Source: Panopea generosa (Eukaryota; Mollusca; Bivalvia; Adapedonta; Hiatellidae). Taken from it: 64,000 nt of DNA. Of this stretch, positions 1 through 64,000 are shown piece after piece (positions within the stretch are counted from its first letter, which is position 1; every line of letters begins with the position of its first letter). A program made the position numbers and the translations under genes. The notes beneath the pieces were generated by a model that saw only the letters and a program-made list of their open reading frames with translations, searched no databases and was not told the DNA's origin. The stretch is from NCBI GenBank assembly GCA_029582155.1, contig CM055900.1:77730731-77794730 (forward strand), written 5' to 3'.

Positions 1-633
1 AAGAAAAATGGACATAAATCATGAAAAGAATAACAAACACTTTGAAAGTAAATAAAAACGTATCTGCAATTTTGAGTGAGTAGGTAGGAGTACGGCAAAC
101 AATTTATTTTTTAAGGACGGTCTCGTGTCCATTTGATTGTCTGAATAGAGAAATATTAACCAGTCTACTTTCAAACTCATACTTAAATTATACAAAAACT
201 GTACTCACATTTTCCATCTTGACTGGATTATATATGATTATATATCATACTTGTACTGTTCTAACTGGACAACATTCCATAGATAAAGACTTCCAATGAC
301 TATTTATCAAAACAACAACAACCAAGGTCTGTAACCATGAGGAGGCTGGCAGATTATTAATTAAACAAATTGTAATTGCTGCACCAAAGTTATTCTATAG
401 ACTGTGATATAAAACCATAAACTGTTTTGTAAGCAGACAATAACTCAGTAATATTAGCAGACATGCATATTTCATTACAACGAGAGGAAACAAAGAAGAA
501 ACCTTCAACTAGCACAATGAAATTGTCTTGTCATTCATTTCGTACAACATTCAATTTCATATATTGAACGCATTTAATTGAAGCAACAAGTATAATGCAT
601 TTCAGTTATTGTAAAATTGAGCACATTCAATTG
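1..633. other. AT-rich downstream or 3' UTR sequence
   Basis: Lies beyond the stop of the small-exon gene. I see no second gene or repeat in it. Confidence 0.4.
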
Positions 634-639
634 TTTATT
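634..639 (-). promoter_or_regulatory. Candidate poly(A) signal of the small-exon gene
   Basis: AATAAA on the minus strand about 200 bases after the TAA at 837-839, which is the expected place for a 3' end. Another copy lies at 103-108. Confidence 0.4.
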
Positions 640-836
640 GTAACACCATGTGTGTACAAGTGAATACAGCTGGCATCTGTCAGGAGATAGTATGGGTGAA
701 TTTGGGAAATGGATTTGGTGCAAGTATTGTATGTACTTATAAAACTATAAATATGGACATTAGCAGGAGCTTATTAAGTAAAGGGAGACAACAAGTACAA
801 TGAATTATTGTAACACTAAATGCAGTTACCTCCAGT

Positions 837-1076
837 TTAATACTCGTTAATAATTGTGACTTTCAAAGTTTTACATGTTGGATCTCCTGTAAAGGGATCT
901 GCAAGTGTCCATCTTGTAAATGTCACCTTATTTGAAACTTTGCACAGCATTTCATTTTGTAACAGCTGGGCATAACTGGTTCTGTGAGCAACACATCTGA
1001 TTGCTTTTCTCATCCAGTGGTTGTTTGTTAGAATCCCTGCCCAGTCACAGTTTAATAATTTGTCATAAACTTTGTT
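837..1076 (-). CDS. Last coding exon of the small-exon gene (79 residues plus stop)
   Basis: After an acceptor GGTTGTAG the minus strand is open for 79 codons to a TAA at 837-839. It reads NKVYDKLLNCDWAGILTNNH, continues through WMRKAIRC and TFTRWTLADPFTGDP, and ends KVTIINEY. The composition (Trp, Cys, charged residues, few low-complexity runs) is protein-like, unlike the repeat-derived frames elsewhere in the window, and the exon starts in phase 0. With the other two exons it makes a protein of 138 residues, or longer if exons were missed. I do not recognise the family. An AATAAA lies about 200 bases downstream at 634-639. Confidence 0.6.
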   Translation of the reverse strand, partial: NKVYDKLLNCDWAGILTNNHWMRKAIRCVAHRTSYAQLLQNEMLCKVSNKVTFTRWTLADPFTGDPTCKTLKVTIINEY

Positions 1077-1130
1077 CTACAACCATGAGTCTCCCATATT
1101 TTCATGAACATGTGGGAAGAAGTCAGTGAC

Positions 1131-1590
1131 TGCCAGAAATAAGGTGTATCAAGGACTTATATAGAAGGATAGGAGACTGCCAAAGATAAGGTGTATCAAG
1201 GAATTATATAGAAGGATAGGAGACTGCCAGAGATAAGGTGTATCAAGGACTTATATAGAAGGATAGGAAACTGCCAGAGACAAGGTGTATCAAGGACTTA
1301 TATAGAAGGATAGGAGACTGCCAGAGATAAGGTGTATCAGTGACTTATATAGAAGGATAGGAGACTGCCAGAGATAAGGTGTATCAAGGACTTATATAGG
1401 AGACTGCCAGAGATAAGGTGTATCAAGGACTTATATAGAAGGATAGGAGACTGCCAGATATAAGGTGTATCAAGGACTTATATAGAAGGAAAGGAAACTG
1501 CCAGAGATCAGGTGTATCAAGGACTTATATAGAAGGATAGGAGACTGCCAGAGATAAGGTGTATCAAGGACTTATAAAGAAGGATAGAAA
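1131..1590. repeat. 47-bp minisatellite, about 10 copies
   Basis: Units contain ATAAGGTGTATCAAGGACTT and TATAGAAGGATAGGAGACTG. One copy near 1390 lacks about 14 bases. It lies in the last intron of the small-exon gene. Confidence 0.95.
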
Positions 1591-2189
1591 AACCAAATGT
1601 TGATAAACAAGGATATTTAAATTATTTAGCAAATAAATCATTCAGAAGATTTCACAGGCAATGGCTTTTTTGTACATACTAGTAAGTTGTATGTAATCTA
1701 AGATGTTTTAAAATGTTTCGCTCACGCAAAATGACCCTGAATTAAAGATACTGAAGTGAAATTTCTTGTATTTTTTTGTTATTTTAGCTGCATTATACAC
1801 ATTTTGTAATCAAAAGTACTTAAACACAAATGGTATTGTTTTGATGAGAATTTCATTCTGCAATGTAAGAATTTAAACTTGTGTTCCTGAGATGAATGGA
1901 AGTTAAGATAATTGAAAACGAGATATTGCAAGAATTTGCGTGAATATGCAAGAGTTCCCAAAATCTCAATTAATTGAGTTTGCTTCTCTATATAATTCCT
2001 TGGTTGTATGTATCTAGAACTGAATAAATACCTAGCAGATCTCAAGAAGGATGCAGACTAAGGTTGCCACTGATTGTTATTTAATAACTGAAGTACTGCT
2101 GAAAATAAGGTGCAAAACACAATACAAATAAACAGTTTGTATCAGAGCTGACTAACTTGATCTGGAAAAGTACTGATAAGAATTTACTT
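1591..2189. other. AT-rich intron sequence, nothing recognised
   Basis: The open stretch on the minus strand (1779-2045) lacks codon structure or splice support. Confidence 0.4.
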
Positions 2190-2480
2190 TAAAGGGATTA
2201 TATCAGGAAAAAGAGTGCTATAAAAGTCTTAAAAAATAAAATAATTATTAAAACAGATAAAAAGCATCACATTTTCATTAATAAATAAAATCCAAATGGC
2301 AATGGTATGTCAAATCCACCAAAACGTGACAAAATTCATATTTAAATTGGAGGGGTAAACTTGAAATGAAATTCCCAATCTAAAAATAGACAACACTTAA
2401 AATTGCTTGACTAACTTTGCATCGTCATTCAGACTCTTTCTAAGATGAAACAATTTTTACTATGTGTAAATCTGTAGAAC
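2190..2480 (+). repeat. Interspersed repeat family R1, copy 1
   Basis: Shares several short blocks in the same order with 11955-12415 and 26085-26365, including AAAAAATAAAATAATTATT, GTATGTCAAATCCA, ACGTGACAAAAT and GAAATGAAATYCC. All three copies have the same orientation. No coding capacity is seen; it is probably a short non-autonomous element. Confidence 0.75.
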
Positions 2481-2812
2481 AAATCAAACTGAAATCAAAA
2501 TGAAATCACATTCATGACTCATATACGATATCACAAAATATGTTAAGCGGGAAATCTATTTTAGTCTAACCTAGATGTATAACAACAAGTCCAAGGTAGA
2601 AAATCCCTTTTCAATACATTATTCTGGCATGTTTAAAAAGATATCCTTTTGACAATATGGGGCCAGTGAGTATATAAAATTATCATAGGCATGATATTGG
2701 AAAAAAATGTTTTAGCCAATTTCATAAAAGTTTGAAAAATTCTGATAAATTCCCTAACACTGCACATATCCTGCCTTTATTTTGTATGCAAATGACATTT
2801 TTATTGTAAATA
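2481..2812. other. AT-rich intron sequence, nothing recognised
   Basis: Short unique stretch between R1 and the hAT-like element. It ends in the candidate target-site copy TAAATA (2807-2812). Confidence 0.4.
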
Positions 2813-4058
2813 CAGTGTTTTCTCGAGAGCGCGTTACTTGCGTTTTTTACTCAATTAAATCTCATTTGACGCAATCAAGTTTGTTCAGTGTGTCCATTAT
2901 GACGCAACCTTAAAAATACAGAAATTACACGCGTGTGTTTATTTACAATTGGCAAGTTGCTTTCAGAGTTAATTTTACAATGCTGGCTGGTTTGACAGAT
3001 CACGTGGTATGATTCAGGGAAATCCCAGTCACACGGTTCTATTAAGTTATGTAAACGTTTTATTTGTTATTTCCGCTATATTAATGCAATCCCATAGACG
3101 ATTATGAACACATACATAATTTTCCGCAAAGCCATAACAAATGATTGCTGCAACTCTTCCACTGATATAGGTTGTTTGTATAATAAAGATGAAATGTGGA
3201 AATTATGAATATTAAAAAAAAGTCATATTATTTGTTCAGATGATACTCTATCTGAAAATCTTTTTATTTTGTTTTTAATAAGGTATCGAGACACGCATGC
3301 GCGACATTTTCTTACCATTGTAAACATCCGCAGGTCAATATTTTACGACGACATTCCCTGTGCAGTTTATATTTCTTCAGCAGACGTTTAAGAGGTTATG
3401 GAAAAAAGAAATTAATAAAATGATTACATAATTTGTGAAATTTTATTATTTTTTAAGTTACCATTAAAATATCATATATAAGTTTTTATTTTAAGGTAAC
3501 ATTACTCTAAAATGAGTCTAGCTATGAGCCAGAAAAGAAATGCTTTTTGGAAAATGAACACAACAAAGTTTTGTTTACAAAGAGTATAAACCTTAGTAAC
3601 GCTAAAGATGTAGCTCAGCTGAAATATAAAAATATTGAAATTAATAATTTTAGTGTTTTTCATTAAAAATAGTAAGGGCCATGATGATTGAGCTTGGGCC
3701 ATGACATTTGAAAAGTTCATGACCCTGTGGCCATAATCATAACAAAGTTATGTTGCACTGTGCCATAAGGAAGGAAAAGACAAATAGTTTGTAGTTGTTG
3801 TAACTTGTTGCCAGGAGTGAAACATTCGTTAGAAGTTAAATAGTTTTGAAGCTGTTAACTCTAGTTTTGATTTTGAACTTTGTGTGAAACAGGAAGTAAA
3901 ACTGTTTAAGTAAAATGTCTTTTTTACCTCTATTTATTAAAATTGATTAAGTTTAAAACTAGTCAATTGATGACCCCAAGATTTTCAAAATGACCCCCAA
4001 ATTTTTAGTCAGTGGGTCGTCAATGACTCCAAAAAATTTGGAGCTGGAGAAAACACTG
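2813..4058. mobile_element. hAT-like non-autonomous DNA transposon (1246 bp)
   Basis: Terminal inverted repeats start CAGTGTTTTCTC at 2813 and end in its exact complement at 4058 (12 of 12, 14 of 15 when extended). Both sides are flanked by TAAATA (2807-2812 and 4059-4064), a candidate target-site duplication. The CAGTG ends suggest the hAT superfamily, although 6 bases is short for hAT (usually 8). No transposase frame is seen. It contains an NRF1-like GCATGCGC near 3297. Confidence 0.7.
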
Positions 4059-4074
4059 TAAATAAAATTCTTAC

Positions 4075-4125
4075 TTCAAAATTCATAGCATTAACCAATT
4101 TGTTTTGTTTCCCAAATACCGGTAG
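4075..4125 (-). CDS. Candidate internal exon of the small-exon gene (17 codons)
   Basis: A 51-base exon between an acceptor (GCATTTAG) and a donor (GAA|GTAAGA), phase 0 at both ends. It reads LPVFGKQNKLVNAMNFE. It would link KEKQ of the first exon to NKVYD of the last without breaking the frame. The polypyrimidine tract is weak. A hAT-like element begins only 16 bases inside the following intron. Shortness is the main reason for caution. Confidence 0.4.
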
Positions 4126-5531
4126 CTAAATGCTTACACTGACAGATCAAAGTTAGATTAAGCTTTGATAAAATCATTCTACATAACAAGAGAACTAGCT
4201 AAATCAGTCAATGTCATTCATTATGTACTCTCAAATGGATTGGAAACAACAGCAAAACATATAAGTCCTATCTCATATTTTTCCTATTTTTACCAAGTCC
4301 AGTGATTCAAATCGCTGACCTTGAACAGTGTGCATTATTACACCTTTGTCATGATTATTTTATTCTTCTTCAGTTTCAAGTGTCACTCTTCTTTTGTTTT
4401 ATTTTCAATTAGTGCACAATAGGCCATATAGGTAGTGTTGTTGTGCTATTTGTGTCTTTAAAGTAACTTTCTATTGTCTACAGTAATCATTGCAGATCTG
4501 ACACACAATAACTAGACAGATTCTTCACTTTTTGGAACAGTGCAAAGTTATTTTTTAAGACACCAAAAAAAAAATTATCTTTTCACTTTCGAAATGAAAT
4601 CATGAATATGGTGGACATAACTACATATGACTAGTTCACCAAAATGAAATGGACAATATTAATATTGATATTGCATACAAACCATTTCTAAGGAACATTT
4701 TTTTAAAGAATTTCTGCATGTTTAAAATTTGGGAGTGTGAATGTTCTAGATTTGCTTTTTTTGCAATATACTAATTTTGGAACGGAATTTCTCTGTATCA
4801 TTGTAATGAGGTTTGTTTATGGAACACAAATTACCCAACTACTACGGACAGATCAGGAGAATTGTAAATTTTTATGAACTATTCCAACACAAACAATATA
4901 AATCACAATAATAACACTCTATTTTTATTTGCACTTTTTGATCTGCATTTTCATGTAAAATTTCTCTCTCAGAAATCATTACTTCGAATTTGAAACATGT
5001 CAAAGATATCTGCAGCGCAATTGATTTTAATACAGCTGCCTTCTTTGAAGTAGTCAATACTAGGAGCACTTGTCACTATAACAAGATGAAATGTCACAAG
5101 TGACACCGCTCAATCTATACCACCATGGCAGGTAATCTATACCACCACGACAGGTAATCTATAGATCCATGAATGTTAACTATATGGTGATAATTAAACT
5201 TGCTGGAAGCATTAAAAATGATTGAAGCAGTTTATGTCACTACAAGGTCAGCTATAAATTAGAATCTTTTGTTATTGAAAATTGCCAAGGTTTTCTTAAC
5301 AATTAAAATTTCGACTTTTCAAGTTCTTTTTCTTTCACATCGACATAATTTCAACCAACTTTCATTTCTACATATGATATCATGTATAAAAAGTCTGCAA
5401 GTGTTATACTAAAGTATTATAATTATTTGAGATTAATGAAATACAAACATCTTATCCATTTTTTGCCACCTCCGGCACCCTGAAGTCCAATAAAGCTATA
5501 GTTAATCAACATTTCCCTCAAGAATATTTAT
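4126..5531. other. Intron, mostly nothing recognised
   Basis: AT-rich. It holds a short 22-bp tandem near 5110-5165 (CAATCTATACCACCA) and a minus-strand acceptor near 5482 followed by 18 open codons (GAGGGKKWIRCLYFINLK), too weak to call an exon. Confidence 0.4.
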
Positions 5532-6655
5532 TGTGACTTACTCGTATCTATGGTGGGACTTAAATCTATGGCGGGACTTAATCGTATATTTGTTGGTACT
5601 TACTGAATATATTAATTGGGACTTGCTCATATCTATGATGTGACTTACTCATATCTATGGTGATACTTACTCATATATATGGTGGGACTTACTCATATCT
5701 ATGGTGGGACTTACTCATATATATATGGTGATACTTACTCATTTCTAGGGCGGTACTTACTCATATCTATGTAGGGACTTACTCATATCTATGGTGGGAC
5801 TTGCTCATATCTATGGTGATACTTACTCATATCTATGGCGGGACTTACTCATATCTATGATGGGACTTAATTGTATCTTATGATGGGACTTTACCATATC
5901 TATGGCGGGACTTAATCGTATAATTGTTGGGACTTACTGAATATCTTTGTTGGGACTTGCTTGTATCTATGATGAGACTTAATCATATCTATGGTGAGAC
6001 TTAATTGTATCTATGGCAGGACTTACTCATATCTATAATGGGACTTACTCATATCTCTGGTGATACTTACTCATATCTATGGAGGGACTTACTCATATCT
6101 ATGGTGATACTTACTCATATCTATGATGGGACTTACTCATATCTATAATGGGACTTACTCATATCTATGATGGGACTTACTCATATCTATAATGGGACTT
6201 ACTCATATCTATGATGGGACTTACTCATATCTATGGTGGGACTTACTCATATCTATGATGGGACTTACTCGTATCTATGATGGGACTTACTCATATCTAT
6301 GGTGGGACTTACTCATATCTATGCCGGGACTAACTCATATCTATGGTGATACTTACTCATATCAATGGTGGGACTTACTCATTTCTATGATGGGACTTAC
6401 TCATATCTATGATGATAGATACCCTTATCTATGATGATAGATACTCTTATCTATGGTGATACTTACTCATATCTATGTTGGGACTTACTCATATCTATGA
6501 TGGGACTTACTCAAATCTATGGTGGGACTTACTCATATCTAGGGGGGGGACTTACTCATATCTATGGTGGGACTTACTCATATCTATGGTGATGCTGACT
6601 CATATCTATGGTGGGACTTACTCATATCTATGATGGGACTTACTCATATCTATGG
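5532..6655. repeat. 22-bp minisatellite, about 51 copies
   Basis: Units read GGGACTTACTCATATCTATG and close variants, with GTGATACTTAC and loss-of-base variants scattered through. The period is not a multiple of three but three units are, so a stop-free stretch (6192-6434) appears by chance. Confidence 0.95.
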
Positions 6656-6968
6656 TGTGCACATTCACTAGAATTCACTTACATATGTGTAAGTAACAAC
6701 GCCACACTAGTATAATGCACCCATTAATTGTAACCCGTCCTCGCTAGACCGGGACATAGGGGACACTTTGACTTATCTCTCTGCATAACCCTGAGGTAAA
6801 GGGACACTAAGCTAAAAGCTTTACCTCTCCTCCCCCAGGACAGCTGTTGTTATTATAACTACTGTGTTAAGTTTGGTGGTGATCCGGTGAGAGCTATTAC
6901 AAACACAAGATCAAATAAAGACAATTCAAAGGCAGACATTTTACCAGGTTTTTTCCCCTAGTCATTTT
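6656..6968. other. Intron, nothing firmly recognised
   Basis: Contains a higher-GC patch near 6735-6900 (CCGTCCTCGCTAGACCGGGA) that reads like part of an old element, but I find no second copy in this window. Confidence 0.35.
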
Positions 6969-7070
6969 TATAGCCGTCACCCAGGAAGACTTCGAGCTTG
7001 ATTTGTATAAGCTGTAATAACTTGTTTCACAATCAAAGTGAAATAAACAAGTTTATACTCTTGTTCAGCT
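6969..7070 (+). mobile_element. SINE-C tail fragment
   Basis: Matches the 3' part of the SINEs at 31775-31970 and 32030-32200: CACCCAGGAAGACTT, then AACTTGTTTCACAATCAAAG and an A-rich end. The tRNA-like head is missing (5' truncated). Confidence 0.6.
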
Positions 7071-7108
7071 CCAAGAAAGGTGGGTGACAAATGCTGATCA
7101 TACTCATA

Positions 7109-7410
7109 ACAAGAGTTGTAAGAAGACAACAAAGCTCGCCCCTGGGTGTCAAAGTCCAAAAAGGGCCATAACTGTGCCAAAATGCAATCCAAAGTTATGG
7201 TTCTTGTCTATGTGTGTTCCATTGATGATGGTGAACACACATGCAAAGTTCCATTCACATCCAATGAGTGGTTGCATAGATATCTTAAACTTAAATACAA
7301 AAAATTTTAACCTGGGTGTCTACAGACAATGATGATACTGATGCCGCCAATGCGTTGACGCTGGGGTCATGGCAATAGCTTTTCTTGGACTTTGTCCAGG
7401 TGAGCTAAAA
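7109..7410 (-). mobile_element. Pearl/Helitron-like short element, copy without tandem core
   Basis: On the minus strand it begins TTTTAGCTCACCTGG with a stem-loop (TTGGACTTTGTCCA on the plus strand) and ends ACAACTCTTGT. The body contains GTCTGTAGACACCCAGGTTA, also present at 34855-34880, and the end matches that of the 36.7-kb element (ACAGCTCTTGT). Non-coding. The family name is inferred from organisation. Confidence 0.5.
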
Positions 7411-7788
7411 ATGTCCATTCCTAAAACGTTTGAAATTGGTATTATCATTAAAAATAAATCAGTCAACTTCACAATTCACTCCAATTTTAATTGAAGTGGT
7501 TTCATTTTCACATGCAATAAAAAAACAACAAACAATGGGGAGTATATCTATCACCAGCAAGTTTTCATTTCCAAAAGGCAGATAAACATAAAAGAAAGAC
7601 AATTGTTGGCAAGTATGATATGCTAGGAGATTTCTTTACAAATCACATAATAAAGTTGATAGTGTAATAATACATTAATTGTGATCCATTTAAGTTCTGC
7701 GGCAGTAATCTTCAATAACTCTGTTTACATATAGAGGCGTCTTACAAACCTCAAACCAAGGCTAAACATAATGCACATGGCCACTAGG

Positions 7789-7821
<33 letters not shown>

Positions 7822-9022
7822 ACATAATTACAGAAAAAGCTTCTATTAATTCTAAATGTGTTAAGCAGTAAAACTAAATATTAACATTAATCTGAATTAG
7901 GATTAAGCAAATATTTGTGGGTTTAAATCATTCTACCTTTGTATTAAAATAAACAGAATAAAATACGTGAGAAGGCTTGCAGATTAGTAATGTAATTCTC
8001 TCTATATATAAATATTTGCTGTTTTATTTATACTTTGATTTTGTCCTTATTGACAGACAAGCATTTCTAAAATCTGCTTGTCCTGGCCTTACTTTAATCT
8101 AGAATGATGGTACTAGTACTATGGATATAAGATTAAGACCAACTGAATAAACTGTTTTATTCAATTTAACTTTAGAGATAATAACAGAATTAGATAATGT
8201 AGTTTATGTACAAAACTTCATGGAGTCTCCGAGTTTTAATAACACACAAATGTGAGACGAGGGATTTGCAAAAGTGATCCATGTTTAATTTCTGAATTTT
8301 CACTTGTCCAGTTGCGCTAGCAGCTTTATATTTTACTTGTCCGTACTCACGACTCAGTTGTCCCGGACTGTCGGGTGAGTGTTATTTAAAGCCCTGACAA
8401 CTGTTGAAAATTTATCAAAAGGATGTGTTAAACTCACACATTTTGTACAGTAACCTTCAGCAGAAAAATGATCAAAATAAAATGGTCTATAGAGAAATGG
8501 TCAATAGAGAAATGGTCAAGAGAGAAATGGTCAAGAATCAAAATTGCATGTTGTAGTAGGTTTATAAAGTGTGTCAATTACAATAAATAAATTGGTTTAT
8601 ATGTGCATTACTGCTGTCTTGCCACAAACTTTGCTGTTGTGGCAACAACTGAAGAGTATTTTAGAGTTGTGAGTTTGAAACCCTCTAAAATAAATGTTGT
8701 TTTTTTTTCAGTTGTATTTTTTCTGATACTTTTACACAAATAATTGAAAGTAAACTGATTTCAATTTGGAAAATTAGTTTTAGCACTTATTTATTTACAG
8801 GTTACTGGTAGCAAGTCCTGGTAAAGATGAAGATATAGAATAAATGAAAATCTGGGTCCCTAATTTGAATATTTGTAAGTGCTTCATCTTTATAATATAT
8901 AATCTAATGGCTGGGCACGATAGTCAGTAAGTTATTAAAGAAAGTTAAGTAATGCATTGCGTTTAACACAATTGCAACACATAAATGGTGATATATGGCA
9001 TATAGACAACTTGCTTTAATAT
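7411..9022. other. Intron with minor repeats
   Basis: Contains a (TA)n run at about 7794-7821, preceded on its low side by a tRNA-like patch on the minus strand (GGTTTGAGGTTTG near 7760), and three 18-bp repeats of AGAGAAATGGTCA near 8486-8530. The rest is unremarkable. Confidence 0.45.
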
Positions 9023-9290
9023 TAAGCATCATTTTTGTGCCATCGAGGATTAATCAGTGAACCTAACCATTTAATCCTGGGATCCGGGAAGGTTAATAAG
9101 TAATCGAGCACACTCATCTCCACAAGTAAATAATAACTTTTCCACAGGAATCAGTTGTGAGCGACAAATGAAAATGAGACAATGTTGTATATCAATCAAT
9201 ACAGAGACTGTGACCCGGCAGGGATTCAAACTCACAACCTCAAGATTGATAGTCAGCATGGTATAGATTGAGCCAACTGGGCAGGTTCTT
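9023..9290 (-). mobile_element. SINE-A, near full length, tRNA-derived
   Basis: Read on the minus strand from 9290, a tRNA-like head has an A-box-like TTGGCTCAATC and a B-box-like GAGTTTGAATCC. The body shared with 27262-27530 and 42960-43165 includes GGAGATGAGTGTGCTCGA, TTAACCTTCC and CTCGATGGCA. Confidence 0.75.
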
Positions 9291-9294
9291 GGTA

Positions 9295-9470
9295 GACAAA
9301 TATTTCAAATAAATCTAAGTAGAATTGTGCAGTGAGCGTCCTTCCTTAAGTAACTGAACAAACTTTCTCATATAAAGTTTTTGAAGATGACTAATCCCGA
9401 ATGCACAACTTAGTGCAGTAAATGAGCTTTAGACAGAGTTTAAGATCTCTCGGCCATGGAAGAATTTCAC
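9295..9470 (-). mobile_element. SINE-B, Leu/Ser-tRNA-like head
   Basis: On the minus strand, CATGGCCGAGAGATCTTAA resembles the A-box region of a class II tRNA. Downstream blocks (AACTTTATATGA, GGAAGGACGCTCA) match the copy at 42205-42345. Inserted next to SINE-A. Confidence 0.6.
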
Positions 9471-10079
9471 TATAAAGTAAAGCAAGCCAGGAAAAAAAAA
9501 TAAAACTTAATAAAATATTAATATTGACTGATCCTCTGTGAATGGAGGAATAATGACCTCTTTATCTAAATCTCCCATAAAAATGGCCGCTGCTGTTTGA
9601 TATTTAACATCTCCTAATTGTTGTCAGTAAATATTTAATAAGATCCATTCTTCTATCTGTTTTTATTACTACAGGTCACGTGATCCAGTTGGTTTGGAAG
9701 CAGAATACCACATATAAAACACTACATAGACGTGTCTTTTATTGTACTCATTCTGGTACCTGGCTATGGGTATAAGGGTCAAGGTTGGAATAAAAAAACA
9801 TAACAACAGAATACCAGTACATACGTTTGATTCAGGTTAACTTATAACGGATGGAACATAACTTTTTGTGAGTACATTTGGACCCCCCTGCTAAAGACTC
9901 CCGGGACCAAACATATCATAATTACAATGTTTAAATATCAGCATGATTTAAGAAATGAAGAGTTCTGAGTTAGATCCCTAATCTTGTTGTTTTGTGGCTT
10001 GAGTGACTGGTTATCTATCATTACAGTTGTCATAAAATAAAAGCATTTATCATAAAATCTTATTTCATTCTATTTCAGG
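9471..10079. other. Intron, nothing recognised
   Basis: AT-rich, with no repeat or coding signal supported. Confidence 0.35.
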
Positions 10080-10258
10080 ATGGCCACAGAACAGGAGTTC
10101 TAGGGAAGAAGGGACCCGGCATCATGAAGTATAGCAGTTCTAGGGAAGAACATACCAGGCACAGCCACAATATAGCAGTTCTAGGGGAGAAGGTACTCGG
10201 CATGGTGACAGTATAGTAGTCCTAGGAGAAAAGGTACCCAGGCATGGTGACAGTAGTT
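10080..10258 (+). repeat. Degenerate ~50-bp tandem repeat, 4 copies
   Basis: Copies contain TAGCAGTTCTAGGGAAGAA and ACCCGGCAT or GGCATGGTGACAGTA. The array follows a strong plus-strand acceptor-like TTCATTCTATTTCAG and is open for about 50 codons (DGHRTGVLGKKGPG...), so a plus-strand terminal exon is possible. The repeat origin makes that doubtful. Confidence 0.6.
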
Positions 10259-11149
10259 AAGATGAAATGTCTGAAAATCTGGCATCAGAACCAGTGTATT
10301 TCATAACAGATTTATACTAGTGTGGACTGATGATGATGATGATGCTGCTGCTGACTGTTGGTAGACTCTTTCTAAGTTATTCAGTATATATATTATAAGC
10401 TCACTAAATACTTTTTGCAAACATGGTAAAGTAGGCGTACGTCCCCTAACTGGTCTTGTAAAGCTTTTGTTTGTGCAAACCAATACATATTATATTCATA
10501 TTTTAACACAGTATCTCAAGATTTTATTTCAAAGTATTTTCCATAATTTCAAAACATATTATAATTTTCCAGTTTTGATTTTTTGCAACAATATACTCCT
10601 TATGATGCATCTGTGTATTTTACATACAGGTAGCTAGGCACCTTTACTTAACTTGGCTTGCATGATTAACACAGTGATATTCCATTCTGTTAGATAGCCA
10701 GGATAATTGGCTACCCAATATTATATTTGACAACATGCTAACTATTCAACAATGGGAACCAGTACTGATGTTATATGACTATCGCGTCCAAGTAATGTCA
10801 CATACAGTTTGTTTCTGTTAAGATGCTGTCGGGTGTATCTGAACAGATATCAATAAATGACAACAGGATCAACAGTTAAAACAATATTGCATTTAAATTG
10901 ATCGTGGACGAGTAAAACATAAAGGAAATAAAAAAAAATAGACCTGTGTAAGCTATGTAAAATTTAGTGAAAAAGTTGGTTTTGGGGGCAAAAGTCCTCA
11001 ATTTTCCTTTTCAAAATAGATATACGTTTCTACTCTAATCTATGAAAAATTTCCAGTAATTTTTAATTCTTTTTGTTTTTTTAATGGGTTTTAATGCAAG
11101 TTTAACAGTTTAAAACAATGAAGAACAAGGATGTTAGCTACAAATCAAT
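10259..11149. other. Intron, nothing recognised
   Basis: AT-rich, with a short run of GAT/GCT trinucleotides near 10330. No gene supported. Confidence 0.35.
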
Positions 11150-11265
11150 GTGTATACGCCTTGTAAACCAATCAGCCAATAGTCCAGCAAGAGCTCGAAC
11201 CCTGGACATTTTAATTACTTACATATTCAATGTGGAGACTATACAGACTCAGCCTATTGAATGTT
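11150..11265 (-). mobile_element. Possible tRNA-derived SINE fragment
   Basis: On the minus strand a TAGGCTGAGT A-box-like motif is followed by a B-box-like GGGTTCGAGCTC. No long body is shared with other copies here. Confidence 0.35.
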
Positions 11266-11350
11266 GACATGTGTTTGTTTCTTAATTACATTGTTTTTAT
11301 GTCTCTGAGCAGACTACACTATGTGAACCCGGTAACACACCGCCACTTAC

Positions 11351-11476
11351 CTGTTTCTCTTTGATGTTCTCCCCAAGTGTTAGACCTGCTAACCTCCCTT
11401 TTTTGGACTGAGTGGCCTGCGCCGCAAATCCATGTCCCGGGCCTAAATTAGGCTCCATTTTCGGGTTTTCTGACAT
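11351..11476 (-). CDS. First coding exon of an unrecognised small-exon gene
   Basis: Minus-strand ATG at 11476, with an in-frame TGA upstream in the leader (TGA then nine codons). It is followed by 42 open codons (MSENPKMEPN ... GENIKEKQ) and a perfect donor CAG|GTAAGT at 11351/11350, ending in phase 0. A second Met at residue 7 has a better Kozak context (AAAATGG). GC content and CpG frequency are clearly above the surroundings, as expected for a promoter-proximal exon. The peptide is Gly/Lys-rich with no domain that I recognise. The gene runs towards lower coordinates; the phase-0 exons at 4075-4125 and 837-1076 fit it. That the three belong to one gene is inference. Confidence 0.65.
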
Positions 11477-11499
11477 ATATATCCTTTTATTTCTCCTAT

Positions 11500-11660
11500 C
11501 ACCTCAAATTGTGTATTGATCACTAAATAAAGTTGAACAAATCGATATAAACAATCAAAAGATAAAAGGTAAACCTCAATTAGTTACACACACGCGCTGG
11601 ATGCCGCCATGTTGTTTACAAGTTACCATGTGAACACGCGAGATTTCGCGCAATAGTGTC
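11500..11660 (-). promoter_or_regulatory. Probable promoter of the small-exon gene
   Basis: A CpG-containing island in AT-rich surroundings, 25-180 bases upstream of the ATG at 11476. It holds CAACATGGCGGC on the minus strand (11603-11614), the YY1 consensus usually found at the start site of housekeeping genes, and TTTCGCGC on the plus strand (11644-11651), an E2F-type site. No clear TATA box is placed before it. Function is inferred from motifs and position. Confidence 0.5.
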
Positions 11661-11954
11661 ATAAAGATTTGTCATATTTTCCGATAGAGTGATCGTATTA
11701 TCTTCTTTTTATCTGCGCCGCTTAATAGAATTACCGTGTACTTTTACTGCGTTACACGCCTACAAGGTGTATCACGTATAATTATATACTGTGACTAAAA
11801 TATCGAAAAGATAAATTAGAGTTACCCACAGGGAGTATTCGCCTTGAATAACCAATATTTTTAAATAAGTAATAGTTTATTTGACAAACACGCATGCACA
11901 CATTATCTTAAATGCCAGGTTATTTGTGCACATTTACCATGCAATGATCAACAA
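11661..11954. other. Upstream flank of the promoter, nothing recognised
   Basis: Moderate CpG content (CTGCGCCGCTTAATAG near 11715) fading into AT-rich sequence. A divergent promoter is possible but no plus-strand exon is seen. Confidence 0.35.
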
Positions 11955-12415
11955 AAACGCTTTAAATGTCTTTAAAAATGAAATAATTATTGAAATGGAT
12001 AAAAACCATCTCATTGTCATTATAAAATAAATCTAAGGCCATAATAAATTAATTGCTAGATTATCAACCCCACCCGCCCATAATTTTCATGCCGCCCCAA
12101 CCCTTTTTTATTTTCCTAATAAAGAAAATAAAAAATAAACAAATATATATAATTTTATATATATATATAAAAAAAAACTTTATTAAAAAAACATCAAAAA
12201 AATTTAAAATGAAAATAAAAAATAAAATCCTCCCGCCGTCCCTGTTTTAAAGAAAACATTGGATGATAATCTAGAAATTAATTTATAATGACCTAAATGA
12301 TCTTGTATGTCAAATCCATGAACACGTGACAAAATCCAGATTTTGATTGGAGTGATAAACTTGAAACGAAATCCCCATTCTAAAAATAAATAAATAAGAC
12401 AATGCTCTCAGATTG
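11955..12415 (+). repeat. Interspersed repeat family R1, copy 2, interrupted
   Basis: The same block order as copies 1 and 3, but split by about 250 bp of A/T homopolymer-rich sequence (12050-12300). The right half resumes at TGTATGTCAAATCCATG. Confidence 0.65.
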
Positions 12416-14030
12416 TTTTAAATAAATTTAAAATGCCATTCAAATCACAATAAGACCATAGAAAATAAGGAGAATGCATTTTATCAACATATTGTACACG
12501 TTCAATACTGGGCATCACGGCAGGTGGTGGAGGTGGTGGTAAAGAGGTGTAAGCCATTCACTGATTTTTGTACTTTATTTTATAGTAAAAAAAGTGTGCA
12601 TGCTTGCCATTCATAAAAAGACCCAAATGAAAGAAGTGAAATTTACAATTTATTATTTGTCGCTTTTGCCCAACCAAAACAAGATGAGAAAAGTAGGATC
12701 GGGTCATCCGAGAGATTTTTGTCTGCCCAGTGTGACAAAACGAATGCAAATTTCAGACCTATGGCATTCTTACTCTAATTTCCTTTTTTTCCTTCTGAAT
12801 TCACAATTCAAACATGACAATGGTTTTAAAATGTTCAAAATTATATTTAAGGTTGGAAATATTATCTTTAGAATACAGTTATAATGATGCCTGAAACAAC
12901 TGAATTTGACGTAAATTATCGAACACCAAATATCATAGTGACCTTGAAATAGGTGCCTTGCGCCAAATTGTGAAAAAAAAAAACAGAAAAAAAACTACCT
13001 GTATCATACTTGTACGACAAGGGTATAAACATGAACAAGTTCATACTATCAAGAAGAACTGGGTCACTCAGATACAGATCGAAACTGACTGAAGTATGAA
13101 AATGGTAAAATGAGTTAACGAAAATAATCAGGGTCGTAGCTTGGATGAATATGATGTGTAGGCAAAGTTGTAGGATGGTCTTCCCCCCCCCCCCCCCCCC
13201 CCAAAAAAAAAAAATAAATCCGGTATACTGTGCGTTTTGGTGTATATTGTGTTTTTAGGGGCCTGGTTATCCTTAACATATTAACATTGATTTCATTTAT
13301 TTATAACCAAATAAACTTTAATAAAAAGGAAAATGAAGAGGCTTACCTAGAGGTCAGATTATTATTGCATTTTGGCATTTTTATTTCTCAAAAAAAAAAG
13401 GTGTACAGGCACGTGCCTATAGAAAGTTAAACCCCAGATAATATAAAGCAAAATAAAACTGGTTGTTAGATCTTATTAACTTCTATAGTCACTTGATACC
13501 GGGCAATGTGCCTAGACAAGTTGATTAAAGAGTTGTGATAAAATATGATAATAAACTTGTGTTTTTATGTTCTTTTTATGTTTTTATATAAAAAAAAAAA
13601 TAGTAAAAAATATTTTGACTCCAATTTTTTACTCGCCCAAAAAATCAGGCACTGCAGTATACATTGTACAGTAGCAAGATAAAAAAAAATAAGGTGTTCC
13701 TCCACAAACAAATCCGTTAAAAAAACACAGAAACAGACTTTTTTTTTTAGCCTTATAATTATATGGCTACTTAGATACTTTCAAGAGGGAAAATTTTGTT
13801 TTACAGAAAATTAAGTTGAACAAGGGACATAACTCTTGTAAAATATGACTGAGTTAGATAAACACTTATACAGCTATACACAAAATATAAATAAATACAT
13901 AGACCCATTTAGAAATAAGCTATTGATCAGATACTGATTTGACCTCAGGCGCACAGACAGACAACTGGAAAACAGGGATCATTTACACATCATACCCCAT
14001 TCACCATTACTGCATAATGAGCAACATGAC
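12416..14030. other. Intergenic, no gene supported
   Basis: Contains overlapping open stretches on both strands at 12558-12884 without splice support, a C19/A12 homopolymer junction at 13183-13214, and a 90-base exon-like segment at 12999-13088 that is open on both strands. I do not annotate a gene here. Confidence 0.4.
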
Positions 14031-14039
14031 TTGACATCC

Positions 14040-14266
14040 AACATAGTTCAACCTGCATTCAACCTAATATTGATTTCTGTGTTAATTTCTGGTTTTAACC
14101 TGATATGGATTTCTGGTTTCATTTCTGGTTTTAACCCAATATGGATTTATGGTTTCATTTCTGATTTTAACCTGATATGGATTTCTGGTTTTAACCTGAT
14201 ATGGATTTCTGGTTTCATTTCTGATTTTAACCTGATATGGATTTCTGTTTTCATTTCTGGTTTTTA
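14040..14266 (+). repeat. 24-bp minisatellite M24, locus 1
   Basis: Units of the type GATATGGATTTCTGGTTTTA, with TTTCATTTCTGG variants. The same unit family is at 25195-25935. Because 24 is a multiple of three, an 8-residue repeat frame (ISGFNLIW) stays open. Confidence 0.9.
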
Positions 14267-14969
14267 GTGTTCAATGAGATTACATGATACAACTTTTAAC
14301 TGAATGCAAATCTAAGATTTTAAAAACTTTTTATTTACATTTATTTATCAATAGATACAGTGTATTATGAGCTTTAAATTATTCTAAAAAGTTTATTATA
14401 TTGCTTTGTGTTATTTTAGCCATGGAGGTCATTCAATGTGACTTGAATATAGAAACCCGCTTAAACAGATGCTAATGTTTATGATTTTTATGTGAACATA
14501 GACTGTTTCATTGAACATTTTAATAATTGTAAAAAGAAAATTTGTTCAAACATGCAGTTACAAATTAATCTGTAAGATGAACAAAATTGATCATTGCTAA
14601 TTGCTTACACAAAAAATCATATACAAGCTAATTTATGTAGAAACAAATGACAATTCTGTATTTACTGCATAACAACACACACTCATACACTTGGATTAAC
14701 AAAATATAACATCTAACTCTAGATAAATATAGATGTTGGATTCAGTTCACAATGTATAAAGTTATGTTTTTCCTTTCGTTACTTCCAACAATCAACTTCT
14801 GTTTATTAACATTCCAAGGAAGGTTGACGGGCATTTGCATCACTGATTAACATAAAATTTCAGTAAGATAATTTACATGCACTGGGTAAAGCATAAACAA
14901 TAATGAAGTGCAACATTGAGTTTATGTCATGTAATAAATGGTTCATATTACTTCATTTAAAGTCATGCA
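14267..14969. other. Intergenic, nothing recognised
   Basis: AT-rich unique sequence. Confidence 0.35.
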
Positions 14970-15415
14970 AGCATGTAAATAGTTATTGTGACTCCATGTT
15001 ATGTTCATGTAGACACCTATATAGTTATTGTGAATCCATGTAATGTTCATGTAGACACCTATATAGTTATTGTGAATCCATGTAAAGTTCATGTAGACAC
15101 CTATATAGTTATTGTGAATCCATGTAAAGTTCATGTAGACACCTATATAGTTATTGTGAATCCATGTAAAGTTCATGTAGACACATATATAATTCATGTG
15201 AATCCATGTAAAGTTTATGTAAACATGTATATAGCTCTTGAGAATCCAGGTTAAGTTAATATAGGCCCATAAATAGATTTTGTTGGTCCATGTAAAGTTC
15301 ATGTAGAAACCTATATAGTTCTTGTAAATTCATGTTAAATCCATGTAGACACCTATATAGTTGTTGTTAATCCATGTAAAGTTCATGTAAAGATGTATAA
15401 ATAGTTCTTAAGAAT
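14970..15415. repeat. 42-bp minisatellite, about 10 copies
   Basis: Units contain TAGTTATTGTGAATCCATGT and TTCATGTAGACACC and decay towards the right end. The 14-codon period keeps frames open on both strands (14943-15302 minus, 14988-15254 plus). Confidence 0.95.
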
Positions 15416-16330
15416 CTATGTACAGTTAGCTAACCTTTATCGTACTCAGCAGTAATAAAAAATGCAGAATTATCAAACTTGTTAAACAAGTGATCTTAAG
15501 CATCAGCTTGGCCATGGTTATATAGTAATTTCTTATAACGGAGGTGACAATTAGAGGGAAGGAAGGTGTAAGTTTGGGTTCATATGGAATAGGCTGTTTA
15601 ATAGTGTTTAGATGCAATATTTGAGTGAAGGGGCACATTGAATGTCATTCTATGAATCAGACTGAGGAATTCCATATGACAGAATGTTGGAATGGTAAAT
15701 GTGTGTTGAACAAATTGCAGAGTTGTGCCCTTTTGTTTCTGCACACCACATTCCTGTGCTTTACAAGACATATGGTGTTCACATTTCCAAGAATTGTCAT
15801 GTCTGTTGTGACAAGATTGAGGACATAAAGAGAACAAAGTCGCAACTACTAGCCTGATTAAATAAGGTGTGGGTGGACAGCTTGTTTAATATTTGAATAT
15901 TATCCACCTTTGATGAGGCAATATGGAAAATTGTCCTAAGAGACATGCCATATGTCTCACTAAGCTCCTACAGATGCTCCGCTAAATTTTTACAAAGAGG
16001 TGGGGGTGGGAGGTTATCATATTTTCATGTTTAAATATTGTTGCCCTTTGTTTTCATTTTTCTTATAATTTCTATTTATGTTTTTTTATCTTAATGCTTT
16101 GTGATTCACTCAATTAACAGTTTTTAGCTTGCTGGTCAAACATATGATATACCTTTTGCAGAAGTCTGACCAGGTGTACATTGTTTGACTCTCAATTATC
16201 ATCTAAATAACACTGCAATGGTCCAAAACAGAAATTGAAGAGTTAATAGAGAATTATAGCTGGTCATACAGAGTTAATTAAGTCTGTGTTTTAAGTGTTT
16301 TAAATTCATGAAGTTTCAAAATTTCTTATT
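15416..16330. other. Intergenic, no gene supported
   Basis: At 15598-15845 several frames on both strands are open at once over a stretch of slightly higher GC. I see no splice pairing or domain, and read it as chance or an old element. Confidence 0.4.
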
Positions 16331-16540
16331 GTTTCAATTCATTAACATACTTCATTTAAGATGTACATATTGTATAAAGTTTATTTCAATTCTTGTGTAC
16401 ATATTAATGTATGTATATTTTATTTCAGTTACAAGGTACATGATGTATACCCGGTAAGTATATATTTAACTGTTTCAATTCATTAACATACTTCATTTAA
16501 GATGTACATGTTGTATAAACTTTATTTAAATTATAGTGTA
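16331..16540 (+). repeat. Direct repeat pair, ~70 bp, spacing 138 bp
   Basis: CAATTCATTAACATACTTCA and the following ATTTAAGATGTACAT occur at about 16335 and 16473. A 25-base exon-like segment (16429-16453) lies between the copies. Confidence 0.8.
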
Positions 16541-16549
16541 CATATTATA

Positions 16550-16556
16550 ATGTGTA

Positions 16557-16603
<47 letters not shown>

Positions 16604-17515
16604 TATATTATATAAATTACAATGTACATTATATATATACAGGTAGTATAGTTCACACAAGTACATTATGTATTTAGTATGTTTCACACAATGTATATAG
16701 AATATTTCACACAATGTATATGGTATATTTCACACAATGTACATGTATATAGTATATTTCACACAATGTACATGTATATAGTATATTTCACACAATGTAC
16801 ATTATGTATATTATAGTATATTTCACACAATGTACATGTATATAGTATATTTCACACAATGTACATTATGTTTATTATAGTATATTTCACACAATGTACA
16901 TGTATATAGTATATTTCACACAATGTACATTATGTATATTATAGTATATTTCACACAATGTACATGTATATAGTATATTTCACACAATGTACATTATGTA
17001 TATTATAGTATATTTCACACAATGTACATGTATATATATATATTTCACACAATGTACATTATGTATTTAGTATATTTCACGCAATGTACATTATGTATAT
17101 ATATAGTATATTTCACACACTGTATATAGTATATTTCACACAATGTACATTATGTATTTAGTATATTTCACGCAATGTACATTATGTATATATATAGTAT
17201 ATTTCACACACTGTATATAGTATATTTCACACAATGTACATTATGTATTTAGTATATTTCACGCAATGTACATTATGTATATATATAGTATATTTCACAC
17301 ACTGTATATAGTATATTACACACAATGTACATTATGTATTTAGTATATTTCACGCAATGTACATTATGTATATATATAGTATATTTCACACACTGTATAT
17401 AGTATATTTCACACAATGTACATTATGTATTTAGTATATTTCAGACAATGTACATGTATATAATAGTATATTTCACACAATGTACATTATGTATATAGTA
17501 TATTTCACTTTACAG
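16550..17515. repeat. TA run and TTTCACACAATGTACA tandem array
   Basis: A (TA)n run at about 16557-16600 is followed by repeats of TATATTTCACACAATGTACA with two alternating spacer types. From 17040 to 17440 a 91-bp higher-order unit (marked by TTTCACGCAATG at about 17080, 17171, 17262 and 17353) repeats four times. Each unit carries the palindrome TGTACA. Confidence 0.9.
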
Positions 17516-17975
17516 TTAATATTCATAATTCTATTACAATTTAAGTACAACTGTATACATTATAACTATTTCACCTTATTTCAAGGCATCATATCAAGAT
17601 CACTAACCTCTTACTGCTAAGACTGAAGGTTCAAGTCCGATATTTGGGTACCAAATTTTTTTTAAAATTTTAGAGTTTTATATATTTAGGCTTTACATAA
17701 CGGGAAGCATTTATACAAGTGAATACAGTATACCATATTCCCCGAATAAACACAAAAAAATATTGGCAAAAGGGGTGTGGGAAGCAGTTTATTTGGGCAA
17801 AGAATTTTAAAATTAATAAATGCTGTAAAACATTCTGCTCAGGGGAGAGGGCATTTATTCAATTTTAGAATGTTTAAACAGAGCTTTAATTATTTGTTTT
17901 TAGTTCTATAACACTTTGATTCCAACATTTAGTACTTAAATTTCAAACCACTGCATTTTTCATTGAGGGGTTTAC
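17516..17975. other. Unique flank of the 130-bp satellite
   Basis: Contains a B-box-like AGGTTCAAGTCCGA near 17627, a possible decayed SINE head. No gene seen. Confidence 0.35.
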
Positions 17976-20900
17976 CGGTAATGACTAAGTATCAGACCCA
18001 GGGTTGGTTTCTAAGTTCCGGATTCAATTCTCCATCAGACCCCAGTAGTTGTATCCTGTAGCAAATCACATATTCCTTGTCAGCTAGGGACTTGGTTTTT
18101 GTGTGATATGGTGAAGGAGTATCAGACCCAGGGTTGGTTTCTTAGTTCCGGGTTCAATTCTCCATCAGACCCCAGTAGTTGTATCCTGTAGCAAATCACA
18201 TATTCCTTGTCAGCTTGGTACTTGGTTTTTGTGTGATATGGGGATGGAGTATCAGACCCAGGATTGGTTTCTAAGTTCCGGGTTCAATTCTCCATCAGAC
18301 CCCAGTAGTTGTATCCTGCAGCAAATCACATATTCCTTGTCAACTTCGTACTTGGTTTTTGTGTGATATGGGGATGGAGTATCAGACCCAGGATTGGTTT
18401 CTAAGTTCTGGGTTCAATTCTCCATCAGACCCCAGTAGTTGTATCCTGCTGCAAATCACATATTCCTTGTCAACTTCGTACTTGGTTTTTGTGTGATATG
18501 GTGATGGAGTATCAGACCCTGGGTTGGTTTCTAAGTTCCGGGTTTAATTCTCCATCTGACCCCAGTAGTTGTATCCTGCAGCAAATCACATATTTCTTGT
18601 CAGCCTGGTACTTGGTTTTTGTGTGATATGGTGATGGAGTATCAGACCCTGGGTTGGTTTGTAAGTTCCGGGTTCAATTTTCCATCTGACCCCAGTAGTT
18701 GTATCCTGCAGCAAATCACATATTCCTTGTCAGCTTGGTACTTGGTTTTTGTGTGACATGGTGATGAAGTATCAGACCCAGGGTTGGTTTGTAAGTTCCG
18801 GGTTCAATTCTCCATCAGACCCCAGTAGTTGTATCCTGCAGCAAATCACATATTCATTGTCAGCTTGGTACTTGGTTTTTGTGTGATATGGGGATGGAGT
18901 ATCAGACCCAGGGTTGGTTTCTAAGTTCCGGGTTCAATTCTCCATCAGACCCCAGTAGTTGTATCCTGCAGCAAATCACATATTCCTTGTCAGCTTGGTA
19001 CTTGGTTTTTGTGTGATATGGTGATGGAGTATCAGACCCAGGGTTGGTTTTTAAGTTCCGGGTTCAATTCTCCATCTGACCCCAGTAGTTGTATCCTGCA
19101 GCAAATCACATATTCCTTGTCAGCTTGGTACTTGGTTTTTGTGTGATATGGTGATGGAGTATCAGACCCAGGGTTGGTTTCTAAGTTCCGGGTTCAATTT
19201 TCCATCTGGCCCCAGTAGTTGTATCCTGCAGCAAATCACATATTCCTTGTCAGCTTGGTACTTGGTTTTTGTGTGATATGGTGATGAAGTATCAGACCAA
19301 GGGTTGGTTTATAAGTTCCGGGTTCAATTTTCCATCTGACCCCAGTAGTTGTATCCTGCAGCAAATCACATATTCCTGGTCAGCTTGGTACTTGGTTTTC
19401 GTGTGATATGGTGATGAAGTATCAGACCCAGGGTTGGTTTCTAAGTTCCGGGTTCAGTTCTCCATCAGACCCCAGTAGTTATATCCTGCAGCAAATCACA
19501 TATTCCTTGTCAACTTCGTACTTGGTTTTTGTGTGATATGGTGATGGAGTATCAGACCCTGGGTTGGTTTCTAAGTTCCGGGTTTAATTCTCCATCTGAC
19601 CCCAGTAGTTGTATCCTGCAGCAAATCACATATTTCTTGTCAGCCTGGTACTTGGTTTTTGTGTGATATGGTGATGGAGTATCAGACCCTGGGTTGGTTT
19701 GTAAGTTCCGGGTTCAATTTTCCATCTGACCCCAGTAGTTGTATCCTGCAGCAAATCACATATTCCTTGTCAGCTTGGTACTTGGTTTTTGTGTGACATG
19801 GTGATGAAGTATCAGACCCAGGGTTGGTTTGTAAGTTCCGGGTTCAATTCTCCATCAGACCCCAGTAGTTGTATCCTGCAGCAAATCACATATTCCTTGT
19901 CACCTTGGTACTTGGTTTTTGTGTGATATGGTGATGAAGTATCAGACCCAGGGTTGGTTTGTAAGTTCAGGGTTCAATTCTCCATCAGACCCCAGTAGCT
20001 GTATCCTGCAGCAAATCACATATTCCTTGTCAGCTTGGTACTTGGTTTTTGTGTGATATGGTGAAGGAGTATCAGACCCAGGGTTGGTTTCTAAGTTCCT
20101 GGTTCAATTCTCCATCTGACCCCAGTAGTTGTATCCTGCAGCAAATCACATATTCCTTGTCAGCTTTGTACTTGGTTTTTGTGTGATATGGTAATGGAGT
20201 ATCAGACCCAGGGTTGGTTTCTAAGTTCCGGGTTCAATTTTCCATCTGACCCCAGTAATTGTATCCTGCAGCAAATCACATATTCCTTGTCACCTTGGTA
20301 CTTGGTTTTTGTGTGATATGGTGATGAAATATCAGACCCAGGGTTGGTTTCGGAGTTCCGGGTTCAATTCTCCATCAGACCCCAGTAGTTGTATCCTGCA
20401 GCAAATCACATATTCCTTGTCAGCTTGGTACTTGGTTTTTGTGTGAAATGGTGATGGAGTATCAGACCCAGGGTTGGTTTCTAAGTTCCGGGTTCAATTT
20501 TCCATCTGACCCCAGTAGTTGTACCCTGCAGCAAATCACATATTCCTTGTCAGCTTGGTACTTGGTTTTTGTGTGATATGGTGATGAAGTATCAGACCCA
20601 GGGTTGGTTTTTAAGTTCCGGGTTCAATTCTCCATCAGACCCCAGTAGTTGTATCCTGCAGCAAATCACATATTCCTTGTCAGCTTGGTACTTGGTTTTT
20701 GTGTGATATGGTGACTGAGTATCAGACCCAGGATTGGTTTCTTATTTCTGGGTTCAATTCTCCATCAGACCCCAGTAGTTGTATCTTGCAGCAAATCACA
20801 TATTCCTTGTCAGCTTGGTACTTGGTTTTTGTGTGATATGGTGACTGAGTATCAGACCCAGTGTTGGTTTCTTAGTTCTGGGTTCAAATCTCCATCAGAC

Positions 20901-23900
20901 CCCAGTAGTTGTATCCTGCAGCAAATCACATATTCCTTGTCAGCTTGGTACTTGGTTTTTGTGTGATATGGTGATGAAGTATCAGACCCAGGGTTGCTTT
21001 GTAAGTTCCGGGTTCAATTTTCCATCAGACCCCAGTAGCTGTATCCTGCAGCAAATCACATATTCCTTGTCAGCTTGGTACTTGGTTTTTGTGTGATATG
21101 GTGATGAAGTATCAGATCCAGGGTTGGTTTGTAAGTTCCGGTTTCAATTCTCCATCAGACCCCAGTATTTGTATCCTGCAGCAAATCACATATTCCTTGT
21201 CAACTTCGTACTTGGTTTCTGTGTGATATGGTGATGAAGTATCAGACCCAGGGTTGGTTTGTAAGTTCTGGGTTCAATATTCCATCAGACCCCAGTAGTT
21301 GTATCCTGCAGCAAATCACATAATCCTTGTCAGCTTGGTACTTGGATTTTGTGTGATATGGTGATGAAGTATCAGACCCAGGGTTGGTTTGTAAGTTCTG
21401 GGTTCAATTCTCCATCTGACCCCAGTAGTTGTATCCTGCAGCAAATCACATATTCCTTGTCAGCTTGGTACTTGGTTTTTGTGTGATATGGTGAAGGAGT
21501 ATCAGACCCAGGGTTGGTTTCTAAGTTCCGGATTCAATTCTCCATCAGACCCCAGTAGTTGTGTCCTGCAGCAAATCACATAATCCTTGTCAGCTTGGTA
21601 CTTGGTTTTTGTGTGATATGGTGATGGAGTATCAGACCCAGGGTTGGTTTCTAAGTTCCGGGTTCAATTCTCCATCAGACCCCAGTAGTTGTATCCTGCA
21701 GCAAATCACATATTCCTTGTCAGCTTGGTACTTGGTTTTTGTGTGATATGGTGAAGGAGTATCAGACCCAGGGTTGGTTTCTAAGTTCCTGGTTCAATTC
21801 TCCATCTGACCCCAGTAGTTGTATCCTGCAGCAAATCACATATTCCTTGTCAGCTTTGTACTTGGTTTTTGTGTGATATGGTAATGGAGTATCAGACCCA
21901 GGGTTGGTTTTTTAGTTCTGGGTTCAATTCTCCATCTGACCCCAGTAGTTGTATCCTGCAGCAAATCACATATTCCTTGTCAGCTTGGTACTTGGTTTTT
22001 GTGTGATATGGTAACAGAGTATCAAACCCAGGGTTGGTTTTTAAGTTCCTGGTTCAATTCTCCATCTGACCCCAGTAGTTGTATCCTGCAGCAAATCACA
22101 TAATCCTTGTTAGCTTGGTACTTGGTTTTTGTGTGATATGGTGATGAAGTATCAGACCAAGGGTTGGTTTCTAAGTTCCAGGTTCAATTCTCCATCAGAC
22201 CCCAGTAGTTGTATCCTGCAGCAAATCACATATTCCTTGTCAGCTTTGTACTTAGTTTTTGTGTGATATGGTGACTGAGTATCAGACCCAGGGTTGTTTT
22301 GTAAGTTCCAGGTTCAATTCTCCATCAGATTCCAGTAGTTGTATCCTGCAGCAAATCACATATTCCTTGTCAGCTTGGTACTTAGTTTTTGTGTGATATG
22401 GTGACTGAGTATCAGACCCAGGGTTGTTTTGTAAGTTCCAGGTTCAATTCTCCATCAGATTCCAGTAGTTGTATCCTGCAGCAAATCACATATTCCTTGT
22501 CAGCTTCGTACTTGGTTTTTGTGTGATATGGTGATGGAGTATCAGACCCAGGGTTGGTTTCTAAGTTCAGGGTTGTATTCTCCATCAGACCCCAGTAATT
22601 GTATCCTGCAGCAAATCACATATGCCTTGTCATCTTCGTACTTGGTTTTTGTGTGATATGGTGATGGAATATCAGATCAAGGGTTGGTTTCTAAGTTCAG
22701 GGTTCAATTCTCCATCAGACCCCAGTAATTGTATCCTGCGGCAAATCACATATGCCTTGTCATCTTCGTACTTGGTTTTTGTGTGATATGGTGATGGAGT
22801 ATCAGACCCTGGGTTGGTTTCTAAGTTCTGGGTTCAATTCTCGATCAGACCCCAGTAGTTGTATCCTGCAGCAAATCACAAATTCCTTGTCAGCTTGGTA
22901 CTTGGTTTTTGTGTGATATGGTGATGGAGTATCAGACCCAGGGTTGGTTTCTAAGTTCCGGATTCAATTCTCCGTCAGACCCCAGTAGTTGTATCCTGCA
23001 GCAAATCACATAATCCTTGTCAGCTTGGTACTTGGTTTTTGTGTGATATGGTGATGGAATATCAGACCCAGGGTTGGTTTCTAAGATCCGGGTTCAATTC
23101 TCCATCAGACCCCAGTAATTGTATCCTGCAGCAAATCACATATTCCTTGTCAGCTTGGTACTTGGTTTTTGTGTGATATGGTGATGGAGTATCAGACCCA
23201 GGGTTGGTTTGTAAGTTCCAGGTTCAATTCTCCATCAGACCCCAGTAGTTGTATCCTGCAGCAAATCACATATTCCTTGTCAGCTTGGTACTTGTTTTTT
23301 TTGTGATATGGTAATGGAGTATCAGACCCAGGGTTGGTTTCTAAGTTCCGGGTTCAATTCTCCATCAGACCCCAGTAGTTGTATCCTGCAGCAAATCACA
23401 TATTCCTTGTCAGCTTGGTACTTGGTTTTTGTGTGATATGGTGATGGAGTATCAGACCAAGGGTTGGTTTCTAAGTTCCGGGTTCAGTTCTCCATCAGAC
23501 CCCAGTAGTTGTATCCTGTAGCAAATCACATATTCCTTGTCAGCTTGGTACTTGGTTTTTGTGTGATATGGTGATGGAGTATCAGATCCAGGGTTGGTTT
23601 GTAAGTTCCTGGTTCAATTCTCCATCAGAACCCAGTAGTTGTATCCTGCAGCAAATCACATATTCCTTGTCAGCTTGGTACTTGGTTTTTGTGTGATATG
23701 GTGATGAAGTATCAGACCCAGGGTTTGTTTGTAAGTTCCGTGTTCAATTTTCCATCAGACCCCAGTAGTTGTATCCTGCAGCAAATCACATAATACTTGT
23801 CAGCTTGGTACTTGGTTTTTGTGTGATATGGTGATGGAGTATCAGACACTTGGTTTGTTCCTAAGTTCCGGGTTCAATTCTCCATCAGACCCCAGTAGTT

Positions 23901-24735
23901 GTATCCTGCAGCAAATCACATATTCCTTGTCAGCTTGGTACTTGGTTTTTGTGTGATATGGTGATGAAGTATCAGACCCAGGGTTGGTTTGTAAGTTCCG
24001 GGTTCAATTCTCCATCAGACCCCAGTAGTTGTAGCCTGCAGCAAATCACATATTCCTTGTCAGCTTGGTACTTGGTTTTTGTGTGATATGGTGATGAAGT
24101 ATCAGACCCAGGGTTGGTTTCTAAGTTCCAGGTTCAATTCTCCATCTGACCCCAGTAGTTGTATCCTGTAGCAAATCACATATTCCTTGTCAGCCTGGTA
24201 CTTGGTTTTTGTGTGATATGGTGATGAAGTATCAGACCCAGGGTTGGTTTTTTAGTTCCTGGTTCAGTTTTCCATCAGACCCCAGTAGTTGTATCCTGCA
24301 GCAATTCACATAATCCTTGTCAGCTTCATACTTGGTTTTTGTGTGATATGGTGATGAAGGATTAGACCCAGGGTTGGTTTCTAATTTCTGAGTTCAATTC
24401 TCCATCAGACCCCAGTAGTTGTAGCCTGCAGCAAATCACATATTCCTTGTCAGCTTGGTACTTAGTTTTTGTGTGATATGGTGAAGGAGCATCAAACCCA
24501 GGGTTGGTTTCTAAGTTCCGGGTTCAATTCTCCATCTGACCCCAGTAGTTGTATCCTGCAGCAAATCACATAATCCTTGTCAGCTTCGTACTTGGTTTTT
24601 GTGTGATATGGTGATGAAGTATCAGACCCATGGTTGATTTCTAAGTTCCAGGTTCAATTCTTTAGCAGGACCAGGAGTTGAATCATTCAGCCACATTTTC
24701 ATCATCTGCTCAGTACTTGGTTTTCCCATGAAGAC
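17976..24735 (+). repeat. 130-bp satellite array, about 52 monomers
   Basis: The marker GGGTTGGTTT recurs exactly every 130 bases from 18001 to 24631 (51 intervals with no net indel). Conserved blocks are GTATCAGACCCAGGGTTGGT, CCGGGTTCAATTCTCCATC, CCCCAGTAGTTGTATCCTGC and GGTACTTGGTTTTTGTGTGA. The last monomer (about 24632-24735) is much more diverged. Blocks in the monomer resemble the B box and central region of the SINEs at 31.8-32.2 kb. Confidence 0.97.
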
Positions 24736-25194
24736 AGTAAGAGTGATTATGTTTATAATTTGTAAGATGTTGTTTTGCATTTGACATAAAATCTAGAAAA
24801 AGATAAAATGTTTGTTGTGCTTCTAAACTGTATGTTTATCCTTATACAGGAAGTACAGCACTCAGTTACACTTGGATGAATATAACTTCTTCGGTTACTT
24901 AATATATACTTATAACAAACATCAACTGGTCTCTTTATTTTCTTAGAAGTAATAATGGATAGATGGACGGATGGATAGATAGATGGATGGAATTGGATGG
25001 ATAGATGGATGGATGGATTAATTAATTATCAATTGATCCCCACAACATCACTGTTGAAATAACAACCACCTCTATCAGCATCATATCTACTCAGTCCACT
25101 TAATAGCATGTACCTATTACATAAATTGCTAAGTGTAATTGGAGAATGGATTCATTAATCTCGATCTGTTATTTATTAAAGAGCAATTTCATAC
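24736..25194. other. Unique sequence with GATG/GATA tetranucleotide run
   Basis: GGATGGATAGATAGATGG-type repeats at about 24955-25015. An acceptor-like CTTATACAG near 24850 precedes a modest open frame without a donor. No gene called. Confidence 0.5.
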
Positions 25195-25935
25195 TCAGAG
25201 TATTTTTTGTTTTGATTTCTGTTTTTGACCTGTTAAAGGTTTCTGATTTTAACCTACCGTAGTATAGATTTCTAGATTTATTCCGATATATGATATATTT
25301 TTCTTGTTTTGATTTCTGGTTTAAACCTGTCATGGATTTCTGATTTTAACCTGTTCAATATTATCGATTTTAACTTGTAATGGATTTCAGGTTTTAATCT
25401 GTGATAGTATGTATTATTTGGACCGCTGCTGTTTTCATTTCTGGTTTTAACCTGTTAATTGATTTCTGTTTTCATTTCTGGTTTTAACCCATTATGGATT
25501 TATGGTTTCATTTCTGGTTTTAACCTGTTATTGATTTATGGAGTTTCTAGCTCTAAATTAATCAGAAATGTATTGCTGTTGCTGTTTTAAAGATTTTTGA
25601 TTTTAATTTGTTACCAAATGCATTTCTGCACTTGCCTGTTACCATCATATATTTCTGGTTTTAACCCAATATGGATTTCTGGTTTCATTTCTGGTTTTAA
25701 CCTGTTATGGATTTCTGGTTTTAACCTGTTATGTATTTCTGGTTTTGACCTGTTATGGATTTCTGGTTTTAACCTGTTAAGTATTTCTGGTTTTGACCTG
25801 TTATGGATTTCTGGTTTTGACCTGTTATGTATTTCTGGTTTTGATCTGTTATGGATTTCTTGTTTTATTCTGCTATTTCTTTCTGTTTTCTTAACTGATT
25901 TTAAAATATAACCAATTTCTTGTTTTACCCTGTTA
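25195..25935 (+). repeat. 24-bp minisatellite M24, locus 2
   Basis: GGATTTCTGGTTTTAACCTG units, the same family as 14040-14266, more ordered from 25640 on. Open frames on both strands (25597-25911 plus, 25611-25952 minus) are a consequence of the 24-bp period. Confidence 0.93.
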
Positions 25936-26084
25936 CTGTGTCCATTGACCATTAACTCTCATTTTTTCTTTAAATCATACCTTGTTTTACATTATAGTAT
26001 TGTTGCAAAATCGTTGCATTTAATGTCTGGAAATTACCTGATCAAATCAGCTATATGTCAAATTATGTTCAATTGAATAGAGTA

Positions 26085-26365
26085 TATCATGAAAAAATGC
26101 TATAAATATCTTAAAAAATAAAATAATTATTTAAATGCTTAATAAGCATATTATTATCATCAATAAATAAATCAGAATTGTTTGGTATGTCAAATCCATC
26201 AAAACGTGACAAAATTGAAATATAAATTTGAGTGGTAAATTTGAAATGAAATCCCCATTCCAAAAATAGACAACACTTAAATACTGCTTTGCCTCATCAT
26301 TTAAATACTTTTTCTAAGCCGAAATAATTTATACTACGTGTAAATTTGTAAATAAATGTATATAA
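26085..26365 (+). repeat. Interspersed repeat family R1, copy 3
   Basis: Block order as in 2190-2480, with CATCAAAACGTGACAAAATT nearly identical and the end at CTACGTGTAAATTTGTA. Confidence 0.75.
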
Positions 26366-27261
26366 AATTGATATCTAAATTAATGTAGACTAAAACTACC
26401 TATCACAAAATTGACTTGCACAAACTTGTATTTTCCATACTATGATGATGCTAGGACCATTTTGCATATTAAAATAGTAATGCTATATGAATTGAATTAC
26501 ACTGATACAATGGATAGAGTTGTGGCTGCTCAAGTCAGAGGTTGTGGGTTTGATACAGCTGGTTGACAGCACTCTACATCACTGCCTCAGGATCACATGC
26601 ATCTCACTATTTAAATCATGGGTTCAGATCAAGTTTGGATCAAAGATTTTCACAAAGCAAGTTTGGTTGTTATTTGAAGGCCTCATGGTAGGTTAAATTA
26701 TTCCAATGATGTATCTCATCTTTAATATTATATCTGTTACTAACAGTGGCTCTGCTCACATGACTGTATGCATCTTAGATATTTTGTCAATAAAACTGAA
26801 TGTAATGTATGCAAGAATGCAGGATCTTGCTTGACCAATGAAACTAGGTGGAAATGTGATGGAAATGGTGTAAGTCAGTTCTTATTATATTATTTGCATC
26901 TGAGGTTACCCTTCCATAATAAAACTGAATACCATGAGTGTATCGTGCTGTAAATAGTAATAAATACATTGAATCTGTCTGAGCATTCAAATATTTCATT
27001 TGTAATTTGGTCTACAGATTTAGTTACTTATTTCTGAAAAAAAGTGCAATTATGAAGCCATATGTGAGAAGCTTGCAATATGGTCCTTCACCTCAAACTG
27101 CTACCTGTGATGGAAAAGATACCAATCCAAAACTGTTTGTATTATCTTAAATAAACAAAACACAAAAATGCAAAACATTTATTTATATTTTATTTAATTG
27201 AACAAAATACAGCTCCTGTGAACCTTTTTTGTGTTTGAAAATATTGCATGATTTCTATGCC
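26366..27261. other. Intergenic, one possible SINE head and one exon-like segment
   Basis: 26505-26590 has tRNA-like A and B boxes (TGGATAGAGTTG, GGGTTTGATAC). 26779-26869 has an acceptor and a GTAAGT donor around a Cys-rich 30-codon frame. Neither is strong enough to annotate as a gene. Confidence 0.4.
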
Positions 27262-27530
27262 ATCAAGGGCTAACAGATGATCAGTTAATCTAACCGATCT
27301 TTCCTGGGATCCTGGAAGGTTAACCAGGACTCAAGCACACTCATCTCCGCATCCAACTGATAGTTTTCCCACGTGAATCAGCCATGGGAGACAAATAATA
27401 ATGAGACACAATGTAAACCAATCATCATGGAGCATGAGGCCAGGCAGAAACTCAAACCTATGACTCCTGGATTGATAGTGAGATGTGCTGTTGACTTAGC
27501 TATCACCTGACCTGACTCTTAGAATATGAC
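27262..27530 (-). mobile_element. SINE-A, second copy
   Basis: On the minus strand it shares TTAACCTTCCAGGATCCC and GGAGATGAGTGTGCTTGA with the 9.0-kb copy, and has a tRNA-like head near 27530 (AGGTTTGAGTTTCTGCC as B box). Confidence 0.7.
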
Positions 27531-29334
27531 AAAGATGTTTTCATTTCCCTCATGACAGAAGTGTTTTTATTGACCTGAAAAGGCAGTTAAATCAGTCTTT
27601 TTATTTTGATTCTCTTTCCTATTTGATATAATAATAACCTGGTTACAATAAATATACATACATATATTCACATGACCCCTTCTGGCCACATACTATTATC
27701 TGTACCGAAGATTTTTTGTAGATTTTTCATTTATTTTTATCCTGTCCAGATTGACAGTTAGCTATCAGTCATTTAAAATTGGATGACTCATAATGCCTGC
27801 TGCATTATTTAACAATTTGTATCTGAATATAAGTTAAAAATGGTTAATTTCCATTTTACACCCTTGGCCAAACAGTATGAGGGAGCTCATGAAGATGAAG
27901 GTGACAAAGATGCCAAGTTGCCTGTTGAATAAAATCTGAATTAGTAGTAGAATATTTTAAAACTTCATGGTTAATTCTATGGCAAAATATCGTTGTTGAT
28001 AGTTTTCAAGCATCTACAAAAAAACTCTTTGTTTCAAAATGATTTTAACATAATTCTGATTACAAAAAAAGATAATATACAATTATTGTTATATGAAACT
28101 TATATAGAAATTTTGTGAAATAAGTGCAGTATTACAAACGTTTGAAACTGCAGCCGATAATTGGGGAAAAGGTCAATAACAAGACTGTTAATTTGCTAAA
28201 CATCAGTGATTATGCTGGGAGGTCAACAAGGTCAAGTTCTGTCATAAACTAAAATCATAATGTTGTGTTTGATGAAACTGCATTTGTTCTTTAATGCAGA
28301 GTTTCAGGTCACTGTTTTTTTTGTCAAAGAGTTAAGCAAATGACAGCAATAATTATGTTTGAAGGTCATTCTTAGTCTAACTTCAATGTAACTCCAGAGA
28401 ATCATAATGTTCACTCAGAATAAAGGATTAGAATATTTGTTATCAATACTCATAGGTATATGTATTAAACATATTATAGGTAGGTATAGTAATACATATG
28501 TTGAATTGTTTATCTAATGTACTGATTTGTATTTTGATAGTAAAAAAATCATACACGGTAAGTGAGCCAACTATAGAGGAAAATACAAACTAATGTTCTG
28601 TCAAGATTAGGATGCCCCTTGATGTCCCAGAAAATTTAAGACCATAATTATTATCATCATGTTGTTGAAAAAATGATGTTTATGTGTTGTTGTTTTGTTT
28701 ACAAAAAATGTAAATCCTACCAGTGTACCTTTTGTTATCAATCATTCACTCCAGCCTATCTGCTGTGAATACTGTTTTCCCATCAAAAAGTAGAAAACTA
28801 ATCCTGACATTAAAAATGGCTGACTGATAACCATTTTTATGTCAACTTGGTGGAACTCAATCTTAAGCCATCAACATTGCAACAGTGGGCCATTGTAAAT
28901 AATTTGTGATATAGTTTTTCTTTCATTTGGTCAAGTATGGCTGACAGGAGGCCATTTTGTTATCTTTAATAAAGCAATTAAAAACATTAAATATGACTAA
29001 ACTGGAAGCATGCATGTTGGTTTTCTTTTTAACAAATCAAATTCAGTAAGTATTATGTTGGGTCAATATGCTGAAAGAAAATTCACTGTGGACGAAAAGT
29101 CTAATATAATGTCACTAAGGTTTAGGGTTCAAGCCCAGTTCAGACCAAAACATTCCATGTGAGAACTGAACAGTGTTTTTACTCAGACTTATTCTGAGGG
29201 TTACCTTCACCAGTAGAACAGGATGCCATGTATATAGACGTGTTGTATGCTGAAAATGGCATTCAACCAATTCATTCATTTGCCATTTCTAGCTTATTTT
29301 TCTTTCTTTTTTTGTTAAGTACTTTTAAACTGGT
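27531..29334. other. Intergenic, nothing recognised
   Basis: AT-rich unique sequence. GGTTCAAGCCCAG near 29130 is a lone B-box-like motif. Confidence 0.35.
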
Positions 29335-30967
29335 AGGGGATATGTATTGTGGTTATATAACAATGTAATATTTCTGTACAATGTTTGTTGATGTATTGTT
29401 GTTTTGTTACAATGTAATATTTCTGTACAATGTTTGTTGATGTATTGTTGTTTTGTTACAATGTAATATTTCTGTACAATGTTTGTTGATGTATTGTTGT
29501 TATATAACAATGTAATATTTCTGTACAATGTTTGTTGATGTATTGTTGTTTTGTTACAATGTAATATTTCTGTACAATGTTTGTTGATGTATTGTTGTTA
29601 TATAACAATGTAATATTTCTGTACAATGTTTGTTGATGTATTGTTGTTTTGTTACAATGTAATATTTCTGTACCATGTTTGTTGATGTATTGTTGTTATA
29701 TAACAATGTAATATTTCTGTACAATGTTTGTTGATGTATTGTTGTTATATAACAATGTAATATTTCTGTACAATGTTTGTTGATGTATTGTTGTTATATA
29801 ACAATGTAATATTTCTGTACAATGTTTGTTGATGTATTGTTGTTATATAACAATGTAATATTTCTGTACAATGTTTGTTGATGTATTGTTGTTATATAAC
29901 AATGTAATATTTCTGTACAATGTTTGTTGATGTATTGTTGTTATATAACAATGTAATATTTCTGTACCATGTTTGTTGATGTATTGTTGTTATATAACAA
30001 TGTAATATTTCTGTACCATGTTTGTTGATGTATTGTGGTTATATAACAATGTAATATTTCTGTACAATGTTTGTTGATGTATTGTTGTTTTGTTACAATG
30101 TAATATTTCTGTACAATGTTTGTTGATGTATTGTTGTTTTGTTACAATGTAATATTTCTGTACAATGTTTGTTGATGTATTGTTGTTATATAACAATGTA
30201 ATATTTCTGTACAATGTTTGTTGATGTATTGTTGTTTTGTTACAATGTAATATTTCTGTACAATGTTTGTTGATGTATTGTTGTTATATAACAATGTAAT
30301 ATTTCTGTACAATGTTTGTTAATGTATTGTTGTTTTGTTACAATGTAATATTTCTGTACCATGTTTGTTGATGTATTGTTGTTATATAACAATGTAATAT
30401 TTCTGTACAATGTTTGTTGATGTATTGTTGTTATATAACAATGTAATATTTCTGTACAATGTTTGTTGATGTATTGTTGTTATATAACAATGTAATATTT
30501 CTGTACAATGTTTGTTGATGTATTGTTGTTATATAACAATGTAATATTTCTGTACAATGTTTGTTGATGTATTGTTGTTATATAACAATGTAATATTTCT
30601 GTACCATGTTTGTTGATGTATTGTTGTTATATAACAATGTAATATTTCTGTACCATGTTTGTTGATGTATTTTTGTTTTGTTACAATGTAATATTTCTGT
30701 ACCATGTTTGATGATATATTTTTGTTTTGTTACAATGTAATATTTCTGTACCATGTTTGTTGATGTATTTTTGTTTTGTTACAATGTAATATTTCTGTAC
30801 CATGTTTGTTGATGTATTTTTGTTTTGTTACAATGTAATATTTCTGTACCATGTTTGTTGATGTATTTTTGTTTTGTTACAATGTAATATTTCTGTACCA
30901 TGTTTGTTGATGTATTTTTGTTTTGTTACAATGTAATATTTCTGTACCATGTTTGTTGATGTATTGA
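29335..30967. repeat. 49-bp tandem array, about 33 units, two variants
   Basis: Each unit has AATGTAATATTTCTGTACAA then TGTTTGTTGATGTATTG and a spacer that is either TTGTTATATAACAA (a perfect 14-base palindrome, type A) or TTGTTTTGTTACAA (type B). A block of 14 units (686 bp, 29351 to 30037) is duplicated with the same order of A and B types. Confidence 0.97.
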
Positions 30968-31399
30968 CTTGACCCCAGGGCTCAAGCAATTTCATAATGT
31001 TGTTTACCAGTATATAATTAATTTTATTTAAGGCTAATTTTCACTTGAAAATGTTCATAAAAATCAGCCATATGCATTATGATATAGAAGCAATTTTTTT
31101 AGCCCTGGACTTGTCTGTTTTCTTCTTTGACTTAAATGTGTTAAAAGATTAAAATTATATTTTAGCTTAACATGTTAATCTGCACAATGTACACTTTATA
31201 TTTTATTTTGTTAAAAATACAAACAAACAAACACAAACACCAAATATAAAGATCAAAATAAGTTCACATAAAGACTTTGATTGACAGCTTTAAGATATAC
31301 TTCATATTATCTCGGACAAGTTTAGTTTATGCTATCTCAGACAAGTGGACAAAAAGAAATGATATTGAAAATATTTAATAACTATTGAAAGAATAAGTT
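30968..31399. other. Intergenic, nothing recognised
   Basis: AT-rich unique sequence. Confidence 0.35.
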
Positions 31400-31680
31400 G
31401 TGATACCCGTAAAGGAAGTGGTCTGACATGCAAGAAAGTGATCTACACATGAAAAATGATTTCATCTGATGTAATAAAGTGGCCCCCATGCAAGAAAGTG
31501 ATATCCATACATAAAATTGATTCACATATTATACAACAAATGGATCTATATGCAAGAAAACGATATCCATTCAAAACAACAATGTGATCAGCATATAAAA
31601 GTGTGATATACCTACAAAATGTGGCCACATACAAAGTGGTCTACAGTACATAGTATACAACGTACAAAGAAAGTGATTTA
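31400..31680. repeat. Degenerate short tandem repeat
   Basis: CATGCAAGAAAGTGATCTAC-like units recur about every 35 bases with many changes. It overlaps the start of the candidate exon 31654-31749. Confidence 0.6.
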
Positions 31681-31749
31681 CATACAACGAATGTCGCCAA
31701 AGCAGGAGTCCTCAAACCTGATGACTCAAGACACAAAGTGGATACAAAG
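31654..31749 (+). CDS. Candidate exon of a plus-strand gene (32 codons)
   Basis: TACATAG acceptor, 32 open codons (YTTYKESDLH ... DDSRHKVDTK), then donor AAAG|GTAGGT, phase 0 at both ends. The first half overlaps decayed tandem repeat, which lowers confidence. It fits in phase before the exon at 32482. Confidence 0.25.
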
Positions 31750-31774
31750 GTAGGTAATATAATATTCTTTATAA

Positions 31775-31970
31775 ATCTGAAGTGCATGGTCCAGTGGTAG
31801 AGCACCAAACCCATGATCGGAGGGTCGTGGGTTTGATCCTTCGCCAAGTCTGTGTGGTGTCCTTGAGCAAAACACCCTTCCGCATATGCTTAGTACAGGT
31901 TCTACTCATTTGCCTAAGTTGTAAGAACTTGTTTCACAATCAAAGTAAAAGAAATAAGTTTAAAAATACT
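31775..31970 (+). mobile_element. SINE-C, near full length, tRNA-derived
   Basis: The head has TGGTAGAGCACC and GGGTTTGATCC in tRNA spacing. The body has GTGTCCTTGAGCAAAACACC and CATATGCTTAGTAC. The tail is AACTTGTTTCACAATCAAAG and A-rich. It is a retroposon, not a functional tRNA gene. Confidence 0.8.
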
Positions 31971-32029
31971 GACTGAATTTGAATTTTAAATACTTATAAG
32001 GCCACATATGTTTTTATGTGGTGATGTAG

Positions 32030-32200
32030 GAAGTGGTTCAGTTGTAGAGCAACATGGGTTCGGTCCTCCGACACGGCTATGTGTCTGAGTGTCCTTGAGC
32101 AACACACTTTATCCACATATGCTTAGTACCAAGGTTCTACCCAGGTAGACTTTGAGGGTGATTTGCCTAATTTGTCAAAGTTTGTTTTATTGTAAATTAG
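32030..32200 (+). mobile_element. SINE-C, second copy
   Basis: TTGTAGAGCAACATGGGTTC head (shortened between the boxes), then GTGTCCTTGAGCAACACACT and CATATGCTTAGTACC, and a decayed tail. Confidence 0.75.
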
Positions 32201-32481
32201 GTTCTATCTACTTGATACCAGTGTTGACTTATATGAGGAATTATAGAATGCTTCCAATGTTATCAATGAAACAGGACTACCACAACTCTTTAATTGATTT
32301 TTGCAGATTGTAATTTGTCATACCCTGTTACCCTTGTATGGGAGTATAGATGTAGAGAAATGTAAAAAAATAAAGTTTTTTTCTAAAATTATAACTCCAT
32401 GGCTGTTATTCAAGTTGAATTAAACAAAGCTTTCAAAGTCTGATGAAAATGTCACTACAACATTGTTTTATATTTTTTCAG

Positions 32482-32543
32482 ATTGACAATGTATGTCACA
32501 GTCCAGGAAAACAAATGGCAGCAACAGGTCATAATAAAAAAAA
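32482..32543 (+). CDS. Candidate exon of a plus-strand gene (62 bp)
   Basis: Strong acceptor TATATTTTTTCAG and donor AAA|GTAAGAA. Frame 0 reads IDNVCHSPGKQMAATGHNKK and leaves two bases. These join the G of the 32952 exon to give Lys and stay open to its stop. A second frame is also open, so coding is not proven. Confidence 0.35.
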
Positions 32544-32951
32544 GTAAGAACATTACATTCATCATCTAATTATATAAATGCAACAAAGAAGACACTTACT
32601 GTTAGACAGACGACCAATCTTAACAGTCTTTTTTGAAACACAAGTATCTAAAGATAACTCTTTTAAACATTGTTTGACAACTCTACTTTATAAGGGATCA
32701 ATCAAACCAATTGTATGTTCCTGTAATAGTTTTATAATTTTTAAAGAACAAAACACATAAAACTCCCTGGTCTGATTTAATTAGCATTATAGAGCATGAC
32801 TGTATATAGTTGAACCTTAGTTTTGGCTTGTCCATCTGGTACAATATGAGGAACCATGTCCTATTTTTATGCATTTATTTAGCATTTTATTAGTGTTTTG
32901 TGATATTAACTTTATTATCAGCAAGCTAATAAATTATTTTTTATTTTTCAG

Positions 32952-32991
32952 GCTAGTTAAGACATTCCTGCTTAATAAGTTGAAAGAGTAA
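32952..32991 (+). CDS. Candidate last exon of the plus-strand gene
   Basis: Strong acceptor TTTTTATTTTTCAG, then LVKTFLLNKLKE and TAA at 32989-32991, in phase with the 32482 exon. Very short, and supported only by splice sites and phase. Confidence 0.3.
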
Positions 32992-33159
32992 ATAGATGAC
33001 ACCTCCAGAAGAGTATTAGTAATTTTAGATTTTTTGAGGACAGTGTAGAGATAAAGAAGACACTTTTGTAGTGTCCCTGGTTCTTTTACATGCCTGGTGT
33101 AAAGCACCGATATACAGGACCTCAAGTTTTGTTTAAGTCTCATCATTCTGAAAGACTGA

Positions 33160-33490
33160 TCAATATTTTTAGTTGGAGAGATGTAGGTTCGAACCTGCGA
33201 CCCCTGTGTTTGCAGTCAAAGACCTAACCTTAATCCCCTTTATGGTATTCATAATCCCCTTTGTCAAATGTTCACACTGGTTACTTTATGGTTCATTTGG
33301 ACCAGATTTATTTACCACATTCATAGAAAGATTAGTGTACACTTGGTTTGTGGTGTCGGGGTACATCTCTATAGTGTAAGCTAGCACACTTTTCAGTAGG
33401 AAAAGAACTCCAGGTTCAAGTCCTGGTGGGGATCCTGGCATGCTTACCAAGTTGTACAAACTTATGTTGGTATCCATGACTGTGTACTTG
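33160..33490 (+). mobile_element. Two possible decayed tRNA-derived elements
   Basis: B-box-like AGGTTCGAACCTGCGACCC near 33186 and AGGTTCAAGTCCTGG near 33413. Bodies do not match each other clearly. An open frame on the minus strand (33286-33567) has no other support. Confidence 0.35.
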
Positions 33491-33989
33491 AAGAGGTAAA
33501 CACTATACCTATTTCTTTCTTTACCAACCAACGTTGAAAATCTTAGCACAAATGGGCACATGGTCACTTAACACAGGCCATGATTATGTAATACGGAAAT
33601 AAAATGGTATGGCCTTTTAAGGAAATATGGTGCAAACAGAATGTGACTGCTTAGTTTGGTAAAGCTTATAATTATGCTGTATTTAAATTGTCTGTTGAAC
33701 TGTAAATAGGTCAATATGTAATAATAGCATCAACTTAAGAAAATGAAATTTTAGGTGTTTATAATATATGTTTTGTGTTATTTTTATATGTTTATGTATA
33801 TAAAATTATGTATGACAATCAAAGAAGTGATACCAATGGTTTTAACCAACATTTCTTATAATTCCTCTGTGCTGATGCTCATTTTCATAGTTTATGTTTA
33901 TCTTGTTACTGATATTATGATTTATGTTTATATATTATGTAAAATGACAAAGATACAAAACTTGTTATATATACACCAGTAGTATCCTC
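33491..33989. other. Unique AT-rich sequence
   Basis: The 75-codon plus-strand open stretch near 33755 is AT-driven and has no support. Confidence 0.35.
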
Positions 33990-34796
33990 CTAAGTGGTCT
34001 TTAGAAGTCCTTGGTGCATCCTTTGCGATTTTTAATAGTCCCAAGTATGTATTTTGTGTTCCTTGGTAGTCCTGAGAGACAGCTTTGTTGTATGTAGTGG
34101 TCCTTTGTGCATCTTTTGTGGTCTTTAGTAGTCCTAATTGCCTTTTTTGTGGACATTAGATGTCCTTAGTGACAGCTTTGTCATATTAAATGTTCCTTTG
34201 TGCCTCTTTTGTGGTATTTAATAGTCCTAAGTGTCACTTTTGTGCTCCTTGGTAGTCTTTAGTGACAGCTTTGTTGAATTTAGTGGACATTTGTGCCTCT
34301 TTTGTGGTCATTTTTACTTCTGAGTGCCTCTTTTGTGGTCCTTTGTAGTCCATATTCACAGCTTTGTTGTATTTAGTGGTCCTTTGTGCCTCTTTTGTGG
34401 TCTTTAGTAGTCCTTAGTGCTTCTTGTGGTCCATGGAAGTCCTAAGTGACAGCTTTGCTGTATTTAGTGGTCCTTTGTGTCTTTTTTGTGGTCTTTATTA
34501 GTCCTGAGGTCTCTTGTGGTCCTTGGAAGTTTAGCTTTGACATCTTTGTTGTATTTAGTGGACCTTTGTGCCTATTTCATGGTCTTTAACAGTCCTAAAT
34601 GCCTCTTTTGTGGTCCTTTGAAGTCTTTAGTGGAAGCTTTGTCATATTAGTGGCCCTTTGTGCCTCTTTTGTGGCCTTTAGTAGTCCTAAGTGCCTCTTG
34701 TGATCCTTGAAAGTCCTTAGTGGTAGCTTTGTTGTATATAGTGGTCCTTTGTGCATCTTTTGTGTTCTTTAGAAGTCCTAAGTGCTACTGTTTAGC
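33990..34796 (+). repeat. GT-rich composite array, left part (~93-bp unit of three ~31-bp parts)
   Basis: Three subunit types alternate: GTGACAGCTTTGTTGTATTT, GTGGTCCTTTGTGCCTCTTT and GTGGTCTTTAGTAGTCCTAA. The marker CAGCTTTGT recurs about every 93 bases. Confidence 0.92.
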
Positions 34797-35345
34797 TCTC
34801 TGGGACGAATGTCCAAGGAGAGTTATTGCCATGACCCCCGCATTGTTGTCAGTGTCGTCTGTAGACACCCAGGTTAAACTTTAGTGTTTAAGTTTTGCTT
34901 TTTGCCTCCAAGACCTAACCTATCTTTCTGATTCTGTTCACATTTGTTTTCCTGCTTCATTTATGCTTTTGATATATATATATAAATATATACACAGTCA
35001 AACCAGCCAGTCGAGGGAAGGAGTAAAAGTGGCCTTTAAAGACAGATTGTTGCTTATTACAGGGGGCTGCTTAATAGAGGTGACTGCTTACACAGGTTTG
35101 ACTATATTGACCCAGGTATGGCAATCTACCAATACAAGCCAGTTAAACTTTTGTGTTTAGTTTGTGTTTAAATTTTGGTTTTTGCCTCTAAGCTCAAAAC
35201 TATCTTTCTGATTCTGTTCACATTTACTTTCCTGCTTCATTGCACATTGCTTTTTATGCTTTTGATATATATACTGACCCAGGTAAGGCATCTACTATTG
35301 GACGTAGCCATACAAGCAGGTTAAACTTGTGAGAGTTTTATCCCA
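34797..35345 (+). mobile_element. Nested elements splitting the GT-rich array
   Basis: Begins TTTAGCTCTCTGGGACGAAT with GTCTGTAGACACCCAGGTTA, matching the pearl-like copy at 7109-7410. A ~120-bp direct repeat (TTTCTGATTCTGTTCACATT at about 34926 and 35209) flanks a palindromic MITE. Confidence 0.65.
34994..35105. mobile_element. Palindromic MITE (112 bp)
   Basis: Terminal inverted repeats ACAGTCAAACC (34994-35004) and GGTTTGACTAT (35095-35105), 10 of 11 matching. The interior pairs partly with itself. Flanks are TA-rich, consistent with a TA-type target. Confidence 0.65.
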
Positions 35346-36730
35346 TCAGCAAGCTTTGTTGCCTTCTGACAACTTTTGTTTGGTCCTTGGAATTCCTTAG
35401 TGACAGATTTGTTGTATTTAGCAGTCTTTTCTGCCTCTTTTGAGGTCTTTAGTAGTCCTTTGTGCCTCTTTTGTGATCATTGGTATTCCTTAGTGACAGC
35501 TTTGTTGTATTTATTGATCCTTTGTGACTCTTTTGTTGTGTTTACTAGATTTAAGTGCCTCTTTTGTAGTCCTTGGTAGTCCTTAGTGAGAGCTTTGTTG
35601 AATTTAGTGGTCGTTTGTGCCTCTATTGTGGTACTTATTAGTCCTAAGTGGCTTTTGTGGTCATTGGAAGTCCTTAGTGACAGCTTTGTTCTGTTAAGTG
35701 GTCGTTTGCGCTGCTTTTGAGGTCTTTAGTAGTCCTAAGTGCCAATTTTGTGGTTCTTGGAAGTATTTAGCAACAGCTTTGTTGTATTAATGGTTATTTG
35801 TGCCTCTTTTGTGGTCACTAGTAGTCCTTAGTGACATCTTTGTTGTATTAAGTGTTCCTTTGTGTCTCTTATGTAGTCTTTAGTAGTCCTTTGAGTCTTT
35901 TTTGTGGTCCTTGGCAGTCCTTAGTGACAGCTTTGTTGTATTTATTGGTCCTTTGCAACCCTTTTATTATCTTTAGTAGTCTTAAGTGCCTCTTTTTTGG
36001 TTTTTAGTAGTCCTTAGTGACAGCTTTGTTGTATTTAGTGATTCTTTGTGCCACTTTTGTGGTCTTAAGTAGTCCTAAGTGCCTCTTCTGTGGCCCTTGG
36101 TAGTCCTTAGTTCCTCCTTTGATTGTCTTTTGTGACTATTTTGTGATATTTAGTATTTTTATAACGACCACTTTGTGGTCTTTAATAGTCCATAGTGCCT
36201 CTTTTGTGGTCCTTGGTAGTCCTTAGTGACAGCTTTGTTGTATTAAGTGGTCTTTTTGGCCTCTTTTGTGGTATTTAGTAGTCCCAAGTGCCTCGTTTGT
36301 GGACCTTGGCAGTTCCTCCTTTATTAATCCTTTGTGACTTCTTTGTAATATTATGTAGTCATTTGTGCATATTTCATGGTCTTTTGAAGTTATTAGTACA
36401 TCCTTTGTGGTCTTCAATAATCCTTAATGCCTTCTTTGGGATCATAAGTAGTATTTAGTGCAACTTTTGTGGTATGTAGTAGTCCTTTGTGTCTCCTTTG
36501 TGGTATGTAATAGACCTTTGTGCGTATTTTATGGTCTTAAGAAGTCCTTAGTGCATCCTTGATGATCTTAAGTAATCCCTAATGCTGTCTTTGTGATCTT
36601 AAGTAATCCCTAATGCTGTCTTTGGGATCCTAAGTAGTATTATATGCATTGTTTTGGGAGGTAGTAGTCATTTGTGCCCTCTTTGTGGTTCCCAGTAATA
36701 CTAAGTGAACCCTTTGTGGGCTTTAATTTT
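35346..36730 (+). repeat. GT-rich composite array, middle part
   Basis: Continues the array of 33990-34796 with more decay towards the right, where forms like GATCTTAAGTAATCCCTAAT appear. Confidence 0.9.
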
Positions 36731-37985
36731 TTTAGCTCAACTATTCAGAGAATAAAGAGAGCTATTCTACTCACCTGGGCGTCAGCATCACACTTTGGTT
36801 TAAGTTTGCATGCAAGTCCCTATCTCAGTAACTATTGCATGTATTGCCTTGAAACTTTACACAAGCCTTCATAGTCATCAACCCTACTAAAAAAACTAAA
36901 TTAGCTAACATTTGCATGAACATAATACAAATAATTGCCCTTGTTTGACTTAGAAATTCTGGTTAAAGTTTTGTGTGCAAGTACCATTAAGTCCATATCT
37001 CAATAACGAATGCATGTATTGCCTTGAAACTTTACACAAGCCTTCCTAGTCATTAAACATACTACAGTAACTAAGTTACATAACTCTTGCATGTATATGA
37101 CACAAATTATTGCCCTTGTTTGACTTAGAAAATCTGGTTAAAGTTTTGTGTGCAAGTACTATCAAATCTATATCCCACCAACCACTTGATGCATTTGATT
37201 GAAACTTTACACAAGCCTCCATAGTCATCAACCCTACTACAATAACTATGTAATATAACTCTTGCATGAATATAATGCAAATTATTGCCCTTGTTTGACT
37301 AAGAAAATCTGGTTAAATTTTTATGTGCATGTACTATCAAGTCCATATCTCAGTTACCATTGCATGTATTGACTTGAAACTTTACACGCTTTCCCAGTTA
37401 CCAAACCGACTACACTAATAAAGTAACATAACTCTTTCCTGAATATGATGCAACTTATTGTCCTTATTTGACTTAGAAATTCTGGTGAAAGTTTTGCATT
37501 CAAGTGCCATCAAGTCAACATATCACCAACCACTCAATGTATTTGATTGGAACTTTACACAAGCCTTCCGAATCATCAATTCTACCACAATAACTAAGTT
37601 AGATAACTCTTGAATGAATATAATGCAAATAATTATCCTTCTTTGACTTAGAATTTTGGTTAAAATTTTGCATGCAAGTACTGTCAAGTCCATATATCAC
37701 CAACTGCTCAATGTATTTTGATTGAAACTTTACATATGGCTTTGTAGTCATGAAATCAACTAAATTAATCAAGTCAGATAACTCTGATAAATTTTATAAC
37801 TCAGAAGTCATTGCATTTATTTGCTTGAAACTTCATACAAGATATTGCAGGTATAAAACCTACTCAAAATTTGTCAATTTTGTAAGTTAGATAACTCTTA
37901 TTTGCTTGGATTTGTCATCAATCTCAATCAAATTTGTAATTCTGTGACAAATATTCAAGCATGCTGTCATTCCGACAGCTCTTGT
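36731..37985 (+). mobile_element. Pearl/Helitron-like element with tandem core
   Basis: Starts TTTAGCTCAACTATTC with a stem (TAGCTC paired with GAGCTA at 36759-36764) and ends CATTCCGACAGCTCTTGT. The interior is about six ~176-bp repeats marked by TTGAAACTTTACACAAGCC. This left end, tandem core, right end layout is that of the pearl-type non-autonomous elements of bivalves. It sits inside the GT-rich array. No coding frame. Confidence 0.7.
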
Positions 37986-39420
37986 AAGTGTCTCTTTCAT
38001 GGTCCTTAGTAGTTCTAAATGCCTCCTTTTGTGGTCTTTAGTAGTCCTTGGTGCCTCCTTTGTGGTGTTAAGTAGTCCTTGGTGCCTCCTTTTGTGGTCT
38101 TTAGTAATCCTTGGTGCCTCTGCTGTGGTCTTTAGTAGTCCTTAGTTCCTCCTCTACGGTATTTAGTAGTCCTTAGTGCATCCTTTGTGGTGTTTAGTAG
38201 TCCTTAGTGCCTCCTTTGTGGTCTTTAGTAGTCCTTGGTGCCTCCTTTTGTGGTCCTTAGTAGTAGTTTTTAGTGCCTCATTTTGTGGTCTTTAGTAGTC
38301 CTTAGTGCCTCTACTGTGGTCTTAAATAGTCCATCGTGCCTCCTCTGTGGTCTTAAATAGTCTTTAGTGCCTCCTCTATGGTGTTTAGTAGTCCTTAGTG
38401 CCTCCTTTGTGGTGTTTAGTAGTCCTTGGTGCCTCCATTTGTGGTCTTAAGTAGTCTTTAGTGCCTCCACTGTGGTCTGAAATTGTCCTTAGTGCCTCCT
38501 CTGTGGTCTTAATAGCCCTTAGTGCCTTCTTTGGTGTGTTTAGTAGTCTTTAATCCCTCCACTGTGATCTTAAATAGTCCTTAGTGCCTCCTATGTGGTC
38601 TTTAGTAACCCTTAGTGCCTTCTTTGTGGTGCTTAGTAGTCCTTAGCTCCTCTGTTGTGGTCTTAAGTAGTATTAAGTCACTCCCTTTGGGATTTTAGTA
38701 TTCCTTAGTGCCTCTTTTGTGGTCCTTAGTAGTCCGTAGTGCCTCCGATGTGGTCTTAAGGAGTATTAAGTCACTCCTTTGGAATTTTAGTAGTCCTTAG
38801 TGGCTCCTTTGTGGTCCTTAGTAGTCCGTAGTGCCTCCGATGTGGTCTTAAGGAGTATTAAGTCACTCATTTGGAATTTTAGTAGTCCTTAGTGCCTCCT
38901 ATGTGGCTTTTAGTAGTCTTCATTGCCTCCTTTCTGGCCCTTAGTAGTCCTTAATAGTCCTTAGCAACTCATGTGGTTTTTAGTTGTCCTTAGTGCCTCT
39001 TTTGTGGTCTTTAAAAGTCCTTAGTGCCTCAATGTGGTCTTAAAATAGTATTTAGTCACTCCTTTTGGGATTAAAGTAGTCCTTAGTGCCTCCTCTGTGA
39101 CCTTTAGTAGACCTTAGTGCCTCTGTTGTGGTCTTAAGTAGTATTTAGTCCTCCCTTTGGGACTTTTAGTAGTTTTCAATGCCTTCTTTGTGGCCCTTGG
39201 TAGTTTTAAATGCCTCCTTTGTGGTCTTTAGTAGACCTTAGTGCATCCTTTGTGGTATTTACTCACCCTAAGATTCCCCTTTATGATCTTAAGTAGCCCT
39301 TAGTGACCCTTTTGTGGTAGTAAGTAGTCCTCCTTTGTGTTCAATAGTAGCATAAGTGCATTATGTGTGGTCAGTAGTCATAAGTGCCTATTTTGTGGTC
39401 ATAAGCGGTCCTTAATGTTA
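37986..39420 (+). repeat. GT-rich array, right part (~31-bp unit)
   Basis: Simple units GTGGTCTTTAGTAGTCCTTA plus GTGCCTCCTTT, without the CAGCTTTGT subunit seen to the left of the inserted element. About 46 copies. Confidence 0.92.
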
Positions 39421-41855
39421 TAGTCTTTAGATAGCAATATTGGGAAAGAAACATTTGAGCACGTTTATTGGTCTGTTGGTTCAACTGAAAGTTTGAATGA
39501 CATCACAGTTTAATAAATATTCACTTGCTTATAGGCATAGTACCACCATTAGAAAAAGGAAGTGCTTTCGCATATAATGGCTGTTATAAATAATACTTGT
39601 TTCTTTTTTCTTTAAAAATGCATTTTCCTTATTTTAATACTCATTTTTTTATTTGAATGGCATTATCGATGATGCATTTTGAACATTTGAAAGCATTGCC
39701 ATTTTTGAATTGTGAATTTAGAAAAAAATGATGCTTGGAAATTGGGGTATGAATACATTATACTGAAAGTTGGAAGCTTTCACTTTGTTAACAGTGAACA
39801 CTGAACAGAAAAAATCTCTCACATGACACATGACACATGTTCCCTGTTTTTCTCATTATCTTGTGGTAGTGCAGAGGTTGACAAACAATAAAATGTAAGT
39901 TTCACTCCTTTCCTTTGGGTTTCTCTGTGAATGACAAGCCTTCAAACTTTTATTAGTTGCTATAGAATAAAGAACAAAAGTCACTGGTGGGGTCACACCT
40001 ACATGTTACAAACTATTTGTCGACACTAACAAAGGGTCTGTAACCGTGATTGTTTCTGCAATCTTGTACCTGAGAGGATATATGCAGACTTTATACATAT
40101 GACATATTTAAGTATTTCATGGAACACATATGGAACATCCGCTTGCCTGCCGTATATTACAGGTAATAAGTACATATGTTATATGTTATATGCTCAACCA
40201 GGAATTCCAAGGGTCTAGGCTTGAGATTTGGGGTGCTCAAATCACTAATAAACTCTGATAAATTGACATACAAAATACAAATGTATTTAATACGCAAATA
40301 AACATATATAACATGTTACTTACACAAATAAGCTAGTGAGAATATGAACAAACATGTTATTCCTTACTTTTGTATTATATTTTTTACCTGGATTTTACAT
40401 TAAATTACAAATAAGGCGTTATTAAAAAAAGAAAAAAAGAAAATGGAAATAAAATATATGTTGTTGATGTTTTAAGCCAGTGTCTTAAAAACTATGTTTA
40501 TATGTCGCCTATTCAGCATATCAGACTTGTTTAAACTTGACCATCGACAATAACAGTTATAAAATTTATCCTTCATTATTAATAAAGGTGACAAAACAAG
40601 TAATACATGATATTCTCTCTCAAAATACTCCTTTACTTTCTCTGTAAGTAAAGGGACATAACTACTGGCTTTTGTCAGTATAGTTTGGTACAAGTACTGT
40701 CCCATAGTTTGGTTGGTGTAACAGTGAATATCAATAATTGAGTTTAAGCCAGCACTGAAAGTATATGTACATTACAATGCGATGGTATCCCTTCCAAGTG
40801 CTTCATTATGTGGACGTGACTACACCATGTTTGATAAAGCATGCTCCCTCTTTATAAGTTGAAATGGAGTTACAAGCTTTCTTGTATTTCCTGTTGTTTT
40901 TTCGTTTGTTTGCCTATATTATTTTCAATTATTTCAAAACATACATACACAGGCATGAACTCACATATACGCACGTACGCACGCAAGTACACAAACCACA
41001 CACATGTCTCTTAAAGCAACAGTTATAAAACAATAAAAAAACAACAACAAAAAAAAAACGCACAATCGTTGGAGAATTGTAAATGGATTTTCTTGTTTTC
41101 TAAACATTAAGTCATAGTTTCAGAACATTGAAACAACATGTGCCTCTTTAATCAGGTTTAGTTGTGTTGATATTAGATTGAACTTCTCCACAATCTCTCT
41201 GTTTTAGATGATGCAATTCAAATTAGGGAAACATTATAATGATAATTAGAAGGGAAGTGCAGTAACACATGTTTGTATGACTTATGGACGAGCAGTCTGC
41301 CAGTTGTATTTCACAAAAAAAAACAAACAAATTTGCGATCAAAATCAGTCGTAAATGCAATGTAAGAGACTTTCATAATATTTCTACGGTCATCCACATG
41401 AGTAGAACATGAATTTAAGACTGTTTCAAAAAAAACAAAACATACCGTAATTATGAAATATTCAATCCGAGGTTCGGTTAATCTGGATTAATATTTAAAA
41501 TATTATGAACGATACTTACTTTACGTTTACAACCAATTTTTAATGTAAGTTTTTTGTGTGTAATGCAACTAAGCAAATCCTTTATATATCTAGCAGAACT
41601 TTTTATACTTTTTGGATATTATGCACACTATTTTTCTTCTTACAGAAAAACCATGGAATGTGTATGTGTGCTTGCGTGTTTGCACGCATGTTTGTATCGT
41701 GTTGACATTATTCTGTCAGCTGATTATGTTTATGCCATTGTGGTGACTATTTTTATTCAATACTGTCTCCGGTTACATTATCAAAGTATATATCTTGTTT
41801 GTTTCAATGACTACATATTGGTGTCAAAATGTGAACGTAATCTGATTGAAATCAA
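39421..41855. other. Intergenic, no gene supported
   Basis: AT-rich. A minus-strand open stretch (40472-40705) and the plus-strand one from 41554 have no domain or splice support. A 20-base exon-like segment before a GTAAGT near 39894 is too short to judge. Confidence 0.4.
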
Positions 41856-41860
41856 ATGTT

Positions 41861-42178
41861 GTACAATGCACTGTACTGTGCTGTGCTTTGCCGTACCGTG
41901 CCGTGCCATGCTGTGCCATGCCATGCTGTTCTATATTGTACTACACTGTACCGTACTGTACTGTACCGTACTGTCTATATTATACCATACCAAACCGTAC
42001 CGTACCGTACCGTACCGTACCGTACCGTACTGTACCTTACCGTATCGTATCGTACCGTATCGTACCGTATCGTACCGTACCATACTGTACCATACCGTAC
42101 CATAATGTACAGTACCATACTGTACCGTACTGTCTATATTATACTGCACTCTACCGTACCGTACTATATACTGTTTTA
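41861..42178. repeat. Pentanucleotide array 1 (TACCG/TACTG type)
   Basis: CGTACCGTACCGTACCGTAC core at about 42000-42030, with TGTGC and TGTAC variants outside. All frames are open because 15 bases is a common multiple. Confidence 0.95.
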
Positions 42179-42204
42179 TAAGTGGAGGAAAAGCCCAGAA
42201 ATAA

Positions 42205-42345
42205 TCTGAGTAGAACGACTGTCCTTCCGAAAGTACTGGTAAACATTATCATATAAAACTTTTTAGACAGAGCGTGACTCAACAAGCTTCAATACATCAG
42301 TGGCGAGAGTTAATTGGTCTTAAGATGGCAGCGCCCAAGACCGCT
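42205..42345 (-). mobile_element. SINE-B, second copy
   Basis: On the minus strand the head is CGTGGTTGAGCGGTCTTGGG and the body AAAGTTTTATATGATAATG and CGGAAGGACAGTCG match 9295-9470. It lies exactly between the two pentanucleotide arrays. Confidence 0.6.
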
Positions 42346-42365
42346 CAACCACGGAGTACTCTGTT

Positions 42366-42905
42366 ATTCATTGTAATGAAATGTTATACAATACAATGTT
42401 ATGTGATGCAATATAATGTTAAACAATGTAATACAATGCAATGGAATGTATTGTTTTGTTCTATTATGTTGTATATTCAATGTAATATAATGCAATGCAA
42501 TGCAATACAATACAATGTAAAATAGTGCAATACAATTCATTGTAATACGATGCTATGCAATGCAATGCCATATGCATTATGTTTACTTTACAGTGTGAAA
42601 TAATGCTATGCAACTTATAGCAATACTGTGCTGCAGTGTTATACTATACAACATAATTTGATGCAATGCAAGACTGCTTTTATTTGCTATATAATGTTAT
42701 ACATTGTTAAAATGCAATGCAATATAATGCAACACTATGAAATAGTGTGCAAGACAATGCAATAATGAACAGGACAATGCAATAATGTACAGGACAATGC
42801 TATGCAATACAACCTGATGTAGTGTGGTGTAATGGAATGCAATGTAATGAAATATGATGCCATATCATATTATGAATAAAAATGTGTTACAAAGTTATGT
42901 AATAT
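42366..42905. repeat. Pentanucleotide array 2 (ATGCA/ATACA type)
   Basis: AATGCAATGCAATGCAATAC-type sequence with much decay and short insertions. Confidence 0.9.
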
Positions 42906-42959
42906 GATGTATTGTATTCTTATACAATACAAAGGATGTGCATGTAATACGAAACTACA

Positions 42960-43165
42960 CATTGCGTCGGTCTTCAGTCTTCGTGAAAACTGTTATACGA
43001 CATTTCAAAGCATTCTCATTGCTAATTCAAGTGGGAAAGTTATCGATTACTTGCGGAGATGGGGTGTGCTCGAGTATTGGTTAACCTTCCAATATCACTG
43101 GAAAGAGTAGTTAGGATAACTGATCATATGTTAGCCCTCGATGCCATAAAGATGACGCTTCATCA
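42960..43165 (+). mobile_element. SINE-A, third copy, head decayed
   Basis: GGAGATGGGGTGTGCTCGAG, GGTTAACCTTCCA and AGCCCTCGATGCC match the other two copies, here on the plus strand. Confidence 0.7.
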
Positions 43166-43600
43166 TCCAAAAAATAGTTCGAAATGACATTGTGTTTTAT
43201 TGCCATAGGGACATAAACGGAATAGAATTAAAACAAATAACACACAGTTTCATGATTCATGATTTTATTAGTCCGTATTTATTTTGACGTTCGATATGTA
43301 TTTATATATAATATTATATATGTTTTTCAATACATCACACCACTATTATAATCATAATATGAGTCTGACGTTTGATCTAATTGATATATTACATATGTGT
43401 ACACATATGTATGTATTTTCCTTATATTTATAATGAATAATAAATAAAGTTCCATGTAAATTAAAAGGCATGACATGTCCATGTGTGTCTTATTGTAAAT
43501 TTAGGACACAATCTAGAAATTCCATGTAAAATCTTCTTGGATATTTCTCACAAAGAATCGTCAATTTACATGTAAATATACATATATCATATTCGGCACA
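43166..43600. other. AT-rich unique sequence
   Basis: No gene seen; leads into the 75-bp array. Confidence 0.35.
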
Positions 43601-43988
43601 TATATTATTATTTATAATTTACATGTATACATATATATCATATTCAGCACATATATTATTATTTGGCATGGGTACAAAACAAACAATTTACATGTGAATA
43701 TAATTATATATATCATATTCAGCACATATATTATTATTTGGCATGGGTACAAAACAAACACTTTACATGTGAATATAATTATATATATCATATTCAGCAC
43801 ATATATTATTATTTGGCATGGGTACAAAACAAACAATTTACATGTGAATATAATTATATATATCATATTCGGCACTTATATTATTATTTGGCATGGGTGC
43901 AAACCAAACAATTTACATGTGAATATATGTATAATATTCGGCACATATATTATTATTTTGCATGTGTGCAAAACAACAATCTACATGT

Positions 43989-44038
<50 letters not shown>
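43601..44038. repeat. 75-bp tandem repeat, about 5 copies, plus (TA)n
   Basis: TTTGGCATGGGTACAAAACA and TTTACATGTGAATATAATTA per unit. Ends in a (TA)n run at about 43998-44036. Period 75 keeps several frames open. Confidence 0.95.
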
Positions 44039-44229
44039 TATTCCATAGGGCTTAAATCGAATCTTTTTAGGCATGAGTCTATGCAGATAAATAACATTAC
44101 TATTCAGGGAAAGTGTCTACTACTGCAAATCAGCCAAGAATCACTTTTTGTTCTGTGGTTCAACTTTGAGATGAGAACTATGGCTAACTATCACCACTTT
44201 AGCTAGGAACAACGACGGAACTGTACATA

Positions 44230-47160
44230 CTTTGGAGCGAAAGCATGATACAGTCGATCAAACGAGAACTTATAAGACTTAGTGTTTCACACTGGGGCAC
44301 AGCACAGTCCTTCGAACGAGAACCAAGCAGAGCTTCACACTTGGACACAGCACAGTCCTTCGAACGAGAACCAAGCAGTGCTTCACACTTGGACACAGCA
44401 CAGTCCTTCGAACGAGAACCAAGCAGTGCTTCACACTTGGACACAGCACAGTCCTTCGAACGAGAACCAAGCAGAGCTTCACACTGGGACACAGCACAGT
44501 CCTTCGAACGAGAACCAAGCAGTGATTTACACTGGGGCACATCACAGTCCTTCGAACGAGAACCAAGCAGTGCTTCACACTGGGGCATTGGACAAGAACC
44601 AAGCAGAGCTTCACACTGGGACACAGCACAGTCCTTCGAACGAGAACCAAGCAGTGCTTTACACTGGGGCACAGCACAGTCCTTCGAACGAGAACCAAGC
44701 AGAGCTTCACACTGGGACACAGCACAGTCCTTCGAACGAGAACCAAGCAGTGATTTACACTGGGGCACATCACAGTCCTTCGAACGAGAACCAAGCAGTG
44801 CTTCACACTGGGGCATTGGACAAGAACCAAGCAGTGCTTCACACTGGGGCACAGCACATTCCTTTGAATGAGAACCAAGCAGTGCTTTACACTGGGGCAC
44901 ATCACAGTCCTTCAACCGAGAACCCAGCAGTGCTTCACACTGGGGCATTGAACGAGAACCAAGCAGTGCTTCACACTAGGGCACAACACATTTCTTCAAA
45001 CAAGAACCAAGCAGTGCTTCACACTGGAGCTCAGCACAGTCCTTCGAATGAGAACCAAGCGGTGCTTTACACTCGGGCACAGCACTTTCTTTGAACGAAA
45101 ACCAACAAGTGCATCACACTGAGGCACACCACAGTCCTTCGAACGAGAACCAACAAGTGCTTCACACTGGGGCACTGCACAGTCCTTCGAACGAGAACCC
45201 AACAGTGCTTCACACTGGGGCACAGCACATTCCTTGAAATAAGAACCAAGCGGTGCTTCACACTGGGTCACAGCACATTCCTTGAAACAAGAATCAAGCG
45301 GTGCTTCACACTGGGTCACAGCACATTCCTTGAAACAAGAACCAAGCGGTGATTCACACTGGGGCATTGAACGAGAACCAAGCAGTGCTTCACACTAGGG
45401 CACAACACATTTCTTCAAACAAGAACCAAGCAGTGCTTCACACTGGAGCTCAGCACAGTCCTTCGAATGAGAACCAAGCGGTGCTTTACACTCGGGCACA
45501 GCACTTTCTTTGAACGAAAACCAACAAGTGCATCACACTGAGGCACACCACAGTCCTTCGAACGAGAACCAACAAGTGCTTCACACTGGGGCACAGCACA
45601 TTTCTTCAAACAAGAACCAAGCAGTGCTTCACACTGGGGCTCAGCACAGTCCTTCGAATGAGAACCAAGCGCTGCTTCACACTGGGGCACAGCACTTCCT
45701 TTGCACGAGAACCAAGCAGTGCTTCACACTGGGACACAGCACAGTCCTTCGAATGAGAACCAAGCAGTGCTTCACACTGGGCCACAGCACAGTCCTTCGA
45801 ACGAGAACCAAGCAGTGATTCACACTGGGGCACAGCACAGTCCTTCAAACGAGAACCAAGCAGTGCTTTACACTGGGGCACAGCACAGTCCTTCGAACGA
45901 GAACCAAGCAGTGCTTTACACTGGGGCACAGCACAGTCCTTCGAACGAGAACCAAACAGTGCTTTACACTGGGACACAGCACAGTCCTTCGAACGAGAAC
46001 CAAGCAGTGCTTCACACTGGGGCACAGCACAGTCCTTCGAACGAGAACCAAGCAGTGCTTTACACTTGGGCACAGCACAGTCCTTCGAACGAGAACCAAG
46101 CAGTGATTTACACTAGGGCACGTCACAGTTCTTCAAACGAGAACCAATCAGTGCTTTACACTGGGGCACAGCACAGTCTTTCGAACGAGAACCAAGCAGT
46201 GCTTTACACTTGGGCACATCACAGTCCTTCGAACGAGAACCAAGCAATGCTTCATACTGGGTCATTTAACAAGAACAAAACAGTGCTTCACACTGGGGCA
46301 CAGCACATTCCTTTGAACGAGAACCAAGCAGTGCTTTACACTGGGGCACAGCACATTCCTTTGAACGAGAACCAAGCAGTGCTTTACACTCGGGCACAGC
46401 ACAGTCCTTCGGACGAGAACCAAGCAGTGCTTTACACTCGGGCACAGCACAGTCCTTCGAACGAGAACCAAGCAGTGCTTTACACTGGGGCACAGCACAT
46501 TTCTTCGAACGAGAACCAAGCAGTGATTTACACTGGGACACAGCACAGTCCTTCGAACGAGAACCAAGCAGAGCTTCACACTGGGACACAGCACATTTCT
46601 TCGAACGAGAACCAAGCAGTGATTTACACTGGGACACAGCACAGTCCTTCGAACGAGAACCAAGCAGTGCTTCACACTGGGGCATTGAACGAGAACCAAG
46701 CAGTGCTTCACACTGGGGCACAGCACATTTCTTCAAACAAGAACCAAGCAGTGCTTAACACCTGGGCACAGCACAGTCCTTCAAACGAGAACCAAGCAGT
46801 GCTTGACACTAGGGCGCAGCACAGTCCTTCGAACAAGAACCAAGCAGTGCTACACACTTGGGCATCGACTGAGAACCAAGCAGTACTTCACATTGGTGCA
46901 CATCACAGCTCTTTGAACGAAAGCATGATACAATGCTTCATACTAGAGCCAATAAAGTGCTTGTAATAAGTGTACAACACAGTCCTTTGAACGAAAACAT
47001 GATACAATGCTTCATACTAGAGCCAATAAAGTGCTTCTAATTAGGGTACACCACAGTCCTTTGAACGAAAACACGATACGATGCTTCATACTAGAGCCAA
47101 TAAAGTGCTTCTAATTAAGGTACAACACAGTCCTTTTAGCGAAAACACGATACGATGCTC
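44230..47160. repeat. 48-bp minisatellite, about 55 units, with 74-bp edge units
   Basis: Units read CACAGCACAGTCCTTCGAAC, then GAGAACCAAGCAGTGCTTCA and CACTGGGG. Some 36-bp units (GGGGCATTGAACGAGAACC) are mixed in. The right edge has four 74-bp units carrying CGAAAACATGATACAATGCT, and the left edge has one similar unit. Long frames are open in several phases on both strands; the longest is 421 codons (45701-46966, plus). I read it as non-coding. Confidence 0.95.
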
Positions 47161-50100
47161 CGAAAAAGAAGATGGTAGTCCATCGTATGAGTGCTAACCA
47201 TGACTAAGCTGTAGACTGACCAATACTAGATTTATCGTTCTGCTTATTGATTAACATGTTTCGAAAACATAATCTATGACTAAAACATGTTAATATTAGC
47301 ATGAAAAGTACTAGAAATACTATTGGCAAAATGAAATTTGTTTTAATTGTTTTTCTAAAAAATCTTTTTTTATAATTTTGACTCTATGCTTCATCAAATA
47401 CTACTGATGTTTACGACTAAGTCATCCAGCGTGGAACCACAGAATTATATAAATACGGACCAATTTATTCAAAAGATAATTATTAAATCAGTTTCCAAAT
47501 ATTTCAGATGATGCAAACACGCGCAATACATTACTCAAACGTTAATCTTAACCCGATCTAAACTAAAACTGATTTGTTCTAATTATAGTTTGACGTGTGA
47601 TAAGAAATGGTAATGAGATTATATAATACTAGAAATAAAATGATTTGACAAAATTATAAATGTCATAAATGAAAGGAAAGTCACGCGCAACCACAATCAG
47701 TGTGCCCATATATGTATTCATTTAGGATCTTGTATACTTATCTCATGAAATACACACATAAACATTGTAATTATGTCCCTCATACAGGAAGACATACGCG
47801 TAGCTCATATACTAGTAAATCATATTGTCATGCATGTCTGAAGAACATAACTCGATGGTCTTATTCTATCTAATACAATAACCTTATTTTTCATTTATAT
47901 TTATAAAATTATATATTAAGATTTTTAACTGAATTTCACTTGAACCCTATTTTACATTACAACATAATGTCATAATCTTATGATGTGCAATAAAGCGTTT
48001 TAGTATTAGGTATGTAATCAATATACAAACAAACAATACATATATTGTCCGTATATCACATAATACTGCTTTGCAAATGTAAAACTTAATCAAATAAATT
48101 ATGAAATTCATAAAAAAATACAACAATCCATAAGGGGTTTTAAATATGAGAACTTCACTGTTTACATCTTGATACTCAATATGGGCTTCTGACTCGGTTG
48201 CTTATTTTAAAGTGACTCATCTTTCAAACAACATAGTTTTGAAGATATGCATATACATGACTACAAATACAATAATATCAGTCTGATACAGACACTCTTG
48301 GTTAGAATGAAATTGAATCAAACCTTTGTATTCAAATTTTCCATATATGCGAATGTGTTTTTAAAATATGGTGCGTCAATTTGTTTCTAATATTGCAAGC
48401 AAGTACAATACTAAAAACTATAAACAATGATGTGTTACAAATATTTTAAGCGCCTAATATTATACAATCCAACCTACGACCAAAATGATAGGAAAGTCAC
48501 ATGAGGCGTTATCAGTGTACTCATATATCATACATTATCTCGTGTATGTAATATTTATTGAAAGTAACCGGATCGTCTTCTTTTTGTTTGTTTTTCTATA
48601 TATTCTTATATGTTAATCTGCTTATTTCATATGTGTATCTCACAACATTTCCTATATTTATTTTCATATTTTGTTAAGTTTGTAACGTTTAAACGGAAAA
48701 GAAACTCAAATAAATTTCTCCTGGATTTTAAGAATATTGCATGACATTATAACCTGTAATCTGTAACAAAACAATATAGTGGTTTATGATCAATTATCTA
48801 TATTGTCCGTTATCAAATACATATTAATGTCCAAGAAACGTTACATTTGGTTAATTAGACGCTTGCAACTTATAACAAAATGGCGATCCAATGAAGTTAC
48901 ACGAGGGCAATATATGAGTTCCTGATGCGATTGCCAAGTATAAAGTGACTCATCTATCAACATATATGGTATCAGTGAACATGTAAATATACAGCTATAT
49001 ACTTACAATAATGCTAATATGATAAGTAAACTCTTGATAATGATGGGATTGTATCAAACCTCATTATTCCATTATTAAAAATGTCAAAATGGCATAACAC
49101 AGGGAGATATCACGTATATTTTATTGATGCGGTAATAACGAAAAACAGATTTGTGTCACGTTTTCATTCGCTTGACATTCCTGTATGTCTGTAGACTAAT
49201 TTTAAATCTGCAAAGAGCACAAGGGGAATACTAATGCCTCGGAGAGTACTATTTATTGTAGTTTTAAAATTATAGACCCCTACATGAACAGCATGGTTCA
49301 GCTCTTAGAAAAACTCTCACAACCCATTGATCCATGCTCATTACAGATTTAAAATGTGTCATCCTGCGATATTTCAACCCGTTGGCAAGGAACTTTATTT
49401 CAAAATATTAATCGTTCACCATTTTTCTATTTTTTTTCCCAATACAGCATGGAAAACAATATGTGTGAACAATATAAAATAAGTATTTTATATGTTCTTA
49501 CTGTGGTTTGAAAAAAATCCCTTAAAATGAACATGACACAATTACAAACATAAAGTTAATAATAAACATGGAATATAATCATGACCAAATTGAAAGGAAA
49601 ATCACCCGAAAACATGATCAGTGTACTCAAATATTTATTTGATATAGAACAACATACATGCATCTCAAACATGTATCTCAAATATCTATCTCAAACAAGT
49701 ATCTCAAATATTTTTCTCAAACAAGTATTTCAAACATGTATTTCAAATATTTATCTCAAACAAGCATCTCAAATATTTATCTCAAACAAGTATCTCAAAC
49801 ATGTATCTCAAATATCTATCTCAAACAAGTATCTCAAGTATTTATCTCAAATATTTATATCAAACATATGTCTCAAACATGTATCTCAAATATGTATCTA
49901 AGATATTTATCTCAAATATATACTCGACGTTCAATCTTTTCCCCTTGAACCTTACTATGTATTCTGGTGTTGCCTTTCATCTATAAATATTTTTAATCAA
50001 CTGAATTTAACCTGGCTTACAATACAATGCATCCTACTAGAATTTGAAACAAAACAATATAGTATTATAGTATGTAATCAATATACAAATGCACAATTTC

Positions 50101-52150
50101 TATATTGCCGTTTATCAAATCTGTACTTCTGCCTTAAAATGTATTGTTAAATGAATTAGATAGCCGCGGTTCATAGAACATCTGACGGTCAATAGACAGT
50201 TGTAACATTTAAAACAGTTCCTGAGTACAATAAGTATATGAGTTCTAAATCATGTTTAACTAGTCTTAAAGTGATTCATCTTCCAAAATATTGGTATGAA
50301 TATACTAATACTACATGTTCTTTGATAAATACACTCTTGAAAAAAGAGACTTATATGTGAACTATACATTTTCAAACGTCAATTTATATTTATAAAAGTT
50401 TGAATGATGTGTTCATGGAAGAATGTAGTAATATAAAAGTATCATTATGTCATACAATGAAACATAATCACAAAACAAGAAAGGAAAATCATCGGCAACA
50501 TCGATCAGTGTATTTTTGATGATAACTAAATGATATCTGATATAATGTATGTATTTCATATGTTTTATATGCTTTTATAAACTAGTAATAATAAATTGCA
50601 CTTAAACCTGATTTCACACTAACAATGCATAATCGTTTTACATTGAAACAAAACAATATGATATCGCAGTATGTTTTCAATACACAAATAAACAATATCA
50701 ATATTGTCCGTTATCAAATACAGATTATTTCTGTGGACATGTAACACTGGTATACTATAGGAAATCCTGATGATGTTGTCTATTTAATTATGATTCATCT
50801 TTCAAGAATTACATTATAAGTTTATACACATGGTATATTTAACATAATAATATGTTTAATACTACAATAAAACGTAACGACTACATATGAAAGGAAAATC
50901 ACCTGCAACTATATCAAGCGACACCACACCGATCTGGGTTCTCGTATTTGTAACTCATATACATACACTATATGTATTATATATAAACTACACGTCTTCC
51001 GAAAGTAATGATGTCATTATATCCATATTCAGTAACATCTATACTAATATCTGCTGTTTATTGTTTAGTTGAATTAAATCTGGCTTGACATTAAATTCAT
51101 AATCTTATAACTTGAATCAAAACAATATAGTATTACAGTATATAATCAATTCACAAATTAGTAATACACATATTGTCTCTTTATCAAATAAAGATCATTG
51201 CTTTGGAACTTGATGTTGGATTAAACAGATATCTGAAATTCTTAGGAAAGCCAAAAGTTCATACAAAGTTCTCATTTGTAATACTTTTCACGAGTGCAGT
51301 TTCCTCCGATGTCGTTGATAGTTTTAAAGTGATTCATCTTTCTATTTTACATGCATAATACATATTTACAAATGTGATAATATAACATCGGAGCAAATAT
51401 CCATGATAAACTATTTCACAAAACATCATCACTACTACATGTACACTGAAACTTAATACAGACAATACCTTTTAAAAAAAAACAGTTTCCGTGTACTTCT
51501 AATATTGACAGCATATGCAATACTGCAACTTCCTCACATATTAACCAAAAACAAATTTCAAATGAAATTTGAAATAAGATTGAAGATTATGATTAGCTGA
51601 CGTACGGTTAAATGATTAAATTCAAACAAAATACACTCGCACCACATTTAAAGGAAAGTCACCTTGAGCTTATAATCAGAGACTCATACACACTTGTTTT
51701 GTATAGGATCACTCGGGTTATGACCTATTGTATTTCAACTAAAGTCTCCTCTTTTTGCTTTTGATGTTTACATTAAAAACACGTCAACCTATCGCAGTTG
51801 ATTTTATTCTTAGGAATGGTATTTTAGCAATTGTTGCACTTGAATCTAATATTACACTTAGATGCGTAATCGTAATGCTTGACACAAAACAATATAGTAT
51901 TATAACGGTATGGAGCCATTATATAAATAATCAATACATATAATACATACATTGTCCGTTATCAAACGCCGATTACGTCTTTGAAATCGAATTTATGATG
52001 TCTTCCTTTCACGGAACACCTAGACAACCAGGAATAAGTTACAGTTCACAAATGGACGTTACTCTAAAATATATACGAGCCTCTGACAAAGTTGCTACAT
52101 ATGAAATGACTCATCTTTTAAGTTTAAATTTATAAATCACATACTATTAT
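47161..52150 (+). repeat. Decayed long direct repeats, 6-7 units of ~0.4-1.1 kb
   Basis: The same blocks recur in the same order: AAAGGAAARTCAC (about 47675, 48490, 49590, 50480, 50888, 51650), ACAAAACAATATAGTATTA, TATTGTCCGTTATCAAA (about 48040, 48800, 50110, 50703, 51170, 51950) and AAAGTGATTCATCTTTC (about 48210, 48942, 50270, 50790, 51328, 52105). Spacing is irregular from later indels. Confidence 0.7.
49662..49922 (+). repeat. 13-bp minisatellite, about 20 copies
   Basis: CTCAAACAAGTAT and CTCAAATATTTAT units alternate irregularly. Sits inside one of the long decayed units and accounts for its extra length. Confidence 0.9.
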
Positions 52151-52399
52151 AACGTATAAAAGATAAAAAAAACCCATATTCTAACAAAACATATCTTTTA
52201 CATGATATTTATCCAAAATTAAGCACAATTAAAAACATACTGATTAACAGGCATAGGCTTTTTTATACGTCCATCTGAGGCAAATTCGATTAATCTATTT
52301 AAACATAAAAATGTTTTCTGAATCTTTCCTTTTAGGTTTCTTGTAAATTTGAGAATTTGTTACAAATATAAAGTATGGCTATCTCAAAAAATGTCCACC

Positions 52400-54300
52400 T
52401 CTTTTTCACATAAAGAATTGTTCACGAACAACAAAACTACACAACTACAAATCTACAAATGTACTTCAAATGTTAATGCTATTTACAAGAAAATATTTAT
52501 TCAACTATATATGATCAAGTAATAGGCCTTGTTTTCTATTGCAAACTAATTTACATGCAAAGTATTAACACATCCACAAATCTACAAATATTGATCAATA
52601 ATCAGATTAGATGATGTTTAACAATACACTCCGTTCTAAAAAGCAAACTAAAATATACATGTATAAACATACATATATACTATCAAGGATTACATTACTC
52701 TTGCTTCCAAATCTATTTACACAAATTCTTAACTATAAATCTACAAACATACATAAATAATGTCAAGGGATTAAAACACTGTTTACAGTATTTATCACAA
52801 GGCTGTACATCTCCAAATATATATTGATATTGTCAAGGAACATGTTACTCTCGCTTCGAATACTAGACACAGTGTCTCACAAAAATATAAAATGACTGAC
52901 ATTTATCAATATTTTCTGACAAATATATTTTTGTTTAAACTACTAGGTACAAAGCTTAACGTAAACGCTTCACAAATCTTTAGACACGTAAATATATAAT
53001 CAGTATTATGTGTACACAACACATTTGCAAAAATGTATCACACGGTTACAAATACCTACATACGGAACTCTATAGTATCATGCCATGTACGAGTACTCTG
53101 TATCCAATACAAGAAAATGTCTCACCGTTTTCAAATCTACACACATTCATCAATATATTCAGGTAGCATCCAAGTTCTGTTTCCAACAATACTTACCAGA
53201 GAGTGACATATAAATCTGCAAAAACATACTATTTACAAGAAAGTGTTTTACAATTCTAAACGCATTCCATGTCTTATTTACAAGAAAGAAAGGTTACACT
53301 AAAATATAAATCTACAAACATACATTTATATATTCAGGTAATACGCACTTGCTGTTTCCAATACTATTTACAAGAAAGTGTTTACAATCTACAAGAATGT
53401 ACCGATATAGCCCAGCACTATTCAAGTTTTATTTACAAGAAATGAAAGTTACATAAAACTACAAATCTGCAAATATTTTACAATTCTACAAAGTTCATCG
53501 ATATAAACAGGTAGTTACCACGTCTTGTTTACAACACTATTTGTAAGAAAGTAACGGTCTTACAAAACCATCTATCTGCAAGTATGCATTCATACAAAAA
53601 GACAATATTATTCCCTGATTCCAATACTATTTACAAGAAGGTATTCCCAATTTTACAAATTTCCAGACGGTCATAGATATAATATGGCAATATTCAAGTC
53701 TTGTTCACGACACTATTTGTAAGAACGCGTCGGTCTTACAAAACTACAAAACTACAAACATACAGTCCTGTGAACAAACATTACACACTTTCTGCTTCAA
53801 ATTTTATTCTCCCTATTTTACAATTGACAGACATTAATCGATATAATCAGACAATATGATTGTCAACAATATCAACAAGACAGTCACGGTCTACAAATTC
53901 TATTCACTTTCTATTTACAAGAATAAGACGATCTCACAAAACAAATCTACAAACAAACATTCATAAAATCAGGTATTTGCAATATGCACTTTCTATTTCA
54001 AATATTAGTTACAAGAAAGTGTCTTACAATTTTACAAATGTACATATATTTTAACGCATCTTGTCCCTAACACTATGGAGGAATTGACTTCCGCAAACTT
54101 CAGATCGACAAATAATACATTGACATAATCATCAACTAATACTTCCTGTTTTAAATATTATCTACAAGAAACTACTCCACAAAAACACAAATAGACGTCT
54201 CAAAATACACCAATATATGTCACAAAACAAAAACCTACACATCCCCGCATACACTGATATAATTAGGATACTATTAATTTCTTTTTAAGCTATGTACAGA
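52400..54300 (+). repeat. Decayed tandem array marked by TATTTACAAGAAAGTG
   Basis: The marker or its variants occur at about 52490, 53230, 53275, 53365, 53435, 53545, 53628, 53713, 53913, 54005 and 54160. They alternate with TACAAATCTACAAACATAC and TCAGGTA blocks, giving an approximate unit of 90/180 bp. Confidence 0.6.
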
Positions 54301-55221
54301 AGCGTTAAATGGTCTTGAAACACTTATACTGTATAATCACAAGTCAACATATCCGTATTATATACATGTATACTTCTTTTATACGAAAATGTTTCAGAAG
54401 ACACTACCAAACACAGTATGTTTCAAAACTCTTTATATGTTTCATTCACGCGACAATATTCCCTCAAACCACTTTCAATAACAGAACCTAGTACAAAAGG
54501 AAACATATATTTAGGCATAAAAGATAGTTTGATACATTGAAAAAATGTTAAACCTATATACAAGAACAAAACATCTAAATAAAAAGCAAATATAAACAGA
54601 TTCTAAATAATTGATATATATATCTTGTAAATTCATTCGAAAACTTAAATTACGACCGACAGTATTGAAATATATACACTGTTTGGTTTCAATTGCAAAA
54701 CCTTTCTTACTCTGTCTGGCAGTACAGATCCATTTGTGTAGCATTTAAACTATGATTTAAGAATACACATTCTCAAATATATAAATGAATGATTTTATAT
54801 GAAACAGTTATGTTTGTAGTACTGCCAGATCTATCAAAGTTACGTGCAACATGTTTCCGGCCCTATGTAATACATAACAATGTAGTCAGTAATTGCCAAT
54901 TATGATCTATAGAAACCTAACACGTTACAACAAGTTTTTGATACCTTTCGATATATTATTAATGCAATGAAGAGACCACTTGGCAATAAAAAACTATGTT
55001 ATTAGATATTAAATAACATGGCACATCTATAACTTAATCTTATAAGTCAACGCGCACTATTTACACACACTTAATAGCAAAATATTGAGACATATATCAT
55101 ATTTATATGAGAAGAGCGCTTCAAGTATAATCCGATATATAGTTCCTCATCACCGTTTTATCAGATGTCTTTGCTGAACTATCTTCCAAAGATAAATCAC
55201 CTTCTTTCAAGTTAAAAAGGC
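54301..55221. other. AT-rich downstream sequence, nothing recognised
   Basis: Lies beyond the last candidate exon of the RNF213-like gene. Open stretches at 54309 and 54511 are unsupported. Confidence 0.35.
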
Positions 55222-55338
55222 TTACTTAGATTTGACGTAAACACATCGTCCTTTAAATTTTGTCAATAGATGCACGTTCACACATCCTCTGTCCATTATA
55301 TCAGTATAGAGAAGCGTACGTCGATGAGCACCAGTAAA
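55222..55338 (-). CDS. Candidate downstream or alternative terminal exon of the RNF213-like gene
   Basis: After an acceptor (TATTTACTTCAG) the frame beginning FTGAHRRTLL is open for 38 codons to a TAA at 55222-55224. It starts in phase 0, so it could follow the giant exon directly as an alternative C-terminus. It could also be 3' UTR sequence if the 56.2-kb exon is used first. The other two frames have stops. A second donor-like GTAAGC overlaps the stop, so it might also be an internal exon. No family is recognised. Confidence 0.3.
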   Translation of the reverse strand, partial: FTGAHRRTLLYTDIMDRGCVNVHLLTKFKGRCVYVKSK

Positions 55339-56220
55339 CTGAAGTAAATAAAAAACACATCAGAACGATACGTGACAATACACATTTACATAATTATTAT
55401 ATTAGCTGAAATGCATTCATTAATGAATTATTTCTAATTTTGCATTTGCTATCAATTATTCAAACGCAATTTAAATAGGTGTTGTATAACTTTTGTACTT
55501 TATTGTGCTATGATAATTATTGTGATATAAATATGTAAGTTTAATGAGACAATTACGTTTATTACGTCTACTGAGACACTTAAACTAATTAATAAAATAC
55601 AAATAGCGTTTTTCAGCAAAGTTAAATATACCCATACTTATGTTATGCATCTAAACCGTAAAGTAAACAGCTGCAGCACTACACTACACACACTTTACTG
55701 TGAAGATGTTGTTGGGTATATATCCATATAGATATATTACTGAGCTTGATAAATATCACAATAACTTCCTTACATCCAAATGCATAGTTTTGTAAAAGGG
55801 ATAAAGAACTTGTCCTCAGGTGTATTACAAAAGAGGCATTTACATTCATTTCTATAAAAACGTGTTATTGATTTTCCGAGGTTATTTATCACATGACGAC
55901 CCTGTTAACCGTGGTGAACACCCGCCACACATTATCTTGTGTAGTCGCACGTGTAATATTGAAATATGTCAATTGGTATGAAATCAATGTAACACTCTTT
56001 AGCTTTGTTTATAGAACTTTTTTTTATCTTTACTTTAAACAACTCAATAAATTTATAAAAAAATAAGTGTTTCAAAAATAAAAAAAAGATATTTTTTTGA
56101 ATTATCATTTACTCCCGGCAGCAGGAATGTTCTACTCTGATTAAACTCCACGAAAAAACTTAACGCGATATATAACATGTTACCGCCCCCCTCCCTGTGT
56201 AACCACCAAAATAATAATAC
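55339..56220. other. AT-rich intron or 3' UTR, no gene seen
   Basis: Sits between the two candidate terminal exons of the RNF213-like gene. It contains two minus-strand AATAAA hexamers (near 55498 and 55557), but no open frame or repeat that I can support. Confidence 0.4.
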
Positions 56221-56360
56221 CTTTGTCTTGAAACTCATGATTTTAGAAGTTTCTTTGTCTTCCGTTTGAGGGCTATCTTCTTTTCTGTAACTGCTTTAGG
56301 TTTCTTCTGCTGAAAACTTGTTGCAATACCTCTCATCCATCCGCTTGGCTCTTTATTTTT
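56221..56360 (-). CDS. Likely last coding exon of the RNF213-like gene (41 residues plus stop)
   Basis: An acceptor ending TTATATAG is followed by 41 open codons and a TGA at 56235-56237. The upstream donor at 57388/57387 ends on a full codon and this exon begins on one, so the join is in phase: EAAVE then KNKEPSGWMRG. The peptide is lysine-rich near its end (KKIALKRKTKKLLKS), a basic tail. The exon can end at a good donor (CAAAG|GTATT) 14 bases after the stop, which would leave an intron in the 3' UTR too close to the stop to trigger nonsense-mediated decay. The exon identity is inferred from splice sites and phase only; I do not recognise the tail. Confidence 0.6.
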
Positions 56361-57387
56361 CTATATAACAAAGCATAATATATAATGTTATAAAAACAAT
56401 TCTGTATATCGATTTGATAATAGTAATCAAGTTCCGTTACTTATGTATTATTTATTATATTGTATTTAAAAAACTATAAATATTTCAGATACACAATGTA
56501 CTTTTAAATATATATCTTGTGGTCCATTTAATCTAAATCAAGTACAAAATGAATTTTATGTGAACAAAAATACAAATTATAATACTGCGACGCTTGCAAG
56601 GACACAGGGAAATGCTTTGATATCGAGTATTTCTCTCAAATTATTTTTAATTGGTGATATATTAAATATTAACTGTCAAGCCAACATTCATTTAACAATA
56701 TTTAGATGCTTAATTTACATGAACATTGATGGATATCATTTAACTATGATTAAAGCTTCGAGTGAAGTTATCTGACATTTTCAACACATTACATATACAT
56801 ATATGGGTGTGAATTTCAATAGAACGTTTTCTCTTTCAAATATGAATTCAGTGTTGACATTGAGTGATTTTGAGACAGCGCACTATAACACTCGGTCATG
56901 GAGGTCCCCACTACACCATCCCGATTTGTTATTATGCCATATCATATTATTTAAAGGTTTAATCTGTGTATTTCGAGATAAATATAAAATCAAAGGTGTT
57001 TAATAACAAGCTTGTTTGATAAAGTAAAATCAATCCAAAGTTAGTATGACCACCACAACAAAAGTTGATATATTTTTCAATTATAATACTGTTTTGATTT
57101 TTCATCAGAACTTCCAGTATTCATTTTAATTATTTAATCATCTCAAATGAAACCCAGTTATAATATAAATTTCCGAATTGTTGCCATCCTGCAATATTTT
57201 ACATTGCTATCTGATCATTATTTTCTATCTGCAATACTGCTAAACATAACAGATTTGCAAATTTATTTCTCTTTACCACTCTAATAGCCGTACATGTATC
57301 AGCCTATATGTCATTTCTGTTATATCTAATATATGGTGCTCATAATATCTGAAATACGTTTGCTGAAAGAATATTTTTCATAATTAC
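56361..57387 (-). other. Probable last intron of the RNF213-like gene (1027 bp)
   Basis: It is bounded by GT at 57387-57386 and AG at 56362-56361. The first part holds the read-through tail (VIMKNILSANVFQIL then TGA). The remainder is AT-rich with no further coding signal or repeat that I can see. Confidence 0.55.
57262..57267 (-). promoter_or_regulatory. Candidate intronic poly(A) signal
   Basis: AATAAA on the minus strand, 73 bases past the read-through TGA at 57340. If used, it would give a shorter transcript ending inside the last intron, with a different 15-residue C-terminus. The context is AT-rich, so chance occurrence is possible. Confidence 0.35.
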
Positions 57388-60300
57388 CTCAACTGCTGCC
57401 TCAATAGCAGTTACTGTGGCACGAACGTGTTTTACCATGAGATTGTCGGGAAGGAAAGTGACCATTTTAACAGTTACACCATCTACTTTTATACTCTCAC
57501 CAACAACAACTTTATCTGGCCAAAATGATTCGTCATTGAGGTAGCTGTACATTGTTCTTTCAGCGTCAGCGTCTCTCATAGAAAGACATCTATGCACAAA
57601 CCGTTTGATAGCTCTCAAAAGCTGTTTGGTATGGTTAATATGTTTATTGAATAACGTCTCAAATGAATCCTCCAATTTATCGTCAAGCTCTACACCAAAC
57701 TGTTCACCAAGTGCACCAATGATAGATTCAGAGTTAAGCTCTTCCAGCAATTCGTGTAATGATACAACATGGCAAAGTTTCACACATTGTTTTGGACTTG
57801 GAAGCAGCTCATTTGGCAATTTTCTTGTGAGAAGCAATTTCCATTCATCAGCATAGTCTATAAGAGCCTTCTCGGGGTCTCCTTTTGTTTTTTTCAACAA
57901 CGACATTATAACACCTAAATGTGTTAAAAGGTCTGTTGTCATTCGTGGATCATTCTCCTTTTGAGAAATAACTTTATCCACGATTTCAGTTGGAAGCTGC
58001 TTTTGTTTTACTTCTTTTTTTAATTCATTTACAAAATGAACATAGTTGACGTATAACTCATCAGTAAAAACTACCTGGGGTAAAGTTTGAAGGTTGATGA
58101 AGGACTTTCCAACAATTATCTCAATTGCTAAATCCTTTTCTATACGATAAAAATCATAAAACAATTTCCTTCCATGACCATATGATAACCCACACTGTGA
58201 TTGTTCAAGATAATCAGAGTCAAATTCAAAATCAATCAGATGCTGCTCACGCACTTCAGTGACCCATATACATGGTAAAACGGAAACCTCTGGTTCTCTC
58301 GTAAGAAAATGTACAGCGTTACAATATGGTGCTAATTCTAATGCACTGTCAAGAAAGTTGTTTTGGATTGAAACAAGATGCTCTAGCATCTTGTACACTA
58401 CGGAATCCATATCTAGCACCAGCACCTCGGATAATTTTGATCCTCCATGAACTCGATTGACTTTACCGATGCAGCCATTTCTTTGCAATGCATTCCACGT
58501 TTTTTCAAACGAATCAAACCGTTTTTTCATTTGTTTTTTCTTTTCCTCTTCCGAACCTTTTCGGTATATAAAGTCATCCACTGTCATGGTTGAACAGTCA
58601 TGTTTCTTCATCATATATTTTATATTAGACGCAGAAATGAGTACCCATTGCACGATATTCAATATATGAATGGGTAACTTTAAACTTTGCTCATGCTTCA
58701 ATACTAGTAGAAGGAACGGATATTTGTTTTTGTCTAACTGAACTTCAGAAACAAAATTCTCTTTTGTGGGTGTACTGTGTATTCTGAATAATGACGGCAG
58801 CATAACATCTTTGTATTCTTGTGACATAGAACTCATATCGTCATTTTCATGAATAGTCTTCTCTAACGAACACATAGAAAGGCCTTGAATCTTCGAATGT
58901 TGTCTGTTAATTTCATACATCATTTGAAAACGATTATCTATGAGTTTGTTTAAACTAGAAAGGAATTGACTTTCCCATTCGTCTCTTAATTCAGTTGAAT
59001 GTAAAGACTCGGTTTGCTCGAACAGCTGTGATCGTGTTTTGTACAATACTGTATGCAAAAAGAAGCCAATGCTGTTGTCTGGTAAATTCAAAAGTTGTGA
59101 CAGGTTCTGCCAGTGACACGATATTTCTTTCCATAAAGTAGCAGATACGTCTACCTCTTGAATTGATGTTACTTCCTCGAGGGACGTTGTATCTGTCAAT
59201 TGAAGAGCGAGCGATCCAAGAAGACACCCTTTGATGCATATACACAAAATATGACAAGCCACCGGGGACATTTGGCGTGCTCCAAAGTATACATTTGTCA
59301 TGCTTTCACATGTTGCATAGCCGCCACATATGTTTCTCTCTGATACACCACTGCATTCAGGTTTTATCAGTAACAAAGGCGCTTTACAAATAACACAACG
59401 GTCAACACGCCCACAGACAGATAGTCGGTAACCACACTGGCAAGTAATGAGATATGTTTCCTTCTGTTTCAGTGAAAAAATTTCATAAACAGTTAATGGC
59501 TGTACTTCATTCTCTGGAAAGCCTGGTAGAAAGCATTTCTTTAACTCCAATGGTTTTAGTAGACATGTTGTCAGAAAAGGCATCCCATTTCCTTTTGTAA
59601 ATGTGTAGAAGGAAAGCAACAATGCATATAGTGAAGACAAAAACGGATTTATCAAAGAGGAGAGAGAGTCAGCTTCTTCATTTTGCACCAGTTCTTGGAC
59701 TAGAAAATTGTTGGTACCGACTAAACCTTCCAAAAGAAATATGTTATTTCTTTTTGAAATGCCTTTGTTTTTTCTTAGAGTAGTATGACTATCGTCTACT
59801 AATAAGCTTGCTTGTGTTCTTCTTGAATCATTCATTGGCATATAGCTATTTGGAATGTAAAATTTCTTTAAGGCTACTGAATATAAAAGAATCATACCTT
59901 CTGTGCTTTTATTTGCCCGTTCGGTCAGTGACTTAATTTGACGTTTTAATGATCCGACATCTTTTGTTTCATCAAACAAAGTTGTTATATTTTGTTCGCA
60001 TGTTGGAACATATATACTCAATGGGCAACCTTCGAAGCATTCTTCTGGGTATGATTTTGTCCAACATATTCCCTGCATGAATGTCAGCTTCTCATTCAAA
60101 TTGCTACATGTGGCCTCTAGTTGGTTTAATACCTTATCCATTCCGATCACTTTAAGTAAGTATGTAAGCATAGCCTTATTAACAGTGTTTTCTCCACTGT
60201 CTTGAAAGACTCCATTAAGAGCAGCAATACAGTTTGGCGTCAAATTCCCGTCTTCAATATCTGACTTAAGTAAAAAAATAAATGCTTTGACGTATGCCAA

Positions 60301-63300
60301 GGCGGACATATACTGTATGCCAAAGCCTGTTTCAGTGAGAATTTTATGACAATGTAACAACGTTGAAAAGTCGTTAGTTTCGGCATGATTTTCACCATCT
60401 TCAAGTGATTCTCTGTAAATGTCTTCCAATATGTCCACGAGTAAGACAAGAAATGTGTTGTTTCCATCGCCAGTTTGGTGCATCTTTCTCAGGCAAATAT
60501 CTAAAGAACAGATAAACAAACAAGACTCTATACTATTAATATCTTCATCACATTCGCTATCCGCACATATTTCTTCAATTCCATCTTCTCCATTATCCGG
60601 CGTTTCATTGTCTCTGCTCCTTTCCAGAGTCTTGATTTTTTCCATATCACTGTCAGCTTCATCTTCACCATCTTTCTCTGTAGTCTTATCTTTATTTTCA
60701 TGTATTTCTTTATTCTCAGTGTCAGCTTTTGTAGGACATAAGGTTGCTTTGTCTTCTTCATTTTCGTCTTCATTATCACTAAACTCAGTGTTTGCTTTAG
60801 TTTTACTTTCGTCTTTCACACTAAGTGATGCTTTAAGCTCGCCCTTATATTGTAGAATATCCATAAATATTGTTTCATTCTCCTCTATTTCCGTCATCAT
60901 TGCTAAATACATGGGAAGTTTTAATAGAGAACAGTTGTTGTCAGGAAGAGTTCCATTTTCTGCTAACCTCAACAAATAATCAAATGCTTTTGTTTTGCAT
61001 GCTTTGTCTTTACTGTGAATAAAACATTTCAAACATCGAGTGATATAATTTGATAATGTCCGTTGGCACTTCATCTGTGATTCATCTGGTGCTATGTATA
61101 TGCTATTCATCACAGCCGTGAATATTTCCTCAGAATCTAAGCTATAATCTTGCTGTAAGTAGGTACCAATGATGCATATGTATTCAATGTCTAGTGAAAA
61201 TGGAATAACCAATTCCATAGCCACGTCATTGCAAAGGCGAAGGCCTTCTACAGATTTAGGTCTTTGCGATACCTGTGACACTAATGTAAGTACATTGTTA
61301 ACTATACTTTGCCATTGATGTATGTCATTATAACCTTTGAGGGTTTCTTTAGTTGGTAACATTATTTTACAAACAAGATCAACTAAGATATCATGAGGAC
61401 TGGCGGTATTACCATCGGGTAAACATTTTAAATATGTTGACTTAACAACAGAACATTTTTCAAAAGATTTATTCAGAGTTTTGACTTTTGCGACGTTTTT
61501 TGAGACACAACTTTCCTTTGTTTCGAATGCTCGGATGTTTTGATTGCTATTTTGTGCTATTTGTGGCGAGTGTTCATCAAACTGTTCATTTGTTGACTCT
61601 GTAGTTCTATCTGCAGTGATAAAAGTTGGCATTAAATGATCGTCACAGTTCAAAACTTCACAATCTCCTGGCATTTTCACATCAATATCTTCAATATTTG
61701 TAACTGGCATATGTGCTCCTAATTTGGCACTGACTGCTTCTTCCAAAACAGTGTTTTGTTCATAGTCAGTACTTTCAAAAGGTTCTAAAACTGATAAATT
61801 GTCAGTTGGTTCTTCACCAGGCATCTTTGTTGCGTGATGTATACTCGGTCTTTCTCGAGCAAAATCATCCTTTTCTATTGTTCCTGATAATTGTGACAAA
61901 TCAGCATCTAAGTCAAGCCTTCGATCCTCCATTTTCGTTATAGATTTCTCCAGTTCAGACATAGACTCCGTTCTATCTTGTCCAATTATTGTTCTGGTCT
62001 GATTTGTAATGGTATCTTGATTATTGTACATAAATGTTTGTTGGGGAATTTTAGATTCATTTTCCTCCTTTTCGTGTACTTCATTCAGTTGTTTACTGTC
62101 AGTTACCCTTGTGGCTTGACTTTCATTTGATTCCAAAACGCGATTTCCAAAAAATTCTTCGACTAAGATGTCACTATCGTCTTCGAACAAAATATCCCTA
62201 CACATCTCTAGTAGTTGCAGTTCGGCATTGAATAATGACGAATGGATCCAGAACGTTGAATGAAGTCGAACAAATAATTCCGATGGGTCTGTTGTAGATA
62301 GTGAAGTATTTTGAGAAATTGCCCATTTCATGTATTTCACTCTCTTTTCTCTTGGAAGTTTTGAACACACAGCGAATGACACAATGTTGCAGAAATCGTT
62401 AATATAGTCATCCCACCAGTTTTCATACAATTGTTGAATCCAATTCGGTGTTCTCTGCAGAATTACATTTTCTTGGTTTAGCATAAGAACTTCCAGTACC
62501 TCCTGAGGTACGTCTTCGTCGTCAGCCAAATCACATTTGCTTTTAAGAATAATAAGAGAATCCATGAACTCATCACGAGTAGATTCAATGCTATCAAATA
62601 GAAATACGCTAAACGGCATTTTTAAACAAAGATCCCTACTCTCGCAATTGAATGTTTCTGGTCCTGATTCATCCGGTACTTTACTGATTGAAAATGTATT
62701 TTCATTCTGAAGCACTGTATTCCAGAATGTTCTTCTGTCAAGCAAATGATTGTCCTCTTCAAAAAAACTGTCCAGTATGCTCATAACTTCCATCTGATAC
62801 ACTGTTTTTGAAAGAGGAACATTTATTGCATTCAGAATATGTCTTTCCAATGCATCCACTAATGTTGCTGACGTCACAAGTGCTTGAACATCACATGCCA
62901 CGTTTATTTGCCATTCAGTGTCGTGAATATCTAGACTATTAACACGAATCCATGAAAATATCCGACCATCGAGAATATTAAGTAGATCTTCCGATTGTTT
63001 AATTTTCTCCAAAATCGATTTTATACTTTCAACATTTCTACCTTGACTTCCATACCTGATTCTTGTAAATGTCCAAAACAGTCTTTCCCTAATGAGTTGA
63101 TGCAATGGTCTCTTTTTCTCTATGGTTTCATACAACGTGAGACTGCATAATTCCGGCAAAGGAGTTTGTGGTGATTCTAAGCAATCTAGCATAACTAATT
63201 TCCAACCAGAAAGGAAGTTTATCTGTGATACAATTCTAGATACCCCCTTACTTCTATCTACGTGAATAACTAAATATACATGCTTAACAACTTTAGATGA

Positions 63301-64000
63301 AGTTGTTTGAAATTCGTTTCTGTGGTGTTCAATAACAGATTTAGCCAGCATTATGTGTTTTTCATCATCTATTGCACTACATTGTAGATAGAGGATTTCA
63401 TCTTCTGATTCTAACCAAAAGTTTTGCATCCGTAACGACAGCTGTTTTTCTGATTTGAAGGCTCCGAGCTTGTCAATCTGTGTTTTTCTTTCTGACACAT
63501 TGTGTAAACCTTTTGTATGGATATTGCTGTTTGTGAATACTATGGTCATTAGGCCGTCGGTATTTCCATTTAACTTATCAAGTTGATATTGCAACAGATC
63601 TTTCATTCCACCATGTACTGGTAAATTGAAAAATTGCTCCTTGATATTTTCAGAGTCGCTTGCAATATTTGGATCTATTACTCTACACAGTCGTAAGACC
63701 GTCTCGGGTTTAATGATCCATAATAATTCTGTTTTGTATTGTGAAATTATCATGTCTTTGTTTTCATCGTCTGGCAATTCCTTATCAAACTTAAGAATAA
63801 GGGATGCGACCATGTCCTCGCTGTATATTGGAAAGGCATCCTTTTTTGTAAATGTTTTACCTTTTATATTGCAGAGTCCATCAATCCATCGTTCCAAATA
63901 CAATATTAGATCACTTTGTTCCTTGTTAAGAATATCGGCAAATCGTAGGTACTGCTTTTCAAATCTGTTCAAAAATGGGGGATCGGTATAATCAATTTTG
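57388..64000 (-). CDS. RNF213-like giant AAA+/E3-type protein, C-terminal half, one exon, 5' partial
   Basis: The frame is open to the window edge (nine more codons lie before the TTG at 63972), so the start is outside the window. Residues are numbered from 63972. The edge reads DPPFLNRFEKQ, typical of the end of the RNF213 AAA+ motor. Then come a helical stalk (about 20-600), an acidic/Ser-rich linker (about 605-850), a RING-position segment (about 914-960), a second acidic insert (about 1050-1147), an RZ-finger-like segment (C1511, C1513, C1520, C1526, C1529) and the RNF213 C-terminal region (about 1870-2195). RNF213 proteins are ubiquitin ligases active at membranes and lipid droplets in innate defence; that role is inferred here from the family. 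Most RING zinc ligands are missing and the RZ His is Tyr1515, so ligase activity is doubtful. The exon probably ends at a GAG|GTAATT donor after residue 2195; reading through adds 15 residues to a TGA at 57340-57342. It could be a paralogue rather than the RNF213 orthologue. Confidence 0.85.

Follow-up and report, generated by a model that had tools for sequence, protein, structure and literature searches.

The window analysed here is a stretch of 64,000 nucleotides of the Panopea generosa genome, and its distal end is occupied by a single long minus-strand frame of 2219 codons and a stop. The earlier note on this DNA had described one such uninterrupted frame, and translation bore this out; the end, which it placed at 57388, lies at the stop codon at 57340-57342, and in the other direction the frame runs open past the window edge. 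A search for the frame and its paralogues through the genome (1.47 Gb, 39 contigs) extended it to 4220 codons without a stop, at G000:C7, about 77788070-77800730, on the minus strand. Given how often stop triplets occur in bases 1-57000 of the window, such a run would arise by chance with a probability of about 10^-111. Residue n is the codon starting at 63999-3(n-1), and the residue numbers used here are those of the earlier note plus 9. The features inside the window are as follows.

57340..63999, minus strand: RNF213-like frame, in-window part (last 2219 codons and stop); translation and genome search
62185..63999, minus strand: end part of the AAA core (residues 1-605), starting near DPPFLNRFEK; sequence match
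61402..62184, minus strand: poorly conserved linker (residues 606-866); alignment
60835..61401, minus strand: E3-back helical bundle (residues 867-1055); alignment and model, pLDDT about 90
61093..61233, minus strand: E3-back helices (residues 923-969) previously taken for a RING, no zinc domain; model and alignment
60538..60834, minus strand: acidic linker, predicted disordered (residues 1056-1154); pLDDT under 50
57343..60540, minus strand: E3 shell, core and C-terminal scaffold of RNF213 fold (residues 1154-2219); model m1deec451a718, Foldseek, VIA
59386..59442, minus strand: putative degenerate RZ finger, CQCGYRLSVCGRVDRCVIC (residues 1520-1538); motif, alignment, profile comparison
59413..59415, minus strand: C1529, followed by Gly, the sole candidate RZ nucleophile inside the finger; two residues off the human register

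Elsewhere the window carries tandem repeats: a satellite at 17988-24661, built of 51 copies of a 130-bp unit with 94% matches, and arrays of a 49-bp unit (33 copies; 29342-30966), a 22-bp unit (51 copies; 5535-6657) and a 48-bp unit (55 copies; 44281-46864). Because 48 is a multiple of 3, overlapping frames stay open on both strands of the last array (NENQAVLHTGAQHSPS-type repeats); these frames are probably not genes.

Membership in the RNF213 family, proposed from the letters alone, is supported by a dynein-like AAA core of RNF213-type sequence, which matches human RNF213 with an E value of 2.7e-135, and by an E3 scaffold (back, shell and core) that adopts the RNF213 fold. The AAA motor is retained, as had been suggested: two intact P-loops, the Walker A motifs GETGCGKT and GKPGCSKS, lie in the 4220-codon frame upstream of the window. 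The C-terminus, where a vertebrate ligase has its E2-docking domain, is modelled with fair confidence, but the VIA range ends at human residue 4979. The linker at residues 606-866 exceeds the length seen in the three relatives first aligned, and the acidic linker lies near the RING slot of vertebrate RNF213 as estimated from end-to-end ranges and the RING limits. No Pfam row for CBM20 was returned for the open-frame protein, beyond which the 5' end of the gene may extend. Among the matches listed (best 120 of 730), the best-scoring protein against the window was P0013 of the clam Mercenaria mercenaria.

Vertebrate-type RNF213 ligases carry a C4HC3/C3HC4-type RING inserted in the E3-back. Neither a RING motif nor a Pfam RING was found in the full 4220-residue frame, which agrees with the earlier view that the protein holds no intact RING. 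That view went further and placed a decayed RING at residues 923-969; the letters cited for it (C923, 'CNDV', 'SLD' and 'SEEI') are indeed present, and one Cys with hydrophobic spacing loosely resembles a RING. The structure model, however, predicts this segment as all-helical (pLDDT about 90), and its human equivalent, estimated by range arithmetic at about 3914-3960, precedes the RING at about 3995-4053. Moreover, C923 belongs to an LRxCxD motif shared by relatives without a RING motif: among the matches listed, L920 occurs in 111 of the 115 aligned sequences (window protein included), R921 in 97, C923 in 104 and D925 in 99. These 115 come from 121 sequences, since the anchor as written is absent in P0004, P0081, P0088 and P0114, while P0068 and P0106 are too short after it. 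The fungal relative P0088, whose gene model looks scrambled, has an LRICNE stretch in its E3-back and neither RING nor finger. A RING decayed in place is therefore rejected as extremely improbable; the RING is absent from the gene.

The same absence extends to the relatives. Strict and loose RING motifs, applied to the whole length, matched none of the 239 relatives listed, fungal ones included, and both motifs matched a RING exon of the P. generosa genome. The relatives were picked by their similarity to two queries, a Dreissena protein without a RING and a fungal protein; this choice by itself under-represents members that bear a RING, and a few sequences are truncated. Judged by this absence, a RING was probably never present in the branch to which the window gene belongs, referred to below as subfamily B. 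Mouse RNF213 without its RING remains active according to PMC7311170, so the loss of the RING alone would not make a pseudo-ligase.

The RZ finger is the second point at which the protein departs from a vertebrate ligase. In human RNF213, as given in PMC11549300, metal is bound by C4505, H4509, C4525 and C4528, with C4516 as the proposed nucleophile and H4537 as the proposed base; in the mouse protein, cross-linking to a probe identified Cys4462 (PMC12075652). The window protein has the pattern C-Q-C-G-Y...C-G...C-x-x-C, with C1520, Y1524, C1529, C1535 and C1538 at the places reported earlier (then numbered C1511, Y1515, C1520, C1526 and C1529). Its first step counts 9 residues against 11 in human (C4505 to C4516), which confirms the two missing residues already remarked on, and its second counts 6 against 9 (C4516 to C4525). 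Cys-Gly thus stands at +9 rather than +11, no IGG follows the four-Cys core and the residue nine places past the last Cys is not His. By range arithmetic, residue 1520 falls at about human 4508, compared with C4505, and an hhalign comparison of animal B fingers with fungal RZ fingers gave a profile match with a probability of 95.2%; by its place within the E3 module and by its zinc core the window finger is thus homologous to RZ. Neither the window protein nor its finger matched PF20173, and for the 22 of 24 B fingers scanned (P0051 and P0035 were left out) this family is missing among the 25 of 51 matched families listed. The earlier description of the finger as altered therefore holds, and because hhalign still links the animal and fungal fingers, degeneration of an RZ finger is the best reading of the former. 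The model places it at pLDDT about 82-84, and the four-Cys core would bind zinc, with the Cys at +2 probably serving as the fourth ligand.

Fungal relatives help to decide which of these changes matter. The fungal search is represented by its best 120 of 168 matches, and the counts rest on 119 or 117 of its proteins. Among these matches, 56 of 119 proteins show CxC and then a Cys-Gly with the human spacing of exactly 11 residues from the first Cys; none of the 56 has His at +4, and 33 have His nine residues after the last Cys. All eight fungal fingers tested matched PF20173, so that an RZ finger can have Tyr where vertebrates have this His. The earlier note had stressed that Tyr: the residue is there, but as the key change it is rejected, fungal RZ fingers also being without His at this position. 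The missing distal His is weak evidence too, as only 33 of 56 fungal fingers have it. Nor is loss of the RZ special to bivalves, because 63 of the 119 listed fungal proteins are also without the RZ pattern. Large repertoires of RNF213-like proteins that lack a RING motif occur in fungi such as Rhizophagus and Gigaspora (P0121-P0237, matches listed); the name-bearing species are arbuscular mycorrhizal fungi and their kin.

In the animal relatives, several of which are unnamed or partial gene models, the finger takes several forms. Among the 115 aligned sequences, CxC...CxxC occurs in 70, CxxC...CxxC in 15, a His form in 3, only CxxC in 14 and none of these patterns in 13; six of these 13 are nearly empty at this place, and four of the six are named Mytilus. 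IGG after CxxC occurs in none of the 115 animal B sequences listed, against [IV]GG in 59 of 117 fungal proteins listed. A Cys-Gly other than the CG of CxCG is found in 2 of 87 listed fingers, those of the window protein and P0028, after eight of ten flagged fingers had been set aside by eye. Fourteen of the 70 listed CxC fingers have an extra Cys somewhere, which may provide nucleophiles other than the Cys of the RZ register.

At least six single-frame B loci, the window's included, were found in the genome, with frames of 3964 to 4381 codons:

C7 near 77.79, 77.07, 50.41 and 50.29 Mb; C8 near 56.78 Mb; C19 near 11.56 Mb: B loci; genome search

They group together with a support of 0.844 on an AAA-core tree built from 198 cores found, of which those from the fungal search were thinned to 40. 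C1529 is not common to the five paralogues: this place is taken by Tyr, Gln, Arg and Gln in four of them, and the fifth, at C7:50.29 Mb (L025, L029), has lost the finger, although its remainder is 79.6% identical to C7:50.41. At the place of Y1524 the paralogues have three His and one Tyr, and Gly1530 is kept in two. Between C7:50.29 and C7:50.41, dN is 0.11 and dS 0.38; these two paralogues are under purifying selection. Two features of the window frame could point to a pseudogene, an additional insertion and a long acidic linker, which in the five paralogues are either missing or shorter. Against this stand the 4220 stop-free codons and a pN of 0.32-0.39 with all five paralogues against a saturated pS of 0.74-0.78; with an intact frame and purifying selection, a pseudogene is highly improbable and was rejected.

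The same genome also holds genes of the vertebrate type, referred to as subfamily A. AAA4 exons of this type lie at at least ten places (16 of 505 candidates scored), RNF213-type RING exons at eight loci and RZ matches at 24 places, some of the latter probably ZNFX1. Seven of the eight RING exons are followed by an RZ match on their own strand, at a distance of 10-21 kb, and six loci show AAA4, RING and RZ matches in this order with a common orientation:

C5 near 74.2, 78.1, 67.7, 66.7 and 66.9 Mb; C9 near 41.65 Mb: loci with AAA4, RING and RZ in order; genome search

These exons indicate vertebrate-type RNF213 genes beside the B loci. One RING exon reads CCNCEE...LPCTHLVCDLCYHE...CPKC; it scores 24.9 bits with zf-C3HC4_3, just below the Pfam cut-off of 27 bits, and among PDB sequences RNF213's own RING was no more than a weak match (E 0.65), so that the exon is assigned to RNF213 by where it lies in the gene rather than by sequence. 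A stop interrupts two of the RZ matches at A-type loci, either because the frame leaves the exon there or because the copy may be damaged. Canonical RZ matches on C14 (L009, L011, L016 and L018, with further matches L010, L012 and L013) look ZNFX1-like by eye, and this suggests a second expanded RZ family in the genome.

Over a 72-residue AAA4 piece, three A loci are 71.8% identical to human, while the B loci are 44.7% identical to human and 44.7% to the A loci; the B loci thus do not carry the vertebrate-type sequence. Among the matches listed, fungal AAA4 sequences were nearer B than A in all 95 compared (95 of 117 used). Together these identities and the fungal closeness to B define the two subfamilies, and similarity, rather than a rooted tree, suggests that the RING-less state is ancestral.

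We consider it likely that the window holds an intact gene of an ancient RING-less RNF213 subfamily, whose product would act as an ATP-driven scaffold or sensor of RNF213 fold without ubiquitin transfer through the RZ cysteine. It keeps the AAA core and the E3-shaped scaffold and could work, for example, by self-assembly on membranes or microbes; of the finger, a putative zinc knuckle with four Cys is left, in which the catalytic pairing of Cys and His known from RZ fingers is not kept. Since the ATPase and the scaffold are intact while the RZ chemistry seems to have gone, the simplest view is that the protein functions independently of ligase activity. The family offers a precedent: according to PMC11549300, vertebrate RZ mutants still coat Toxoplasma vacuoles, although the same mutants neither coat nor ubiquitylate bacteria. 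Loss of RZ chemistry would be better argued from the missing catalytic Cys register and IGG in animal relatives, and from the close paralogue that has lost its finger, than from the absent RING or the Tyr.

The earlier suggestions of a pseudo-ligase, a regulator or a ligase of altered chemistry remain sensible, as the genome also has loci that carry RNF213-type exons for RING and RZ; the reasoning from a decayed RING does not stand, the RING being absent rather than decayed and its absence insufficient by itself. C1529-G1530 resembles the RZ nucleophile and might still react; the protein would then be a transthiolating ligase of altered chemistry, in which a shortened RZ hairpin presents C1529 as the nucleophile. 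The Cys-Gly itself, Gly1530 in two paralogues, the model of the finger (pLDDT about 82-84) and the profile match to fungal fingers speak for this, but C1529 is replaced in four paralogues, the finger is gone in the fifth, the register is off by two and three residues and IGG is missing, which makes it rather unlikely. If the protein instead regulated the RING/RZ paralogues or served as their decoy, perhaps by assembling with them, it would find candidate partners in the eight RING-exon loci, six of them with the three exons in order; the divergence of the two classes over the AAA piece does not favour co-assembly, and we regard this role as quite unlikely.

The scaffold or sensor reading bears on published accounts, as LPS ubiquitylation has served as the frame for interpreting RNF213 expansion or induction in symbiotic bivalves (PMC9993606 and PMC11299980). 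If many of those genes belong to subfamily B, this reasoning would fail for them, because they would lack the residues on which RZ transfer is known to depend. A natural series from RZ-competent fungal through RZ-degenerate bivalve to finger-less proteins would allow one to ask what the RNF213 motor does without ligase activity, a question that vertebrate mutants have only touched. No RING-less RNF213 subfamily is described in the titles and opening abstract lines of the papers listed (in one case 25 of 9,147), a scope that excludes most subscription papers and all bioRxiv preprints. A wider scenario, possible though short of probable, is that A carries RING and catalytic RZ while B has been RING-less since before the animal-fungal split, retaining the catalytic RZ in many fungal members, becoming ligase-dead in animals such as bivalves and expanding there into single-frame giant AAA+, ubiquitin-independent, ATP-driven intracellular immune machines beside true ligases.

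Compared with known systems, the window protein shares with vertebrate RNF213 (mysterin) the AAA core with two P-loops, the fold of E3-back, shell and core, and a finger at the RZ position; unlike it, it has no RING, does not keep the catalytic RZ Cys/His arrangement, is encoded in one 4220-codon frame and falls into a separate subfamily by the AAA4 piece. The bivalve, abalone and amphioxus proteins (within P0001-P0120; annotated as RNF213, R213A-like, hypothetical or uncharacterised) belong to the same subfamily by alignment and, among the matches listed, likewise have no RING motif and mostly a four-Cys finger; they differ in their linkers, and only P0028 has Cys-Gly inside the finger, as judged by eye. 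The fungal RNF213-like proteins (Rhizophagus, Gigaspora, Diversispora and others; many named 'RZ-type domain-containing') are alike in lacking a RING motif, in the CxC finger form and in an AAA4 piece nearer B, and unlike in that many listed keep Cys-Gly at the human register and [IV]GG after CxxC. ZNFX1 has a finger of the same RZ family, with the Cys/His dyad, but is a helicase rather than a protein with an AAA core, according to PMC12075652.
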